The translations under genes were made by a program, and so were the position numbers. DNA of 64,000 nt from Defluviitaleaceae bacterium (GTDB lineage: Bacteria > Bacillota > Clostridia > Lachnospirales > WQUN01). Under the pieces are notes generated by a model. That model searched no databases, was not told the origin of the DNA, and worked only from the letters and a program-made list of their open reading frames with translations. This document shows, piece after piece, positions 1 through 64,000 of this stretch (position 1 is the stretch's first letter; every line of letters begins with the position of its first letter). The stretch is from NCBI GenBank assembly GCA_009780315.1, contig WRAH01000006.1, forward strand, positions 1 through 64,000, in the 5' to 3' direction.

Positions 1-21
1 CGTGCCTAAGCATTATAACAT

Positions 22-125
22 TGTCTTACAAAAGAAGCAAACATTGTTTTGACTTTCTCGTCAAAAAACCACAAAACCCTCTGATTATCCCCAAAAGCAA
101 ATGGGATATCAGGGGGTTTTTGTAT
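22..125. repeat. Direct repeat copy 1 (terminator-bearing)
   Basis: About 103 bases starting at TGTCTTACAAAAGAAG are repeated almost exactly at 2253-2355. The few differences are single-base changes plus small changes around the hairpin loop. The two copies flank the two genes at 225-2225 in direct orientation. Each copy carries the same hairpin terminator. The upstream edge is near the window start, so a preceding gene cannot be seen. Confidence 0.85.
73..123. terminator. Hairpin terminator in repeat copy 1
   Basis: The arms are at 73-91 (AAAACCCTCTGATTATCCC) and 103-120 (GGGATATCAGGGGGTTTT), with A-rich sequence on the left and T-rich sequence on the right. It is probably bidirectional and would end whatever gene lies left of the window. 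Confidence 0.75.
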
Positions 126-224
126 AAAAAAAAATATATGCGTTTAAAGCATATGCGTGTAACGCATATATACTCATCATACCTTGTATGATATCTTGTA
201 TACAAACAGACAAGGAGGCGTAAA

Positions 225-1703
225 ATGTCTATAGGATTCAACCTCATATCCATGGGGGAACGGTATGATAACGATGTGCGTACATCATCATTTGACACAA
301 ACAATAGAATTGATTTGAATTATGTAGAACACTACAAACTTATATGTGCAACCCCAATGGATTCTCTGGCAAAGGGCAATGAGATACAAAATGACCTGAT
401 AATCACCTTGGAAGTGCCTACATCTGATTATAAAAACCCAAGTGTACAAAACATCATCAACTGGGCAAATACGCCAGTGATGCATGACGATTACTATAGA
501 GATTTAGCCGTGGTTATAACCATGGCTAGTGGTTATCGTACAGTATATATGACCCATGCCAGAATAACACTGGAAGAGCGAATAGTGACACAAGCTGATT
601 TTGTGACAATGACCATTGTGGCAAGTCAAAAAGAAGACCATCTTCAAGGGATTGTAACAGGCAGTGATTTTGAAAGCACGAGGGCAAGGGCAATCAGTAT
701 GATTGCGACGGCAAGGAGCAAGCGCAAAGTTGGGGCAGTTATCATGGCAGAACCTGTACGAAATGAATCAGAGCGTATACCCGTGGTTGAGCGTGTTCAA
801 GAACGACGCTTTGGAGATACGATTACCCTGTCTAGGGGGCATGTTTTTTCTACACGTTCCTCTGCTATAGATACCCCTATTGAGCAGAGGTTAGGGGGGC
901 GGTTTGTTCATTTTTCGGATGATTTTGAATCCTATGGTGGCGACCAAGGTTGGTGGAATGACGTTGATATTACAGACCCACCACTGCCAAGATTAGCAGA
1001 TACAGGATGTGGAGCAATAGCCGCAGCAAATATCATATTCTATTATGCCTTGACGAATCGTCTTGTTACGAATGCACTTGGAGCATTGCCACCTAGCCGA
1101 GAAACTTTTTTAGCATTTGCAACAGAAATGTATAATACTTACACTCCACAAACTATTACATTACCAACATTAAGACGCGAACGCGAACCACGGTCGTATG
1201 GCATATGGTTTATGGATACACTTTTACTTGGTGTAAAAGCCTTTGCAGAAGAACGATTAAATACAATTTTGCATGGGGATATCATTGTTAATTCTGGACG
1301 ACTTGGAGCAACTTCATATGTAGACGCAGTAAAGTTTTTAAAAAATGCATTGATAAATGACCATCCAGTTGCCTTACTTGTGACATATAATGATTACATC
1401 GCTTCTCCTGAATCTGGTGATATGATGGAAGAACATTTTGTCACGATTACAGCAATGAATGAGATAAGAGAATATGACATATTGCTGCGTGATGGTGTTG
1501 AGATAGAGCAGGATAATTTAGGAGTGATTGATTATGAATTAGTCATATCAAACTGGGGTGAAAGACAAGTCATACCATCTTTTAAGCAGATGTGGGAATC
1601 AAGTTCACCTGTTGTTGATTGGATACAGGCTTCTATGTCTATAACTTCTCTGATTACTGGATTTGCTAGTGTTTCATTAGCACATTTTACACGTGCGCAG
1701 TAA
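225..1703 (+). CDS. Papain/C39-like cysteine peptidase-fold protein, 492 aa
   Basis: Two regions are visible. Residues 1-140 are a beta-rich segment I do not recognise. Residues about 255-450 have the pattern of a papain-like or C39-like fold: Cys262 in DTGCGAIAAANIIFYY, His404 in EEHFVTIT and Asn443 in ISNWGE, which together would form a Cys-His-Asn triad. No signal peptide or membrane segment is present, so the protein is likely cytoplasmic or exported by an unusual route. AAGGAGG precedes the ATG. The gene is followed after 60 bases by a small secreted-protein gene, and the pair sits between two direct repeats. A toxin/immunity or effector/partner pair is possible, but nothing in the sequence proves it. 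The family assignment rests on motif reading only. Confidence 0.55.
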   Translation: MSIGFNLISMGERYDNDVRTSSFDTNNRIDLNYVEHYKLICATPMDSLAKGNEIQNDLIITLEVPTSDYKNPSVQNIINWANTPVMHDDYYRDLAVVITMASGYRTVYMTHARITLEERIVTQADFVTMTIVASQKEDHLQGIVTGSDFESTRARAISMIATARSKRKVGAVIMAEPVRNESERIPVVERVQERRFGDTITLSRGHVFSTRSSAIDTPIEQRLGGRFVHFSDDFESYGGDQGWWNDVDITDPPLPRLADTGCGAIAAANIIFYYALTNRLVTNALGALPPSRETFLAFATEMYNTYTPQTITLPTLRREREPRSYGIWFMDTLLLGVKAFAEERLNTILHGDIIVNSGRLGATSYVDAVKFLKNALINDHPVALLVTYNDYIASPESGDMMEEHFVTITAMNEIREYDILLRDGVEIEQDNLGVIDYELVISNWGERQVIPSFKQMWESSSPVVDWIQASMSITSLITGFASVSLAHFTRAQ

Positions 1704-1763
1704 CATTGAATTTTTACTTGCCCTTTCCAATGTAACTATGAACTATGTATAGAGGTGCAGATT

Positions 1764-2225
1764 ATGAATAAAAAAGCTTTAACTGTTAAAATATTTATTT
1801 TATTGGTTATGATTTTATTTACTAGCGTAGCATGTGCAAGAAGCGTATATCCTCCACATGATGAATTCATAAAACTCTTTAATGCCTATGAGTATCTTAC
1901 AATGCGTGTAGATTATGTTACTCGTCATTTAGGTCATCAAAATTTGCGTCTTGGACTAACCATCTATGATACCCATGTAGCGCTTGCAGATGTACGGGAA
2001 TTACAGGCATATATTACAGAATATTTAAGAAGTGAACAGTTTAGAGTTTTTATAGAAGAACATATGGAGGATGTGAATATTGAGTCCTTACGTATATATA
2101 TTAACCTTCGCAGTGCGAATAGAGAACACGGGATAAGTATAAGAACTACTGCAAGACAGTCTAACTTTGGAAGATGGGCACCCCGAGGTCAGCTAGGGTG
2201 GAGTATAGAAGTTGAAGATGAGTAA
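1764..2225 (+). CDS. Small secreted or lipid-anchored protein, 153 aa
   Basis: I do not recognise the family. It starts with a basic N-terminus and a hydrophobic stretch ending in TSVACAR, which reads as a signal peptide with a weak lipobox (Ser at -3 is atypical) and Cys24 as the possible lipidated residue. The mature part of about 130 residues is soluble. The ATG at 1764 is preferred over the GTG at 1755 because AGAGGTG at 1751-1757 is spaced correctly for it. It lies 60 bases downstream of the cysteine-peptidase-like gene and shares its repeat-bounded cassette, so it may be the partner or immunity protein of that product (inference). Confidence 0.6.
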   Translation: MNKKALTVKIFILLVMILFTSVACARSVYPPHDEFIKLFNAYEYLTMRVDYVTRHLGHQNLRLGLTIYDTHVALADVRELQAYITEYLRSEQFRVFIEEHMEDVNIESLRIYINLRSANREHGISIRTTARQSNFGRWAPRGQLGWSIEVEDE

Positions 2226-2252
2226 GACCATCATTTGTACAGCTAACGAACA

Positions 2253-2355
2253 TGTCTTACAAAAGAAGTAAACATTGTTTTGACTTCCTCGTCAAAAAAC
2301 CACAAAACCCTCTGAATATCCCAAAAACTAAATGGGATATCAGGGGGTTTTTGTG
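2253..2355. repeat. Direct repeat copy 2 with terminator
   Basis: This is the second copy of the repeat at 22-125. It contains a hairpin with arms at 2304-2322 and 2334-2351 followed by TTTTTGTG, so it ends transcription of the two-gene cassette on the plus strand. Confidence 0.85.
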
Positions 2356-2434
2356 TTATGGCGGTTAAGTCAAGAATATACTTAAATATAATGACACTTG
2401 CAGTAGAATGCATAACTTTTATAAGGAGGGGTTT

Positions 2435-3469
2435 ATGGGTATTAGCAATCGTATGAAAATTGCAGCGGTTTATGGTTCAGTATTTCTTGGGGCTGGGTTT
2501 GCATCAGGACGGGAGTTGATGCAGTATTTTGTGGGGTTTGGCAGGATTGGGATTTGGGGGCTTATGGTGGCAGGTGTATTATTTGCCCTAACAGGCTGGG
2601 CAGTTTTGTCCATTTGCCGCCGTGAAAAAATTGTCTCCTACAGCGGGCTCATGCGCTATCTACTGGGTGAAAAACTAGGCACAATGACTGAATGGGCTGT
2701 GGTTGGTTTTTTATTTTGCTTGTTTGTGGCAATGCTTGCAGGTGCAGGTGCAACAGCACAACAAGCTTTTCACTTACCCTTTACAGCAGGTGCGGTGATG
2801 GTGGGTATTGTGGTTTTTGCAATCTTGTGCTTTGGGCTAAACGGTATCATCAAGGTCAATCTTATTCTTGCACCCTTTATGGTTTTTGGCGGTATTTTTA
2901 TTGGGCTTTTCACCTTTTTTACATATGCAACCCCTGCTTTTGCAGGCATTGGCACAAATCTTGGTTTGGCATGGCTTTTATCAGCAGTGGTTTATGCCTC
3001 TTACAATTTGGTCACTGGCATTCCTGTACTTGCGGCAACCTCTGGACTAGCGGTTACGAAAAGTGACGCACGATTTGGCGGCATTGTTGGTGGCGGAATC
3101 ATTACTGTGCTGGGTATATCCATGGCTTTGCCGCTGTTTTTATACTATGCAGACATTATTACTTTAGAAATTCCATTTTTATATATTGCAGATGGATATG
3201 GACATGGGTTTAGCGCACTATATTTGACAGTCCTTATCACTGCACTGCTAACCACAGCGGCTTGCAATGGCTTTGCTGTTTTGCAATGGGCTGAAGGACT
3301 TGGCTTTAAAAATAAAGCCAAAGCCGCAGCAATGATTTGCGCCTTTGGTGTGATTGCATCTCATATTGGCTTCTCTAATATTGTTGCCTATATATATCCC
3401 CTATTTGGATTTTTAGGATTGTTTAAAATTGTAGTGATTCTGTTTTCAGCCGTTAAAAAGCGCGGGTGA
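2435..3469 (+). CDS. YkvI-like multi-pass transporter-fold membrane protein, 344 aa
   Basis: The protein is almost entirely hydrophobic with about ten membrane segments. Its N-terminus, GSVFLGAGFASGRELMQYF, is the broken-helix signature seen in YkvI and related members of the APC/LeuT-fold superfamily. The family is annotated only as putative transporters, and no substrate can be inferred here. The ATG at 2435 is chosen over the one at 2408 because AAGGAGGGG lies directly upstream of it. It stands alone between the repeat at 2253-2355 and deoB. Confidence 0.75.
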   Translation: MGISNRMKIAAVYGSVFLGAGFASGRELMQYFVGFGRIGIWGLMVAGVLFALTGWAVLSICRREKIVSYSGLMRYLLGEKLGTMTEWAVVGFLFCLFVAMLAGAGATAQQAFHLPFTAGAVMVGIVVFAILCFGLNGIIKVNLILAPFMVFGGIFIGLFTFFTYATPAFAGIGTNLGLAWLLSAVVYASYNLVTGIPVLAATSGLAVTKSDARFGGIVGGGIITVLGISMALPLFLYYADIITLEIPFLYIADGYGHGFSALYLTVLITALLTTAACNGFAVLQWAEGLGFKNKAKAAAMICAFGVIASHIGFSNIVAYIYPLFGFLGLFKIVVILFSAVKKRG

Positions 3470-3521
3470 TAAAAAATGTGGTATACTGTCTAAGATAAAT
3501 TCACTTGAGAGGGTTTTAGAG

Positions 3522-4685
3522 ATGATGTTTAAACGCGCATGTGTAATAGTCTTGGACAGTGTAGGCATTGGGGAGTTGCCTGACGCAGCAGAATATGGCG
3601 ATGTAGGAGCCCATACCCTTGGTAATATTTATAAGCACCGTGGCAAACTTGAAATCCCCAACTTATATGCTATGGGGCTTGGGAATATTGAAAACGCCCA
3701 ATTGCCCGCGGTAGACAAACCCATTGCCGCCTATGGCAAAATGGCAGAGCTAACAAAAGCAAAAGATACCACCAGCGGACATTGGGAAATGATGGGGCTT
3801 GTTATGAATCCCCCTTTTGCTACCTTTAAAAACTTCCCTGAAACCATGTTAAAAGAATGGCTTTGCCGTGCTGGGCGCGAACCCAAATGGCTGGGCAATT
3901 ATCCAGCATCAGGCACACACATTATGGACGAGCTGGGGGAAGCGCACATGAAAACAGGCGCACCCATCGTGTATACGTCGGCTGACAGCGTATTTCAAAT
4001 AGCCGCCCATGAGGACATCATTCCCCTACCCGAGCTGTATAAACTTTGTGAAATTGCAAGAGAAATGCTGGTGGATGATTTATTTATTGGACGGGTCATC
4101 GCCCGCCCATTCATTGGCAAGCCTAATGGATTTACCCGTACAGAAAATCGTAAAGACTATGCTGTTCCCCCTACAGGCAAAACACTCCTTGATGTGCTTG
4201 AAGAAAAAGGCCATGCAACCCTTGGCATTGGAAAAATCGAAGATATTTTTTGCAACCGTGGTGTAACCCATGTAAACCACACCACAAATAATGTTGACGG
4301 CATAGCTGCCACTATTGACGCTTTAAAAAATGACACAGAAAATACGCTCATTTTTACAAATTTAGTGGACTTCGACATGAAGTTTGGACACAGAAACGAC
4401 CCAGAAGGTTATGGTAAAGCCCTTGAAGACTTCGACAAAGCATTGCCAAAAATAATGGAAGCCATGAGAGATGACGACCTGCTTATCATCACCGCAGACC
4501 ATGGCTGTGACCCAACCACCCCATCAACAGACCATTCTCGGGAATATGTACCTGTACTGGCTTATGGCAAGTGTATTACAAACCCTGCAAACCTTGGCAC
4601 CCGTGCCACATTTGCAGACGTTGCCGCCAGTATTTACAGCGGGCTTGGATTTGGCAAATGGTCTATTGGTGAGTCATTTTTATAA
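3522..4685 (+). CDS. deoB: Phosphopentomutase
   Basis: DeoB interconverts ribose-1-phosphate or deoxyribose-1-phosphate and the 5-phosphate in nucleoside salvage, in the cytoplasm with Mn2+. It belongs to the alkaline-phosphatase superfamily. Visible motifs are the metal-binding LDSVGIG (Asp12), TTSGHWEMMG around residues 83-92 with the phospho-acceptor Thr, and DHGCDPTTPSTDHSREYVP near the C-terminus. The length of 387 aa is typical. GAGGG precedes tandem ATG codons at 3522 and 3525, either of which could be used. No other nucleoside-catabolism gene is adjacent, which is unusual for deoB, often found in deo/pup operons. Confidence 0.95.
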   Translation: MMFKRACVIVLDSVGIGELPDAAEYGDVGAHTLGNIYKHRGKLEIPNLYAMGLGNIENAQLPAVDKPIAAYGKMAELTKAKDTTSGHWEMMGLVMNPPFATFKNFPETMLKEWLCRAGREPKWLGNYPASGTHIMDELGEAHMKTGAPIVYTSADSVFQIAAHEDIIPLPELYKLCEIAREMLVDDLFIGRVIARPFIGKPNGFTRTENRKDYAVPPTGKTLLDVLEEKGHATLGIGKIEDIFCNRGVTHVNHTTNNVDGIAATIDALKNDTENTLIFTNLVDFDMKFGHRNDPEGYGKALEDFDKALPKIMEAMRDDDLLIITADHGCDPTTPSTDHSREYVPVLAYGKCITNPANLGTRATFADVAASIYSGLGFGKWSIGESFL

Positions 4686-4726
4686 TTTTACAAACCTGTT
4701 ACAAATGTAACTATTCATACCCTATC

Positions 4727-4762
4727 GCCGTCTAGTATATTGCATACGAAGCGGCTTTTTTT
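4727..4762 (+). terminator. Imperfect hairpin plus T-run after deoB
   Basis: GCCG at 4727-4730 pairs with CGGC at 4752-4755, with an inner GTAT/ATAC pairing, followed by seven T residues. The stem is short and interrupted, so confidence is moderate. Confidence 0.5.
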
Positions 4763-4835
4763 ATTTGTCGGTTTACAGACATATTCTTATGACTCACGTA
4801 CTTAGACTTGTCGCACCATAGGATGGGAGGTTTAA

Positions 4836-7190
4836 ATGAATAAAATTATTATAAATAAAAGTTTACGCTCGATTTGGAGAAACAAGAAATCTTACTTTTC
4901 AGGCATTTTTGTTTTGGTTATTGGACTTGGTATGTTTATTGGCATGTTCAGCGGATATTTAGTGTATATGGAATCGGTCAGACTTTATCATTTAGAAACC
5001 AATTATGCAGACGTTTTTGCGTCAGTCAGGGCCATGCCGCTGGATTCTGTAGATAGGCTTACAAGGATAGACGGTGTAGCAGAATCCCAAGGTATTTTAA
5101 AACATGACACCAATGCACGGCTTGCTGGGTTTGATGATTTGATTGGTGTGCGGCTTATAGGCATTGATGAAAACCGCCCCCTAACAATCAATCAGTTTAG
5201 TTATACAGGGGAATCCATAAGGGAAGGGAATGACATATTAGTCAGTAGTGCTTTTTATAATGCACATGGGCTTCATATTGGAGACACGATTAGACTGCTC
5301 ATTGGCGGGCAATATGAAAATTTCACCATTCGCGGCACGGTGCTTCACCCTGAATATTTATTTGTGCCTAATGTTGGCGGCGGGGTGGCAGACGATAGTT
5401 TAAACACTGTGGGCTTTGTACAAGTCAATGTAGTAGAGACTGTGGCAAATATGCAGGGGGCAGTAAACAATGTGAGATTAGTACTGGATGAATCTGTTAC
5501 GTTTGAAGCCATTGAACCCTATCTCATTGACGCAATGGAACGGTACGGAATGATTAACATGGTAAGCCGATACCATCACGGAAGTTATATGGCTATCATC
5601 CAACAAAGCACTACATTTTCAATGATGGCAATACTTTTCCCTTCTATGTTTCTTACTATTGCTATTGGCATGTTGTATGTCACCTTAAAGCGGCTTATCA
5701 CCATGGAACGTACTGAAATAGGCACTTTAAAAGCCATGGGCTTTTCAGGCAGATATATTGTAAGCGGTTATTTGCTTCAAGGGACTTTGGCGGCAATCAT
5801 CAGTTTTTTACTTGCCCTTGTTTTTGGCTGGTTTGTTGGCGGCGCATTTTATAATTTAATCGCAGAATTTTGGGATTTAGCGTGGCTGCCATTTGTCCTT
5901 GATACCACAATTATCATTGCTGGGTTCTTTATTGCCCTTGGGGTCAGCCTGTTTGGTGTCATTATGGGTGCAAAATCTTCTTTGGGTGTTCAACCTGCCG
6001 AAGCCATGCGCGAAGCACCACCCAGTGCAAACAGTGCAGGCAGTAAGTTTAACGGCATATTTTCAAGGTTGCTTCTTAACACAGGGGGCAAGCTGGCCAT
6101 CCGCTCTATGCAACGCAACAAGCGAAGAGTGCTTATCACTGTAGTGAGTATTGCACTTGTATTTACCCTAATGAATACATTTTTTACCATGGGTCAATTC
6201 ATGTCCGATATTACAGATGACGCTTTTCTTAAACTACAAGTCAGTGACGGCACAATCACTTTAAACCGCTTTGAGTCCCGAGATGTACTGCTTAGAGACA
6301 TCGGGCAAATGCAAGGTGTATTAGAAGTAGAAACCGTGCTGGCCATACCCGTCGAACTTGAAAACAATGGCGTTACACGCACCGTGGCTGTAAGCGGAGT
6401 GGCGGCCAATGCAACACTTTTTAATATCTTTGACAACAATGGAAGCCAACTGTGGACGGACAGCGGCGGTATTATATTAAGCCGATTTTTTGCAGATGAA
6501 CTGGGTGTGACCGTTGGAGAAAGTATATCCGTTTACAATGCTAATCTTCGTACCCATGTTTATGTAGAAGTCACACAACTTGTGGAAGCTGCTGGAGGCA
6601 TGGGGGCTTACATGGAAATATCCCAGTTAAGCGCGCTATTTAGCAGCGAACCTGTAGCCAATATGTTGATGATAAATGTTGAAGAAGGCTATTTACCTAT
6701 CATCTTTGATAGTTTGGCTGACGCGGCGAATATTTCAGGGTTTAGTGATAACGAACGTGCCCATGCTTTTGCCCGAATCAACGCAGATATGAACAATGCC
6801 ATATTCAACATCATCAATCTTGTATCAGTGATTATATGCTTCGCCATTATTTACAATATATCCAACATTGCCCTTGGGGAAAAACAACGGGAATATGCTA
6901 CTTTGCGCGTCCTTGGTTTCCAAGCCAATGCGGTCACTGAAATTAACACATTTGAATATGTTATCATGCTTATTTTGGGTACTATTTTGGGCATTATATT
7001 TTCTTATTTTAATATACCGTCCATAGGCACAATGTTTAGTTTTGAACAGTCTATTATATCCGTAGGCCTATCCTTAGTGCCTACAGCCATGACTTTTGTA
7101 GGTGTTGCAGTATCCGTTGCCGTATCTTGTTTTTTAACAGGCAGGCAAATAAGGAAATTTAATTTGGTAGATGTGTTGAAGGAGAGATAA
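4836..7190 (+). CDS. ABC transporter permease with two FtsX domains, 784 aa
   Basis: This is a MacB/LolC-type permease. It has an N-terminal membrane segment at about residues 20-42, a large extracytoplasmic loop, three membrane helices at about 255-385 (first FtsX domain), then a second helix at about 430-450, a second loop and a final three-helix FtsX domain at about 660-780. A good ribosome site (GGGAGG) precedes the ATG. It is followed by its ATPase after 5 bases and then by an adaptor. The three genes form one efflux operon (permease, ATPase, HlyD-like adaptor), as in peptide or drug-export ABC systems. The substrate is unknown. Confidence 0.85.
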   Translation: MNKIIINKSLRSIWRNKKSYFSGIFVLVIGLGMFIGMFSGYLVYMESVRLYHLETNYADVFASVRAMPLDSVDRLTRIDGVAESQGILKHDTNARLAGFDDLIGVRLIGIDENRPLTINQFSYTGESIREGNDILVSSAFYNAHGLHIGDTIRLLIGGQYENFTIRGTVLHPEYLFVPNVGGGVADDSLNTVGFVQVNVVETVANMQGAVNNVRLVLDESVTFEAIEPYLIDAMERYGMINMVSRYHHGSYMAIIQQSTTFSMMAILFPSMFLTIAIGMLYVTLKRLITMERTEIGTLKAMGFSGRYIVSGYLLQGTLAAIISFLLALVFGWFVGGAFYNLIAEFWDLAWLPFVLDTTIIIAGFFIALGVSLFGVIMGAKSSLGVQPAEAMREAPPSANSAGSKFNGIFSRLLLNTGGKLAIRSMQRNKRRVLITVVSIALVFTLMNTFFTMGQFMSDITDDAFLKLQVSDGTITLNRFESRDVLLRDIGQMQGVLEVETVLAIPVELENNGVTRTVAVSGVAANATLFNIFDNNGSQLWTDSGGIILSRFFADELGVTVGESISVYNANLRTHVYVEVTQLVEAAGGMGAYMEISQLSALFSSEPVANMLMINVEEGYLPIIFDSLADAANISGFSDNERAHAFARINADMNNAIFNIINLVSVIICFAIIYNISNIALGEKQREYATLRVLGFQANAVTEINTFEYVIMLILGTILGIIFSYFNIPSIGTMFSFEQSIISVGLSLVPTAMTFVGVAVSVAVSCFLTGRQIRKFNLVDVLKER

Positions 7191-7195
7191 ATTAA

Positions 7196-7900
7196 ATGAA
7201 GGAAATACTCACAGTTACTAATTTACGCAAGGAATACAAAGTGGGTGAAGTCACCATACCTGTACTCAACGGCATTTCATTCAGCTTATATGAGGGTGAG
7301 TTTGTTATCGTACTTGGCCCAAGCGGCTCTGGCAAAAGTACTATGTTGAATATGGTTGGCGGCATAGATAGCCCCACAGGGGGAGACATTATTTACGACA
7401 ATAAAAATATTGGCACAGCTTCCGAAAAAGACATGACAACATACCGCAGTAATGCCATTGGTTTTGTATTTCAGTTCTATAATCTCCTTCAAAACCTGAC
7501 CGCAAGAGAAAATATAGAACTTGCCGCCAATCTGTCAAAAGACCATTTGGACGTTACTGAATTACTTGAGAAAATAGGCATGTCGGAACATGCTGGGCAC
7601 TTTCCCGCGCAAATGTCTGGTGGGCAGCAACAGCGCATTGCCATTGCAAGAGCCATTGCAAAAAACCCCAGTCTACTCCTTTGTGACGAACCAACAGGCG
7701 CATTAGATTCTACTACAGGGCTTCAAGTCATTAGACTGCTTAAAGATTTTAACAAAGCTTATAAAAAAACCATTGTTATCATTACCCACAATGCTGCCAT
7801 GGGAGACATTGCAGACAGAGTGTTTTATATAAAAGACGGACTGCTTGAAAAAGTAGTGGAAAACAAAAATCCAAAAGAACCTGAAGATATTGAGTGGTAG
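7196..7900 (+). CDS. MacB/LolD-type ABC transporter ATPase, 234 aa
   Basis: This is the ATP-hydrolysing subunit for the neighbouring FtsX permease. Visible motifs are Walker [10 protein letters not shown] (residues 41-49), Q-loop FQFYNLL (93-99), signature SGGQQQR (141-147), Walker [10 protein letters not shown] (160-168) and the His switch ITHN. The gene begins 5 bases after the permease stop, and the adaptor gene follows closely, consistent with a single transcript. Confidence 0.92.
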
Positions 7901-7919
7901 AAGAGGGAGCGATTATTCT

Positions 7920-9362
7920 ATGAAAAAGAAAGTAAAGTATGCCATTTTAATCCTTATAGTTTTGGCAGTTGGTGGGGCTGTAGTTTTTACTGCCATGCAA
8001 CCCCTTCATGTAGACACAGTAATCATTACGCCATCCTATGCCGAAGCGTATTTTACAGAGCGCGGGCATGTGCAGGATGACAGACATGTAACTGTTTACG
8101 CACTCACAGGCGGGGTTATTCTATCCGTCAATGTGCAAGAAGGGCAATTTGTTGAAGAAGGCGACATACTCGCCGTCATTGACCCCAGTGATTTTCTTCA
8201 TGAAATCCAGCAATTGAGCGTAAGCAATCAATCCATTTATGCACAAATAGACAATTTAGCAGCAGAAGAAGCCCGCATGAGAGTGAGTCAAACAGCAAGC
8301 AGAAACGCATTGCAAGGGGAATTAAACGCCATTGCGGCACAAGAACAAATTGCCAGAGTGTCTGAAACAGACGGGTTACACATTAGGGAAGAAAACATCC
8401 GTCTGCAAAACATCCTGATTGAGCAAAGCCGTATAGATGTTCAAAATGCGCAAGATGAGCTAGACAGAGCCCAACTCCTTTTTAATGCAGGCATTATTCC
8501 CAGAGTGGAAGTCGATGCGGCCGAGCAAGTGCTGGAAGGACACAATACAATGCTTCAAACCAATGAGCAAAGGCTTGAAATCATAAGCAGTGAAGCAGGT
8601 ATTGTTGACCAGTCGGAACATTTTGCGGCACTTCGGTCTGCCACTCAGGCACAAATAGCCGGCATTGAAACCACCTTAAATCAATTAAATTCTGAACCTA
8701 TGCGCCAGCATTTTCTTGCCCTTATTGAAGGTAATAATCTAGCCATTGCCAACTTGGAGAGAATGGTTAATAGCAGTACAATAACCAGCCCTGTTTCAGG
8801 CATAATAGACCAGCTGCATGTAGATTCTACAAATATTTTAAACCCAGCTAGACCTGTTGCTGAAATTATAACAGGTGGGGATAACTTCATTGAAGTGTTT
8901 GTTTCTACAGCAAATATCAATGACTTATCTGTAGGTGACACAGTTGACCTAATCTTTATTCGCCAAGGCGGAGATGTTGTTTATTCAGGCACGATATATT
9001 CCATAGGCAACCGTGCAGAGGCCATGGTATCCATTTTGGGTGTGGAAGAAAGGCGTGTAGAGGTACTTATTGAACCCAATACATCCAGCGATTCCTTTAG
9101 AAGCGGCTTTGATGTTGATGTTCGATTTGTCACCTATGCCGCTGAAAACAGAATCACCGTTCCCAGAACTGCAATTTTTGAAGATGCAGGACAAAGCATG
9201 GTATATGTAGTGGAAAATGGCACAACTGTTGCAAGACCTGTAGTACTTGGCACACAGCTTAGAACAGAAGTAGTTATTGAATCAGGCATAAATGATGGTG
9301 ATGTGGTCATTAGAAATGCACGTCAAGATGGGTTAGCCCATGGCATAAGCGTTGCATATTAA
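7920..9362 (+). CDS. HlyD/RND-type adaptor subunit of efflux system, 480 aa
   Basis: There is one N-terminal membrane anchor (residues 6-25), a biotinyl-lipoyl-like segment (GGVILSVNVQEGQFVEEGDILAVIDPSD), a long alpha-helical coiled coil at about residues 90-250, the second half of the lipoyl domain (ITSPVSGIIDQLHV) and a beta-barrel C-terminus. This is the order of periplasmic-adaptor-type proteins, which in Gram-positive bacteria sit outside the membrane and work with MacB-like permeases. ATG 7920 is preferred over the GTG at 7890 because GAGGGAG sits about 10 bases upstream of it. It is the last gene of the operon and is followed by a strong hairpin terminator. Confidence 0.85.
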   Translation: MKKKVKYAILILIVLAVGGAVVFTAMQPLHVDTVIITPSYAEAYFTERGHVQDDRHVTVYALTGGVILSVNVQEGQFVEEGDILAVIDPSDFLHEIQQLSVSNQSIYAQIDNLAAEEARMRVSQTASRNALQGELNAIAAQEQIARVSETDGLHIREENIRLQNILIEQSRIDVQNAQDELDRAQLLFNAGIIPRVEVDAAEQVLEGHNTMLQTNEQRLEIISSEAGIVDQSEHFAALRSATQAQIAGIETTLNQLNSEPMRQHFLALIEGNNLAIANLERMVNSSTITSPVSGIIDQLHVDSTNILNPARPVAEIITGGDNFIEVFVSTANINDLSVGDTVDLIFIRQGGDVVYSGTIYSIGNRAEAMVSILGVEERRVEVLIEPNTSSDSFRSGFDVDVRFVTYAAENRITVPRTAIFEDAGQSMVYVVENGTTVARPVVLGTQLRTEVVIESGINDGDVVIRNARQDGLAHGISVAY

Positions 9363-9367
9363 ATAAT

Positions 9368-9398
9368 AGGGCGTGTTTCCGTAATAGAAACACGCCCT
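9368..9398. terminator. Bidirectional hairpin between convergent operons
   Basis: AGGGCGTGTTTC and GAAACACGCCCT form a perfect 12 bp stem with a 7-base loop. It lies between the stop of the adaptor gene on the plus strand and the stop of the HD-GYP gene on the minus strand. Confidence 0.85.
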
Positions 9399-9409
9399 AA
9401 ACGCCTACC

Positions 9410-10426
9410 TCAATATAGCTCTTGGTGAATTTTCTCCTGAATATCAAGCAATATATCTACAAGATTAGGGTCAAAATGCTCTCCTTTTTCACTTGTAATG
9501 ATATTAAGTGTTTGTTCCACAGTAAAAGCATCCTTATAAACACGTTTGGACATCAAGGCATCATAAACATCTACAATCGCCATAATACGTCCTTGAAGGG
9601 GAATGTCCTCACCTTTTAAACCATTAGGGTAGCCTTTACCATTCCAACGCTCATGGTGTGCTATTGCAAACAGTCTTGAATTACGTAAAAACACATTTTC
9701 GCCACTGCGGGCAATTATTTTTTCTATGATTCGTCCACCAGCCGCCGCATGGTCTTTCATGATTTCCCATTCTTCGGGTGTAAGCTTGCCAGGCTTTTTC
9801 AAAATCCTATCAGGGGTGCTTATTTTACCCACATCATGTAAGAGGGAGCATTCTGCAATTAAATCAAAATCCCAGCCAACAATTTGGTCATAATACAGCT
9901 TTTTTTCTAGCATATGGGTAAGTATCATTTTAACCAGCTTACTGGTGCGCCCCAGATGGTCACCAGTGGATTCATCTCTGTTTTCAACCATATCTGCCAA
10001 TACAAAAACAATATCTTGTCTGGCTTTGTAAATTTGAAAAGTTTGTGCCTGAATCAATCCGCTTATGTCTATATGATGTTTGACTCTGTTTATCAGCACG
10101 GCAGGATTAAACGGCTTTCCGATAAAGTCTACAACACCCATTTTAAGGGCTTCTATTTCTGTAGCAAAATCAGTCTTAGCCGTAAGGAAGATAACAGGTA
10201 TATCTTGAAACTGCTCATGACCTTTTAAATATTTCAACACATCAAAGCCGTCCATCTCCGGCATTTCAATGTCTAAAAGTATAAGATTTGGTTTTATCTT
10301 TTCTAAAAGGTCTATGGCTTTTTTACCTGATGGAATGGTTCTTACTGCATAATCAGCACTCAAGGCCTCAGCAGCCATGGTTAAATTACTTATGCTATCA
10401 TCTACAACAAAAATTATTTTTTTCAA
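9410..10426 (-). CDS. Response regulator with HD-GYP output domain, 338 aa
   Basis: Residues 1-120 are a receiver domain with VVDD at the N-terminus and phospho-acceptor Asp52 in LLDIEMPEMDG. A linker leads to an HD-GYP domain: HD at residues 197-198 in LLHDVGKI, HH at 257-258 and NGKGYPNGLKG carrying the GYP motif. HD-GYP proteins are typically cyclic-di-GMP phosphodiesterases. The start is a TTG overlapping the stop of the upstream hybrid kinase (rc reads AAGGAGAATGAACATTGA), so the two are translationally coupled and likely form one phosphorelay controlling c-di-GMP or a related signal. Confidence 0.88.
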   Translation of the reverse strand: MKKIIFVVDDSISNLTMAAEALSADYAVRTIPSGKKAIDLLEKIKPNLILLDIEMPEMDGFDVLKYLKGHEQFQDIPVIFLTAKTDFATEIEALKMGVVDFIGKPFNPAVLINRVKHHIDISGLIQAQTFQIYKARQDIVFVLADMVENRDESTGDHLGRTSKLVKMILTHMLEKKLYYDQIVGWDFDLIAECSLLHDVGKISTPDRILKKPGKLTPEEWEIMKDHAAAGGRIIEKIIARSGENVFLRNSRLFAIAHHERWNGKGYPNGLKGEDIPLQGRIMAIVDVYDALMSKRVYKDAFTVEQTLNIITSEKGEHFDPNLVDILLDIQEKIHQELY

Positions 10427-13400
10427 TGTTCATTCTCCTTCTTCATTATAATCTCATCAGCAGCTTGTTTTGCCAGTACTGCGGCATTGTCGTCATCACT
10501 CAATAGTAAGTGCTTTTCAATCTCACCAATCAACATGGTTGTGTTTTTTGAGAGTGGTATCTTTTTCAATTCATTTAATAAATCTTGTGTGCCTTGTGTG
10601 TCATATGCTTCGCAGGTTTTAGAAATTGCCAGCAATTGTGTACTCACCCATAAGGAATCCTCCACCACTTCAAAAGTATCCGCTTCCCTACCCTTTGACA
10701 GATATTGCGTAACTTCCCGCAAACCTTGTAAAAATTCAGCGGTTTGATTTTTTATGTTATCTTCATCCTTAGTCCTGCCAGCATTCTCTAAAATAGCGGC
10801 TGTTTCTGCAAGTTCCAAGTGCTGAATATTTGTGAGGGCACTTTTCATGGCGTGGGTTTGTATGGTGTACATCTTAAAAGCATTGGAATCTATAGTTTCC
10901 ATTTGCATTATAGATTCCAATATAGGAATGGATTTGGCTGTATCCATTAAAAAGGATGCTTTTAATTTTTCAGGCAGATTCTGTACATCGACACTTTCAT
11001 GTTTATAATCTTTTGGTTTATCAATCACGAGTAAACCATGAGGCTGTTTGGCATGTATAAATTCCATTAAACAGGCATCTAGTTTTAATGGGTCTATGGG
11101 TTTAGAAATAAAGCCGGTAAAACCGTTATCCATAAACATTTGGGCGGCATCGAAAGTTGCATTGGCTGTTAGTGCCACAATGGGATGATTGTATCCTAAA
11201 TTCCTTAGGATTTTGGTCACTTCTATACCATCTATGTCAGGCATCATGTGATCCATAAACACAACATCATATATTTGTCCATTTTTAATTCGCGCAATGG
11301 CATCAAAACCATTGTTGACCGTTTCAACAGTAAGCTTATATGGCATAAGATATCCCTTAATGACATATAAGTTGGACTCTACATCATCCACCACAAGTAC
11401 ACGGCCATAAGGCATAGGCTCATGAGATTTAAAAGCCGTTCCTTTGGCGTAAATTTTAGTTATCTCAAAATTTTGCAAACTTTCTGATAAAGCCTTGCCT
11501 AAAACATCCATGCCATCTGTTTTTTGTGGAATGCGAACAGTAAAAGTACTGCCTTTGTTGGGTTCGCTAATGACTGTAATGTCCCCACCCATCATTTTTA
11601 CTAGAGAGTATGTAATTGCCATACCAAGCCCGCTACCTTCAATGCCACGGTTTTGCTCTAAATTAAATCGGATATATTCAGTGCCGAATAGCTTATCAAG
11701 CTGTTCTGATGTCATGCCCTGCCCTGTATCAGATACACTAATACGCAAGAAAACATCATCTGCGGTTGCTTCACCTTCTATGCAAAATTTTAAGGTTATG
11801 CGACCTTCCGGCGTGTATTTAAAGGCATTCGATAGTAAATTATTTAAAATCTGTTTTATCCTAAGTTCATCGCCAACAAAAAAACTAGGCAGATTTTCGT
11901 CTACTATCAATGTAAACTCAATGGATTTATTTTTTGCATACATAAAATTCAGTTGTAAAGTATCAGCAATGAGAATGGCTGTTTCATAAGTATTAGGGAT
12001 AATCTCCATCTTACCTGCTTCTACTTTGGATAAATCAAGAATGTCGTTGACAATGGTAAGTAAAAGCCTTGATGAGTCATAAATACGTCTAAAAGCTTCT
12101 TCCGTTTCTAGGGTATGAATATTTTTTTGCAATTCGATATCTGATATGCCTAAGACAGCGTTTAAGGGTGTACGTATTTCGTGGCTCATACGGGCTAAAA
12201 ATTGTGTTTTTGCCTTGCTTTCATTTCTTGCTTCTAATAAAGGTTTTGTAAAGGAATCAAGTAATTGATTGATGCCTGACAACAAGGTATTCCAATCCCC
12301 TTTATGTTTTGTTGGGTCAAGCCTGTAATGTAAATCTCTACTGCCTACAACTTGAAGTACAGCTTGATAGATATTTTTAAGCTCTTTTTGCATCTCCCCT
12401 GATATTTCATTAAATACTTTACTTTCTCCCATGTATGGTTTTAGTTTCTTGTCAAAGTTTCCTTCGGCATAATCGTGAAAAATATCTAAAATAGCCATGT
12501 TATTATCCACTAATATGTCAATGACTTTATTTATCCCCATCGTTGCTTCTTGATATGAACCCATATATTCAGCAGTATCTACACGCATACTAAGGGTACC
12601 CTTTTCTGCCTTTTCTTTTATATACTCCAAGTCTGTTATGAGTTTGTTCATTGGCTCTACCATGTTCGCAATAAAGTTGTGTAATTGCCCCATCTCATCT
12701 TTATCATCCGTGCGCAAACATACTCTGAAATTACCTTGAGACACTTCCATTGCATATTGGGATAATTTTTTCATACGCTTATTGATAGAATTTGCCGTTA
12801 TTATTGTAATTGATATAGATACTATGCCAATTAAAGTAAGTAATATTGCAATGAGCCAGTACGTTAAAATTTGATTTTGAGCATTGGTTTTTCTAATTCC
12901 AGCAATCCATGTATCTGAAAGGCTGTCCAAAAACATATTAGCTTCTTCCAGATGAATGGATATTTCAGCCCCATTCTCTACGACTTGCATTCCTGCAACA
13001 ACATTGCCTGCTAAGGCATATTGAAAAACAGGTTGTATGACATTGTTATAGTAATTATCTAAAATAAGCGCAACTTGCATTGAGGTTTTTAGTCTTAAAT
13101 CTTCTTCTTGAGGTAATATATCATTATCGTGAATAACCAAATTATTATATAACTTGAGGGATAAAAGCGCGTCTACAAAAGCATTACGGGCGTGGAAATA
13201 AGATAGCTCTACATTAGCTGTATCGCCAGCTCCACCATACAAAATCATAGCATTTACATGTCTTTGCATTGTCTCATGAGCAAATCTATAATTAAAACGA
13301 GCATCTCTCCTGACAAAATGACCGCTGATAAGGTTTTCATGTGAATATATTATCCCTCTCAAACCTATCAAAGTATATATTATCATAAAGAGCATAATCC

Positions 13401-13467
13401 CTAAAACTACACAAAACCCAAGTAAAATTTTGGTTTTTATTTTTAAATTCAAATAATAATTTTTCAT
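10423..13467 (-). CDS. Hybrid sensor histidine kinase, 1014 aa
   Basis: Domains in order: a membrane helix (about residues 12-34), an extracytoplasmic sensor region to about 205, a second helix (about 206-230), HAMP, a helical linker, HisKA with SHEIRTPLNAVLGIS, an HATPase domain with NNLLSNAFKYTPEG, a receiver domain (VLVVDDVESN and FMDHMMPDIDG) and a C-terminal HPt domain (HAMKSALTNI). This is a complete His-Asp-His relay. The adjacent HD-GYP response regulator, whose start overlaps this stop, is the obvious final Asp acceptor. The signal sensed is unknown. Confidence 0.9.
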   Translation of the reverse strand: MKNYYLNLKIKTKILLGFCVVLGIMLFMIIYTLIGLRGIIYSHENLISGHFVRRDARFNYRFAHETMQRHVNAMILYGGAGDTANVELSYFHARNAFVDALLSLKLYNNLVIHDNDILPQEEDLRLKTSMQVALILDNYYNNVIQPVFQYALAGNVVAGMQVVENGAEISIHLEEANMFLDSLSDTWIAGIRKTNAQNQILTYWLIAILLTLIGIVSISITIITANSINKRMKKLSQYAMEVSQGNFRVCLRTDDKDEMGQLHNFIANMVEPMNKLITDLEYIKEKAEKGTLSMRVDTAEYMGSYQEATMGINKVIDILVDNNMAILDIFHDYAEGNFDKKLKPYMGESKVFNEISGEMQKELKNIYQAVLQVVGSRDLHYRLDPTKHKGDWNTLLSGINQLLDSFTKPLLEARNESKAKTQFLARMSHEIRTPLNAVLGISDIELQKNIHTLETEEAFRRIYDSSRLLLTIVNDILDLSKVEAGKMEIIPNTYETAILIADTLQLNFMYAKNKSIEFTLIVDENLPSFFVGDELRIKQILNNLLSNAFKYTPEGRITLKFCIEGEATADDVFLRISVSDTGQGMTSEQLDKLFGTEYIRFNLEQNRGIEGSGLGMAITYSLVKMMGGDITVISEPNKGSTFTVRIPQKTDGMDVLGKALSESLQNFEITKIYAKGTAFKSHEPMPYGRVLVVDDVESNLYVIKGYLMPYKLTVETVNNGFDAIARIKNGQIYDVVFMDHMMPDIDGIEVTKILRNLGYNHPIVALTANATFDAAQMFMDNGFTGFISKPIDPLKLDACLMEFIHAKQPHGLLVIDKPKDYKHESVDVQNLPEKLKASFLMDTAKSIPILESIMQMETIDSNAFKMYTIQTHAMKSALTNIQHLELAETAAILENAGRTKDEDNIKNQTAEFLQGLREVTQYLSKGREADTFEVVEDSLWVSTQLLAISKTCEAYDTQGTQDLLNELKKIPLSKNTTMLIGEIEKHLLLSDDDNAAVLAKQAADEIIMKKENEH

Positions 13468-13624
13468 TGATATATCCCCCTTATTACAGCTGGTTTACGA
13501 ATACATCCTATGACGTACACTATGAAGATTGTAACTAACGCGACTAATGCTTATTCAGTATACAATACTATAAAACTGCTCTTTTATCATCTGAGCAACG
13601 TCATCATGCGAAATGTCTGGGTTT

Positions 13625-14386
13625 CTAAATCTGATGCAGTTGCGTTTTGATAAGCTTTAACAACTTTTTTGCTTTTCTTCGCTGAAATAACCTAGGCACT
13701 TTTTCAACCACACCGTTTACTTTAACCAATGATCCCGTATCTTTGAAAAACATCTCTGTTCCGAATTTATCACACTGGTTTTTCAACGAAACAATCCAGC
13801 CGAAATCTAAAATCCTGCCCCTCTTCGCCACCTCACCTGCCACAGACACATATTGAATCCCTTTAAGATAAGACTCAATATTGATGTTTTCCAGCAATGG
13901 GCTACAAGATATGAACCTACCTCTTGCCGGAATATCTAATAAAATTGGTAATCTTATGTCGGTATGATATTGGTTTTCAACAGTCACGCCAATTATTACG
14001 TTAGCATAGCCACTCCCCCAGTCATCAGGGAGATTTATATAAAACCTTTCTATCCTCTTGGTTAACAACAAAAATGTAACATCTGGATTATCCTTGATAA
14101 CTCTCCACATTTCAGCACGCCACTGGTCTGCGCTAGGGTGAAACCAGTCGGACATAAAACCAGTGACAACGCTTTTGCCTTCTGTAAATTTGACTCTAGC
14201 AAAATCTGAGGTCTTTTCAAGGATGGTATTTGAACGATAAGCATAGTAGCAGTTTTTACATGCTTCAGATACCGGGGTACATCCTACCCAGGGTTCCCAT
14301 ACAATGAGTTTTCTAAAAGGAATGCGCTTATTTGAGGCCGCCCTGCGGGTTATAAGTTTAATTATTTTAAATTTTAATCTATTCAT
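13625..14386 (-). CDS. DUF5131 (phage Gp37/Gp68-like) protein, 253 aa
   Basis: The N-terminal motif WEPWVGCTPVSEACKNCYYAY, with Cys36, Cys43 and Cys46 (CX6CX2C), is the hallmark of the DUF5131/Gp37-Gp68 family. Its biochemical role is not established to my knowledge, and the cysteine pattern suggests a metal or iron-sulfur site. ATG 14386 overlaps the stop of the upstream phosphatidyltransferase gene by 8 bases and has GGTAGGG upstream, so the two genes are coupled. That link to a phospholipid enzyme is unexpected for a family usually cited from phages. No other phage gene is near. Confidence 0.75.
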   Translation of the reverse strand: MNRLKFKIIKLITRRAASNKRIPFRKLIVWEPWVGCTPVSEACKNCYYAYRSNTILEKTSDFARVKFTEGKSVVTGFMSDWFHPSADQWRAEMWRVIKDNPDVTFLLLTKRIERFYINLPDDWGSGYANVIIGVTVENQYHTDIRLPILLDIPARGRFISCSPLLENINIESYLKGIQYVSVAGEVAKRGRILDFGWIVSLKNQCDKFGTEMFFKDTGSLVKVNGVVEKVPRLFQRRKAKKLLKLIKTQLHQI

Positions 14387-14939
14387 TTTCCCTACCTGCT
14401 TCCGAAATCTTTTCAAACAAAAAACCTTTGAAATTCGGCGTTGGTTGTTCCAATATTATAGATATCAACAATTCCTCTAGCATTACAATACACATAAAAA
14501 TGCCTATAATCGCCACAACTATGTTTGCCTCTATGACTAACGAAAGCATTGGAAATAAAAAACATAGCGAAGCACCCAGTTTATGCCCATAAGAGTGGGA
14601 CATAACGACACTTCCATATTTGTGAAGCGTAAAAGCAACAATAACCACTTTGAATAATAATATTCCCAGCACCAACCACAATGCCCAAACACCAACACCT
14701 ACTGCCGGTGCTACTGATATAAAAATACAAACTACGAGAACATGATCGGCGACTGCATCAATCGTTGCTCCCAGTTTAGACTGAGCATTTAATTTTCTTG
14801 CAGCCAAACCGTCAAGCATGTCGGTTAAACACGCCACAATATAAATTAGCATAAAAAACAAAGTGAATGGCTCGAACAGAAGTAGGCTTATCGCCAATAA
14901 AATACGCGACACTGATAAAACATTAGGTACTTGTTTCAT
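14379..14939 (-). CDS. CDP-alcohol phosphatidyltransferase, 186 aa
   Basis: This integral membrane enzyme has the family motif DGLAARKLNAQSKLGATIDAVAD, matching DGX2ARX8GX3DX3D. Such enzymes transfer a phosphatidyl group from CDP-diacylglycerol to an alcohol (for example glycerol-3-phosphate, inositol or serine). The acceptor cannot be read from sequence. It is short, with about six membrane helices, close to PgsA size. ATG 14939 is favoured over GTG 14951 because GAGGAG abuts the GTG but is 11 bases from the ATG. It is co-transcribed with the DUF5131 gene. Confidence 0.82.
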   Translation of the reverse strand: MKQVPNVLSVSRILLAISLLLFEPFTLFFMLIYIVACLTDMLDGLAARKLNAQSKLGATIDAVADHVLVVCIFISVAPAVGVGVWALWLVLGILLFKVVIVAFTLHKYGSVVMSHSYGHKLGASLCFLFPMLSLVIEANIVVAIIGIFMCIVMLEELLISIILEQPTPNFKGFLFEKISEAGRENE

Positions 14940-15224
14940 ATAAATATCCACTCCTCATAGCTCTATCTAACTATACCCTGCATTAACATGTAGTGAAGCA
15001 AATGTTACCTTATTGTTACACGGGATTATGGCATTTCGTTATATCCACGTTAATATAAATTTTAGCACGTACCCACTCTTTGTGGTATACGTCATAATAT
15101 TACGTTATTGTACAATTGTAACACGTAGTTTTGCATAGTTTCAATAATAAAATTATGTATATGCTAGGACAAAATCTAGTAAAAATGCTATACTCAACAA
15201 GAGACATAGATGGAGGCGAATAAC

Positions 15225-15935
15225 ATGCCCAACCACATTCATACGATTCCTGTACTTGATGCATTGCGCGAGCCTGAACATTGTGCCTTTTGCGTCATGC
15301 ATAAAAAACTTGAGCAAGACGCGATTTTATTTATCATGGGCCCAGCGTATATGGAAGATGATGTACGTATGGAAACAAACCGTGTTGGTTTTTGCAAACG
15401 TCATATGGAACACATGTATAAAAATCAAAATCGGCTTGGCTTGGCACTCATGCTGCACACCCATGTACAGCAACTTAACAAGGATATTAGCAGCATTGTT
15501 CAAGACAGAACACCTGTCTCCTTTTTCGGCAAAGACCCAAATTCTGCATTAAGTAAATTGAAAGTACATTTGGCAAAAACCAATAGCACATGTTATGTCT
15601 GCAATAAAGTAGAAAACACATTTGAAAGATATATAGATACATTTTTTCATATATGGAGTAAAGGCGGGGAAGATGCCAAGTTGATTTCAGCTCAAAAAGG
15701 TTATTGTCTCCCGCATTTTGTGCAGATTTTAACCGAAGCCGAAAAACTTGGGCGCAGAAAGCGTGAGAAATTTCAAGATGATATTTTACCTGCATGGCAA
15801 AATCTTATGCAGGAACTTGAAGGGGATTTAGACTGGTTTGTGCAAAAATTTGATTTTCGCAATGCAGATGCCCCTTGGAAAAACGCAAAAGAATCCGTAA
15901 CCCGTGGAATTTCATTATTAGGAAGTGACATATAA
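15225..15935 (+). CDS. DUF6062 family protein with paired cysteines, 236 aa
   Basis: The opening region with REPEHCAFCVMHKKLEQDAI matches the DUF6062 family, whose function is not known. Cysteine-rich spots include CAFC, GFCKRHM, CYVC and GYCLPHF. The repeated C-x2-C and C-x2-H spacing suggests two zinc-binding or similar sites. TGGAGG lies inside the longer reading frame, so ATG 15225 rather than ATG 15210 is the start. A promoter-like TATACT occurs at about 15190. The next gene begins 2 bases after its stop, and a third overlaps that one, giving a three-gene operon. Confidence 0.75.
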   Translation: MPNHIHTIPVLDALREPEHCAFCVMHKKLEQDAILFIMGPAYMEDDVRMETNRVGFCKRHMEHMYKNQNRLGLALMLHTHVQQLNKDISSIVQDRTPVSFFGKDPNSALSKLKVHLAKTNSTCYVCNKVENTFERYIDTFFHIWSKGGEDAKLISAQKGYCLPHFVQILTEAEKLGRRKREKFQDDILPAWQNLMQELEGDLDWFVQKFDFRNADAPWKNAKESVTRGISLLGSDI

Positions 15936-15937
15936 AA

Positions 15938-16621
15938 ATGAAGGATTTTTTTAAAGCTGAGTGGACGAAACTGAAAACCATGACCTTTGCTGAAAAGCGG
16001 TGGTATATTTGGAATTATTATAAGCTGCAAATTGGCGGCTTTTTAATCGCCGTTTTTTTTATTGGCAGTGTCATAAATCATGTGTTTATTAACCCGCCAA
16101 AAGATGAATTTTTATACATTGCATGGCTGGATATCCCTGCATTGTCTTCAACACTGATAGAAATGGGGGAAAGCCTTAGTATCATTGTAGACGATGACCA
16201 GCGTGAGTGGGTTCTTTTTACCGATTACAGTGCCACTGACAATCCGCAACTTAATCAAGCGAGACAAACCCGATTTCATGCAATGGTGATGTCTGGCTCG
16301 ATTGATGTTTTTATAACCACAGCTGAATATGCACAAGGTTGGGCAAACGCAAATTTTATCCAGCCCTTACATGAAATGCTTGCACAAGTCGATAGTCCTG
16401 CGTTGGAAGAGGCAATAGACGAGCGGCTACTCACCATGACCTTTACACCAGAGGAAACCTATCCTCCGATTACAGACATCATGGCAGTGTCTCTTGCTGG
16501 TTCGCCCTTTATGGCGTATTTTGGAATACACACTGATGATATAGTGATGGTATTGGTGGGCAATGCCAATAGATTTGACAGAATTATATTGGCTTTAGAG
16601 GTGTTTTTAAATGGAGCATAG
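15938..16621 (+). CDS. Single-pass membrane protein of unknown function, 227 aa
   Basis: I do not recognise the family. A cytoplasmic N-terminus of about 30 residues (FAEKRWYIWNYYKLQIGG) is followed by one membrane helix at about residues 33-52. An extracytoplasmic domain of about 170 residues ends in a short hydrophobic segment. The KRWYIWNYYK amphipathic start before the helix is seen in many uncharacterised Lachnospiraceae membrane proteins. The outer domain has an alternating hydrophobic pattern somewhat like a substrate-binding fold, but this is weak. It overlaps the start of the CPBP protease gene by 11 bases. Confidence 0.6.
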   Translation: MKDFFKAEWTKLKTMTFAEKRWYIWNYYKLQIGGFLIAVFFIGSVINHVFINPPKDEFLYIAWLDIPALSSTLIEMGESLSIIVDDDQREWVLFTDYSATDNPQLNQARQTRFHAMVMSGSIDVFITTAEYAQGWANANFIQPLHEMLAQVDSPALEEAIDERLLTMTFTPEETYPPITDIMAVSLAGSPFMAYFGIHTDDIVMVLVGNANRFDRIILALEVFLNGA

Positions 16622-17576
16622 GCGCGGCAGTGCATTTATGCTATTTATGTTGATTTTTTATGTTATTTTCATGATGGTTTTTTCGCTTATTGTCAGCCGT
16701 TTTGGTGCAGAATTTATGGTGCGTGTATTTAGTTCGCCTTGGTCAATTGTTTTTAGATATTTGATGACGTTCATTTTACCGCTGGTCATTTGGTTGACGG
16801 TCACACGCTGTAAGCTTGCAAGCTATTTGCCAAGTAAACGTATTGATAAGATGAATATTATTTTTATTATTTTTTTAAGCATTTTTTTGCAGCCCCTTAT
16901 GATGTTTATTTCGGGGATTTCCAGCTTATTTTTTCCGAATCAAGCCAGTGCAGTCGTTGGTGGTATGATGGCACAACCATTGTGGTTGCTTATTTTGGCT
17001 TTTGCTGTCACACCAGCCATTTGCGAAGAAATAATTTTTAGAGGATATATACAGTCGGCTTATCGTCACTATCCTTTTATTTTTGTTGCGCTAATAAATG
17101 GGCTTTTTTTTGCGATAATACATTTAAGTTTTCAGCAATTTTTATATACTTTTGCAATGGGTATTATTTTTGCATATGTAGTACATTATAGCCGCAGTAT
17201 TTTTGCAGGCATTTTAATGCACTTTATGATGAATACAATGCAAATATTTTTGCTGTGGTGGACGCATATCAGCGGAGTCGAGCTTATACCCACATGGGGA
17301 ACATTTTATGAGCGACTTTCTACCATTATGGGGGTTGGGCTTGTTGCACTGCTAACTACACCTTGCGCGGTTATTTTGTTTAAATCTTTCTTGTCACATA
17401 ATCGGCAACACAATATCACCCATGATATGCAAAAAGAACTTTTAGATACGCCCCTAGATGTTGTAGATGAAAGCGTTGAAGCACCACCAAAGCCAACCCG
17501 CTTATTATTTTTAGACCCTTTTGGGATTGCAGTTGTTCTATTGTTTTTATTGATTATGTTTCTCTTACAGCTATAA
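16611..17576 (+). CDS. CPBP-family intramembrane metalloprotease, 321 aa
   Basis: This polytopic membrane protein carries the CPBP (Abi) motifs: EEIIFRGYIQSAY (glutamate pair plus Arg), the downstream FFAIIHLSFQQFLYTFAMGI His motif and the later HFMMNTMQI motif. These glutamate/histidine residues line the active site of the Rce1-like family. In bacteria such proteins are linked to processing or immunity for secreted peptides. The start lies inside the end of the preceding gene, so it is coupled to it. It closes the DUF6062 operon. Confidence 0.85.
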   Translation: MEHRRGSAFMLFMLIFYVIFMMVFSLIVSRFGAEFMVRVFSSPWSIVFRYLMTFILPLVIWLTVTRCKLASYLPSKRIDKMNIIFIIFLSIFLQPLMMFISGISSLFFPNQASAVVGGMMAQPLWLLILAFAVTPAICEEIIFRGYIQSAYRHYPFIFVALINGLFFAIIHLSFQQFLYTFAMGIIFAYVVHYSRSIFAGILMHFMMNTMQIFLLWWTHISGVELIPTWGTFYERLSTIMGVGLVALLTTPCAVILFKSFLSHNRQHNITHDMQKELLDTPLDVVDESVEAPPKPTRLLFLDPFGIAVVLLFLLIMFLLQL

Positions 17577-17584
17577 AATGGAAG

Positions 17585-17620
17585 AAGCCCAACTTCAGGG
17601 GGGATGAAGTCAGGCTTTTG
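17585..17620. terminator. Imperfect hairpin between convergent genes
   Basis: AAGCCCAACTTC at 17585-17596 pairs with GAAGTCAGGCTT at 17606-17617 with two mismatches and a T-run. It follows the CPBP gene and faces the convergent bceB-like gene. Confidence 0.5.
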
Positions 17621-17730
17621 AGGGGGGATATTTAGTTGTTCCTCAAACAATTGTTTAAGGTCACACATATAATATCGACCAGATTTTAGGGCTTTATACT
17701 TATGTTTGAAAAAAAATTGAAAAAGATTTT

Positions 17731-19710
17731 TTATCCTACAATTTTGTAGTAGGTTCTTGCAGTTAAGATATAGATGATTGTGTAGATTACAGCAAAGATT
17801 GCAAAGCAAGCGACTGTACATAATATAAATAAATTGATATTTTGTAAGTCCAACATCGCCAGAATATTTGTAAGTGCAGGAAATGCCGCCATTAAGTGAA
17901 CACCTGCTGTAATTAAGGGCAGAAAAAAGACGATTAAAATTTGAGTGTGGATTGCACGCTTTATTTCCACAGGGTCTAATCCTATATTTTTCATAATTAT
18001 ATAGCGTTCTTTATCGGCAAAGCCCTCTATAATTTGCTTATAGTAAATGGTAAGCACTGTTGCCATGAGGAACAACGCGCCAAGGAACATACCGATAAAA
18101 TAGATTCCGCCATACATTTTTGTTTCTTCCATACGTCCTGTTTCATGGCAAGAAAACCTGTAGGCATATGGATAAACGCGGCGTATTTCTTGGACAATAG
18201 CTTGACTGGCGGCTAAAGTGATTGCGCTGTCTGCGCCTATGTCAAACCCATATCTGTAACGGACGTGTACAGGGTCATAGCTGATATTTGCCGGGTGATA
18301 TTCAAGTAAGCTGTCCATCACTGTCCTATTTTGTACAACGATAAAATATGTTCCCACGACAAGGGTTCCTATAACATCCCAACCTAAGATATATTCCACC
18401 TGTTCACGAATGTAAAAGCGGCTGCCCATCAATTCAACACTTTCATGGGAAAATGACCCCCGCCCAGCGTGAAAAAGCACTTCGTTTTCTTCCAGTTCAA
18501 TAGAAGTTCCTGCCCAATGATTATAATCTTCTAAATTTAGAACCATCACATATCGCATTTGACCGATATTATTAAAATCATCACCTGATACATCAATATT
18601 CAGCACATCATTTTGAGATATAGCCCAAGTCGTAAAATATGAAAATTGAAATGCATTTAATGGCATAAGATTTCTTTCTTCTAACACATCATGTGCAATT
18701 TCACGAAGCAACTCAATATGACCTTCGTAATGGGTATCCAGCGAAATATCATGAGGAAACCGCCGACCTAGACCATCTTCAAGTCCTGCATACAGCGTCA
18801 CAGCGGATGCAACCATAACCAGTACAGATGTGGATAAAATACATATAACTGCAAGCCCAGCGGCATTTTGCTTCATACGGTAAATCATACTTGAAAGAGA
18901 AATAAAATTGCGCGCTTTATAATAATATCGTTTATTTTTGCGCAAAATTTTCAACAGGGCAATACTGCTGGTTGTAAATAGCAGAAAAGTACCGCCAATA
19001 ACAAACAATGTAGCCATAAAAAATACAATAATGATTTCAGCAGATGCAATATCAACGGTTATAGCCATGCCATACCCTATGCCAAGCAGTAACACACCTA
19101 AAATGGCAAGAAACCATTTGGCTTGTGGTTCTTTTTCGCCTGTTCTTCCACCGCGCAATAGTTCAATGGGTTTAGAAAAAAATACTTGCCGCAAACTATC
19201 AGCTAAAATCAGTCCAAAAATTATAGTAAATACAATGGGTGTAGAGACTAACCCTCGTAGAGATACTTCAAAACCTAATGTAACCAACCCGCCCATAAGG
19301 CGCAAAAGCAATAGATACATAAACCTATCTAATAAAAGTCCAATGGCAAGCCCAATATTAACACTTACAAAGACAATCACCGCTGTTTCTATCAAAATGA
19401 TACGAGCAATATGGGCTTTGCCAAGCCCTAGTACATTGTATAACCCAAACTCCATCTTGCGTCGTTTCATGAGAAAACTGTGAGTATAGAACAAAAATAT
19501 TCCTGAAAATACTGCCGCCACTTGAGATGAAAGTTCTAATAAGATTGCTGTAGTTCGGCTCATTTCAATAATACTTGGGCGGAATGCAAGGGATGTAAGC
19601 AAGTAAAACACTGCAACAGTACCAATCATGGTTATTGCAAAGGGGACGTTAAGCTTTGCATTTTTTCGCAAATTCGACACAGCGAGTTTCATGAAGAAAA
19701 ACTTAGGCAT
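17731..19710 (-). CDS. BceB/VraG-type ABC permease, 659 aa
   Basis: The permease has ten predicted membrane helices: an N-terminal group of FtsX helices, a large extracytoplasmic domain of about 200 residues (about 310-510) between helices seven and eight, and a C-terminal group. This is the BceB architecture used for peptide-antibiotic sensing and detoxification. ATG 19710 is chosen since AGGAGG lies 8 bases upstream. The start lies inside the end of the ATPase gene. With the BceRS-like pair downstream it forms a resistance module likely responding to a cell-wall-active peptide. The substrate is not readable. Confidence 0.88.
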   Translation of the reverse strand: MPKFFFMKLAVSNLRKNAKLNVPFAITMIGTVAVFYLLTSLAFRPSIIEMSRTTAILLELSSQVAAVFSGIFLFYTHSFLMKRRKMEFGLYNVLGLGKAHIARIILIETAVIVFVSVNIGLAIGLLLDRFMYLLLLRLMGGLVTLGFEVSLRGLVSTPIVFTIIFGLILADSLRQVFFSKPIELLRGGRTGEKEPQAKWFLAILGVLLLGIGYGMAITVDIASAEIIIVFFMATLFVIGGTFLLFTTSSIALLKILRKNKRYYYKARNFISLSSMIYRMKQNAAGLAVICILSTSVLVMVASAVTLYAGLEDGLGRRFPHDISLDTHYEGHIELLREIAHDVLEERNLMPLNAFQFSYFTTWAISQNDVLNIDVSGDDFNNIGQMRYVMVLNLEDYNHWAGTSIELEENEVLFHAGRGSFSHESVELMGSRFYIREQVEYILGWDVIGTLVVGTYFIVVQNRTVMDSLLEYHPANISYDPVHVRYRYGFDIGADSAITLAASQAIVQEIRRVYPYAYRFSCHETGRMEETKMYGGIYFIGMFLGALFLMATVLTIYYKQIIEGFADKERYIIMKNIGLDPVEIKRAIHTQILIVFFLPLITAGVHLMAAFPALTNILAMLDLQNINLFILCTVACFAIFAVIYTIIYILTARTYYKIVG

Positions 19711-20467
19711 CTGCATGACCTCCTGCAAGCATGGTTAAAGTATCAGAAATTTTTTCAAACATTTGGGATGTAGAATTTTCTCCCTTGTAAATTTGATGGA
19801 ACACTTCACCATCACGAATAAATAAAACACGTTTTGCAGTGCTGGCGGCTTTGACACTGTGCGTCACCATAAGAATGGTTTGATTTTTGTCGTTAATTTC
19901 TTCAAGGAGACGCAATAATGCGTCTGATGTGCGGGAATCCAGTGCGCCTGTAGGTTCATCAGCAAGGATGATTTGAGGGCTGGTAATCAATGCCCGTGCG
20001 ACTGCGGCACGTTGTTTTTCACCCCCTGAAACTTCATACGGGAATTTTTGTAAAACTTCTGTAATACCAAGATGTTTGGCAATTGGCTCAAGCCGTAACG
20101 CCATTTCGTTATAGGTTTTGCTTGAAAGTACAAGGGGAAGGAAAATATTATCTTGTAGTGAAAATGTGTCCAGCAGATTAAAGTCTTGAAAAATAAAGCC
20201 CAAATGTTCACGGCGGAAAGATGATATCTTGCGGTCTTTAATTTTTGATAAGCTTTGTCCCTTTAGCAAAACTTCCCCGCTTGTGGGTTTATCAAGGGCG
20301 GCTAATATGTTTAACAATGTCGTTTTACCAGAGCCGGACTCACCCATGATTGCAACATATTCGCCTGCTTCCACACTAAAATTTACATTGCGCAAAGCTT
20401 CTACTTTGTTACCGCCAAAGCGGGTGGTGTATGTTTTCTTTAAATTTTTAACGTCTAATATTGTCAT
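19703..20467 (-). CDS. BceA-type ABC ATPase, 254 aa
   Basis: Walker A GESGSGKTT, Q-loop FQDFNLLD, signature VSGGEKQR, Walker [13 protein letters not shown] and switch VTHS are all present. The sequence is close to BceA/VraF ATPases of peptide-antibiotic detoxification modules. Its stop overlaps the start of the permease gene. A short 5' region (20468-20553) separates it from the terminator of the bceS-like gene, and it probably carries the promoter controlled by the BceR-like regulator. No clear operator was recognised there. Confidence 0.92.
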   Translation of the reverse strand: MTILDVKNLKKTYTTRFGGNKVEALRNVNFSVEAGEYVAIMGESGSGKTTLLNILAALDKPTSGEVLLKGQSLSKIKDRKISSFRREHLGFIFQDFNLLDTFSLQDNIFLPLVLSSKTYNEMALRLEPIAKHLGITEVLQKFPYEVSGGEKQRAAVARALITSPQIILADEPTGALDSRTSDALLRLLEEINDKNQTILMVTHSVKAASTAKRVLFIRDGEVFHQIYKGENSTSQMFEKISDTLTMLAGGHADA

Positions 20468-20537
20468 GTGTATTCACATTCCTTTCGTGACATAATTATA
20501 GCTCCCCTGCTTCGTGTCTACCATTGATTTGCCTTAC

Positions 20538-20574
20538 AAAAAAAAGGTGTATCTTACAAAAATGTAAGATACAC
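20538..20574 (-). terminator. Hairpin terminator of the bceRS-like operon
   Basis: There is a perfect 12 bp inverted repeat, GTGTATCTTACA at 20547-20558 and TGTAAGATACAC at 20563-20574, with a 4-base loop and a T-run when read on the minus strand. The stop codon of the kinase gene lies inside the stem. Confidence 0.75.
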
Positions 20575-21528
20575 GCGGGTACCTTTGCCGACTTGAGATT
20601 CGGCGTGGAAGCCGTGATTTAGCTTTTGGCAAATGCTTTTGCACAAGTACAGCCCCAGCCCTGTAGCTTTTTTATCAGTACGCCCATTGTAGCCTGTGAA
20701 GCCTTTTTCACCAATGCGCGGCAGGTCTTCGGCGGCTATACCAATGCCTGTGTCTTCTATTAAAAGGGCATTTTCTATAAAGAATATTTTTATTGTTCCT
20801 GTGGATGTGTATTTAAGTGCGTTTGATAAAACTTGCTCGATGACAAATGACAGCCATTTTTCATCCGTTAGCACATTTACATTTATGGCTTGTAAATCAA
20901 GTGTCAATTTTTTGTAAATAAACACAGGTGCAAGTTTTCTTACAACACTACGGACAATAGTTTCAAGGGAATAGGTTTGTAAAACATAGTCTGTAGAGTG
21001 ACTGCCAAGGCGAATGTATGTGAGCAACATTTCTACATATTGCTCAATGCGGAAAAGCTCCTGTGATAGTTTTGGGGTTTGCAAAGTTTCGTCTGATTGA
21101 ATCAACATACCCATTGCGGCAATAGGTGTTTTTATTTGATGTACCCATAGTGTGCAGATATCTAGCATGTCCTGACTAAGCCCATTGGCAGTGGATATAT
21201 TTTCTTGCCGTAGCTCATTCAAAGTTTTAATGAGGACAGTATAATCACTTTCAATGATTCCCTTTGGCGCAGGAAGTTCATGTACTACCACTGCAATTTT
21301 ATCCCGCAAGGCACAAAGCCGCTTGTGACGTGAATAGAACTGGGCAAAATCTATCATAAGTACAATCATGCCTACTATTGCACATAATAAGCCAGCGTAA
21401 AAAACAGCCTCTACTTCCAGCCGATAAACTGAAAATACAGCGGCAAAAATGCCAACAAAAACAAAAAATATAATTATCAACTTCATATGTTGCCATACAT
21501 ACGTGGTAAACCATTTTAGCACAGTCAT
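20554..21528 (-). CDS. BceS-type intramembrane-sensing histidine kinase, 324 aa
   Basis: Two closely spaced membrane helices lie within the first 60 residues with almost no outer loop, the mark of intramembrane-sensing kinases. HisKA-like WVHQIKTPIAAM carries the phospho-acceptor His. The HATPase has NALKYTSTG, DTGIGIAAEDLPRIGEKGFTG and TGLGLYL. Such kinases take their signal from the partner BceAB transporter encoded next door. The gene overlaps the response regulator by 4 bases. Confidence 0.9.
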   Translation of the reverse strand: MTVLKWFTTYVWQHMKLIIIFFVFVGIFAAVFSVYRLEVEAVFYAGLLCAIVGMIVLMIDFAQFYSRHKRLCALRDKIAVVVHELPAPKGIIESDYTVLIKTLNELRQENISTANGLSQDMLDICTLWVHQIKTPIAAMGMLIQSDETLQTPKLSQELFRIEQYVEMLLTYIRLGSHSTDYVLQTYSLETIVRSVVRKLAPVFIYKKLTLDLQAINVNVLTDEKWLSFVIEQVLSNALKYTSTGTIKIFFIENALLIEDTGIGIAAEDLPRIGEKGFTGYNGRTDKKATGLGLYLCKSICQKLNHGFHAESQVGKGTRVYLTFL

Positions 21529-22199
21529 TGAATAATATACCCTGTTCCTTTTTTAGTTTCTATGAAGCCCCAAAGCCCTAACTCCTCCAATTTACGGCGC
21601 AGTCGCCCTACATTGACAGACAGGGTATTTTCATCTACATAACTATCTGTTTGCCATAGTTTAGTCATTAGGGTATCACGGCTTACTATTTTGCCTTTGT
21701 TTTCTAAAAGCGTTTGTAAAATACGCCCTTCGTTTTTCGTAAGTTCAATGGTTGTATCACGGACAGTCAGCGTCAAATTTGATATGTTAAAAAAGCCACC
21801 GCCATGCTCTATGATATCTGCTGTCTTACTGCCAAATTCATAAGTACGTCTAAGCATGGCTTGTATTTTTGATGTGAGTACTTGCATGTCAAAGGGTTTG
21901 GTCATGTAGTCGTCTCCACCCATATTCATTGCCATGATAATATCCATTTTATCATCGGCAGATGAAATAAAAATCACAGGCACTTTTGACAATTTGCGAA
22001 TTTCTGCACACCAGTGATAACCATTAAAAAATGGTAATCCAATATCCATAAGCACAAGTTGAGGGTCAAAAGCAATAAAGGCTTCCTGTACTTTTGACAA
22101 ATCTTCTACGCAAACTGCATTAAATCCCCATGAAGACAAATGTTTGCACAACGCTTCGGCAATGATGGTATCATCTTCAATAATTAAAATTTTGTACAT
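21525..22199 (-). CDS. BceR-type OmpR-family response regulator, 224 aa
   Basis: The receiver domain carries EDD near the N-terminus and phospho-acceptor Asp in VLMDIGLPFFNGY. The winged-helix DNA-binding domain ends in VDENTLSVNVGRLRRKLEELG and an IETKKGTGYII tail. It overlaps the kinase gene by 4 bases and starts 1 base after the stop of a methyltransferase gene, so a three-gene transcript is likely. Its probable target is the adjacent bceAB-like operon. Confidence 0.92.
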   Translation of the reverse strand: MYKILIIEDDTIIAEALCKHLSSWGFNAVCVEDLSKVQEAFIAFDPQLVLMDIGLPFFNGYHWCAEIRKLSKVPVIFISSADDKMDIIMAMNMGGDDYMTKPFDMQVLTSKIQAMLRRTYEFGSKTADIIEHGGGFFNISNLTLTVRDTTIELTKNEGRILQTLLENKGKIVSRDTLMTKLWQTDSYVDENTLSVNVGRLRRKLEELGLWGFIETKKGTGYIIQ

Positions 22200-22200
22200 G

Positions 22201-22761
22201 TTATTTCACTTTACAATGCAATACATAAGCTGGGGGGACATTGCGCAGTTCCCGTGTAATGGATATATTTTTAAAAAACCCTCCAATAAAATCTTTTTTA
22301 AGCAAAGTATATTGAAATGTGATAAATGCGCCATTGGGCTTCAAGTGTCTCTTTGCTTGTTCTAAAATATTTATAGAAACATTCTGGGGTAAGCTGGCAA
22401 AGGGTAAGCCAGAAATAATGTAGTCTGCGTGGGTAATGCTATGTTCTGCTAAGTACTTGGCAATATTTTCTGCGGAATCATTGGCAATGTGCAGGTTTGG
22501 TACGTTTTTATATTTTTTGCGCAATATTTCGCAAAAAGATTCGTCATTTTCAATGAGTAAAAGCTGGGTATTTGCTTTGCGGTTGCTTAACAGCATGTCT
22601 GTAAACACACCTGTGCCTGGTCCATACTCTGCAATAAACTCTGCATTGTCAAAATCAATGCCACGCACCATTTTGCTTGCAAGAAAGTGGGAACTGGGCA
22701 ACACTGCCCCAACAGTTCTGGGTTTAAATATATATCTTAATAAAAATGCCAACCGATTCAT
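22201..22761 (-). CDS. Class I SAM-dependent methyltransferase, phospholipid N-methyltransferase-like, 186 aa
   Basis: The N-terminus FKPRTVGAVLPSSHFLASKM and the SAM-binding motif AEYGPGTGVFTDMLL resemble PmtA-type phospholipid N-methyltransferases and rRNA adenine dimethylases. A later SGLPFASLP motif fits the catalytic loop of these families. The fold is clear but the substrate is not. The gene is fused transcriptionally to the BceRS-like genes with a 1-base gap, which suggests a role in envelope modification coupled to peptide-antibiotic response (inference). Confidence 0.78.
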   Translation of the reverse strand: MNRLAFLLRYIFKPRTVGAVLPSSHFLASKMVRGIDFDNAEFIAEYGPGTGVFTDMLLSNRKANTQLLLIENDESFCEILRKKYKNVPNLHIANDSAENIAKYLAEHSITHADYIISGLPFASLPQNVSINILEQAKRHLKPNGAFITFQYTLLKKDFIGGFFKNISITRELRNVPPAYVLHCKVK

Positions 22762-22837
22762 ATTTCAGCCTTCTTTCCTCTTGGATAATATCATATACGT
22801 GTATATAATAGAAGAAACTTTTTTAAGGAGGCTGAAA

Positions 22838-23401
22838 ATGAACATTCCATTTGATGTGACGGGTATACAAATAGAAACTGAACGCCTACTGCTTCGCCCT
22901 TTTGAAGTATCAGATTTAGTGGATTTTAATGCTTATGCATCTGTACCCGGTGTAGGTGAAGGGGCGGGCTGGGAACATCATAAAACACTGGAAGCTTCAC
23001 AAGCAATATTGCAATCTTTTCTTGAAAATAAAGATAATTTCGCCATGTATCATAAAGGGGATAAAAAAGTTATAGGTTCATTGGGTCTGCATAGTGGGTG
23101 GAGCAGCCGCAATGAAACCTACAAACACTTAAAGGCAAAAGAGCTTGGATATGTACTTTCTAAAGATTATTGGGGACAAGGATTAACCCCTGAAGCGGTC
23201 AATGCAGTTGTAAAATATTGTTTTAGTCAATTGGGATTAGAAGCTTTAGCTATTGCCCACAGCCCTAGTAATACTGCGTCACGCCGTGCAGCAGAAAAAT
23301 GTGGATTTACTTATATTGAAACGGGAAAATATTTTTCAAAGCTGTTGCAAAAAGAAATTGATGATATTCGTCATATCATCATCAAGGCCGTTTCTCATTG
23401 A
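22838..23401 (+). CDS. GNAT acetyltransferase of RimJ/RimL type, 187 aa
   Basis: The start IQIETERLLLRPFEVSDL and the later ELGYVLSKDYWGQGLTPEAV (acetyl-CoA loop) with the final NTASRRAAEKCGFTYIE are typical of the RimJ/RimL-like N-acetyltransferases. The ATG at 22838 has AAGGAGG 8 bases upstream. The frame stays open upstream to 22436, but that stretch is antisense to the methyltransferase gene. The substrate could be a protein N-terminus or a small molecule. Confidence 0.85.
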   Translation: MNIPFDVTGIQIETERLLLRPFEVSDLVDFNAYASVPGVGEGAGWEHHKTLEASQAILQSFLENKDNFAMYHKGDKKVIGSLGLHSGWSSRNETYKHLKAKELGYVLSKDYWGQGLTPEAVNAVVKYCFSQLGLEALAIAHSPSNTASRRAAEKCGFTYIETGKYFSKLLQKEIDDIRHIIIKAVSH

Positions 23402-23410
23402 TTTCATGAT

Positions 23411-23465
23411 AAAAGGCAATAAGGGATTAAGCAGACTTTGCCGCTTAATCCCTTATTGCCTTTTA
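23411..23465. terminator. Bidirectional long hairpin
   Basis: AAAAGGCAATAAGGGATTAAGC pairs perfectly with GCTTAATCCCTTATTGCCTTTT across a short loop. It ends both the GNAT gene on the plus strand and the membrane-protein gene at 23453 on the minus strand, whose last codons lie inside the stem. Confidence 0.88.
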
Positions 23466-24406
23466 CTACATATCATTAAATGCATCTTATCCAAAGAAAA
23501 AATTAGGATTGGGTGGATAATTATAAATACTAAGAAAAATATATTGGACAGGTTATCATATCTGATAAGATTTGCCATTTGTATTGTCAATCCAGTGGAT
23601 TGTATATCCGTTAGCATGTTACGGCTACTATAGGCGACTAAAATTCGTGTAAAAGCGTTCATCCACAAGATGACTAAGGGTAAGATGAGCAGCAGTTTCC
23701 AAATGTGGGGCTTGGTTCGTATCAGTATTGATACCAGTATAGCACTTACCAATGCAATGAGGGCAAGAATTGGTCTATTCCTTATGACGGTATTCCTGAT
23801 ACTAAAATTTACAAAATAATATTGATTGTCACCAATGCCCAGCCGTTGCCATTCATTTAGGCGTATCATATCCGTCGTGATAGATAGATTTGTGATGATG
23901 GTTTCTACAGTGTTGCTTAACCGTGTGATAGGAATATAGATGTTTGAATGGTTATTGTCCTTATCGTCAATGATTCCGAATACTACATATGGTGTTTCAT
24001 CAATGATTAACGTGTTGCCTGTGGCTTCATGGGTTCCAAAAAGTATAAAGGCGGCGTGTTGGTTAAGCACTGCCACATGATGGGCGTATCTAACTGCGTC
24101 TTCCCTAAAAAATCTACCATGGGGTATATAATGTCCCATAACAAAAGGGAAATAGTGATTTGTTCCAACTAAAATAACATCGTGGCTTGTATTGATGGCA
24201 GTCACTGTTGCCAATTGGCGGGATTCATAGGTTAGTTTTGTTCCGCTTCTGCTTGCTTCCGCCAATGTTTGCACAGGTAGGGTTGTGCCTGATATTCGGG
24301 GGATTGCTAAAAATAATTCCGGTAGAAGATTGACGCGGTAAGATATTATCACCATGCCAGCCAGCATAAGTAAGAGCATGAGGGTCAGGCTGATTTTAGT
24401 TTTCAA
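23453..24406 (-). CDS. MacB-like periplasmic-core membrane protein, about 317 aa
   Basis: There is one N-terminal membrane helix, then an extracytoplasmic domain of about 190 residues with the MacB periplasmic-core look (VILVGTNHYFPFVMGHYIPHGRFFREDAV and NTLIIDETPYVVFGIIDD), then three membrane helices. It resembles half of a MacB permease without its ATPase. TTG 24406 is favoured as start since AAGGTGA lies 6 bases upstream. ATG 24421 is an alternative that overlaps the adaptor gene by 26 bases. It sits downstream of an HlyD-like adaptor in a transcript that also carries sugar-type importer genes. No ATPase is encoded nearby, so it needs one in trans. Confidence 0.65.
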   Translation of the reverse strand: MKTKISLTLMLLLMLAGMVIISYRVNLLPELFLAIPRISGTTLPVQTLAEASRSGTKLTYESRQLATVTAINTSHDVILVGTNHYFPFVMGHYIPHGRFFREDAVRYAHHVAVLNQHAAFILFGTHEATGNTLIIDETPYVVFGIIDDKDNNHSNIYIPITRLSNTVETIITNLSITTDMIRLNEWQRLGIGDNQYYFVNFSIRNTVIRNRPILALIALVSAILVSILIRTKPHIWKLLLILPLVILWMNAFTRILVAYSSRNMLTDIQSTGLTIQMANLIRYDNLSNIFFLVFIIIHPILIFSLDKMHLMICSKRQ

Positions 24407-25835
24407 AAAAATCACCTTCATTTCCCAACCGTATACTTTGCCCTTCGCTAAAAGGCTTGTCGCTTATAACTACAATTGGCTCAAAAAAAGTTATGCCTTG
24501 AATAATAGATGTGTTTTGGTCGTCTGAATCCCCTATGATTACCCTCGTTTGCCGTGTATAAAACTCATTGCCTAAAACGCCCCTGCGCTGTCTCACTTGA
24601 CTTATAAAATATCCGTCTCCATCCCGCCCTATGGCTGTATTTGGTACAAGCACTGCGGTGTTTGCGCTGGGTTCTTCAAAGGTTATTGTAAAAGTTTCGC
24701 CTGCTGTCACGGCACGTATGGATGTGTCAATGGCAATTGTTACGCTTTTTGCATGGTCTAGGGGGATGACTTGGGTTACAACCCCTTCTAAATGCCCTAA
24801 TGCATTGCGTAACATAGCCGTACTGCCTGTAGTGATAAAATGATTACTAAGAGGAATCTCACACTCAACAATAAATTGCGCAGTTAGCCCAATACTTGCC
24901 AGCCACCCATTGGCAGAGATATGTTGCCCTTGGTTGATAGGCAAATTGGTTATTACACCATCTACAGGGGATACGATAGTTGTAGATTCGTAATTTATCA
25001 GTCTGCGTTCGTAGTGTGATATGTTGTTTTCCCATTCCGCATGTAGGGTTTCTTCACGTAAGGCAAAGTTTTGTGCTTGTATGTTTAATGTGCGTATAGC
25101 TATGTGTTGTGATTCTAATTGATGGGTTAGGTCTAGTATGCGATTTTCTTGTTGTCTCTCCCAGTCTTGCTGACGGATATGTTCGTCTTCATTTTGCAGT
25201 TGATATTGGCTGTAAAGTTGTGCTTGGTTGGCTAGTAATGCACTTAAGGCATTTTCTGCGTCCACTAAAGCTTGCCTTGTGACAATGCCTGCGGTTAATA
25301 GGGTATTGGTTTGATATAAAAAATGCTCGGCTTGTGTGATTTCTTCTGCAATGGCTTGGAGTTGAAAGTTAGAAATTGCTATGGGTGTAAAGGTTTCACT
25401 TTGCTGTGCGGTGATTTGTCGCTGGATGTTTGCAATTTCTGCATTTATTCTTTCAATTTCAACTTGATTGGTTGCCCTGTCTATTTGCAATGCATTGATT
25501 TGCCGTTGAAATTGCATGTGAGCAGATTGGATTTGTGCTTGTACATCGGCGGTGTTTGTTCTAAAGTCAAGCACTATAATAGGCTGACCTTGGGTCACAC
25601 TTTCCCCTTCACCCGCGAGGATTCTATAAACCCATCCAGATGTTTCTGCATACAGCTCTGCTGTTTCTGCATAGCGTACAATACCGCTGGTCACTTCACG
25701 ATGATTAAGATAACCCCGTGTAGGCAAGGCAGCGGTGACTGTTGGCATATTAAAGTTATGCATTGTGCCTGACATGAATATGAGTACCAAAAGTATTGCC
25801 AAGGCGACAAGTATTGCACGGATTTTTTTGTTCAT
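24396..25835 (-). CDS. HlyD-like efflux adaptor, 479 aa
   Basis: An N-terminal membrane helix (residues 6-24), a split lipoyl-like domain (VYRILAGEGESVTQGQPIIVLDF and IVSPVDGVITNLPINQGQ) around a long coiled coil (about 90-270), then a beta-barrel domain. It pairs with the downstream MacB-like gene, overlapping its start. It begins 13 bases after the MalG-like permease stop. An adaptor in an importer operon is odd and suggests the operon has a mixed or signalling function. Confidence 0.8.
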   Translation of the reverse strand: MNKKIRAILVALAILLVLIFMSGTMHNFNMPTVTAALPTRGYLNHREVTSGIVRYAETAELYAETSGWVYRILAGEGESVTQGQPIIVLDFRTNTADVQAQIQSAHMQFQRQINALQIDRATNQVEIERINAEIANIQRQITAQQSETFTPIAISNFQLQAIAEEITQAEHFLYQTNTLLTAGIVTRQALVDAENALSALLANQAQLYSQYQLQNEDEHIRQQDWERQQENRILDLTHQLESQHIAIRTLNIQAQNFALREETLHAEWENNISHYERRLINYESTTIVSPVDGVITNLPINQGQHISANGWLASIGLTAQFIVECEIPLSNHFITTGSTAMLRNALGHLEGVVTQVIPLDHAKSVTIAIDTSIRAVTAGETFTITFEEPSANTAVLVPNTAIGRDGDGYFISQVRQRRGVLGNEFYTRQTRVIIGDSDDQNTSIIQGITFFEPIVVISDKPFSEGQSIRLGNEGDFFEN

Positions 25836-25848
25836 GTTTTTTCACCCT

Positions 25849-26709
25849 TCATTTCAATCCTGATAATTCGATTCCTTTTTCTAAGTGTTCCTGACCTGCA
25901 AACAGCCATAGGAATGGAAAAAGCATATATACACTGCTTGCCGCAAAAATTACCCCCATGCGTCCATCTGCAATACGTGATAAAAATACGCTGAGTGGTT
26001 CCATATTAAAATCCCGTATAAAAATTACGGCTTGCTCTACCACATTCCAGTATTCTATGAAAACCAGCATGGCAAGTGCGGTCATACCTGACTTCATTTG
26101 AGGGATTACAATGTATGTGAATATGCCAAGTTCATTTGCGCCGTCAATTTGTGCTGCTTCATAACATTCTGCTGGAATACCTTTCATAGATTGTCTCATT
26201 AGAAATGTGCCAAATGGAGCGAATATGCCCGGCAAAATGATTGCCCAATGGCTGCGGGTAATGCCCAGCCAATCTGCCACAATAAAATTAGGCACAAGTA
26301 CCGCTTGTAAGGGCATGAGCATTACCACAATATAAATGAAGAATAAAATTTCTTTGTACTTCCATCGCCAACAAGTAAACCCGTATGCAGTTAATAAGGA
26401 AATGATTAGACTGCCCAATACCACAGGGACAGTCATTCTCATGGAATTGACTAACAACATCAGAAATAGCGGGCTGTCAAACAAAACGATACGATACTGT
26501 GCAAGGGTAATATTCTGCGGAATCAAACGGAAAAATACAGACCGCTCTTCAATACCATGTATTCTGTCAAAGAGGGATAAATCTGTACGGTAGTGCAGAA
26601 GTATCTCCTGCTCTGGCATGAATGAATTTGTTACTGTCACCAATAGAGGAAATAAAAACACAAAACCAATCACCACTAAAAATGCGTTTATTAAAAGTGT
26701 CTTAGACAT
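25849..26709 (-). CDS. Carbohydrate ABC importer permease, MalG type, 286 aa
   Basis: Six membrane helices and the EAA loop CYEAAQIDGANELGIFTYIVIP identify a MalG/UgpE-type inner-membrane permease. Residues before the loop (APFGTFLMRQSMKGIP) also match. It overlaps the MalF-type gene by 8 bases, and AGGAG precedes the start. The partner permease and the binding protein lie immediately upstream. No ATPase gene of the MsmX/UgpC kind is present in the operon, which is common in Firmicutes that share one ATPase among several importers. Confidence 0.9.
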   Translation of the reverse strand: MSKTLLINAFLVVIGFVFLFPLLVTVTNSFMPEQEILLHYRTDLSLFDRIHGIEERSVFFRLIPQNITLAQYRIVLFDSPLFLMLLVNSMRMTVPVVLGSLIISLLTAYGFTCWRWKYKEILFFIYIVVMLMPLQAVLVPNFIVADWLGITRSHWAIILPGIFAPFGTFLMRQSMKGIPAECYEAAQIDGANELGIFTYIVIPQMKSGMTALAMLVFIEYWNVVEQAVIFIRDFNMEPLSVFLSRIADGRMGVIFAASSVYMLFPFLWLFAGQEHLEKGIELSGLK

Positions 26710-27511
26710 GCGATGTTCTCCTTTCTAACCGTAGCAGTCCCCAAGTGAGTACCACCATTACAAGGGAAAACAAAGTCGTTGCAGCAGTAAGTCGGGGATA
26801 GTTTAGGGAAAAGAAATTATTATTCATGAAATGCTGTAACATGTACACGCTTTCATGAGGATACGCACCCATGAGTAAATAAACTTCACGAAAAACTTTA
26901 AATGAGTTTATTATTGACATCAACAGAACGATTACCGAAATTGGCAGCAGATTTGGAAAGGTAATATTGCAAAATATCCGAAACCCACCTGCACCATCCA
27001 TTTTTGCGGCTTCGTAGTATGTTTTGGGAATATTGCTTAGTCCTGAAAGGAATAGCACCAAATTAAAGCCAAGGTTTTTCCATACAAAAATAATCAATAC
27101 AGTTATCATGGCATATTCGGAATTAAGCCAGTCAATGCCCAGCCTATTGCTGCCAAACAACACGCGCCAAAAAAATACCATTGCACCTGATGGAATGACA
27201 AGTGGAATTAGAAAAATAAGTATATACAATGGTTTATATTGTCCAGTATTTTTGATAAGCAGGGCTAAACCCAGTGAAAAAGCCATATTCAAAGGCACAG
27301 AAAGCCCCATGAAAACCATTGTGTTTCTAAACCCCAGCCGATAAGCGGGGCTTTGCAGCAGGTCAATATAGTTTCTAAGCCCTACAAAGTCCCCGCCTAC
27401 AGGGCGACTCATGAATGAATATCCAACCGAAACGATAAAGGGTATGATATAAAACAGTGCAAACCCAATAAGTCCCGGTAGGATAAATAATAGTCCTTTA
27501 TGCTTATTCAT
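26702..27511 (-). CDS. Carbohydrate ABC importer permease, MalF type, 269 aa
   Basis: This six-helix permease carries the EAA loop YYEAAKMDGAGGFRIFCNITFP. The opening LPGLIGFALFYIIPFIVSVGYSF is typical of MalF/UgpA proteins. It overlaps both neighbouring genes by 8 bases, so permeases and binding protein are translationally linked. It would form a heterodimer with the next permease. Confidence 0.9.
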   Translation of the reverse strand: MNKHKGLLFILPGLIGFALFYIIPFIVSVGYSFMSRPVGGDFVGLRNYIDLLQSPAYRLGFRNTMVFMGLSVPLNMAFSLGLALLIKNTGQYKPLYILIFLIPLVIPSGAMVFFWRVLFGSNRLGIDWLNSEYAMITVLIIFVWKNLGFNLVLFLSGLSNIPKTYYEAAKMDGAGGFRIFCNITFPNLLPISVIVLLMSIINSFKVFREVYLLMGAYPHESVYMLQHFMNNNFFSLNYPRLTAATTLFSLVMVVLTWGLLRLERRTSHV

Positions 27512-28979
27512 TCAGCATTAAACTGACTCTGCTTTGTAAGTTTTGTGCCAAATCTTCCGCACTTATATTGCCTTCAAAAAATTCTGCAACGGCTTCAATC
27601 ACCATGTCTGTCATGATTGAATCTGTTGTGTGAAAGGTGTTTAGCAGGCTGGTAAAATGGGCAACTGTTGCCGTATATGCATCAAATCTGGCTTGTTCGG
27701 CTGGAGTTAACTCTATGGCTTCCCCAGCCATGTCAGGGTTAAAATGATGTCTGAAAAAGAAATTGGAGGCACTTCGTCTTGCACTTTCTTCAAATGCGCC
27801 AATATGCAAAGGAATCCCTCCTGGATTTTGCAATATTTCAATGATGGCATCACTGGATAGAAATTTTATAAATTCCCATGCCAAGTCTTGATTTTGTGAG
27901 TTTGCGTTAATACCAAAAGCTGTGCCTGTGCCAATCTGTCCAAAGCTAAAAGGTACCTGTCCCAATGAATTGCTTAAAAGCCCTGCAATCATGTCATCAT
28001 CTGTTATGCCTATACCAAAATCTAGGGATGGCGTATTGGGGTCATCTCGTGCAAACTCAAAAAACAATGTAAAAAGGGTTTTTATTTTAAAGGCGTAGCG
28101 GTCTGTTGCACTGGACGCTATGCCTATCGTGCTTATCGTATCCATGTTCATTTCAGGGGCAGATTCACGTAATAATCCTGTGTCTTCAAAATATTGCAGT
28201 TGATTGAGCATGTCTACAAACAAGCCATCGGTAAAATTGGCTGTGCGGTTTTCAATGTCAATAAAATGACTATGATACAGGTCAAACATTGTGCGGAATA
28301 GTGTAGAGGCAGTCGTGGGCATCATTTGATATTGGCTTTCGGTTGCCCACGCGCTTTCAAGTGCTGGATACCCTATGGCAAATAATGATTCAAGGGTAAA
28401 TACATCATTGGTTTCAAGAAACTCCCGTTGTGCCTGGGCAAATAACGTGCTGTCAAAGGTTAAGTAATCAAAACTATAACTGATGGGAAACTTGAATAGT
28501 CCTGCGTCTGTTGTAAGCATATCTAAAATATTGGCGCGATAGTCATAGATATTAAAGTTTGGGTCATTGTCCATAAACCGGCGAAGGTCAGCCAATTGAC
28601 CTTGCTGGGCATATCTGTGAAATGGTAACACGTCAAAACCTAAAATATCAGCACCTCTGCCACTCATCAGTTCTGTATTTATTTGGTTGATATAATCACG
28701 ACGTTCTTGCGCACTATCTTCCATGTGTGACACCATCATTGTTGTGCCATCATCCATTTCAACTGTTCTTACTTCCGGCATACTTGAAAAGCTTTCTACC
28801 GTAATCGTCACATCAGGATGCATGTACATAAATAGCGCAGCCGCTTCTTCAACAAATGGCTTCGTTATGATACTGTCAAAAACAGAAACTGTAAGTTCCC
28901 TAGATTCTTCAATGGATTCTCCGCCACACGCTGTCAAAGCAGTCAGAAGCAAAAATGTAAGTACAATAAATTTCTTCAT
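27504..28979 (-). CDS. Extracellular solute-binding lipoprotein, family 1, 491 aa
   Basis: The signal peptide with lipobox LTAC (Cys18) in MKKFIVLTFLLLTALTACGG anchors it to the outer face of the membrane. The mature region reads as a sugar-type substrate-binding protein, with GRGADILGFDVLPFHRYAQQ and the C-terminal FGINANSQNQDLAWEFIKFL. It captures substrate for the two permeases encoded just downstream. The substrate is unknown. First gene of a five-gene operon (27504 back to 23453). Confidence 0.88.
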   Translation of the reverse strand: MKKFIVLTFLLLTALTACGGESIEESRELTVSVFDSIITKPFVEEAAALFMYMHPDVTITVESFSSMPEVRTVEMDDGTTMMVSHMEDSAQERRDYINQINTELMSGRGADILGFDVLPFHRYAQQGQLADLRRFMDNDPNFNIYDYRANILDMLTTDAGLFKFPISYSFDYLTFDSTLFAQAQREFLETNDVFTLESLFAIGYPALESAWATESQYQMMPTTASTLFRTMFDLYHSHFIDIENRTANFTDGLFVDMLNQLQYFEDTGLLRESAPEMNMDTISTIGIASSATDRYAFKIKTLFTLFFEFARDDPNTPSLDFGIGITDDDMIAGLLSNSLGQVPFSFGQIGTGTAFGINANSQNQDLAWEFIKFLSSDAIIEILQNPGGIPLHIGAFEESARRSASNFFFRHHFNPDMAGEAIELTPAEQARFDAYTATVAHFTSLLNTFHTTDSIMTDMVIEAVAEFFEGNISAEDLAQNLQSRVSLMLNE

Positions 28980-29184
28980 AAAAAACCCTCTCGTCTTTAA
29001 ATTTGAGGGTTAATCATAAACCATGTTTATGGAATTGAAGTGAAGCCAATATGAACTTCATGTGAAAAAGGCTGTGATATAATAAATATCATTCGTGAAT
29101 TATGTACAACATAAAAAGAGCAGAGACGGTCACACAGGCGCATGAATATTGTATTATACTCTTTTTGTAAGGTGGCGATAAGGA

Positions 29185-30105
29185 ATGCACGCATGGGAAT
29201 CCATACAAAAAACATTGGATTACATTGAAGATAATATTGGAGATGAAATCCTTATTGAATCATTGGCAAAAACCGCTTCCCTATCCATGTTTTACTACCA
29301 GCGATTGTTTGCTCGGCTAGTAAAAAAACCTGTAAGAGAGTATATCAAGTTGCGGCGGTTAGCCCGTGCTTGCAAAAGTCTTACAAGTAAGCGTCATTAT
29401 ATTACAGACATTGGGGTTGAATACGGCTTTGGCAGTCGTGAAACATTTTCAAGGGCATTTAAAGAAACTTATGGACTTTCCCCATCTGAATATAGAGACA
29501 AGCCTGTCGGATTGAATCATTTTGACAAACCTGATTTATTACTCAATTATGTGATGGTAGATGAAGGCATACCTTTAGCCCATGAGGGAATTATCTTGGA
29601 GTATAACCGCAAAACCCTTCATGAGCCTATCCACTTTCTTGGTGTAAAGGATTTTTGGCGTTTTCAATCAGGTAAAATGCTTGGAGAAAGGACTGAGGTT
29701 TCCGAACCGTCTATTATATGGCAAAGATTTTTTAATGTACTTAGCGATATTCCATGTATCCCCTGTGGGCGATGGGTTGGTGTGTCCTATCATGGCGGTG
29801 CGCCAGACGGTTATTCCACTTACTTTGTTGGGGCAGAAGTTGAACCGACTGTCATTGATTCAGCTGATGAGCGTTTCGCAAGTTGGCAATTGCCTGCAAG
29901 GGAATATATTGTTTGTGAGTATGAAGCGGAAAATTTTAATCAACTTATGGATTCCCTTGGTAAGATGATGAAGTTTACGCGGTTTTGGCTAAGAAAACAT
30001 GGGCTAACCGCAGACGGTTTTTTTCCAGAAATACATTACAATAATTTTACCAGCGTTGGTTATGCCTATATGGAAATGTGGATTCCGTTTAAGGCACGTA
30101 AATAA
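29185..30105 (+). CDS. AraC-family regulator with GyrI-like effector domain, 306 aa
   Basis: The first 110 residues hold two helix-turn-helix motifs (LIESLAKTASLSMFYYQRLF and ITDIGVEYGFGSRETFSRAF followed by GLSPSEYR), the AraC/XylS signature at the N-terminus. The remainder resembles the GyrI/BmrR ligand-binding fold, as in Rob/SoxS-like multidrug regulators. It is divergent from the importer/efflux operon with a 205-base spacer, so it may regulate that operon (inference). TATTATACT upstream of the gene is a candidate -10. AAGGTGG and AAGG precede the ATG. Confidence 0.88.
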   Translation: MHAWESIQKTLDYIEDNIGDEILIESLAKTASLSMFYYQRLFARLVKKPVREYIKLRRLARACKSLTSKRHYITDIGVEYGFGSRETFSRAFKETYGLSPSEYRDKPVGLNHFDKPDLLLNYVMVDEGIPLAHEGIILEYNRKTLHEPIHFLGVKDFWRFQSGKMLGERTEVSEPSIIWQRFFNVLSDIPCIPCGRWVGVSYHGGAPDGYSTYFVGAEVEPTVIDSADERFASWQLPAREYIVCEYEAENFNQLMDSLGKMMKFTRFWLRKHGLTADGFFPEIHYNNFTSVGYAYMEMWIPFKARK

Positions 30106-30131
30106 ATAACAAATAATCTGGAGGGATTACA

Positions 30132-30608
30132 ATGAGTCAGTATGAAGAAGGAATAGTAATACTTAAAGAGAAGTTTGGAAACGACAAGGATAACGTTATT
30201 GCCCTTGCCACTATCGAGCAGACTGACAATAATAAGCCTCGTCCCATTGTGCGGGATGTAGATGCTTATTATGAGGATGGTGTTTTCTATGTTGTTACAT
30301 GGGCAAAGTCAACAAAAATGCAACACATCGCACAAAATAATGAAGTTGGCATTGCAGTTTGCTTCGAGTGGTTTAACGCTAACGGTATCGGCGAAAATTT
30401 AGGCTGGGTGCTTGACCCGAAAAACGCTGAATTAAGAACTAAATTACGCAAGGCATTTGCTAAATGGTATGACATGGCTAACAATGAAAATGATGAAAAT
30501 TGTTGTATCTTAGCCATTCGGCTTACAAAAGGTATAATCAATATTAACCATCATGAAAAACTGTACTATATGGACTTTGTAAACAAAACCGCAACCGTAA
30601 GGGAGTGA
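30132..30608 (+). CDS. Pyridoxamine 5'-phosphate oxidase-like FMN-binding protein, 158 aa
   Basis: This is a small split-barrel flavin-binding type protein: VIALATIEQTDNNKPRPIVRDVDAYYEDGVFYVVTWAKSTKMQHIAQNNEVGIAV follows the family layout. It probably binds FMN or F420-like cofactor and reduces or oxidises a small molecule. It is 26 bases downstream of the AraC/GyrI gene with its own GGAGGG site, so probably in the same transcript. The exact reaction is unknown. Confidence 0.8.
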   Translation: MSQYEEGIVILKEKFGNDKDNVIALATIEQTDNNKPRPIVRDVDAYYEDGVFYVVTWAKSTKMQHIAQNNEVGIAVCFEWFNANGIGENLGWVLDPKNAELRTKLRKAFAKWYDMANNENDENCCILAIRLTKGIININHHEKLYYMDFVNKTATVRE

Positions 30609-30736
30609 CTTGTATGATTTCTTAATTGAATATACTAACATCGTGTAGTATAATGAGACTGTCCCATTCACTAAATGCATTTCCTTTGGAGGTACTGTTT
30701 TGTAAACTGTCATCTGTGATAACTTTTATAATGAAC

Positions 30737-30763
30737 GAAAAGCCTGTTTTCAACAGGCTTTTC
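30737..30763 (+). terminator. Hairpin terminator after the PNPOx-like gene
   Basis: GAAAAGCCTGTT and AACAGGCTTTTC form a perfect stem with a very short loop, 128 bases after the stop. The 30609-30736 stretch before it holds no recognised gene. Confidence 0.8.
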
Positions 30764-30878
30764 AGTGATGATATTGGTTAATGATGGCAGGGCTTAATGT
30801 ATTTTATTGCAGAAGTCTATTAAAGCTACCGTGTCATCATAAGGTGGCTTATTTTATTTCCAGAGGAGAGAAAACATT

Positions 30879-31637
30879 ATGTTAATGATTACTGGGCAAA
30901 AGCTAAAAATAGCACAAGGCCTTTTCACTGAATACAACAATAATATCCCTATTTTTCAAAGCGTACTGGATGGGAATTATGAAGGCACTGGATTCGTTGA
31001 CGATAATACAGCACCGTCATGGGTTGTTTTACAACTACCTATCGGCTTCCACTTTGTAGCAGGGCGGCTAATTGAGAAGAAAATCTTAGAAGACATACTT
31101 TTCAATCATATCTTACCCGTGCAGGACGAAAAACAGCTTATTGTATTTTCACCATCAACCGAATGGCAACCCTTGCTTGAATCAATCTTCTTGCCACGTA
31201 AAGGATTTATTGTTCCGCGCAAGATGTTCAAGTTCAGCCACGAAAAATATCAAGAAGCCATTGTTAGGCATTCTGTAATGTCTGATAATGCTAAAATAAT
31301 AATCACGAAAGAGCGTATTGAAGGCAATTTTTGCAAAAATGATACATGGGTTTCAAGGTTGCTTGTTGATGGTGAATGTGTAAGTACTTGTGCCGCACCC
31401 ATGACAGGCGGCGGGTATGCAGAAATCGATGTAAAAACCCAATCGAATTTTCAAGGTCAAGGCTACGCAACCCTTGTGACACTTGCGCTAATTCAAAATT
31501 TATTGGAAAATGCATTGATTCCTTGTTGGTCAGCTTGGCCTTATAGGCAAGCTTCGCAATCACTTGCCGAAAAAGTCGGGTTTATTCCAGAGCCTGATGT
31601 TAACGCATGGCTGTGGGATGAAAATGAATGTAGTTAA
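30879..31637 (+). CDS. GNAT acetyltransferase of the GNAT_acetyltran type, 252 aa
   Basis: The N-terminal half is a family-specific region. The C-terminal half has the acetyl-CoA loop in YAEIDVKTQSNFQGQGYATL and ends with ASQSLAEKVGFIPEPDVNAWLWDE, a common end in this group. AGAGGAG lies upstream of the ATG. It stands between two terminators, so it is monocistronic. The substrate is unknown. Confidence 0.8.
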   Translation: MLMITGQKLKIAQGLFTEYNNNIPIFQSVLDGNYEGTGFVDDNTAPSWVVLQLPIGFHFVAGRLIEKKILEDILFNHILPVQDEKQLIVFSPSTEWQPLLESIFLPRKGFIVPRKMFKFSHEKYQEAIVRHSVMSDNAKIIITKERIEGNFCKNDTWVSRLLVDGECVSTCAAPMTGGGYAEIDVKTQSNFQGQGYATLVTLALIQNLLENALIPCWSAWPYRQASQSLAEKVGFIPEPDVNAWLWDENECS

Positions 31638-31653
31638 TGTTGGTTAATAACTA

Positions 31654-31704
31654 AAGTCTGGGAGTCACCTTTCGCTACGCTTCAGGTGACTTCCAGACTT
31701 TTTT
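31654..31704 (+). terminator. Strong hairpin terminator
   Basis: AAGTCTGGGAGTCACCT at 31654-31670 pairs with AGGTGACTTCCAGACTT at 31684-31700 with one mismatch and is followed by a T-run. It ends the GNAT gene. Confidence 0.88.
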
Positions 31705-31834
31705 AGAAAATTTATTTTCCGTCAATCCTTTAATTTTCCCTTGTTTACTTGACAGAGGGTAGTCTATATGTATCCATTTTTTGTTTAAGTATAGTATCTT
31801 CACTTGAATATTTAGCATGAACACCTTTAATGGG

Positions 31835-31863
31835 TTGACAATACAATGGACTAAATGTATATC
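31835..31863 (+). promoter_or_regulatory. Candidate promoter of the cotJ operon
   Basis: TTGACA at 31835-31840, a 17-base spacer and TATATC at 31858-31863 look like a housekeeping promoter. Coat genes are usually read by mother-cell sigma factors, and no clear SigE or SigK site was identified, so the assignment is uncertain. Confidence 0.4.
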
Positions 31864-31902
31864 GTAAGCTTTAAAGCGGTACAGTTTAGGAGGAGAACTT
31901 TC

Positions 31903-32277
31903 ATGTCTCACAAACACCAAGATGCGATACTTGCGTATCCATATGTTCCAGCGCAGAAATTCACCATGCGTTATTCAGATGATGACGCAATAATCCGCGG
32001 TACATTGTTTCCAGAGTTAGACCTACCTTTTGGCTGTTTTGAAAACAGTAAACACCTGCCAAGCACACCAATGACAGAATTGATGAAATTGGATTTTGTA
32101 TGCTTAGAATTAAAGCTATACCTTGATGTAAACCCAAATGACACAAACACGCTTGCACTCTATCGAGACTATCAACGTAGAAGCGAAGAAGCCAAAAACA
32201 AAACACTTGGTTCACAAGCGCAGTTTAATTATAACAATTGGGTTTACGACCCATGGTCATGGGAATTGGAGGACTAA
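31903..32277 (+). CDS. CotJA-CotJB fusion spore coat protein, 124 aa
   Basis: Residues about 11-45 (AYPYVPAQKF to RGTLFPELDLPF) match the small CotJA coat protein. Residues about 58-124, with LKLYLDVNPNDTNTLALYRDY and the end WVYDPWSWELED, match CotJB. In the familiar arrangement these are two separate genes, cotJA and cotJB. Here they are one continuous reading frame joined by a short linker. AGGAGGAG precedes ATG 31903. The stop is 2 bases before the cotJC start. The three-part CotJ complex is part of the inner spore coat, so the organism very probably sporulates. Confidence 0.85.
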   Translation: MSHKHQDAILAYPYVPAQKFTMRYSDDDAIIRGTLFPELDLPFGCFENSKHLPSTPMTELMKLDFVCLELKLYLDVNPNDTNTLALYRDYQRRSEEAKNKTLGSQAQFNYNNWVYDPWSWELED

Positions 32278-32279
32278 TT

Positions 32280-32879
32280 ATGTTCGTTTATGAGAAAAAG
32301 CTACAGTATCCTGTTAAAATCAAAAACCCAAATCCAGCACTTGCAAAATTTATTTTAACCCAGTTTGGCGGGCCCGATGGAGAGTTAGCGGCATCCATAA
32401 GATATCTCAGCCAACGTTTTAGTATGCCTTATCCAGAACTCAAAGCTGTTTTGACAGATATAGGTACAGAGGAGCTAGGTCACTTAGAGATGATAGGGAC
32501 AATAGTTTATCAGCTAACACGCAATCTTACCGTTGATGAAATTAAAGCAAGTGGCTATCAAGATTATTTTGTAGACCATACTACCGCGATATATCCAGCA
32601 GCGGCTTCAGGTACGCCATGGAACGCAGTAGGCATACAATCAAAAGGCGACGTTATTGCAGACTTAGTGGAGGACATGGCAGCAGAGCAAAAAGCACGCG
32701 TAACCTATGATAACATTTTGCGCATGGTAGATGACCCAGATGTTAGAGACCCAATTATCTTCCTGCGCGAGCGGGAAATCGTGCATTTCCAGCGGTTTGG
32801 AGAATGCTTAGAAATAACGAGAGACAGACTAAACAAGAAAAACTTATACGCCATCAACCCAGCATTTGATAAAAGCTAG
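32280..32879 (+). CDS. cotJC: CotJC, manganese-catalase-like spore coat protein, 199 aa
   Basis: This four-helix protein of the dimanganese catalase family forms part of the spore coat. Candidate metal ligands are Glu35, Glu65 and His68 in TEELGHLEM, Glu136 in AAEQKAR and His169 in REREIVHFQRF, so the dinuclear site looks intact. ATG 32280 has TTGGAGGACTA upstream and starts 2 bases after the fusion gene stop. The length is normal for CotJC. It ends in a hairpin at 32911-32944. Confidence 0.92.
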   Translation: MFVYEKKLQYPVKIKNPNPALAKFILTQFGGPDGELAASIRYLSQRFSMPYPELKAVLTDIGTEELGHLEMIGTIVYQLTRNLTVDEIKASGYQDYFVDHTTAIYPAAASGTPWNAVGIQSKGDVIADLVEDMAAEQKARVTYDNILRMVDDPDVRDPIIFLREREIVHFQRFGECLEITRDRLNKKNLYAINPAFDKS

Positions 32880-32910
32880 GATGTTGAAAGTGCGATAAAA
32901 AATGTAAAAC

Positions 32911-32944
32911 AAAGGCTGCCGACAAAGATTGCCGGCAGTCTTTC
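32911..32944 (+). terminator. Terminator of the cotJ operon
   Basis: AAAGGCTGCCG at 32911-32921 and CCGGCAGTCTTT around 32932-32943 form a GC-rich stem followed by T residues. Confidence 0.8.
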
Positions 32945-33041
32945 ATGTTATAGCTTTCTCATTTTTCTCATATTTAATAAAGATAATCCGCAAAACTAAT
33001 GCCTTTGACAACTTAAATGCGACCATTAGAATAAATAAGCA

Positions 33042-34406
33042 TTAGACCAATGTGATTTCAAACCGAACTTCGCCATCAATATAAGCCATTTCAAATGGAA
33101 ACCCTAGCGTGTCCAGATTCTTCTTGACAATATACAACCCAAGCCCTGTGCCGCCTTTGGACTTGTCGCGACTATAATCTGGTGTATAAAATGGTTCAAA
33201 CCATTTTTGCATCAAGTCAGGGTCAATAGGAGGGCATTGATTTTCTACATACAAAACTTTACCGCGCTTATAAGTGACCACGCCAATGCGAACGCTTCCG
33301 CCATCAGGGGCGTATTTTATGGCATTGGATAATAGGTTGGAAAGGATGATAAGTAAAAGCCGTCTATCTGTATTACAACTCAATCCACTGGTGGAAGATA
33401 CACTCAATTTTATCTCCTTTTGTTCAATGAAATGATGGTATTGCTCTATTGTTTCATTGATTAGTTTATCTATATCTATCTCAGAAATCTCCACATCTGT
33501 TTTTTCTGTTTGAGATGCGGTGAGTATTTCATGGACTAACCTTGCCAGTCTTTCTACCTGCATTTTTAATTCAGGGAGGTATTTTTCATGGTTTTTATAT
33601 ACACCCACTTTGTCAATCATTCCATCAATCATTCCGCTTAAAGCAGTAATGGGGGTTTTTAGCTCATGTCCTGCTGCGCGCATTAAGTCGGTTTTTGAGC
33701 GTTCTAATTTTATAATAGGCTTGATTACCTGACGAGAAAAAATAAAAGACATAATCAGCGCAATTACAAACCCCACAATCACTAAATATGGAATCATTGC
33801 CACAATAACATCTTGGGCTTGGTCAATAGGTTGCAATGTGGTGGTAAATATCATGTGGTCAACAATCGGATGCTCAACATCCCGCCAAATTGCCACACTT
33901 CTATTATATTCGCTATCAAAAATAAAGACATCGCTCAAATTACTGGTAAGCGTAATATATGCAGGTATATGCGTCGCCACAAAAGGTGTAAAGCTCACTG
34001 CATTCACTTCAATAGCTTCAGTAGCATCGAAAATAATTATATTATCATCTTGAAAAAATGTATGATTATCCATGTGTGTAGTTGCCATGTTGGTCCTGTG
34101 AATGAAAGTATTTGGAAAACTTGAAAATTCAAATAATGGCTGACCAAGTACATCATGAGACATAACAACTGCATTGTTTGCCACAGAAAATTCAAATATA
34201 TAAGGCAAAATATCTGCACTTGGGTTTTGGTTTATGGTCTGAATTAAAGCAGTTGATTGTCTATCTAGCCGATTGGTCATGTGGGTAAAATAGTATTGAG
34301 GCAAGAATACATACAAAATGCCTAAAGTGACAACTAAAACCATTGTCATGAGTAACACGGAAAATGCAAATGTTTTAAATGCCCGCCCACTTATAAATTT
34401 TTTCAT
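33042..34406 (-). CDS. Sensor histidine kinase with two membrane helices, 454 aa
   Basis: A membrane helix at about residues 12-35, an outer sensor domain to about 205, a second helix (about 207-228), then HisKA with AAGHELKTPITALSGMI and HATPase with NLLSNAIKYAPDGG and GGTGLGLYIVKK. The arrangement is the ordinary EnvZ/PhoR class. The gene overlaps the response regulator by 4 bases (stop/start ATGA), so the pair is co-translated. The signal and the target genes are unknown. Confidence 0.9.
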   Translation of the reverse strand: MKKFISGRAFKTFAFSVLLMTMVLVVTLGILYVFLPQYYFTHMTNRLDRQSTALIQTINQNPSADILPYIFEFSVANNAVVMSHDVLGQPLFEFSSFPNTFIHRTNMATTHMDNHTFFQDDNIIIFDATEAIEVNAVSFTPFVATHIPAYITLTSNLSDVFIFDSEYNRSVAIWRDVEHPIVDHMIFTTTLQPIDQAQDVIVAMIPYLVIVGFVIALIMSFIFSRQVIKPIIKLERSKTDLMRAAGHELKTPITALSGMIDGMIDKVGVYKNHEKYLPELKMQVERLARLVHEILTASQTEKTDVEISEIDIDKLINETIEQYHHFIEQKEIKLSVSSTSGLSCNTDRRLLLIILSNLLSNAIKYAPDGGSVRIGVVTYKRGKVLYVENQCPPIDPDLMQKWFEPFYTPDYSRDKSKGGTGLGLYIVKKNLDTLGFPFEMAYIDGEVRFEITLV

Positions 34407-35080
34407 GATATTACACCATCCTTATCAAGACGATAGCCAACACCTTTGACCGTAACGATGACTTGCTCGCTAAATTTTTTTCGCAAATTTTTAATATGGG
34501 CATCTACAATACGTTCATCTCCAAAATAGTCATACCCCCACACCGCATCTAATAACTGTTGACGCGTGAACACTAATTTGGGATTTTGTGCAAAAAGCTT
34601 CAAGAGTTCAAACTCTCGCAATGTCAGCTTTATTGGATTTCCGTTTTCGTATGCCAAGTAACTGTCCGTATCAATATACACACCGCCTTTGGGGACAGGA
34701 GATATACGCGATTTTCTGCGTAACAATGCCTGAACACGTTTTACCAAAATTTTTGGTGAAAAAGGCTTTGTTACATAATCATCCGCTAGTTCTTCAAAAC
34801 TAAGCAACTGGGTATATTCATCTACAACAGCTGTTAACATAACAACGGAAATATCTGTATAACGATTACTGTCACGAATCATGCTTAAAAGTGCCAAACC
34901 TGTAACATTTGGTAACATGATATCTAAAATAAATAAATCAACATCAATACCCTTCTCAAGAATTTCTTGGGCAGCTTTTCCATCATTGATAGATAAAACA
35001 TGATATCCAGCTTCTTTTAAATACTCCGTCACCACTTCGTTAATATGTTTGTCATCTTCTACAACCATGATTGTTTGCAT
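34403..35080 (-). CDS. OmpR-family response regulator, 225 aa
   Basis: The receiver domain begins MQTIMVVEDDKHINEVV and has phospho-acceptor Asp in LFILDIMLPNVTG. The C-terminal winged helix has RIVDAHIKNLRKKF and VIVTVKGVGYRLD. ATG 35080 is preferred over upstream alternatives because GGAGATGATTTA immediately precedes it. It is partner to the kinase downstream. The gene diverges from the glycosyltransferase gene with a 98-base shared promoter region. Confidence 0.9.
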   Translation of the reverse strand: MQTIMVVEDDKHINEVVTEYLKEAGYHVLSINDGKAAQEILEKGIDVDLFILDIMLPNVTGLALLSMIRDSNRYTDISVVMLTAVVDEYTQLLSFEELADDYVTKPFSPKILVKRVQALLRRKSRISPVPKGGVYIDTDSYLAYENGNPIKLTLREFELLKLFAQNPKLVFTRQQLLDAVWGYDYFGDERIVDAHIKNLRKKFSEQVIVTVKGVGYRLDKDGVIS

Positions 35081-35178
35081 TAAATCATCTCCAATGGCAG
35101 GATTATAAACATAAAAACCTAATTTGTACAATACCCACATCATCAATTTTATGTTACACTATGGCAAGAGGTGGACAT

Positions 35179-36147
35179 ATGACATATTCAGTAGTAGTGC
35201 CTGCGTTTAACGAAGAAGAAGTCATCACAGAAACATATAAACGCCTAACCCATGTCATGCGTAGTATGGGTGAATCATATGAGATAGTATTCGTAAACGA
35301 TGGAAGCCGCGACCGTACTGCACAAATGATTGGGGCATTTTGTGAAAATGACCCTGCTGTGCGTCTGATAAATTTTTCACGCAATTTCGGGCATATGCCC
35401 GCCATTTCTGCAGGCATGGCATATGCCCGCGGCGAAGCCATTTTTATTATTGATGCAGACTTACAAGACCCGCCAGAAATCTTCTCTCAAATGGCAGAAA
35501 AATGGCGTGAAGGCTATCATGTTGTATATGGTCAGCGGGAAAAGCGCAAAGGCGAAAGCCTGTTTAAAAAAGCCTCAGCAAAATTCTTTTATCGTTTTTT
35601 ACGAAGCATGACCTCTGTAGATTTACCCCTAGACACAGGGGAATTTCGTCTTATTGACAGAAAAGTTTGTGACGCAGTGAATAAATTGCCAGAAAAAAAC
35701 CGCTATATTCGCGGTTTGGTTAGCTGGGTTGGATTTAAACAAGTTGCAGTGATGTATGAAAGACAAGAACGCTTTGCAGGAACAACAAAATACCCCTTAC
35801 GAAAAATGATGTCATTTGCAATGGATGCCATTACTGCATTTTCATACAAACCCCTTAAATTGGCAACCAGCTTAGGTTTTTTAATGGCAGTGGTAAGTCT
35901 GGTATATCTTTTAATCGTTTTTTATCAAGTCATTTTTACCGACACCACCATAGATGGCTGGGCATCCACCATGGGTGTTCTCTTATTTACACAAGGTATT
36001 GTTATGATGATTTTAGGGCTCATGGGCGAATATATTGGGCGGCTTTATGAAGAAATCAAAAACCGTCCATCATATATTGTTCAAGAAGTTGTTGGTGGTG
36101 AAATATCCTCCGTTTCTGAATCTTTCGCTTCAGAAGAATCCTCTTGA
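35179..36147 (+). CDS. GtrB/DPM1-like family 2 glycosyltransferase, 322 aa
   Basis: The GT-A fold begins with VVPAFNEEEVITETYKRL and carries the DAD metal motif in IIDADLQDPPE. It ends with two membrane helices (about residues 235-260 and 270-295), as in bacterial bactoprenol glucosyl- or dolichol-phosphate mannosyl-type transferases. It probably loads a sugar onto a polyprenyl phosphate for envelope or protein glycosylation. ATG 35179 is chosen because AGAGGTGG precedes it. Its 3' end overlaps the convergent DUF2339-like gene by 67 bases. Confidence 0.88.
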   Translation: MTYSVVVPAFNEEEVITETYKRLTHVMRSMGESYEIVFVNDGSRDRTAQMIGAFCENDPAVRLINFSRNFGHMPAISAGMAYARGEAIFIIDADLQDPPEIFSQMAEKWREGYHVVYGQREKRKGESLFKKASAKFFYRFLRSMTSVDLPLDTGEFRLIDRKVCDAVNKLPEKNRYIRGLVSWVGFKQVAVMYERQERFAGTTKYPLRKMMSFAMDAITAFSYKPLKLATSLGFLMAVVSLVYLLIVFYQVIFTDTTIDGWASTMGVLLFTQGIVMMILGLMGEYIGRLYEEIKNRPSYIVQEVVGGEISSVSESFASEESS

Positions 36148-38636
36148 ATCTTAATCTCCAGCCGCTTATTAAAGAACTGATAAACAAAAGAAATACCCAA
36201 TAATAAAACACCCAGTGTGAAATATGAAAGAATCCTATGCCCCTGTGTAAGCCCTGCAAGGTCAATGATAAAAAGTTTAGCAACGGAAGCAAGGGTAAGA
36301 CCCAGTCCAAAGCGACGCAAAAGCATATACCGTCTGGCAAAACCCCAAATAATCCACGCCAGTGCGGTCACTACATAAATGAAACTAATCCACATGCTGT
36401 CAAACCGCATTCCATACTGTACGATTAAAATTTGCGTTAAAATAACCACAAAGTAGCCTGAAACAATAACAGGCAAATAAGCCATACCTCCCTTTGCCAT
36501 CACAACAATTCGCCGCATTAAGTCATACAAGGCAGACATAGAAAGCAATCCCATCACAATAATTGCAATACTTCCAAAGACTGCAACACTGGTAGATACC
36601 GCATACATTTCAGATAAAATAGGTCTAGCCACGCCATGGGAAATAACAATTCCCCCTATCCCAAAAATATAAAACAAGATGCCAATAATCCGAGTCCCTG
36701 AATCCGCTAAACACTTGATACGCGGCAAACTAAAACCAAGCACCAATGCCATCAGAAATAAAAACATATTCATAAAGTAATCATTATTAAAATTTGCACC
36801 TATAAGGATATGATATGTTCTTGCATTTAAGCGAAGAATGTTATCCATCCCTAAAAACCAAAGATTTATCATCGTGGCATATTTGAAAATTTGCACACCA
36901 ACATTTTTTACAACAGTATATTTTTTGTAAACAAATGCACCAAGAATCGCCAAGCTTCCTAAGGATATAGCCCAGTACTTTAACCAAAAGAGGTCATCAT
37001 AACGAACCCACCAATGATTTTGCAAATCCATGAGCGCAAACACTGCCAAGCATAGTCCAAAAACCACCCAGCCAGAAATGCTAAAGCGACGATTATTTTT
37101 TAAAATACCATAAACAAGTACGCCAACACCCTGTATTAACCACCCAAGAGATAACCACATCCAATCGAACTGGAATGGCACAATAAGCACTGCGAAAGTA
37201 AAACCTGTGATAAAAAATAAATCTCGCATCGTGTTGGCATTTTCAAACTTGCGCCACAATAATATTGCCAGCCCAAAGTAAATGACGGCATAAATCAATG
37301 CCAAAAGCCCTGTAAAGTCATACCAGCCAAACACTGCAAAGATTATATAAGCAGTCACACAACTAAAAAAGGTGTTCAGTGCCATTAAAACAACATCCGA
37401 TACAGCAAATTTAATCTTTGTGCAATATGTGCTGATAAGAGGCGTTGCAGTGTAAATGCCAAAAGAAAACAATACAAATACCAGCAAAATCCATTGCTCT
37501 ATCAGTGTTGTATCTGGTGCTGTCCATATAATAACTGTAGTGCTAATGATATTAAACCCCAGCCCAACAAAAGACGATACAGTCCATTTCATCTTAAACG
37601 AAACCACTAAATCCAAGAGGTTGAGCATAATAAAATAAATCATCGCGCCGTAAATCATGGCAGGGTCTGGCGAAATAGAAAAAATAGGTAAGTAGCCCCC
37701 GACAAAAGCAATAGTAAGCAAAGTCTGGGAACGATACCGCGTAGACAAAACAAATGCCAGTGCCGTAATCACAACACAAATCCCAAGGGCAGGAAACATA
37801 CCAATGACTTCAAGTACAAAATGGCTAACAACCAATGCTACATAAAGCACAGCCAAGCCGCCGGCTGTCACCCCTAGCGAAAACACATTTGCCTTGCGTC
37901 TGTTCATGATTTCCCCAGCAATCACCATTGCTGTGCCTAATCCAAAAATAGCTGCCGCCCGCATAGGGTCAGTCACACGCACAAAGGCAAACTGTCCTGC
38001 CGCAATTGCACCAATGATAATCAACAAAATTCCCAGTGTGTTAATTAAATTAAGTCCAACAAACCGCTCCCAATTGTTTTTCTTGGCAACTGCCACAATT
38101 TGTTCTTTTGTAATCTGCTCATCACGAAGCTTATCAAAAGCAGCGTTCTCTTCATCAGAAAACGCTGCTTGACTTGCAATATGCTCACGGGCTGTCACAA
38201 TAGTTTGACGTATTTCTTCTTCAAAGGCAATGACCTTTTGAAACAATGGATTGATAGTATCCACATTATTCTGCCTTAAAGCAAAAGTCATGCGGTAAAT
38301 CCTAGCTTTGATAGAATTTTCTAACTGTGTTAGCTGATTCATAGGGTCGCCAACAGCTTGTCCAAAATAAATACCAAGTTTCGCTTTAGAACGGTCGATA
38401 AATTTTATCTTTTCATTGTAAGTGTGGTTATACAATGCATTTTTAAGATTAGCATTTTCATTTTTCAAAAAAGCTGCCTTAAATTTAGACGCTTCATTTT
38501 CCGCTTCAAGCTTTGTCAGTTTTTCTTTTAATACCGCATTTTCCAAAACCACATCACTTGACTCAAAGGCCTGTACTTGCTTCTCAAGGTCTGCAAGCAC
38601 TTCTTTTTGTCTATCAAGCACTATCCGTAGGTTCAT
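36081..38636 (-). CDS. DUF2339-like giant membrane protein, 851 aa
   Basis: The first 150 residues are hydrophilic and highly helical with coiled-coil character (LENAVLKEKLTKLEAENEAS). The remaining 700 residues are almost entirely membrane-spanning, over twenty predicted helices. This layout is that of DUF2339-type predicted membrane proteins, for which no function is established to my knowledge. It overlaps the glnS stop by 4 bases, so it is coupled to glutaminyl-tRNA synthetase, and it overlaps the convergent glycosyltransferase at its 3' end by 67 bases. Confidence 0.75.
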   Translation of the reverse strand: MNLRIVLDRQKEVLADLEKQVQAFESSDVVLENAVLKEKLTKLEAENEASKFKAAFLKNENANLKNALYNHTYNEKIKFIDRSKAKLGIYFGQAVGDPMNQLTQLENSIKARIYRMTFALRQNNVDTINPLFQKVIAFEEEIRQTIVTAREHIASQAAFSDEENAAFDKLRDEQITKEQIVAVAKKNNWERFVGLNLINTLGILLIIIGAIAAGQFAFVRVTDPMRAAAIFGLGTAMVIAGEIMNRRKANVFSLGVTAGGLAVLYVALVVSHFVLEVIGMFPALGICVVITALAFVLSTRYRSQTLLTIAFVGGYLPIFSISPDPAMIYGAMIYFIMLNLLDLVVSFKMKWTVSSFVGLGFNIISTTVIIWTAPDTTLIEQWILLVFVLFSFGIYTATPLISTYCTKIKFAVSDVVLMALNTFFSCVTAYIIFAVFGWYDFTGLLALIYAVIYFGLAILLWRKFENANTMRDLFFITGFTFAVLIVPFQFDWMWLSLGWLIQGVGVLVYGILKNNRRFSISGWVVFGLCLAVFALMDLQNHWWVRYDDLFWLKYWAISLGSLAILGAFVYKKYTVVKNVGVQIFKYATMINLWFLGMDNILRLNARTYHILIGANFNNDYFMNMFLFLMALVLGFSLPRIKCLADSGTRIIGILFYIFGIGGIVISHGVARPILSEMYAVSTSVAVFGSIAIIVMGLLSMSALYDLMRRIVVMAKGGMAYLPVIVSGYFVVILTQILIVQYGMRFDSMWISFIYVVTALAWIIWGFARRYMLLRRFGLGLTLASVAKLFIIDLAGLTQGHRILSYFTLGVLLLGISFVYQFFNKRLEIKIQEDSSEAKDSETEDISPPTTS

Positions 38637-40288
38637 GATTTTTTATATGAAGACTTGAGTGATACAGTGCGGTTGAACACCAGTCCCTCATGCTTATTAT
38701 CCAAGCAAAAATAACCATTGCGCATAAATTGGAAACGGTCATCCATTGTAGCGTCTGCAAGGCAGGGTTCGCCTAATGCATTTGGCATGACAATGAGAGA
38801 GTCTGGATTGTCAATTATGCCATCCGGTGCGTCTGGCGCGTCTAGAACTGCCATATCATACAGCATTGCCTTTATTGGCACTGCATGTTTTGCAGAAACC
38901 CAGTGAAGTGTGCCTTTTACTTTACGCAATTCAACACCTGAACCACTCTTAGTCTCAGGGTCATAAGTGCAACGTACTTCAACAATATTTCCCGCTGTAT
39001 CCTTCACAATACCCGTACAAGTTACATAGTACGCCCCTTTTAAACGCACTTCCTTACCTGGTGCAAGGCGGAAAAATTTTTTCCCAGGTGTTTCCATAAA
39101 ATCTTCACGTTCAATATAAATTTCACGAGAAAAAGGCACTTCACGACAACCCAATGCTTCATTATCCCCATGGAATGGAAGGGTCAGCATTTCTACTTCC
39201 CCCTCTGGATAATTTTCAATAATCACTTTCAAAGGGTTAAGCACAGCCATAACCACTTTAGAAACAGGTGCAAGATGTTCTCGCACAAAATATTCAAGCA
39301 TTCCAAAATCTACTCGGCTTAATGCTTTTGATACACCAGTATTGCCCAAAAATTCGCGAATAGATGCAGGAAGATACCCACGGCGGCGCATTCCGGAAAG
39401 TGTTACAAGACGAGGGTCATCCCATCCATCATATTTACCCTCTGCAATTAGCGCACGAATATGCCGTTTGCCCATAATCGTGTTGGAAATCGACATTTTA
39501 GCAAACTCAATTTGCCGTGGTTTAATCGGAAAATCCAAGTGACTAATATACCATTCATAAATCGGGCGATGCTCTTCAAACTCAATAGAGCATAACGAGT
39601 GTGTAATCCCCTCAATGGCATCTTGAAGGGGATGTGCAAAATCATACATCGGATAAATACACCACTTATCACCAGTATTGCTGTGGGTTTGACGAGTAAT
39701 TCTATACATCACAGGGTCACGCATGTTCATATTAGGCGAAGCCATGTCAAGCTTTGCACGAAGGGTCTTTGCTCCGTCGGGAAATTCCCCATTTTTCATG
39801 CGCGTAAATAAATCTAAATTTTCTTCAATTGAACGATTGCGATAAGGACTATCCGTTCCTGCTTTATCTATGCCGCCAAAAGAAGCCCGCATTTCCTCTG
39901 CGGTCAGGTCACAAACAAATGCCAACCCCTTCTTAATAAGCGTTACCGCACATTCATAAAGCTTATCAAAATAATTTGACGCAAAGAAAAGTCTACCATC
40001 TAAGTCATAACCCAACCAACGAATATCATCTTGAATCGCCTGTACAAATTCAGCCTTCTCTATTGCAGGGTTCGTATCATCCATGCGCAGATTGTACGTC
40101 CCACCATAAATCTTAGCCAGTTCAAAATTGATATACACAGCCTTGGCATTACCAATATGCAAAAATCCCCCCGGCTCGGGTGGAAATCGCGTGTGCAACG
40201 CATTTAGTCGTCCTTTTAAATCTTCTTGTATTGCACTATGGATAAATGTACCCGTTTCCATTAAAATATGCTTATTATCATCAGACAT
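38633..40288 (-). CDS. glnS: Glutaminyl-tRNA synthetase
   Basis: Class I aminoacyl-tRNA synthetase: TRFPPEPGGFLHIGNAKAV holds the HIGH-type motif and FAKMSISNTIMGKR the KMSKS-type motif. The length (551 aa) and the C-terminal beta-barrel region (LPFHGDNEALGCREVPFSREIYIE and FQFMRNGYFCLD) match GlnRS rather than GluRS. It charges tRNA-Gln directly in the cytoplasm. Many Firmicutes use the GatCAB route and lack GlnRS, while several Clostridia carry it. AGGAGAG precedes the ATG. Confidence 0.95.
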   Translation of the reverse strand: MSDDNKHILMETGTFIHSAIQEDLKGRLNALHTRFPPEPGGFLHIGNAKAVYINFELAKIYGGTYNLRMDDTNPAIEKAEFVQAIQDDIRWLGYDLDGRLFFASNYFDKLYECAVTLIKKGLAFVCDLTAEEMRASFGGIDKAGTDSPYRNRSIEENLDLFTRMKNGEFPDGAKTLRAKLDMASPNMNMRDPVMYRITRQTHSNTGDKWCIYPMYDFAHPLQDAIEGITHSLCSIEFEEHRPIYEWYISHLDFPIKPRQIEFAKMSISNTIMGKRHIRALIAEGKYDGWDDPRLVTLSGMRRRGYLPASIREFLGNTGVSKALSRVDFGMLEYFVREHLAPVSKVVMAVLNPLKVIIENYPEGEVEMLTLPFHGDNEALGCREVPFSREIYIEREDFMETPGKKFFRLAPGKEVRLKGAYYVTCTGIVKDTAGNIVEVRCTYDPETKSGSGVELRKVKGTLHWVSAKHAVPIKAMLYDMAVLDAPDAPDGIIDNPDSLIVMPNALGEPCLADATMDDRFQFMRNGYFCLDNKHEGLVFNRTVSLKSSYKKS

Positions 40289-40336
40289 TAGAATCTCTCC
40301 TATTCTTCATAATAAATATACCACAAGAGGTGACTT

Positions 40337-40789
40337 ATGGACAAGGAACTAATCATGTATCGTGAAACAGATTTTGAAGATTGCGTGCAAATTTATGTAG
40401 ATGCATTTACTGCCCCGCCACTAAACTATGATTTTTTAACAAAAGAAAAAGCCTGGCGTTATATTAGTGACCTAATAAAAACACCAGGTTTCATGGGATA
40501 TACCTATTGGCTTGATGGAAAAATGACTGCCTTTTGTTTTGGCAAACTTGACAACTACTTTGACGGTTCAGTTTTTAAAGTAGAAGAACTTGCCGTGGCT
40601 TCTATGTATCACCGCAGCGGCATTGGCACTGCGGTAATGAAACTTCTTGCAATCAAATTAGCCGGGTACAATGTTTCGGCTATCAACCTGCAAACATCGC
40701 GTACTTTCCCGGCATTTGATTTCTATTTAAAGAACGGTTATGAAGAACTGACAGACAACGTGTCACTTTTTAAATGGATTGAAAACTAA
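40337..40789 (+). CDS. GNAT-family acetyltransferase, 150 aa
   Basis: The core YRETDFEDCVQIYVDAF, acetyl-CoA loop EELAVASMYHRSGIGTAVM and ending FPAFDFYLKNGYEEL define a small GNAT protein. AGAGGTGA precedes ATG 40337. It diverges from glnS and its last bases overlap the convergent fliS stop by 4 bases. The substrate is unknown. Confidence 0.85.
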   Translation: MDKELIMYRETDFEDCVQIYVDAFTAPPLNYDFLTKEKAWRYISDLIKTPGFMGYTYWLDGKMTAFCFGKLDNYFDGSVFKVEELAVASMYHRSGIGTAVMKLLAIKLAGYNVSAINLQTSRTFPAFDFYLKNGYEELTDNVSLFKWIEN

Positions 40790-41163
40790 TTCACTTTTGC
40801 TAGTTTCATTGCTTCTTTCCAAGTGTCACGAAACTCCCTAAACATGCCAAGTACCTCATTAAGAATTTCCAAATCTTTGCGAATATTTGCATCTACCAAG
40901 CGGCGATGCATATAATCGTAAAGCGTGTCAAGTTCTTGTGAAATGGGGTACTTGTGGTCGAGTGTTAATTGAAACTCACGCACGACATCTTGCGACTTTA
41001 AAATCATCGCATGGGCCTCTGTCATATCCTTCTTTTCCACTGCCATGATGGCTCTGTTTAAGAATTTTATGCCGCCTTCGTACAGCATGAGAGTCAACTC
41101 TTCCCTTGTTGCAGTCATAACTTTGTCTTCAAGCATTTTGTAATGAAAGTTCGGATTTACCAC
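40786..41163 (-). CDS. fliS: Flagellin chaperone FliS
   Basis: FliS binds flagellin C-termini in the cytoplasm and prevents early polymerisation. The four-helix sequence with ATREELTLMLYEGGIKFLNRAI and HRRLVDANIRKDLEILNEV is typical, at 125 aa. The start is a GTG at 41163 with AAGGAG upstream (NPNFHYK follows). It is the last gene of the fliD-fliT-flaG-fliS cluster. Flagellin itself is not in the window. Confidence 0.92.
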   Translation of the reverse strand: MVNPNFHYKMLEDKVMTATREELTLMLYEGGIKFLNRAIMAVEKKDMTEAHAMILKSQDVVREFQLTLDHKYPISQELDTLYDYMHRRLVDANIRKDLEILNEVLGMFREFRDTWKEAMKLAKVN

Positions 41164-41190
41164 TGGATGGTTGCTCCTTTTTATTTCTTA

Positions 41191-41556
41191 TTATCCCCGC
41201 GTGTCCATAAATAATCCAGCAAGTTCTAGGATACTGGCATGGGCATCTAACACACGTTGAGGTGGAATTTCTCTAATTGCTTCATTGGTTTCTGAGTCAT
41301 ACACTGTAACCATATTACGCCCTGTCGCTTGGTGAAAAGTTACACTTAAATGTCTGCCATGTGTGGCAATGCTTGTATTGATTTCACCAATTGCACGATT
41401 TAACGTGCTGTCTGAATACTCTGGTGTATCTACGGATTGAGCGTCTACTGCTGGCGTAGGAATGTACATTGGTTGTACTTGTACAACAGCAGTTTCTATG
41501 CCTCCTACTGGTGGAGGCGGTGGTGCTTGTTGGTAATTTACTCTATTAACATCCAT
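41191..41556 (-). CDS. flaG: FlaG flagellar protein
   Basis: A proline-rich N-terminal third is followed by the FlaG core HGRHLSVTFHQATGRNMVTVYD and ETNEAIREIPPQRVLDAHASILELAGLF, which matches the FlaG C-terminus (IREIPPE and following). It influences filament length in other species. AGGAGG precedes the ATG. It lies between the FliT-like and fliS genes on the same strand. Confidence 0.88.
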   Translation of the reverse strand: MDVNRVNYQQAPPPPPVGGIETAVVQVQPMYIPTPAVDAQSVDTPEYSDSTLNRAIGEINTSIATHGRHLSVTFHQATGRNMVTVYDSETNEAIREIPPQRVLDAHASILELAGLFMDTRG

Positions 41557-41585
41557 ATTAGTCTTCCTCCTTTTAAAAAATTGGC

Positions 41586-41975
41586 TTAATGCCTTGTATC
41601 AAATCTGCGGGAAGTTGCTTCTTCGGGTATGGACTGATATCCTTGATGGATTTTTTGTCCATGCTTTACTTTTCGCAAAGCCCCTTGTACTGCTTCACGC
41701 ACATTTTCCATAAAGTCGTGGTGTTCCTCGTCCTTATCAGATATCATTTTAATGGTCTGTAAAACTGTATCATATTCTTCAGTTAATGCCAAGACTTCAT
41801 CAATATTTTGTTTTAATTCGACTAGTTCAGCAACTAATGGTTCGCGCGCTTCAACCATTTTTATATATGCATCGATATCTGCTTCTTCTTGCGCGTCAGC
41901 ACCAGATAACTCTAGAGCCAATGTTAATTTTAGGATTTCATCCGCCAATTTTTGTGCTTTTTGTATAATATCCAT
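41586..41975 (-). CDS. FliT-like flagellar chaperone, 129 aa
   Basis: A small, almost purely helical protein (IDAYIKMVEAREPLVAELVELKQ) in the position of FliT, the cap-protein chaperone. Sequence alone is weakly diagnostic because FliT proteins diverge, and the context carries the assignment. The ATG at 41975 overlaps the fliD stop (TAATG), so the two are translationally coupled, fitting a chaperone with its client. Confidence 0.75.
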   Translation of the reverse strand: MDIIQKAQKLADEILKLTLALELSGADAQEEADIDAYIKMVEAREPLVAELVELKQNIDEVLALTEEYDTVLQTIKMISDKDEEHHDFMENVREAVQGALRKVKHGQKIHQGYQSIPEEATSRRFDTRH

Positions 41976-43648
41976 TACATACCTGACATAGCCCAAAGGC
42001 TCTCCATTTGTGATTGTGACTGAGCCATTGCTTGTTCCATACGGGCAAACATTGCAAAGAAGTGACTTTCACGGCGTTGTAACCACTGCTGCATTTGAGC
42101 AATTCTACTGTCGTATTGTTGGATGTGCTGCGACATACGGTTATTTGTAGCGTCTACGCCGCCTTCCATACCTGCACGACCACGAAGACTACCTGTTGAA
42201 CCGGTTGCATTTTCAATGATATGGTTCAAGCGATGGGCTATACCAATGTTTGGCATTTGCGCATTACGTTCTGAGTTGGTTGTAGTTGGCCCATCGGGAA
42301 TACGTGTAAACATTTCTTGTACACCTGCGGCATTTGTTTCTAACGCATTACGAAGTCTACTTTCATCAACTTGAAGCATACCAATCAGCCTATCACTACC
42401 TGAACCTGCACCTGTGGTAATGCCGATTTGGTGCAAAGAAAGTGTCGTCCCATCTGCAAGACGTACCCCTTCATTCATCCAACGGCGCATTTCTGCTTGC
42501 AAGCTACGGAGGTCATTGTCGCGGTGAAGCATACCTGTACGGGCTTGTGCTTCCCACTGTTCAATTTCACGTTCACTCATCTCACGGCGTTGCTCATCTG
42601 TTAGCGGTTCAAAGAATGTGCGCTGACCACTGCGTGGACGTGCTGTGGTGTGTAGGGTATTCAAATGGCGTACAAGTTCATTATACTGCTCAACAAAATT
42701 GCGGATGGTTTCCATAGCAGTATCAAGATTACGTTGAGTATCTACTTGGAAAGTTTGCCCCACCGCCGCTTGACCAATGGTAAAGGTTAAACCTTCCACT
42801 TCAAAAGTATTTGACGAACGGTTGATTGTTACACCGTCAATGACAACTTCTGCATCTCTAGCACGGCTTGTAAAGTCACCTGAACCAGCAACTGTGCCAG
42901 CAGATGAATCAATATTCGCTAAACCAATATGAGCCATAAAGCCTAGTGCATCGCCAGCCCCTACATCAACTGTAGCATCTACGCCCATGCTCGTAGACTC
43001 CAGTTGGAATTGTCCAGCTATATTATTGAAGCTCATTCTAACGCCAGCGTCACTTCTGTTTACACGATCCATAAACTCAGCAATTGTATCATCAGCGTTG
43101 ATTGTAATGTTTGTGCCGTTAATCATTACAGAACTAGAACCTGTTGGGCCAGCGGCAATTGGATTATATCTTTCAAAAAATGCATTGATTGTCTCATTTG
43201 TGCGCACTGTAAATGGAGGAGGACTGCCTGTCAACCCTTCTCTATAAAACTGTGTACCTCTTACAACGTCCCTATTGGCAGTTTGAACCACTGTTACGTC
43301 AATTGTACCAATATTGGCATTATTGTTAGACGTTACACTGAAGCCATGTGTGGTGGTAGCAGCCATACCACTGGTGATATTTGTCACAGCTGTTGCAGTT
43401 GTACTCCAAGGGTCTGGGCTACCTGGGGGGGGCATCAAAGCACCCATGTTTGCGTGGGTATTTCTTGCACGCCAATCGTTTAGATGGGTCATTGTATTGC
43501 GCAAATCTTCTTGTCGCCATACTAAATGCTGCCGCCTACGGTTCAATCTATCCATGCGCATACTTTCTGCACGCATGAGTTGATTAACCATTGATGTTGT
43601 ATCCATTCCAGAGAAAAGCCCTGTAAATCGCATTGGAGAACCAGTCAT
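41975..43648 (-). CDS. fliD: Flagellar filament cap protein FliD
   Basis: FliD caps the growing flagellar filament. The N-terminus FTGLFSGMDTTSMVNQLMRAESMRMDRLNRRR is the classic FliD opening. The C-terminal half has the coiled-coil region ending IAQMQQWLQRRESHFFAMFARMEQAM. Length is 557 aa from ATG 43648, which has GAGGTGG upstream. Longer upstream starts in the same frame give an unlikely charged extension. The middle domain differs from model species, as expected for a surface-exposed hypervariable region. Confidence 0.92.
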   Translation of the reverse strand: MTGSPMRFTGLFSGMDTTSMVNQLMRAESMRMDRLNRRRQHLVWRQEDLRNTMTHLNDWRARNTHANMGALMPPPGSPDPWSTTATAVTNITSGMAATTTHGFSVTSNNNANIGTIDVTVVQTANRDVVRGTQFYREGLTGSPPPFTVRTNETINAFFERYNPIAAGPTGSSSVMINGTNITINADDTIAEFMDRVNRSDAGVRMSFNNIAGQFQLESTSMGVDATVDVGAGDALGFMAHIGLANIDSSAGTVAGSGDFTSRARDAEVVIDGVTINRSSNTFEVEGLTFTIGQAAVGQTFQVDTQRNLDTAMETIRNFVEQYNELVRHLNTLHTTARPRSGQRTFFEPLTDEQRREMSEREIEQWEAQARTGMLHRDNDLRSLQAEMRRWMNEGVRLADGTTLSLHQIGITTGAGSGSDRLIGMLQVDESRLRNALETNAAGVQEMFTRIPDGPTTTNSERNAQMPNIGIAHRLNHIIENATGSTGSLRGRAGMEGGVDATNNRMSQHIQQYDSRIAQMQQWLQRRESHFFAMFARMEQAMAQSQSQMESLWAMSGM

Positions 43649-43812
43649 AATGTCCACCTCGTAAATGATATATTTTTCGTTTTCATATTCGTCTAAAATT
43701 ATATCGTCATAACCTGCAAAGGATTTAACACTATTATGTAATTGTTTGTAAGCGCGTTTCATGCTACTATAAAATCTAAGAATTTGTCACTAAGATTTCA
43801 AGGAGGCTACAA

Positions 43813-44670
43813 ATGACAGAGGAAAGCAAAAACTTATTAGGGCAGTTTATTCCAATTCAATATCATCATCACATGTTGCAAGATGTTGCTCGGATGCAAG
43901 GGTTTAAAAATGCCATCGACTTAATTATAAAACCTACAGATGTTGTGCTTGAACTTGGCGGAGGTACTGGTGTTTTATCATACTTTGCAGCACAACATGC
44001 CAAGAAGGTTTACTGTGTAGAGTATAACCCAGAACTTGTGGCAGAGGCCAAACGCCTGCATAAGCTCAACCCAAATTGTGAAAAAATTGAAGTCATTTGC
44101 GGCGATGCAATGCAATATGTTCCGCCAGAAAAAATTGACGTAGTAGTGTGTGAAATGCTGCATTCCGCTATGCTTCGTGAGATTCAGCTAGAAGGCATTG
44201 ATGCTTTCAAGAGAAACTATCAGGCAAAATGGGGTGGAAATCTTCCTATCTTTATACCTGGTGCAACACTCTTGGGCGTTCAGCCAATTTATCAAGATTT
44301 TAAATTTGAGGGGTATTACGCTCCCGTTATCATGTTCCAAAACCCATACAGCTTAGACGGTCGTACTACAGAAATGGGTGATGTAGTTGTATATCATCAA
44401 ATCGTGTATGATCAGCCCTATGACCTCTCTATTCAGTGGAGCGGAAAATTGACTGTAAATACCCCAGGAAAAATCAACGCATTAAGATTTATTACAAAAA
44501 ATATTCTAGCGGTTAATCCGCAGACGCAGCAAATCGTGGACTGGAGCAATGGACATCTTATACTTCCATTAGATGAAATTGAAGTCACACCCGGAAAAGA
44601 AATTTTGGTAAGCTTTGAATATGATTCCGGCGCACCATTAACCGCCCTGCGTCCCGTTATAACCGTATAA
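43813..44670 (+). CDS. PRMT-like class I methyltransferase, 285 aa
   Basis: The SAM-binding motif VLELGGGTGVLSYFAAQHAKKVYCVE is followed by the VVCEMLHSAML loop, which resembles the acidic double-E loop of arginine methyltransferases. The C-terminal half is a beta-barrel-like region, also as in PRMT. Bacterial PRMT-like proteins are sparse and their targets unknown. The gene diverges from fliD by 165 bases and precedes mutS2 by 15 bases. AAGGAGG precedes the ATG. A flagellar target is a guess from position only. Confidence 0.75.
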   Translation: MTEESKNLLGQFIPIQYHHHMLQDVARMQGFKNAIDLIIKPTDVVLELGGGTGVLSYFAAQHAKKVYCVEYNPELVAEAKRLHKLNPNCEKIEVICGDAMQYVPPEKIDVVVCEMLHSAMLREIQLEGIDAFKRNYQAKWGGNLPIFIPGATLLGVQPIYQDFKFEGYYAPVIMFQNPYSLDGRTTEMGDVVVYHQIVYDQPYDLSIQWSGKLTVNTPGKINALRFITKNILAVNPQTQQIVDWSNGHLILPLDEIEVTPGKEILVSFEYDSGAPLTALRPVITV

Positions 44671-44685
44671 AATGAGGTTTTTATA

Positions 44686-47073
44686 TTGAACGCAAAAGCT
44701 TTAAACACTCTCGAATATCAAAAAATAATTGAAATGTTAACAAGTTGTGCAGCATCAACCATGGGAAAATTCCGATGTACCGCACTGCTTCCTATGAATG
44801 ACCTTGACGATATTACCCGCGCACAAAACGAAACAACAGCGGCAGCAAGTTTAATCCTACGCAAAGGAAGTCTACCCCTTGGCGGAATCAGTGACATCCG
44901 CACTGCCTTAAAGCGGGCAATAGCAGGCGGCATATTACAAGCAGACGAGCTTTTAGCCGTCAGTGAATGTCTATATGTATGCAGAAAAGTTATAATGTAT
45001 GGCGGTATTTCAGCCCGTGGTGAAGCAGAGGACGATTCTTGTCTTACACCTTATTTTGATGGAATTTCTCCCGAAGAATCACTGGAGAGTGAAATTGCGC
45101 GCTGTATAAAACCTTCTGGAGAAATTGCAGATAATGCATCACCAAAATTGGCAGAAATTCGCCGAAGCATAAGTGTTGCACACAATCGCATTCGTGACCA
45201 TTTGCAAAAGGTTATTCAGTCTGCATCATACAAGACTATGTTACAAGACACTATTGTGACATTGCGCGGCGACAGGTTTTGTGTACCTGTAAAAGCCGAA
45301 TATCGGGGTTCATTCCCCGGCATGGTGCATGACCAAAGCGCTACAGGTGCGACAGTTTTTATGGAACCATTAAGCGTGGTAGAATTAAATAATAAAATAA
45401 AAGATTTACACTATGAAGAAAAACGTGAAGAAGAACGCATTTTGTTTAAATTAAGCGGACTTGTTGGTAATCATGGAGAAATTCTTGATGCCAACCTTAC
45501 ACAAATCACCCACTTAGATTTTGTATTTGCCAAGGGCGAACTGGCACTTCAAATGAAAGCAACCGAACCAACCTTCAATAATCGTGGATATGTAAATATT
45601 CGCAAAGGACGACATCCTTTGCTGAATCAAGACCATGTTGTGCCTACAGATATTTATCTTGGCGGCGACTTTTCTATGCTGTTAATCACTGGCCCAAATA
45701 CAGGCGGAAAAACTGTGGCATTAAAAACCATCGGGCTTTTTACATGTATGGGGCAAGCGGGCTTGCATATTCCTGCCTATGATAACTCTGAGCTTGCTGT
45801 TTTTGATGAAGTGTTTGCCGCTATTGGTGATGAGCAAAGCATCGAACAAAGTCTAAGCACATTTTCCTCCCACATGAGTAATATCGTAAGCATTCTCAAA
45901 AATTTAAACGCCAATGCATTGGTACTCTTGGACGAACTTGGCGCAGGTACAGACCCTACGGAAGGTGCAGCATTAGCAATCGCTTTGCTTGGGTATCTCC
46001 ATGAACGTAAAATTCGTACCGCTGTAACCACACACTACAGCGAGTTAAAAGTCTATGCGCTTTCAACAGAGGGTGTAGAAAATGCCAGTTGTGAATTTGA
46101 TGTAGAGACTTTGCGTCCAACTTACCGTCTGCTTATTGGAATCCCCGGTAAAAGTAATGCTTTTGCCATTGCAAAACGCCTAGGACTTGGTGATGATATT
46201 ATAGATGAAGCACGTGCAGTGCTAAGTCAAAAAGATGTGCGCTTTGAAGATATGATAACTGACCTTGAAGCCAGCAAAAAAATGGTACTCATGGAGCAAG
46301 ACCGCGCAGCAACCTACCGTCGTGAAGCAGAGAAACTTCGTGAAGATGTTGCAAAACAAGAAGTATGGCTTCGTACCCAAAAGGAAAAAATCCAACGTCA
46401 AGCACGTGAAGAAGCCTTGCAACTTGTACATGAAGCAAAAAAAGAAGCTGAAGCCGTCATTGCCAAAATGCGCAAGCAACTAGAAGGTGCAGGTCAACGA
46501 GAATTAGAAGACGCACGCCGCCAAGCACGTGAAGGACTAACTGCCCTTAGCGAAGGAATTGCGCCATCAACAGAAACTTTACCTACCCGCACCCCTCCAG
46601 ACAACTTACGCCGAGGTGACAGGGTTCACATCCATTCCATGAACCAACAAGGAACAGTATCTACTCCCCCCGACTCTAATGGGCAAGTACAAATTCAGGC
46701 AGGCATTATGAAAATCAAAGTTCATGTTAGTGATTTATCATTAGATGAAGATACGCCTGAAGAAAAAGCTTCTGCAATTGTCAAAGCCCGTTCAGTCGCC
46801 CGTAGCGGCAGTGTTTCAAAATCTTTAAGCATTTCTCACGAAATAGACCTACGCGGTATGATGCCCGAGGAGGCAACTACTCAAGCAGAAAAATATCTTG
46901 ATGATGCTTTCCTTGCAAGCCTTTCTACCGTAAGTATCATCCACGGAAAAGGTACAGGCGTTCTTCGTACCACTATCCATACAATATTAAAGCGGCATCC
47001 TCATATAAGAGAATACCGCTTAGGTAAATATGGTGAAGGTGAAGACGGTGTTACTATTGTCACTTTAAAATAA
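44686..47073 (+). CDS. mutS2: MutS2 endonuclease-like ATPase
   Basis: MutS2 acts on recombination intermediates and on collided ribosomes. It has the MutS core with Walker A GPNTGGKTVALK (residues 336-347), DEQSIEQSLSTFSSHM and LLDELGAGTDPTEG for Walker B. A long coiled coil (about 520-620) is followed by a KOW-like region and a C-terminal Smr domain (DLRGMMPEEA and IIHGKGTGVLRTTIH). The length (795 aa) is typical. The start is a TTG at 44686 with a weak GAGG site. Confidence 0.95.
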   Translation: MNAKALNTLEYQKIIEMLTSCAASTMGKFRCTALLPMNDLDDITRAQNETTAAASLILRKGSLPLGGISDIRTALKRAIAGGILQADELLAVSECLYVCRKVIMYGGISARGEAEDDSCLTPYFDGISPEESLESEIARCIKPSGEIADNASPKLAEIRRSISVAHNRIRDHLQKVIQSASYKTMLQDTIVTLRGDRFCVPVKAEYRGSFPGMVHDQSATGATVFMEPLSVVELNNKIKDLHYEEKREEERILFKLSGLVGNHGEILDANLTQITHLDFVFAKGELALQMKATEPTFNNRGYVNIRKGRHPLLNQDHVVPTDIYLGGDFSMLLITGPNTGGKTVALKTIGLFTCMGQAGLHIPAYDNSELAVFDEVFAAIGDEQSIEQSLSTFSSHMSNIVSILKNLNANALVLLDELGAGTDPTEGAALAIALLGYLHERKIRTAVTTHYSELKVYALSTEGVENASCEFDVETLRPTYRLLIGIPGKSNAFAIAKRLGLGDDIIDEARAVLSQKDVRFEDMITDLEASKKMVLMEQDRAATYRREAEKLREDVAKQEVWLRTQKEKIQRQAREEALQLVHEAKKEAEAVIAKMRKQLEGAGQRELEDARRQAREGLTALSEGIAPSTETLPTRTPPDNLRRGDRVHIHSMNQQGTVSTPPDSNGQVQIQAGIMKIKVHVSDLSLDEDTPEEKASAIVKARSVARSGSVSKSLSISHEIDLRGMMPEEATTQAEKYLDDAFLASLSTVSIIHGKGTGVLRTTIHTILKRHPHIREYRLGKYGEGEDGVTIVTLK

Positions 47074-47096
47074 ATAAAATAATTGAAAATTTTTGC

Positions 47097-47125
47097 TTGC
47101 ATTTTATCCATATCTGTGATATCAT
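47097..47125 (+). promoter_or_regulatory. Promoter of the tRNA-fMet gene
   Basis: TTGCAT at 47097-47102, a 17-base spacer and TATCAT at 47120-47125 lie just upstream of the tRNA, giving a start near 47132. Confidence 0.6.
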
Positions 47126-47137
47126 ATTTTTTGTCGT

Positions 47138-47211
<74 letters not shown>

Positions 47212-47219
47212 TAAGTAAA

Positions 47220-47259
47220 AAACAAACCCTCAGAAATTAAGTTTTCTGAGGGTTTGTTT
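47220..47259. terminator. Bidirectional hairpin after the tRNA
   Basis: AAACAAACCCTCAGAAA and TTTCTGAGGGTTTGTTT form a perfect 17 bp stem with a 6-base loop. It serves the tRNA on the plus strand and the last gene of the export operon on the minus strand. Confidence 0.88.
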
Positions 47260-47262
47260 AAT

Positions 47263-48192
47263 TTATTCGCAATTCTGGGTATAACAGCAATTTACTTTAG
47301 CAAAATCCACCATTAAATTGTAGTTAATGCGATTGAAGTCAATTATGGGTTCAAAGTAGTTTTTTACTATCATTTCCATTTGTCTATTACCCTGAGCTAC
47401 ATCAAACCAAAGATATTCAAATGATAATGCAATTAAATTAAATACATGTGCAGCAAAGGAATGGGCTACCATTTTTGCCCTTTCTGTTTCGTACATATAA
47501 AAATGCTGTATCATTATTTCATTTTCAGATATCAACCTGCATAATATCCATCCCATTGGCTCCTGCATATTGTTTCTGGTAAAAACATATGAGTTGCGCT
47601 CGTCAATACGTAAACTATGTTTTTTCTGATAGCTAAATGGTGAAGTATCTTTACTGCGCATTTTATCTTTTAATGTCACATTGCATTCCGATAACTTCTG
47701 CACACCGTATCCTCTATTCACCCAAAGTTTAGGGTTAAAAATTTTGAATTTCCTCAAATGGCTAAAGTCCGAAGTTTTAATCCGAAATTGCTTAGAACTT
47801 TGTACATCTCTCACATTGCAATATGGTATACTTGTTAAAAGTTGAATGTGAGCATTTATTTCAGCATTATCATCTGTAATAAAATTCCACATTGCATGGT
47901 TAATTCTTCTAGTATTTATTGCCGCCATAAAAATAGAGTGCAATAATGCTCTAACATTTTCATAAACACGATACTCTTTTTTAATATACATATAATGGAG
48001 AAAAAACCTATCTGTTCCATGCTCAATGACCCCATAAGCCATACCTATGGGGTCATTATTTTGACTCATTCCTATAACTAGCCTTTTATATTTTTGTTCA
48101 AGAAATAAGAATGACGGAAGTACTTGATGTTCAAGCACTTTTTTTGCGAAGTCCTCTATTACCATTCTTTCAACAATCAATTCAAAGTTCAT
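47263..48192 (-). CDS. Tandem GNAT-like protein of the NHLM export operon, 309 aa
   Basis: I do not recognise a named family. Two stretches read like GNAT cores: DPIGMAYGVIEHGTDRFFLHYMYIKKEYR with a following helix near residues 45-100, and EPMGWILCRLISENEIMIQHFYMYETERAK near 210-250. A tandem acyltransferase fold is therefore plausible, though the acetyl-CoA binding loop is not canonical in either half. The gene begins 4 bases after the stop of the second NHLM transporter and ends the operon. It may modify the exported peptide or provide self-protection (inference). Confidence 0.5.
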   Translation of the reverse strand: MNFELIVERMVIEDFAKKVLEHQVLPSFLFLEQKYKRLVIGMSQNNDPIGMAYGVIEHGTDRFFLHYMYIKKEYRVYENVRALLHSIFMAAINTRRINHAMWNFITDDNAEINAHIQLLTSIPYCNVRDVQSSKQFRIKTSDFSHLRKFKIFNPKLWVNRGYGVQKLSECNVTLKDKMRSKDTSPFSYQKKHSLRIDERNSYVFTRNNMQEPMGWILCRLISENEIMIQHFYMYETERAKMVAHSFAAHVFNLIALSFEYLWFDVAQGNRQMEMIVKNYFEPIIDFNRINYNLMVDFAKVNCCYTQNCE

Positions 48193-48196
48193 TGAA

Positions 48197-50380
48197 TTAA
48201 CCGTCCAACCGTTGACGCTTGACTAGTTCTGCAAACTTCCCATTAAGAGACATTAACTGCTCGTACGTGCCATCCTCAACAATTTTCCCTTCTTCCAGCA
48301 TAATCACTCTATCACATTGGCGTATTGTAGATAGTCTATGTGCTATAACAATTCGTGTGCATTTTAAGCCATCTAAAGACTGTGAAACGTGCTTTTGAGT
48401 TATATTGTCCAAGGCAGAAGTTGCTTCATCAAGCAAAAGAATTTTAGGCTTTGGTGCAAGCGCACGAGCAATCAATACACGTTGCTTTTGACCACCAGAT
48501 AATCCGCCGCCACCATCTGAAACCAATGTATGCATACCCATTGGCATATTACGAATATCCTCGGCTATACCAGCCATTTCTGCCGCTTCCCAAGCTTCAT
48601 CTATAGTCAGCAATGGTGCGGATACAACAATATTTTCGTAAATTGAACCCGTCATAAGTTTGCCGTTTTGAATTACACAACCAATAGATTTGCGAAGAGA
48701 TTTTAAGTCTATAGATTTCATATCTTGGGCATCATAATAAACAGCACCCCTATGTGGTTCTTCAAAACCTAGTAACAGCCGCAGTAAAGTAGATTTTCCA
48801 CACCCAGAAGCGCCTACAATCGCAACATATTGACCTTTGTTAATTTTTAAAGATAAATTATTTAACACATAGGGCATATTTTCATTATAGCGGAAGAACA
48901 CATTATTTATTTCAATGCTTCCAGACAAACGATTTATCATCTTTTTCCCTACAGATGTTTCTGGCTCTACATCCATAATCGGTTTGGCTAAATCCATGAT
49001 GGGTCTAATTGATGCAACTGTTGTTGAAAGCGAAGTCAAAGACATCACTGCCCCAGAAAGCATTGCATATGCGGCTGCAAAAGCCATATATTCTGCTACC
49101 GCAATATCAGCAGAAGCTGATATTGAAAATAGCACGATACTACCCACTGCTGTTGTCGTACCCACCAAAACCGCTGAAATCCTTAAAAAGATTGGAGGCG
49201 CATAGGTCAGTGCAGCATTTTCAGAATATTTTTTTGCCCATTTAGAAAACGCTCGACGTTCGCTTCCCGAAATTTTAATTTTCTGCACACCTGAAACCAG
49301 AGAAAATACCAACCCGTGCAACTTTGCCGCACCAGCAAGTTGCTTCCTAGAAATTTTAACTTCAAATAATGCAGCAATACTCGTTATTGCTAATGAAATT
49401 GCAACAATAATTAAAGCAGGTATGGTCAGTACAGGTGCAATAAACGCAATTTGCCCAATAAAAACAAATGAAAATAACCCAGTTAGCCCTGCACCAAAAA
49501 TAACTTGAATTAAAACGGTACACAATGAGGAAATACCATGTAACCGCTGTGAAATTTCACCTGTTGTGTAATCTTTGAAAAAAACTGCTGGTAAGGATAA
49601 CAATCTACTCATGGCAGCAGACTGTACGGCGACTTCTGCCTTAGTTGATATACGCGCTTGCACTATATTTTGCGTAATCCGAATCAGCATAGTTGATATT
49701 GTTGCACCAACCAACAGGAATGATATTGCCATAAGATGTGAATATCCACCCATTGGAATGACATGACCAAAAATTTGCTGATTTGCATAAGGTATGAGCA
49801 TTCCAAGAACAGTTGCTGTTAAAATGGTTGCTACAATGATTACATAATCGGAAACAGCTAAAGTCCTTGCCATATAAATAAGTAAATCTACTATGCTAAT
49901 TTTATGGCTTGGCAATGGATTATAAAAACAATATGCATCAATGCCTATATTTTTTGCATTTTCTTTGTTTACTTTTATACGCTTATTTAGTTCATGGTCA
50001 AAGTATATATATCCAGACATTTTTCCTGGCAGAAGACTAATTATCTGTCCGCTATGAGTCTGTCCTAGTAGTGGACCAATGCCATCTTTATACCATTTTC
50101 CTGTAAGCTCCACTCTGCGACGCTTTATGCCCGACGGATGTAGGAAAAATTCTAGCTGGTCATCTACAGATTCGATATTGTCCGGCAATGCACCCGGCGT
50201 AATATGGTAATATTTTAATATTTCTTCTATGGCATTTTTTGCGGTTTCTCTGTCCGACAAAAATGTCTCTGCTTCACGTTTATGCCCCATTACCACAGAA
50301 GCCAGTTGAACAAAGCTTAATTCAAAAGCACTTTGGTCATTTTTAATTCTATTTGATATTTGGTCGCTATACAAACCCAT
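48197..50380 (-). CDS. NHLM-type peptide exporter, permease/ATPase without peptidase, 727 aa
   Basis: The N-terminal 165 residues form a cytoplasmic domain without C39 motifs. Membrane helices lie at about 170-460. The C-terminal ATPase has Walker A GASGCGKST near residue 515, signature LSGGQKQR and Walker B ILLLDEATSALDN. This matches the second ABC protein of NHLM (nitrile-hydratase-leader-associated) export systems, which works with a peptidase-containing partner. It lies 28 bases after that partner gene. Confidence 0.88.
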   Translation of the reverse strand: MGLYSDQISNRIKNDQSAFELSFVQLASVVMGHKREAETFLSDRETAKNAIEEILKYYHITPGALPDNIESVDDQLEFFLHPSGIKRRRVELTGKWYKDGIGPLLGQTHSGQIISLLPGKMSGYIYFDHELNKRIKVNKENAKNIGIDAYCFYNPLPSHKISIVDLLIYMARTLAVSDYVIIVATILTATVLGMLIPYANQQIFGHVIPMGGYSHLMAISFLLVGATISTMLIRITQNIVQARISTKAEVAVQSAAMSRLLSLPAVFFKDYTTGEISQRLHGISSLCTVLIQVIFGAGLTGLFSFVFIGQIAFIAPVLTIPALIIVAISLAITSIAALFEVKISRKQLAGAAKLHGLVFSLVSGVQKIKISGSERRAFSKWAKKYSENAALTYAPPIFLRISAVLVGTTTAVGSIVLFSISASADIAVAEYMAFAAAYAMLSGAVMSLTSLSTTVASIRPIMDLAKPIMDVEPETSVGKKMINRLSGSIEINNVFFRYNENMPYVLNNLSLKINKGQYVAIVGASGCGKSTLLRLLLGFEEPHRGAVYYDAQDMKSIDLKSLRKSIGCVIQNGKLMTGSIYENIVVSAPLLTIDEAWEAAEMAGIAEDIRNMPMGMHTLVSDGGGGLSGGQKQRVLIARALAPKPKILLLDEATSALDNITQKHVSQSLDGLKCTRIVIAHRLSTIRQCDRVIMLEEGKIVEDGTYEQLMSLNGKFAELVKRQRLDG

Positions 50381-50408
50381 ACCAGCACCTTGCCTCTCTT
50401 ATCAAGTC

Positions 50409-52583
50409 TTATTCTGTGGTAACAAGTTCAGCATAGTACCCATCTGTTTTAATTAGCTCTTCATGGGTTCCACGCTCTACAATAAGCCCTTTATTCATCA
50501 CAATTATTTCATCACAGCTACGAATTGTAGATAATCTATGGGCAATAATAATACAGGTAATCCCTCTATTGCGTATTGCATTAGCTACGTCATTTTCTGT
50601 TTTAGCGTCCAACGCACTGGTTGCTTCATCCATAATAAGTATGGCAGGGTCACTAGCCAAAGCCCTCGCAATTTCCAAACGCTGGCGTTGACCACCTGAA
50701 AAGTTTTTACCGTCTTCAGCCAACATATGTTTGTAACCATCTGACCTTTGAAGAATATCGTGGTGGATACCTGCATCCTTGCTTGCAAGTATGACTTCAA
50801 ATTCCTCTATGGATGTATCCCAAAGTTTAACATTATCCGATACAGTGTCTTCAAAGATAGTGATATCTTGGTCAACAACGGCAATAGAACTTGTAAATGA
50901 ATGACGGTTAACGTCTGTTATATGCACATCATCAAAAAGAATTTCACCACTCCAAGGCTTATACAGTCCAGAAACTAATTTAGCCAAAGTTGATTTGCCG
51001 CACCCGCTAGACCCTACAATGGCTACAGAAGAGCCTGCCTTTAATGTCATATTAAAATCCTTAATTAGTGGCGGTGCTAGTCTGTTATAACCAAATGAAA
51101 CATCCTTTAACTCAAGGTTGCCAGTTAACTTATTAGGAGCATCAGTATGCTCAGAAACATCTTCCTTTACATCTGGTTCATATTTGAACACATCCTCTAC
51201 ACGCTCCATGGTTACACGCATTTCTTGAATAGATTGCGTTGCGTCTATAAAGGATTCTACTGGTGCTGTAAATGCCAGTAGGAAACTTTGAAAAGCCAAA
51301 AGCATACCCGCAGTAAATGCGCCTGTTAAAATGAGATATGCACCTGTGATTAAGATAGCAACACGAGAAAGTGATAGTACAAATTCAGGTATTGCGCCTA
51401 AGTACACATTGGTTTTTATAAAATCCACTTGTGACCTGTTTACAGCGGCTCTAATGCCTGCCCATTGCTCAAAAAAGCCATTTTCTGCACCAGACGATTT
51501 TATGGTTTCAATCATTTGTATACCGCCTAATGTAAGCCCTCTAAGCTTGCCCTCATCTCTCATTTGTGTGCGGGCAATTTTTATACGTCTATTAGAAATT
51601 ATTTTTGCCATTACCATATTGATTACAATGGCAACAACCCCTATAGCCGTCAGAAGCAAACTATAACGCACCATGACTATAAAGTAGAAGATAGTAAGTA
51701 CAAAGTTCAAAAATAGTGGTGCTAATTTAGCAATGAGCGTTTCGGCAATGGTTTCATTATATTTAAGCCTACCAACTATTTCGCCAGGCATACGTTGAGA
51801 GAAAAAACTCATAGGTAGGCGCAAAACATGCCATAGAAACACCGAATTTGCCACAATTGCTAATTTACCGCGTATTTTAAGCAAGTACAGTGCATTGATT
51901 AAATACACAACAAAAGACACAACTGCCAGCCCTATCATACCCAAGATAAGGGGTCTAAACCATTCTGGGTTATACCCAGTCAAAACCCTATCTAAAAAAA
52001 CCCTAGACAATACAGGATTTATAATACCGATTAAGGATATTAAAAACATGGTGAAAATAACAAAAACAATTGGAGCAACTGTACCCTTTAACCTGTCACG
52101 AGCAAATTTTAATACACTTTGCCTTTGCCCCTCTGGTTTAAAATTTGTGTCTGGCTCAAAAGTCATGTAAACACCAGTAAATGACTTATCAAAAACCGGC
52201 AGCGGAACCTTTATCTCACCAGACGCAGGGTCGTTGATGTAGGCAAACTTGTCCGAGAATCCTGTTAATACTACAAAGTGATTAAAGTTCCAATGGATTA
52301 TACAAGGCAAATGAGCATCTTTTACAGCATCTACGCCACCACGGAACCCCCTAGATTCAAGCCCATAATTTCGCCCAGCCATAATAATATACTTTGCATT
52401 AGAACCGTCACGGCTTACAGCGCATTCTTCACGCACTTTTTCTAAAGGAATCCACTTTTTATAGTATGCCAAAATCATAGCCAAACACGCTGCGCCACAT
52501 TCCAGCATTTCCATTTGCATAATCACTGGTACTTTTACGCGCGGCTTTGGCTTCCTAGTTTTATTTGCACTCACTTTAATCAC
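50409..52583 (-). CDS. NHLM-type peptidase/permease/ATPase exporter, 724 aa
   Basis: The N-terminal C39 peptidase is intact: Cys29 in MLECGAACLAM, His102 in NHFVVLTGF and Asp118 in INDPASGE. It cleaves double-glycine leaders. Six membrane helices and an ATPase follow with GSSGCGKST, FSGGQRQR and LIMDEATSALD. This is the cleaving transporter of NHLM systems and can act on the double-glycine leader encoded at 61717-62016. The start is a GTG at 52583 overlapping the preceding stop by 4 bases, so it is coupled to the mini-HlyD gene. Confidence 0.93.
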   Translation of the reverse strand: MIKVSANKTRKPKPRVKVPVIMQMEMLECGAACLAMILAYYKKWIPLEKVREECAVSRDGSNAKYIIMAGRNYGLESRGFRGGVDAVKDAHLPCIIHWNFNHFVVLTGFSDKFAYINDPASGEIKVPLPVFDKSFTGVYMTFEPDTNFKPEGQRQSVLKFARDRLKGTVAPIVFVIFTMFLISLIGIINPVLSRVFLDRVLTGYNPEWFRPLILGMIGLAVVSFVVYLINALYLLKIRGKLAIVANSVFLWHVLRLPMSFFSQRMPGEIVGRLKYNETIAETLIAKLAPLFLNFVLTIFYFIVMVRYSLLLTAIGVVAIVINMVMAKIISNRRIKIARTQMRDEGKLRGLTLGGIQMIETIKSSGAENGFFEQWAGIRAAVNRSQVDFIKTNVYLGAIPEFVLSLSRVAILITGAYLILTGAFTAGMLLAFQSFLLAFTAPVESFIDATQSIQEMRVTMERVEDVFKYEPDVKEDVSEHTDAPNKLTGNLELKDVSFGYNRLAPPLIKDFNMTLKAGSSVAIVGSSGCGKSTLAKLVSGLYKPWSGEILFDDVHITDVNRHSFTSSIAVVDQDITIFEDTVSDNVKLWDTSIEEFEVILASKDAGIHHDILQRSDGYKHMLAEDGKNFSGGQRQRLEIARALASDPAILIMDEATSALDAKTENDVANAIRNRGITCIIIAHRLSTIRSCDEIIVMNKGLIVERGTHEELIKTDGYYAELVTTE

Positions 52584-52789
52584 CCACCTAACAGAAACTG
52601 TATTGGTCTAATGCCTTCAGGTAATTCATAAGTGATACTCCAAACGATTACTGAAATAAGCATAATGGCAATAGCTCCCAAAATAATCCACACACTGGGA
52701 TTAGAAACTTTAATATAGTCATTTAGTTTTTCTGGAGATGACATTTTGTCTAGACTTTCCTTGCGAAAGATATTTTTCTTGTTGTTCAT
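52580..52789 (-). CDS. Mini-HlyD, N-terminal stub of an NHLM adaptor, 69 aa
   Basis: The opening NKKNIFRKESLDKMSSPEKL and the helix SVWIILGAIAIMLISVIVW match the N-terminus of the NHLM HlyD-type secretion proteins, normally several hundred residues long. Here the protein stops after about 15 outer residues (YELPEGIRPIQFLLGG). The stop overlaps the GTG start of the peptidase transporter by 4 bases, so there is no room for a lost downstream half, and a frameshift cannot explain it. It is either a true minimal adaptor or membrane-anchored cofactor, or a remnant kept for translational coupling. Confidence 0.75.
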   Translation of the reverse strand: MNNKKNIFRKESLDKMSSPEKLNDYIKVSNPSVWIILGAIAIMLISVIVWSITYELPEGIRPIQFLLGG

Positions 52790-52810
52790 ACAAACTCAAC
52801 CTTTCTGTCG

Positions 52811-53251
52811 TTAACTAGATTTTAGATATTTTTCTACAAGTAAAATATTGTGACCGTTTTCGTATTTGTAAATTTGTGTGTCCGTAAATTTTTTAGAAAG
52901 CATGATGCCTAAACCACCTATTTCACGGTCAGAAATATGTGCATCCAAATCTGAAATTTTATGTTCAAGTGGATTATATGGTTTGCCAGCATCACGAAAT
53001 TCCATTGTCACCTTATTTTGCTCTGGACAAAGAAAAATCTTTAGAAGGAACGTACCGGGGGCATCATCATAGGCATATTGGAAAATATTAAAAGCCAGTT
53101 CTTCACCCACAAGTGTGAGTTGCTTTGTATCTCGTGGATTGCCGACATCCTTAATACATAATTCTACAAAATCCATCACTCTATCCATGTTATTCGCCTT
53201 TGTGAGTACTTCCATCCCATAGTTACTCATTTCCATTTCAAATTTCAGCAT
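52811..53251 (-). CDS. RsbW/SpoIIAB-type anti-sigma-like serine kinase, 146 aa
   Basis: An HATPase domain of the GHKL type for protein serine kinases: VGEELAFNIFQYAYDD holds the N-box, and the G-box region is SDREIGGLGIMLSKKFTD. Such kinases phosphorylate STAS antagonists and hold target proteins inactive. ATG 53251 has AGGAGGAGG upstream, and longer starts in frame are rejected. It lies between the STAS gene and the mini-HlyD gene in the same operon. No sigma factor gene is adjacent, so its client may be something else. Confidence 0.85.
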   Translation of the reverse strand: MLKFEMEMSNYGMEVLTKANNMDRVMDFVELCIKDVGNPRDTKQLTLVGEELAFNIFQYAYDDAPGTFLLKIFLCPEQNKVTMEFRDAGKPYNPLEHKISDLDAHISDREIGGLGIMLSKKFTDTQIYKYENGHNILLVEKYLKSS

Positions 53252-53264
53252 AAGTATCCTCCTC

Positions 53265-53570
53265 CTAGCTTGATGTTTTAAACTCAATAAAATCTGCAAG
53301 TCCGCATATATCTAATACTTCCATTACTTCTTCGTTGACATCTACCATTACAATGGTCATACCTGATGCTATTTTTTGTTGTGCAAAAATAATTACACGT
53401 ATCCCCGAACTAGAGATATAAGTAAGTTCTGCACACTCAAAAACTATGGTTGATATATCCTTGCCCTTTAATTCAGCAAGTGCGTCCATAAGTTTTGGTG
53501 CGCGGGCAAAGTCTAGTTTGCCTGCAAGCGTTACATATGTTTCCTTGCCTTCTTTAATTGAAAACTCCAT
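53265..53570 (-). CDS. STAS-domain antagonist (RsbV/SpoIIAA-like), 101 aa
   Basis: A complete STAS domain with LAGKLDFARAPKL and the phosphorylation loop ELTYISSSGIRVI, where Ser55 before Gly56 is the expected phospho-site. In its unphosphorylated form it would release the client of the RsbW-like kinase. ATG 53570 has GAGGTGG upstream. It is flanked by the phosphatase and kinase genes, giving the whole partner-switch in one operon. Confidence 0.88.
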   Translation of the reverse strand: MEFSIKEGKETYVTLAGKLDFARAPKLMDALAELKGKDISTIVFECAELTYISSSGIRVIIFAQQKIASGMTIVMVDVNEEVMEVLDICGLADFIEFKTSS

Positions 53571-53592
53571 AAGCCACCTCATATTTTATGAT

Positions 53593-55305
53593 TTATATTA
53601 TGGACAACATTAACATAGTAATGTCGTCAAATTGGGGTTCACCATCTGCAAACTTATCAATATCTGCTTTTATATGTGTAAGTGAATCCCTTGGTTTTAA
53701 ATTTGCAGTGCGATTAAGTATGGTTTCAAGACGTATTTTTCCATACAAATTACCTTGACAATCATTTGCTTCTGTAACGCCATCTGTATAAAGGAATAAC
53801 TTGTCACCTTGCTGCATTTTTATGAATGACTGCTTATATTTGACACCATCCATACCAGCAAGCATCAAATTTTTTCTTGTCGTCAAAGGATGAAATGTAT
53901 CATCGGCTTCCTTTATTAGAGGCGGGTCATGACCTGCATTAGAATATATCAATTCCAAAGTGCTAAGTTTAAGAATACCCATCCATGCTGTTACAAACAT
54001 TGCATTTTCGTTGCCTTCACATAGTTGACTGTTTACTTTTGTGAAAACATCCATTGGCTCAATGCCATTTCTCGCCCAATTATTTATAAGTGTTCTTGTT
54101 ATAACCATAAATAGTGCAGCAGGAATACCTTTGCCCGACACATCTGCAATAACTATCCCTAAGTGGTCACTATCAATCATAAAGAAGTCGTAGAAATCGC
54201 CGCCTATTTCTTTTGCCGGTTGCATAATTGCATATATTTCAAATTCCTCTCGTTCTGGGAAAGCTGGAAAGACATTCGGCAACATATCCGCCTGCATTTG
54301 CTTGGCTACATTTAATTCAGTGGCTATGCGTTCGTTTTCAGTTGTAATTTTTGTTAGGTTTTGTATATATATGTCCAAATCCAAAACCATTGTTTTGAAA
54401 GCTTCTGCCAAAATACCGGCTTCACCTTTAATTCCGATGAGAACATCACATTCTTTAACAATTGCGACACTATCTTTCTTCTCATGACCACCATTTACAA
54501 AATTCTTTGCTATTTGTGCGATGGACTCTACTGGAATTGTAATTTTCCTCTCACAATACCATAAAAACACAATTGTAATCATATAAAAAGCCAACAAGTT
54601 TACTGCAATATACATATATATGCGCATCCACATAGTAACAGGGTCTGATATTGCATAGGATAGCTCTATCGCAGAAAATATGCCTATTAGCCCACCTGAA
54701 ACAACACCCGCTATTAAGAACACTAAAATCAGACGCTCATTGATTGAAAGTGTTACTTGATTTTTGGTTAATTTTCTAGCCGACATAAATATAATGATTG
54801 GAATACCCAAAACAATACAAAATACAAAGTTGTTTAAAAACAACATCAAAGTTGATGTTGATACAAATGGACTTACACCGATACTTTGCATAATCGAACC
54901 TAGAAATGCTGCCATAATCACTGCATTTACCAATACAATGACAATATACTGCACTACACTTTTTACATTATTTAATCGAATTGGGCGAGATGGGTCGCCT
55001 ACTAATTCGTTCATGGATTTCCACATGAGATATGGCAAAATGCCGTATGTAAACTGCCCCACAAACCCTAATGCAATCATTAGTAGGGAATATCCAGATA
55101 CAATATCTGCAATAAGGTTGCCTAATGCACAGCCTAATACCCCAAACGGGCCTAGCATTAACCCTAATGCCGGCGGTAACGCGCTTGGGCGAATACCCAA
55201 CACTGCCATTACATTAAAATATTGACGGAATATCATAGTTACTGCAAAAAAAATAATTGCCGTAGCGGCTGTAATTTGAATTTTCTTAAAAAAAGTGCTT
55301 TTCAT
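53593..55305 (-). CDS. Membrane-bound SpoIIE-type PP2C phosphatase, 570 aa
   Basis: The N-terminal 260 residues are a multi-helix membrane sensor region (six or seven helices, opening with FRQYFNVMAVLGIRPSALPPALG). A linker and short coiled coil lead to the SpoIIE/RsbU phosphatase domain with AKEIGGDFYDFFMIDSDHLG, IADVSGKGIPAALFM, SNAGHDPPLI and LYTDGVTEA. It dephosphorylates STAS antagonists, here most likely the product of the next gene. It is the first gene of the operon running back to 47263. The membrane region could sense a small molecule or the peptide itself. Confidence 0.88.
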   Translation of the reverse strand: MKSTFFKKIQITAATAIIFFAVTMIFRQYFNVMAVLGIRPSALPPALGLMLGPFGVLGCALGNLIADIVSGYSLLMIALGFVGQFTYGILPYLMWKSMNELVGDPSRPIRLNNVKSVVQYIVIVLVNAVIMAAFLGSIMQSIGVSPFVSTSTLMLFLNNFVFCIVLGIPIIIFMSARKLTKNQVTLSINERLILVFLIAGVVSGGLIGIFSAIELSYAISDPVTMWMRIYMYIAVNLLAFYMITIVFLWYCERKITIPVESIAQIAKNFVNGGHEKKDSVAIVKECDVLIGIKGEAGILAEAFKTMVLDLDIYIQNLTKITTENERIATELNVAKQMQADMLPNVFPAFPEREEFEIYAIMQPAKEIGGDFYDFFMIDSDHLGIVIADVSGKGIPAALFMVITRTLINNWARNGIEPMDVFTKVNSQLCEGNENAMFVTAWMGILKLSTLELIYSNAGHDPPLIKEADDTFHPLTTRKNLMLAGMDGVKYKQSFIKMQQGDKLFLYTDGVTEANDCQGNLYGKIRLETILNRTANLKPRDSLTHIKADIDKFADGEPQFDDITMLMLSII

Positions 55306-55372
55306 AGAATCGCCTCTTGCAACCCATTTTTTTGTCGAGTTTAAGATAATTTGAACATGAATTTACAATTTC

Positions 55373-55403
55373 GCTGTAATACATATAAGCTTTCGTAGTA
55401 ACT
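55373..55403 (-). promoter_or_regulatory. Candidate LytTR (AgrA) site upstream of the NHLM export operon
   Basis: Read on the minus strand, AGTTACTAC (55403 to 55395) is identical to the agrDB repeat. Exactly 22 bases on is TATTACAGC (55381 to 55373), which keeps 5 of 9 positions. The 22-base period and the strong-then-weak order fit LytTR binding. The 293-base intergenic region 55306-55598 also holds the divergent promoter of agrA; no gene is seen in it. Confidence 0.5.
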
Positions 55404-55598
55404 TACATTTTAGTGTTCATGTTTTACTCAACTATGACACAATACACGATGAGTAGACAAAAATCTTTTTGAAAGTTAAAATATATAATACATAAAAAAA
55501 TATGCAAAGCAACATGCTATAAAATGTTTAAGTATACGCATATTAAACGCTTTCTGTCTCAAAAAAATGTTAAGTAAAACGAACTAAGGAGGTATAAT

Positions 55599-56339
55599 AT
55601 GAAATTGTCAATTGCTATCTGTGAAGACGATATGAAAATTAATGCCGAACTTGAGTATACCTTAGAAGCTATACTAAAGAAGCTAAACATTAAATATGAG
55701 ATAGATGTCTATTTTTCTGGTGAAAAACTATGCAAGAAATTAGAAGCAGGTCAAAACTATAACCTGATTTTCCTTGATATCGAATATGGTGAGGGGAAAA
55801 TAAATGGCGTGGAGATTGGCAATATTATCCGTGTTATCCATCAAAACAATTCTATATCCATTGTATATATTTCTTGGGAAAGTCATTATTCTATAAATTT
55901 GCACAATACACAGCCTTTGAATTTTCTCATTAAGCCTTTGAAGTATGAAAAAATAGAAGAAGTTGTATATAAGTATTTGACTTTAGCTAGACTCTGGTCT
56001 AGTTACTTCACTTATAAGCTTGGCTATGAAACTTATAGAAAACAGGTTAAGGATATAGCATATGTAGAAAGTCGTGATAGAAAATTAATTATTCATTTAG
56101 CTAATGGTAAACAAAAAGAATTTTATGGCTCACTAAAAAAGGTATACATTGAGCAATTGCAAAAATTTGACTTCCTATTTATACATGCAGCATACGCCGT
56201 TAATTATGATTTTATTTCTCAATATAAATATACGACTATATGTATGAACCCTGGTGACGTCATTTTACCTATAAGCCAAAATAGGAGGACTGAAGTAAGA
56301 AAACGTTTTCTTCTTATAGAAAGTAAAAGGGGAGGATAA
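55599..56339 (+). CDS. AgrA-like response regulator with LytTR DNA-binding domain, 246 aa
   Basis: The receiver domain (residues 1-125) has the acidic pair in AICEDD and phospho-acceptor Asp60 in IFLDIEYGEG. The LytTR domain (about 140-240) opens with VKDIAYVESRDRKLIIHLANG and contains the expected FLFIHAAYAVNYDFI. Length and layout match AgrA/VirR. AAGGAGG precedes the ATG. It is followed after 4 bases by its sensor kinase and, beyond a terminator, by agrD and agrB. It likely binds the direct repeats described at 57717-57748. Confidence 0.88.
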   Translation: MKLSIAICEDDMKINAELEYTLEAILKKLNIKYEIDVYFSGEKLCKKLEAGQNYNLIFLDIEYGEGKINGVEIGNIIRVIHQNNSISIVYISWESHYSINLHNTQPLNFLIKPLKYEKIEEVVYKYLTLARLWSSYFTYKLGYETYRKQVKDIAYVESRDRKLIIHLANGKQKEFYGSLKKVYIEQLQKFDFLFIHAAYAVNYDFISQYKYTTICMNPGDVILPISQNRRTEVRKRFLLIESKRGG

Positions 56340-56343
56340 TAAG

Positions 56344-57633
56344 GTGGATATTTATGTTGTGGTTTATTTAATATCTAATGCACTAACAGCATTTGCCCTT
56401 GAAAGATTCATGAAAGTATTTTTTGAAAAGAAAAGAGTGCAGACTTGGATTGCGGTTATTCCATTTCTAGTTTATTTTATTGCATCCAGCTCAATATTTT
56501 TATTGCTTGGTATACCTATTATCTCTTTGTTTGTTAATATTCTAACTATTTTTGTGATATCGTTAATTTATGAGTCAACTTTAGTTAGGCGATTATCTGC
56601 AACGGCATGTATCGTTCTATTTACGGTCATCACTGATATGATTGCAGTTCTTTTGACAGACAATTCACACGTGAATCATTTTGTCCCATTTGAGTATAGA
56701 GATGTCTTTGGTTTTATATCATGGGGATTATCAGTGTACTTAATGGCTTTGTTACTTCAACGATTTAAAAATGTTAGAAGAGGTGTGATAGTACAGCCTT
56801 TTCACTGGATTATTACTATTTATATACCCACTTCATCTATATTTATAATTTCATTACTTATTGCTTCATCAGAGATACCTCAAGTTTTTTCAGTCTTCGC
56901 AATAGCTATGATATTGGTTATAAACGTACTTGCGTTTTATTTATGTGACGCACTTTCTGCAGCCTATGAAAATCAACTTCAATCAAAATTGTATGCACAA
57001 GAAAAAGAACATTACCTCACCCAATGTCAAATGATGCAAGATTCTGTAGACATGATGAAGTCTTTTAGACATGATGTAAAGCTTCATTTTGGTACATTGA
57101 AAGGCATGGCCGCAGAAAATGAAATTGAACTCATTTCAAAATATTTAAGTACATTATCGGATTATGTGAAAAGTAGCGAGGTATACAGCGAAACAGGAAA
57201 TTTGGCACTGGATAGCATAATCAATTACAAGCTTAGAGATGCTAATGAAAGAAATATTAAACTCACTATAAATCTCATATCCATTCCAAAAATAATAGAT
57301 ATTGAAATAATTGATATGACAACTATCTTGGGCAATCTTTTAGACAATGCCTTGGATGCATTAGAAAAATTGGATGAAAAATGGATAAAACTAAGTGCCA
57401 GATATAAAAAGGGAACTTTGATTATTGAAGTTACGAATCCTTTTGATGGGAATATAAAGTTTAAATCCATAAAAAAAGAAGATAAAATGCATATTGCATC
57501 CTCAAAATTTGGAAATAATCATGGATATGGATTAAAAAATATTCGTAAAGCCTTAATCAAATATAATGGAGATATGGAAGTAACCCATGATAACAATGTT
57601 TTTTCTGTAAAATTACTGCTCATTTTAGCATAG
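56344..57633 (+). CDS. AgrC-like peptide-sensing histidine kinase, 429 aa
   Basis: Six to seven membrane helices in the first 210 residues form the peptide receptor. The phospho-acceptor His is in MMKSFRHDVKLHFG. The GHKL ATPase has NLLDNALDAL and HGYGLKNIRKALIKY. This is the HPK10-type architecture of AgrC. The start is a GTG at 56344 with GGGGAGG upstream. It is followed by a terminator at 57654-57703, so agrAC and agrDB are separate transcripts. Confidence 0.88.
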   Translation: MDIYVVVYLISNALTAFALERFMKVFFEKKRVQTWIAVIPFLVYFIASSSIFLLLGIPIISLFVNILTIFVISLIYESTLVRRLSATACIVLFTVITDMIAVLLTDNSHVNHFVPFEYRDVFGFISWGLSVYLMALLLQRFKNVRRGVIVQPFHWIITIYIPTSSIFIISLLIASSEIPQVFSVFAIAMILVINVLAFYLCDALSAAYENQLQSKLYAQEKEHYLTQCQMMQDSVDMMKSFRHDVKLHFGTLKGMAAENEIELISKYLSTLSDYVKSSEVYSETGNLALDSIINYKLRDANERNIKLTINLISIPKIIDIEIIDMTTILGNLLDNALDALEKLDEKWIKLSARYKKGTLIIEVTNPFDGNIKFKSIKKEDKMHIASSKFGNNHGYGLKNIRKALIKYNGDMEVTHDNNVFSVKLLLILA

Positions 57634-57653
57634 TAATGTTTTAATCATATAAA

Positions 57654-57703
57654 AAATGCCCCTTTGAGAATAGCTACTGAGGCTAATTTATAAAGGGGCA
57701 TTT
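57654..57703 (+). terminator. Terminator between agrC and agrD
   Basis: AAATGCCCCTTT at 57654-57665 pairs perfectly with AAAGGGGCATTT at 57692-57703 across a 26-base loop. Confidence 0.7.
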
Positions 57704-57716
57704 GAAATTAAACATG

Positions 57717-57780
57717 AGTTACTACACAAGTACTAATAAGTTACTACATATACTACATTAGATAACGGAAATTGGATAAT
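57717..57780 (+). promoter_or_regulatory. Candidate AgrA-dependent promoter of agrDB
   Basis: AGTTACTACA occurs twice in direct orientation at 57717-57726 and 57739-57748, 22 bases apart. LytTR regulators bind such repeats at one-and-a-bit to two helical turns. GATAAT at 57775-57780 is the probable -10. The -35 position (ACTACA) is poor, as expected for an activator-dependent promoter. It lies 68 bases upstream of agrD. Confidence 0.7.
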
Positions 57781-57847
57781 CTATTAGTAGATTAAATGTA
57801 TCGTACCATTCTAAAACTTAGAATCAGCATTGAAAGAATGTCATTAT

Positions 57848-57994
57848 ATGAAGAAAAGTATCAAGAAAAAAGCAAGTCAGTACATTGCGAGTACAATACG
57901 AAAAGTTGTAGAGTCTAATGTCAATACGACTTGTTCCTTTTTCTTATATCAGAACACATTACCCGAAAAAGTTAAAAACTTGCGCAAATTTTAA
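57848..57994 (+). CDS. agrD: AgrD autoinducer precursor, 48 aa
   Basis: A small gene in the canonical position. A basic amphipathic leader (KKSIKKKASQYIASTIRKVV) is followed by NTTCSFFLYQNTLPEKVK and the charged tail NLRKF, the three-part layout of AgrD-type cyclic-lactone peptides. Cys29 would form the thiolactone. By comparison with clostridial AgrD (CLWFT followed by HQP) the ring is probably CSFFL, with YQNTLPE as the recognition tail. The TAA overlaps the agrB ATG (TAATG), so the two are coupled. A recognisable ribosome site is not obvious. Confidence 0.9.
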   Translation: MKKSIKKKASQYIASTIRKVVESNVNTTCSFFLYQNTLPEKVKNLRKF

Positions 57995-58569
57995 TGTTTA
58001 TGAAAAATGTTGCAGTAAAAATTACTGACCGCTTAGAAAGGCAAGGTATATTTGAGCCTACCGATAGAGAAATTTATCTTTTTGGTACACAACTTGGATT
58101 AAACCTCTTGCTTCACTTAATGACTATGACATTAGTTGGTTTAATGATAGGGTCATTTTGGCATATAGTGATTTTCTTGCTCGCATATATGCCTTTAAGA
58201 AGTTTTTCCGGCGGATACCATGCAAAAACACAGTTAAAGTGCTATATCATATCTACTATAATGATTGCATTTGTAGGTCTTGCGTCTAGGTTTATAACCT
58301 TCAATAGCATTTTACTTGGTGTGCTTCTTTTGATGTTTGGTATAGTCATTATGTTAATTTCACCAATAGGCAATAAAAATAAATCACTTGATGATTTGGA
58401 AATAAAAGTATATGGGAGAAAAGCCCGCTTCATATGTATAGTTGAATTATCTGTAGCTATAATTACCTTACTTATAGGTATGCAGTTCATCACAACAGGT
58501 ATTTTTTGGGCTTTTTCCATGGTATTATTACTATTGGTACTAGAAAAATTGTTTGGCAGTAAAATATAA
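57994..58569 (+). CDS. agrB: AgrB autoinducer-processing protease, 191 aa
   Basis: This membrane peptidase cleaves AgrD C-terminally and forms the thiolactone. The catalytic motif SFSGGYHAKTQLKC holds His76 and Cys83, the conserved AgrB pair. Four to six membrane helices and a length of 191 aa fit the family. The start overlaps the agrD stop, and ATG 58000 is an alternative. A strong terminator follows. Confidence 0.92.
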   Translation: MFMKNVAVKITDRLERQGIFEPTDREIYLFGTQLGLNLLLHLMTMTLVGLMIGSFWHIVIFLLAYMPLRSFSGGYHAKTQLKCYIISTIMIAFVGLASRFITFNSILLGVLLLMFGIVIMLISPIGNKNKSLDDLEIKVYGRKARFICIVELSVAIITLLIGMQFITTGIFWAFSMVLLLLVLEKLFGSKI

Positions 58570-58618
58570 AAAGAGCTTGTTTAGGTCATTTAAAATGTGT
58601 AACCTAAACAAGCTCTTT
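58570..58618. terminator. Hairpin after agrB
   Basis: AAAGAGCTTGTTTAGGT and ACCTAAACAAGCTCTTT form a perfect 17 bp stem. It lies between convergent agrB and the radical SAM gene. Confidence 0.88.
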
Positions 58619-58677
58619 ATCCTCATGTCGCGAGAGAAACTTGAGAATGAACCGGGGTTCACTGGAAAATAGACTTC

Positions 58678-59982
58678 TTATTTCATATGTTTTTGCTCAT
58701 AGTGAATCTCTAATAGGTCTTTTATATGGCTTTTGATATACGTGCATGTTTCTCGCTTTACCATATCGCGATTGCTATACATGCGTGCTTTTGGACATCC
58801 TCCATTACATATAGGGAAAAAGAAACACGCTAGACAAGTTTTGCTTTCTAAATTAGAGACACCTACCATGCTATTTGCAATGAGTGCTATGTTCCAAATT
58901 TTGGTGTTATTTATATTGCCTACAATTTCTTTGTCAATGCCTAAATCATCCCAACATTTATAAATTTCTCCGTGAGGGCCTACGACATATGCATTTTTTT
59001 TACTTAAATAGCATCCCCCTATTTTCTTTATGGGGAATATTTCAAGGGCATGTATACCATAGTCACGAGCTAATTCAAAAATAAACTTTCCTTTTTTATA
59101 TGGGTCGAAATGACAACCAATGTCTGGACTTTGCTTATCATCTACAAAACCTGGGTAAACGCGTATGCTTCTATCAAATTTATCTGAGTATATATCTTTG
59201 AAGTACTGATATACCTCGACAAATTCACTACTGTTATTGGTGTCTACATTTACCCGTAAGCTAAGGCATCCATGCCAATCCGAGTTCATTAACTTATTTA
59301 TATTTTCAAGAATTTTGTCGTACGTACCTTCTTTGTTAATTAAATGACGACGACTATCGTGTGTTTTTTTGATGCCATCAATCGTAATTTGTACATGCGA
59401 AATCTTTAGTTGGTTTAGATTTTCTATAACATCACCAGAAAGTTCATATCCATTTGTCACCATGTCAGCAGAATATTTAATGCCTAGCGCATCTATTTTT
59501 TTACTAATATTTTTAATTTTATTAAACTCAAGTAGAGGTTCTCCACCATACCAAGTAATAAATACTTTATTTACTAATTTATGATTTTTAATAAACGTTA
59601 TAAGATTGTCTTCAATTTCATCAGACATTTTTGATGGAACTCTATTTTTCTCATAACAATATGCGCAATCAAAATTACATTCCTTTGTTGGTGCTACTGT
59701 TAAATAAAGCTTGTCTGATGAATAATTTATTGTCAGTGCTTTCATCTTCAGTATATTTACAAGGTCATCATCTTGCCCATCATCAATAAGAAATCCTCCA
59801 AGCCTTAGCTTAAAAAATAAATCGGGCTTATCTGAAAAATCCATATTGGGACTCTTCTGAATTTGTTTAGCAATTTCTGCTGTTTTATCATCCATTTGCA
59901 CGAATGTATTAGAACCAGAGTTATACAATAACCAGCCATTTCTCTTAGATTCAAACATTAAATTGTATCGTGACCACTCCAT
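58678..59982 (-). CDS. SPASM-domain radical SAM peptide maturase, 434 aa
   Basis: A hydrophilic N-terminal region of about 90 residues, likely for peptide recognition, precedes the radical SAM motif CNFDCAYC (Cys102, 106, 109). The C-terminal SPASM domain has all seven auxiliary cysteines: Cys324, Cys343, Cys383, Cys386, Cys392, Cys396 and Cys413 in the CX2CX5CX3C arrangement, so two extra iron-sulfur clusters are expected. Such enzymes install thioether or other crosslinks in ribosomal peptides. ATG 59982 has AAAGGAAA upstream. It lies downstream of the precursor operon, beyond a terminator. The NHLP precursor at 61717 with two cysteines is the obvious candidate substrate (inference). Confidence 0.88.
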   Translation of the reverse strand: MEWSRYNLMFESKRNGWLLYNSGSNTFVQMDDKTAEIAKQIQKSPNMDFSDKPDLFFKLRLGGFLIDDGQDDDLVNILKMKALTINYSSDKLYLTVAPTKECNFDCAYCYEKNRVPSKMSDEIEDNLITFIKNHKLVNKVFITWYGGEPLLEFNKIKNISKKIDALGIKYSADMVTNGYELSGDVIENLNQLKISHVQITIDGIKKTHDSRRHLINKEGTYDKILENINKLMNSDWHGCLSLRVNVDTNNSSEFVEVYQYFKDIYSDKFDRSIRVYPGFVDDKQSPDIGCHFDPYKKGKFIFELARDYGIHALEIFPIKKIGGCYLSKKNAYVVGPHGEIYKCWDDLGIDKEIVGNINNTKIWNIALIANSMVGVSNLESKTCLACFFFPICNGGCPKARMYSNRDMVKRETCTYIKSHIKDLLEIHYEQKHMK

Positions 59983-60099
59983 AAAGGCATTTCCTTTCTC
60001 TTTTATAAATAATAACCAATAGCACTGGTTATCCAACAATTGCACCTACAACATAAGTATCACAAGATATTAAATTGATAACACTTTTTTGCATTGCCC

Positions 60100-60105
60100 A
60101 TTATA
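60100..60105 (-). promoter_or_regulatory. Candidate -10 for the radical SAM gene
   Basis: TATAAT on the minus strand at 60105-60100 would give a transcript start near 60093 and a 110-base leader. A good -35 is not visible. The 60046-60348 stretch also contains the terminator at 60175-60212 and the short ORF at 60273-60344. Confidence 0.4.
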
Positions 60106-60174
60106 ATACCATGGGCATTTGTTATTGCTGGATTGCGTAATCCCATTTCTGTAATCAAGGATTATTATGTTCAA

Positions 60175-60212
60175 AAATAACGATGACATCTACAAGACTA
60201 TCATCGTTATTT
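60175..60212. terminator. Hairpin ending the precursor operon
   Basis: AAATAACGATGA at 60175-60186 pairs perfectly with TCATCGTTATTT at 60201-60212. It separates the precursor operon from the radical SAM gene. Confidence 0.78.
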
Positions 60213-60272
60213 AGTGTATAGCTATCTTCAAAACCCTTGCAAGTGGTAGGTATCCAAATGTGATAATGATAG

Positions 60273-60344
60273 TCAATGCAATATAACTAATGTCTTAAAT
60301 TTGCGCAATGCTTTGCGATTGATACCGAATAGTTCCTTACCCAT
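60273..60344 (-). CDS. Very short coupled ORF, 23 aa, possibly truncated by a frameshift
   Basis: GGAGGATAA, which includes the stop of the HExxH gene, is placed 8 bases before an ATG at 60344. The frame gives MGKELFGINRKALRKF and ends after 23 residues. Read one base out of phase, the downstream sequence continues as YIALTIIITFGYLPLARVL, a clear membrane helix, ending near 60212. A membrane peptide of about 44 residues broken by one indel, or a programmed shift, is possible. Strong coupling to the preceding gene supports that something is translated. Confidence 0.45.
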   Translation of the reverse strand: MGKELFGINRKALRKFKTLVILH

Positions 60345-60348
60345 AACA

Positions 60349-61188
60349 TTATCCTCCATAGGTTAATAATTCTTTTTTACATAAAAAATCAATACGTTGA
60401 ATGTTGCTAAGTTGCAAAAAATCTTCACTTTTTGACCAATCTTCTATCCACGTTGACGCAAGATGTGCCAGTGTTTCTACAACTTTTGCTGCTGCTGGGC
60501 TTAAATTTTCTATATAAATTTGCATACGTCCTTGATGAAGAAATTTCATGAAATAATCTGCTTTATACCATGAAAACGATTCCCACATACCACAAAAATC
60601 TGCAATCAATTCATCATGCAAATTGTTTTGTGACGAACCATGAAATTGTTTGGTATAGTAGTGGGCGCATTCATGAAATTTACGCAATACCAAAGACTTT
60701 TTACGCCATATTGCATCATCTAGCCCTATTGATTCTGCGGGCAGGTTACTATAAGGTTTATGTGAGAGGATAATAAAACGATTTTGCTTTCCAAACGCAA
60801 AGGATGCACCTTGTTTTTTGATGTGGGGATATGGTTGACCTTTGTGTACGATATTTAAAACCAAACTCTCGAAATCAGTATCCGATGATGCAGTGATGAT
60901 GGGGATTTTCCCCGCAAAGGAATCATAAATTTCAAATTCTATTTCCTCTGGTTTATTAAAAGGAATTTGCAAATCACTTCGGACAAGATGTTGATTTATA
61001 GCAAATGCCACTCCATTTTCTTTGGCAGTGGTTAGCAGTGGTGTCCAGCGAGTCAAATATTCATCATCACTTGGTTTTGGACTGTATGAGAAGGCATTAG
61101 CCGTATACTCAAGCAAAGCGTCCATATCATCTGATGTTGCGCCTAACTTTTTTAAAATTGTTTTTTTATCATCTATTGATAAAATCAC
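60349..61188 (-). CDS. HExxH zincin-like protein of the peptide island, 279 aa
   Basis: I cannot name the family with certainty. Residues 172-176 read HECAH, followed 17 residues later by DELIADF (residues 192-198), a plausible third ligand, as in zinc-dependent peptidases. The rest is soluble, with no signal peptide or membrane helix, so the protein is cytoplasmic. The start is a GTG at 61188 with GGAGG upstream. It sits between the precursor/membrane-protein genes and the short ORF in one operon. It may trim the peptide or serve a non-proteolytic metal role (inference). Confidence 0.55.
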   Translation of the reverse strand: MILSIDDKKTILKKLGATSDDMDALLEYTANAFSYSPKPSDDEYLTRWTPLLTTAKENGVAFAINQHLVRSDLQIPFNKPEEIEFEIYDSFAGKIPIITASSDTDFESLVLNIVHKGQPYPHIKKQGASFAFGKQNRFIILSHKPYSNLPAESIGLDDAIWRKKSLVLRKFHECAHYYTKQFHGSSQNNLHDELIADFCGMWESFSWYKADYFMKFLHQGRMQIYIENLSPAAAKVVETLAHLASTWIEDWSKSEDFLQLSNIQRIDFLCKKELLTYGG

Positions 61189-61208
61189 GTGGTCAAACCT
61201 CCTTCACA

Positions 61209-61664
61209 TCATTGCCAATGCACTTCAATAGATACGTTTTCTGCTTCAACAAAAAGAATCCGCATTTCAATACGGCGAGATTCAAAAATATCTACAATAT
61301 AATCCCCAATCATTTCCTTGTGATTGCTTTCGCTTAAATCAAAAGTGTACGATACATTCCCTTGGGTTATTGTGAGTGACATCCCGCCGCTTGAAATACT
61401 ACTTTCCAAAAATAAATTGTCTAAGGTTATCTGATGAGGTTCAATAAAGATAGCGGCATTACCATTGGCTTCATCCGCAGAAAAATACCAGCCTTCACTG
61501 TTAGTCCTTTGAGAAACATTTGTAAATGTACCGGAACGTACACGTCTAATATCTCCTAAAAGACCCATTGAATTGATTATCAAAGGGGCACCAATGGATA
61601 ATATGAGCATTCCAACAAGGGATGCCAGTAAAATTTTTGTATATTTTTTTGAAGTTTTCTCCAT
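61209..61664 (-). CDS. Membrane-anchored extracytoplasmic protein, 151 aa
   Basis: I do not recognise the family. One N-terminal membrane helix (residues 11-33) anchors an outer domain of about 115 residues that reads as a beta-sandwich (SGTFTNVSQRTNSEGWYFSA, with alternating hydrophobic strands). It could be an immunity or product-binding protein because it lies directly downstream of the precursor gene in the same operon, though this is inference from position. GAGGAG precedes the ATG. Confidence 0.6.
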   Translation of the reverse strand: MEKTSKKYTKILLASLVGMLILSIGAPLIINSMGLLGDIRRVRSGTFTNVSQRTNSEGWYFSADEANGNAAIFIEPHQITLDNLFLESSISSGGMSLTITQGNVSYTFDLSESNHKEMIGDYIVDIFESRRIEMRILFVEAENVSIEVHWQ

Positions 61665-61716
61665 TGATTATCTCCTCAAATTGACTGCCTATGCCCATGA
61701 TTAAAGCTGTTATACA

Positions 61717-62016
61717 TTATTTGCAGGCATAAGCACCACAGTCACCATTGATGTCACTGTAGGCATTGATACCGCCTGCCACATTGTCCAAATCATCATC
61801 AGAAAGTTCACCTGACAACTGGGGTAGTGTAATGGTTAGTGAATGGTCATTTTCAATCACATTGATATTGTAGCCTTCTGGAATGGCTTTGCCTGTCAGC
61901 TTTTCAATGGCTTGAATAGGGTTTTTTAACAATTCTGCCTTAAACGTCTTGTCAACTGTGGCAAGTTCTTGCACCTTTAAGTATGTTGCAGTAATTTCTG
62001 CTTGTGTCCAATTCAT
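61717..62016 (-). CDS. NHLP-type leader peptide natural-product precursor, 99 aa
   Basis: The nitrile-hydratase-like leader is clear: FKAELLKNPIQAIEKLTGK followed by PEGYNINVIENDHSLTITLP and a SGELSDDDLDNVAGG end. The double glycine at residues 81-82 marks C39 cleavage. The predicted core is INAYSDINGDCGAYACK, 17 residues, with Cys93 and Cys98 four residues apart. The leader class matches the NHLM exporter encoded at 48-52 kb, and the cysteines suit a radical SAM thioether or a disulfide. AGGAGG precedes the ATG. First gene of the precursor operon. Confidence 0.9.
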   Translation of the reverse strand: MNWTQAEITATYLKVQELATVDKTFKAELLKNPIQAIEKLTGKAIPEGYNINVIENDHSLTITLPQLSGELSDDDLDNVAGGINAYSDINGDCGAYACK

Positions 62017-62096
62017 GATTTTCCTCCTAGAAAATTAAATTTCATTCAACGACTTCATGTGACTTTATTTCTTTTATTTCATAAAATTTTGCTAAT

Positions 62097-62161
62097 ATTA
62101 TCATGAACCACTTGTGAATATAGAAAATTGGTCATAATGCATATTACCTTATGTAGCAACT
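62097..62161 (-). promoter_or_regulatory. Candidate AgrA-dependent promoter of the precursor operon
   Basis: On the minus strand AGTTGCTAC (62161 to 62153) matches the agrDB repeat in 8 of 9 positions. Exactly 22 bases later CATTATGAC (62139 to 62131) keeps 5 of 9. GATAAT, identical to the agrDB -10, starts 37 bases after the second repeat begins (36 in agrDB). The -35 is again poor (TTCTAT). Confidence 0.6.
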
Positions 62162-62212
62162 CATATATAAATTATATTTTATGTTGAATGTGTCACACCA
62201 TTGCAAAAAAAT

Positions 62213-62246
62213 AAAGCATCGTAACCTTTTCAGATTACGATACTTT
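62213..62246. terminator. Hairpin at the end of the sirtuin gene
   Basis: AAAGCATCGTAA pairs with TTACGATACTTT with one mismatch. It insulates the precursor operon from the sirtuin gene. Confidence 0.65.
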
Positions 62247-62958
62247 AAATCATGCTTAAAACATGACCAATATTGTTGTGTATGCGTAAGTTAGCCTGAT
62301 TATCATATGGTGTTTTTGAGTTATTGATTAACACAAGCTTATCACCATTGTAATGATTGACCAGTGACGCAGCAGGATATACTGACAGAGATGTTCCGCC
62401 AACCATTAACATATCTGCTTGGGATACAAGTTTTATGGCTTGGGTTAAAATGTCATGGTTTAGTGATTCTTCATATAAAACCACATCGGGTTTAATCACA
62501 CCACCGCATTCACAGGTAGGAATATCATGGGCGTGAATGATATCTACATGATAGAACTTTGTACATTGCATACAATGGTTGCGATATACTGAGCCGTGTA
62601 GCTCCAACACATTTTTACTTCCTGCCATTTGGTGCAAACCATCAATATTTTGCGTAATGACTGCTTTTAGCTTTCCTTGGCTTTCAAGTTTGCTTAGTGC
62701 AATGTGGGCTTGGTTCGGTTTTACATCCATGTTGACCATTTTATTTTTGTAAAAATTATAAAAATCTTTTGTGTTGCTTTTAAAGAAGGTATGCGACAAC
62801 ATTATTTCTGGTGGGTACTTGTATGTTTGATGATATAATCCATCTATACTGCGAAAATCAGGTATCCCACTTTCAGTAGACACCCCTGCCCCGCCAAAGA
62901 AAACAATGTTTTTACTGTCTTTTACTAAACTTTTTAATAATTTAATCGGTTCTTCCAT
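62245..62958 (-). CDS. cobB: NAD-dependent protein deacylase (sirtuin), 237 aa
   Basis: Sirtuins remove acyl groups from lysine using NAD. Motifs are GGAGVSTESGIPDFRS for NAD binding, TQNIDGLHQMAGS, ELHGS with the catalytic His, a zinc site built from CMQC and CECGG, and VGTSLSV-like VGGTSLSVYPAASL. Length is standard. The start at 62958 has only a weak ribosome site. It is separated from the precursor operon by a terminator, so a functional link is not implied. Confidence 0.93.
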   Translation of the reverse strand: MEEPIKLLKSLVKDSKNIVFFGGAGVSTESGIPDFRSIDGLYHQTYKYPPEIMLSHTFFKSNTKDFYNFYKNKMVNMDVKPNQAHIALSKLESQGKLKAVITQNIDGLHQMAGSKNVLELHGSVYRNHCMQCTKFYHVDIIHAHDIPTCECGGVIKPDVVLYEESLNHDILTQAIKLVSQADMLMVGGTSLSVYPAASLVNHYNGDKLVLINNSKTPYDNQANLRIHNNIGHVLSMI

Positions 62959-63068
62959 ATGACATGCACGTCCTGTCTCATTTTTATTTGTTTTTTGTAT
63001 AGGGTTATATTATAAACTGATGTTGGGTGAAGTAAAAGATTATAGCTTTGAAAAATTAGGCAACAAAA

Positions 63069-63106
63069 AAGGCAGTTTCGTTAAGTCGCTTTAACGAAAC
63101 TGCCTT
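63069..63106 (-). terminator. Terminator of the AbrB-like gene
   Basis: AAGGCAGTTTCGTTAA and TTAACGAAACTGCCTT form a long perfect stem with a T-run on the minus strand. Confidence 0.88.
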
Positions 63107-63112
63107 GATTTT

Positions 63113-63409
63113 TTATGCTGATTTTAAAATAAGCAAGTTGTCTATAGAGTAAAGTGAAAGCTCATTGTCTGCTGTCCAGTTGAGGTGGTGCATAAGTTCT
63201 GGGGGTATTTCTATTCTGCCTAATGGGTCAATTTCCCCTGTGTAACAATGGGCAGACGGCTCACCGTCTAAACGCCGCATGATGATAATGGTGTCTACAG
63301 GCATAAGAGACACTTGCGTTTTTGGCTCTAACTTCAAGTCGCGCTTTACTGCACTGGGCAAGACCATCTTTCCTAGAGGGTCAAGTCTTCTGTTGTTGTG
63401 TCTTTCCAT
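63113..63409 (-). CDS. AbrB/SpoVT-like protein with two half-domains, 98 aa
   Basis: Residues 5-45 (RRLDPLGKMVLPSAVKRDLK and a beta region) and 55-97 (GEIDPLGRIEIPPELMHHLN and a second beta region) are two copies of the swapped-hairpin half that AbrB-type DNA-binding domains are built from. AbrB or SpoVT normally carry one such half and dimerise. The monomer here could form a complete domain alone. ATG 63409 with GGAGAGG upstream is chosen. An N-terminal extension in frame is unsupported. It is likely a transition-state or sporulation regulator. Confidence 0.8.
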   Translation of the reverse strand: MERHNNRRLDPLGKMVLPSAVKRDLKLEPKTQVSLMPVDTIIIMRRLDGEPSAHCYTGEIDPLGRIEIPPELMHHLNWTADNELSLYSIDNLLILKSA

Positions 63410-63566
63410 AGTTTGGTACCTCTCTCCACTTATATTCGCGGCTTTAAAACTTCCACGCAAAGATGGCACCATCACTCTGCACTCCCAAATCGCCCCTTCT
63501 ACACACACACGACACAATAAAATTAAATGAGTTGTACGCTATATCAACTGCTTATACTTTAGCCAC

Positions 63567-63596
63567 TTGTAATGGGGGAATGGAGTGGTGTATAAT
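63567..63596 (+). promoter_or_regulatory. Promoter of the small-RNA candidate
   Basis: TTGTAA at 63567-63572, an 18-base spacer and a perfect TATAAT at 63591-63596 point to a start near 63603, exactly the first base of a closing stem. Confidence 0.7.
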
Positions 63597-63602
63597 CAGT
63601 TT

Positions 63603-63770
63603 GCCGTGGTGGCAGGTTTAACCTGTTTGTGCTGAGTGATGGCTGTTGCCCATCACTTGCGTAAGTCCTTTGATGTCTTGTACACATCATAGACCCCACG
63701 GCTCCCGCTTTGTTGCTACCGCGTGTACATATCTTATCCTATCTTTTCTAAAATGTAAAGTTTTTTTGAC
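63603..63770 (+). ncRNA. Candidate structured small RNA of about 170 nt
   Basis: GCCGTGG at 63603-63609 pairs with CCACGGC at 63696-63702. Inside lie three perfect hairpins: CAGGTTTAACCTG (63613-63625), AGTGATGG/CCATCACT (63635-63657) and TGATGT/ACATCA (63671-63689). This four-way junction begins at the predicted transcript start of a strong promoter. No ribosome site or convincing coding frame is present and no plus-strand gene follows. It does not look like tRNA, tmRNA, SRP RNA or a canonical 6S RNA. The 3' end may be the weak T-run at 63761 or the terminator at 63775-63828. Confidence 0.5.
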
Positions 63771-63774
63771 AAAA

Positions 63775-63828
63775 AAACAGATGATTGATTCCCAGCCAAG
63801 TGCTGTCGTCAATTCATCTGTTTTTTTT
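63775..63828. terminator. Hairpin between the RNA candidate and the partial gene
   Basis: AAACAGATGATTGA pairs with TCAATTCATCTGTTT with a one-base bulge, then a T-run. It serves both strands. Confidence 0.75.
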
Positions 63829-63829
63829 G

Positions 63830-64000
63830 TTATTGTGCTGTTGCTAATGTTTTTTCTTTTCTAATTTGTTCTATTTGGGCTAATCCCTTATCTGCCCCTT
63901 GTCTAATGTCGGCTATAAGTTCTTCAGTAGTCATTCCATAACGTCTTAGTGAATTATATTCCCGAAGACTATATAAATCTTCCATTGTAAAATCAGGACT
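63830..64000 (-). CDS. Partial small protein, C-terminal 56 aa
   Basis: The frame runs off the window edge at 64000. The visible part SPDFTMEDLYSLREYNSLRR and MTTEELIADIRQGADKGLAQ is helical and polar and ends KEKTLATAQ. This resembles short accessory or antitoxin-like proteins that open with a DL-x-x-LRE motif, but that match is loose. The start lies outside the window, or an internal ATG in FTMEDL is used. Confidence 0.6.
   Translation of the reverse strand, partial: SPDFTMEDLYSLREYNSLRRYGMTTEELIADIRQGADKGLAQIEQIRKEKTLATAQ

Follow-up and report, generated by a model that had tools for sequence, protein, structure and literature searches.

Paired 22-bp direct repeats as probable AgrA operators at an agr locus and dispersed peptide genes of a Defluviitaleaceae bacterium

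The agr island and its three repeat pairs

The analyzed stretch of DNA from a Defluviitaleaceae bacterium (64,000 nucleotides, hereafter the window) carries a complete agrABCD locus flanked by genes for a RiPP precursor and its export (Table 1). Its agrB gene encodes the sole AgrB of the genome, and the domains that together define an agr system (PF04397, PF14501 and PF04647) score above their cut-offs within this one locus. When AgrA was compared with the PDB by phmmer, receiver domains alone were returned and no LytTR chain. AgrD is encoded in frame before agrB and combines a cysteine ring residue with a charged C-terminal tail (NTTCSFFLYQNTLPEKVKNLRKF); this pattern is also present in the relative G034 and in G084, with whose AgrD sequences it aligns by eye. 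The neighboring NHLP RiPP cassette comprises a leader as well as dedicated exporters, with TIGR03793, TIGR03796 and TIGR03797 all above their cut-offs.

Three pairs of 9-bp direct repeats (boxes) lie upstream of agrDB, the precursor operon and the phosphatase/export operon. The original prediction had placed an identical pair at 22-base spacing before agrD, and before the other two operons a pair oriented with transcription whose weaker second copy follows 22 nt on; all three pairs were recovered. The 22-bp periodicity is found at 3/3 sites, with 13 bp between the 9-mers at each, and every pair follows the reading direction of its own operon. The export box stands divergent to agrA, a placement equally seen in the loci L100 and L110. 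The second copies CATTATGAC and TATTACAGC agree with AGTTACTAC at 5/9 bases and are thus poor evidence taken alone. The exact 9-mers AGTTACTAC and AGTTGCTAC have no further occurrence in the 64 kb. A GATAAT hexamer was likewise present where it had been predicted at agrDB and at the precursor operon; the export promoter shows no clear -10 at 36–37 nt. LytTR regulators typically have operators immediately ahead of promoters, made of 9-bp direct repeats with 11–13 bp between them (PMC6193735). The repeat geometry at the three window sites agrees with this spacing as well as with that of the Clostridioides difficile RgaR sites (G-51/G-72; PMC10602386).

Table 1. Features of the window and repeat pairs elsewhere in the genome.
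Feature	Position	Strand	Basis or remark
NHLP ABC exporter 2	48197..50380	-	TIGR03797 728 bits, above cut-off
NHLP peptidase/ABC exporter 1	50409..52583	-	TIGR03796 913 bits, above cut-off
Anti-sigma-type ATPase and STAS-like antagonist, two ORFs	52811..53582	-	inferred from sequence
SpoIIE-type phosphatase with QueT-like membrane part, first gene of export operon	53593..55305	-	PF07228 154.6 bits
Phosphatase/export operator, AgrA-type (predicted): AGTTACTAC-N13-TATTACAGC	55373..55403	-	relatives-only matrix rank 1
First half-site, export: AGTTACTAC	55403-55395	-	TATTACAGC 22 nt further
agrA, response regulator with LytTR domain	55599..56339	+	PF04397 37.3 bits, cut-off 22.6
agrC, GHKL sensor kinase	56344..57633	+	PF14501 74.7 bits; NCBIfam AgrC-type match
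agrDB operator, AgrA-type (predicted): AGTTACTAC-N13-AGTTACTAC	57717..57747	+	pattern match; relatives-only matrix rank 3
Half-sites, agrDB: AGTTACTAC	57717-57725 and 57739-57747	+	22-nt spacing
-10 GATAAT, agrDB	57775..57780	+	36 nt past start of second repeat
agrD, signal precursor MKKSIKKK...NVNTTCSFFLYQNTLPEKVKNLRKF	57848..57994	+	reading frame
agrB	57994..58569	+	PF04647 124.8 bits
Radical SAM/SPASM peptide maturase	58678..60045	-	PF04055; best TIGR04463 216.9 bits, below cut-off
DUF7005 protein	60349..61188	-	PF22541 170.7 bits
151-aa protein of unknown family, hydrophobic stretch at N terminus	61209..61664	-	sequence
RiPP precursor with NHLP leader, GG site, core INAYSDINGDCGAYACK	61717..62016	-	TIGR03793 56.3 bits, cut-off 50.9
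-10 GATAAT, precursor operon	62097..62102	-	37 nt past start of second repeat
Precursor-operon operator, AgrA-type (predicted): AGTTGCTAC-N13-CATTATGAC	62131..62161	-	relatives-only matrix rank 2
First half-site, precursor: AGTTGCTAC	62161-62153	-	CATTATGAC 22 nt further
Good sites outside the window	C2:195618, C14:28038, C20:25327, C35:20554, C15:29350
Good site outside the window	C63:5205	-
Weaker site outside the window	C8:53500	-

Rarity, dispersed sites and conservation

In order to judge the rarity of the repeats, chance expectations per genome were taken from a third-order Markov model, under which 0, 0, 0.12 and 0.36 matches to AGTTACTAC-N13-AGTTACTAC are expected genome-wide at 0, 1, 2 and 3 mismatches, respectively. 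The pattern TTRCTACAHAA-N11-TTACTRC occurs in this genome five times exactly and twice with one mismatch (expected: 0 and 0.12), and 31 other genomes sum to three one-mismatch matches. A consensus in the style of the relatives finds eight sites genome-wide, seven of them already known and the eighth in an ordinary locus, against one in the reversed control. With the TATGAGTTRCTACAYAA context, three mismatches yield 40 matches versus 50 in the control and therefore no excess, so that only matches with at most two mismatches were used. Pattern matches at C4, C5, C10 and C1, which fall in coding or ordinary loci, were attributed to chance. The genome-wide site counts rest on these pattern searches of the whole genome plus modest stretches of its sequence.

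Beyond the island, the genome has six further good sites and one weaker site, mostly before peptide genes. The boxes at C2, C14 and C20 precede a short hydrophobic peptide and a regulator of 350–365 aa; these loci are paralogues, so their boxes count as one line of evidence. At C35 the box precedes a complete second RiPP cassette with a Nif11-like leader (a weak match, below the family cut-off), a radical SAM protein and two ABC exporters, and at C63 a secreted Cys-rich peptide. The weaker site, at C8, lies before a YydG-like radical SAM gene and a GG-type peptide. The box at C15 faces a radical-SAM gene from its 3' end. TATACT follows this box at 38 nt, and about 60 nt further there is a terminator hairpin; the site could yield a very short RNA, or the hairpin may simply terminate the opposite gene. 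GATAAT stands 36 or 37 nt from the second repeat at C2 and C14, as at agrD and the precursor operon, and C35 has TATACA at 36 nt; at C63, C20 and the export operon no -10 lies at 36–37 nt and the nearest ones are at other offsets. Whether the repeats occur only at the island promoters had been proposed as a check, with many equally good pairs elsewhere counting against AgrA control. They are rare genome-wide but not restricted to the island, and taken to the letter the six sites are such pairs; yet they enlarge the regulon. Since the further sites lie mostly upstream of peptide genes, the idea of AgrA control is upheld and can be extended to a peptide regulon scattered over the genome.

Evidence from other genomes points in the same direction. 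When a matrix built from ten sites of other genomes was scored at 127,940 window positions, the export, precursor and agrD sites ranked 1, 2 and 3 with 27.3, 24.1 and 20.0 bits, the next window score being 14.8 bits and the reversed-window maximum 11.8. This test is partly circular because the ten sites had initially been chosen with a matrix derived from this genome. In order to avoid this circularity, a de novo motif search (expectation maximization, zero or one site per sequence) was run on 24 agrC-agrD gaps of other Clostridia, a set that excluded this genome and its near relative G034. The best motif was TTTTTACAAAAAnATATATnAATTTTgACAA, a direct repeat of 22-bp period assigned in 20/24 gaps, and the agrD site of the window occupies the same position. 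Applied to the window, this motif places the agrD site at rank 2 and the export site at rank 3, and the precursor site is absent from its top 8 matches; its top match, at 63764, is probably chance. The box is also present at the equivalent place in relatives that carry the regulator, namely between agrA and the divergently oriented gene next to it in both G034 (32.3 bits) and G100 (29.2 bits), where the best reversed-sequence score is 12.1. The nearest named relatives found by searching with AgrA are MAGs labeled Defluviitaleaceae, such as WRBD01000035, which is the same locus as G034; from their isolate names they are taken to be termite-gut genomes (compare PMC7024585). Altogether, the top three ranks under the relatives-only matrix and the recovery in 20/24 gaps mark the 22-bp element as a conserved operator of clostridial agr loci, very probably that of AgrA.

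Short peptides and TPR-HTH regulators beside the repeats

The regulators that accompany the short peptides combine a TPR domain with an HTH domain. An AlphaFold2 model of one of them (pLDDT 87.8) aligns at residues 5–228 to the TPR domain with which Rgg144 (Z 16.9), PlcR (14.3) and Rgg2 (14.2) bind peptides, and residues 234–299 superpose on an HTH_3 protein at 0.9 Å; Foldseek alone gave no match with E <= 0.001 for this model. HTH_3 lies at residues ~234–300 of 355 and is hence C-terminal. At least 14 TPR-HTH copies exist in the genome, and 12 of 14 have a ribosome-binding site and a hydrophobic peptide of 27–36 aa upstream, of the form MF...PFxPFG...PGxF, with tandem repetition in four copies. 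Among distant homologues in other families, several are likewise accompanied by short hydrophobic peptides 100–140 nt upstream. A box lies directly upstream of four copies and ten others are without one, so that agr would govern merely a subset.

These proteins share with the RRNPP receptors (Rgg, PlcR, Rap) a TPR fold that is peptide-binding by predicted structure, as well as an adjacent short gene for a putative propeptide. They differ in the position of the HTH, which in RRNPP receptors is optional and N-terminal (PMC12700828) and here is C-terminal. A published RRNPP survey discarded clusters having an N-terminal TPR region (PMC10075063).

Candidate readers of the repeats and known systems

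The sequences directly show the sites themselves, how rare they are, which genes they accompany and that they are conserved at agrD in Clostridia. From these we infer AgrA binding, activation, peptide sensing and the identity of the signal. AgrD would be cleaved and cyclized by AgrB, and its product would be sensed by AgrC. Phosphorylated AgrA would then bind both 9-bp half-sites, which would lie on the same side of the DNA at a distance of two helical turns and just upstream of the promoter, and activate transcription from a -10 element 36–38 nt from the second half-site. The predicted regulon includes agrDB itself (positive feedback), the NHLP RiPP precursor operon and probably the phosphatase/NHLP exporter operon, together with the unlinked RiPP cassette at C35, the Cys-rich peptide at C63 and the short-peptide/TPR-HTH pairs at C2, C14 and C20. 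AgrA, with its clear LytTR domain, is most likely the reader of the conserved element, and we put the probability that the repeats are its operators and that it activates the boxed promoters at roughly 0.87. As the same repeats stand before the agr signal gene across Clostridia, they are very probably the place where AgrA switches on a peptide-producing program. The earlier claim that AgrA directly controls the whole island stands in part: AgrA as binder is supported by its LytTR domain, the 20/24 gaps and the sites in G034 and G100, but the export operon lacks a clear -10 and the radical-SAM gene, ~300 nt away from the precursor operon, has no box of its own.

The genome encodes seven LytTR domains, and the boxes might instead be recognized by a different LytTR protein, the likeliest being the regulator of the AgrA/AgrC-like pair at C59 (51% identical to AgrA), or by both. 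We regard this as unlikely, since the surroundings of C59 contain no box (matrix scores there reach 7.7 at best), the agr locus itself bears three boxes, conservation tracks the agrC-agrD gap, and the C-terminal loop of the C59 regulator differs (SRHRR versus SQNRR). Still less probable is that the TPR-HTH regulators bind the boxes, combining autoregulation with action on the agr and RiPP genes, as the four copies directly downstream of a box might suggest. HTH_3 proteins usually bind palindromes rather than 22-bp direct repeats, and the box repeat recurs before agrD in other Clostridia; moreover, G034 and G100 have the box with no TPR-HTH homologue detected, and with most copies boxless these proteins were rejected as binders. 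A chance likeness of AT-rich promoter DNA at three unrelated island sites, to which the 5/9 agreement of two second half-sites might speak, is scarcely credible given site counts far above expectation, the ranks obtained with the outside matrix and the conserved position of the box in relatives.

If AgrA is the reader, as we prefer, the system has several known counterparts. The half-site here, AGTTRCTAC, is unlike the AgrA box of Staphylococcus aureus, and its targets are RiPP cassettes and peptide/receptor pairs. The S. aureus agr P2/P3 region likewise pairs a LytTR regulator with two direct repeats before the signal-operon promoter (PMC4227749). Among clostridia, LytTR direct repeats spaced by two turns are also known from Clostridium perfringens VirR and C. 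difficile RgaR, the latter targeting agrB1D1 and a few small loci, among them one for a small RNA (PMC10602386). In neither species does agr drive its own signal operon, which has been suggested to be general in clostridia (PMC10602386), whereas the present box occupies the gap between agrC and agrD within a complete agrABCD locus; its conservation at agrD argues against such general non-autoregulation. The streptococcal HdrRM and BrsRM systems (LytTR Regulatory Systems) similarly place direct repeats before bacteriocin-type genes (PMC6193735), but they use a membrane inhibitor, not AgrC/AgrD, and half-sites of the ACCACTTAC type with mostly a 12-bp spacer. In Clostridium acetobutylicum, agr controls the LanM-like CA_C0082, a modified-peptide-type gene that neighbors agrCA (PMC10301443); the passages searched of that paper gave no AgrA operator for it, and here, by comparison, one shared operator joins several unlinked peptide loci. 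Literature searches for agr-controlled NHLP peptides returned nothing relevant. The operator class of LytTR direct repeats, agr feedback and bacteriocin control are thus already known (PMC4227749, PMC6193735); new here are the half-site, its breadth at agrD across Clostridia and the putative control, through one operator, of two RiPP cassettes as well as the pairs of swapped domain order.

The repeats provide a testable agr operator for uncultured Clostridia, and one shared site would link agr to RiPP production. We speculate, at about even odds, that agr tops a second, intracellular layer of peptide signaling, in which AgrA turns on a subset of the ~14 peptide/receptor pairs and also two distinct RiPP cassettes of the radical-SAM type. 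Putative TPR-HTH receptors of swapped order that have a peptide gene beside them fall outside current RRNPP definitions; if this proposal is true, such Rgg-like receptors with a C-terminal HTH would represent a new branch of RRNPP-type signaling.

A peptide-associated TPR-HTH regulator family

The TPR-HTH regulator, of which about 14 copies lie in the organism's own genome outside the window, has a predicted Rgg-like TPR fold with the HTH placed at the C terminus. Immediately 5' of it, 12 of the 14 copies carry a ribosome-binding site and a peptide of 27-36 aa with the pattern MF..PFxPFG..P, which occurs in tandem repeats at four copies. Short hydrophobic peptide genes also precede distant homologues in genomes of other families, at 100-140 nt. 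These regulators are an RRNPP-like family with swapped domain order. Box-like 17-mers adjoin a truncated copy on C12 and lie within a degraded one on C8; both copies are probably decayed regulon members.

Features outside and within the window
Feature	Location	Strand
TPR-HTH copies, own genome	L001, L005, L006, L011, L168, L169-L177	
Distant homologues with upstream peptide gene	L150, L151, L163, L155, L164, L165, L158	
Box-like 17-mer, truncated copy	C12:118 (L069)	
Box-like 17-mer, degraded copy	C8:63599 (L064)	
Box without ORF	C15:29350 (L024:1501-1660)	
Second AgrA/AgrC-like pair	C59 (L068:187-2186)	
Box 3' of agrC, AgrB-less genomes	L225, L209, L216, L219, L228	
Small ORF in the 300-nt gap, DUF7005 to radical-SAM gene	window 60190-60340	-

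A box with no ORF and a possible further peptide

On C15, a good box has TATACT downstream at 38 nt; a strong terminator hairpin (z -4.6) stands about 60 nt further along, and no ORF comes after the box in the stretch tabulated. This box may drive a very short agr-controlled RNA, or the hairpin may just be a shared terminator. The DUF7005/radical-SAM gap holds a small ORF with a ribosome-binding site, MGKELFGINRKALRKFKTLVILH, possibly a further peptide.

AgrA/AgrC-like pairs lacking AgrB

The C59 pair (51% and 43% identical) adjoins a hydrogenase-like gene fragment, and AgrB, AgrD and the box are all absent from its stretch; similar orphan pairs are common among relatives. In several AgrB-less genomes, the box lies between agrC and a downstream gene for a 135-150 aa protein. 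These proteins all belong to one unnamed family, which looks like a sigma-factor-type protein.
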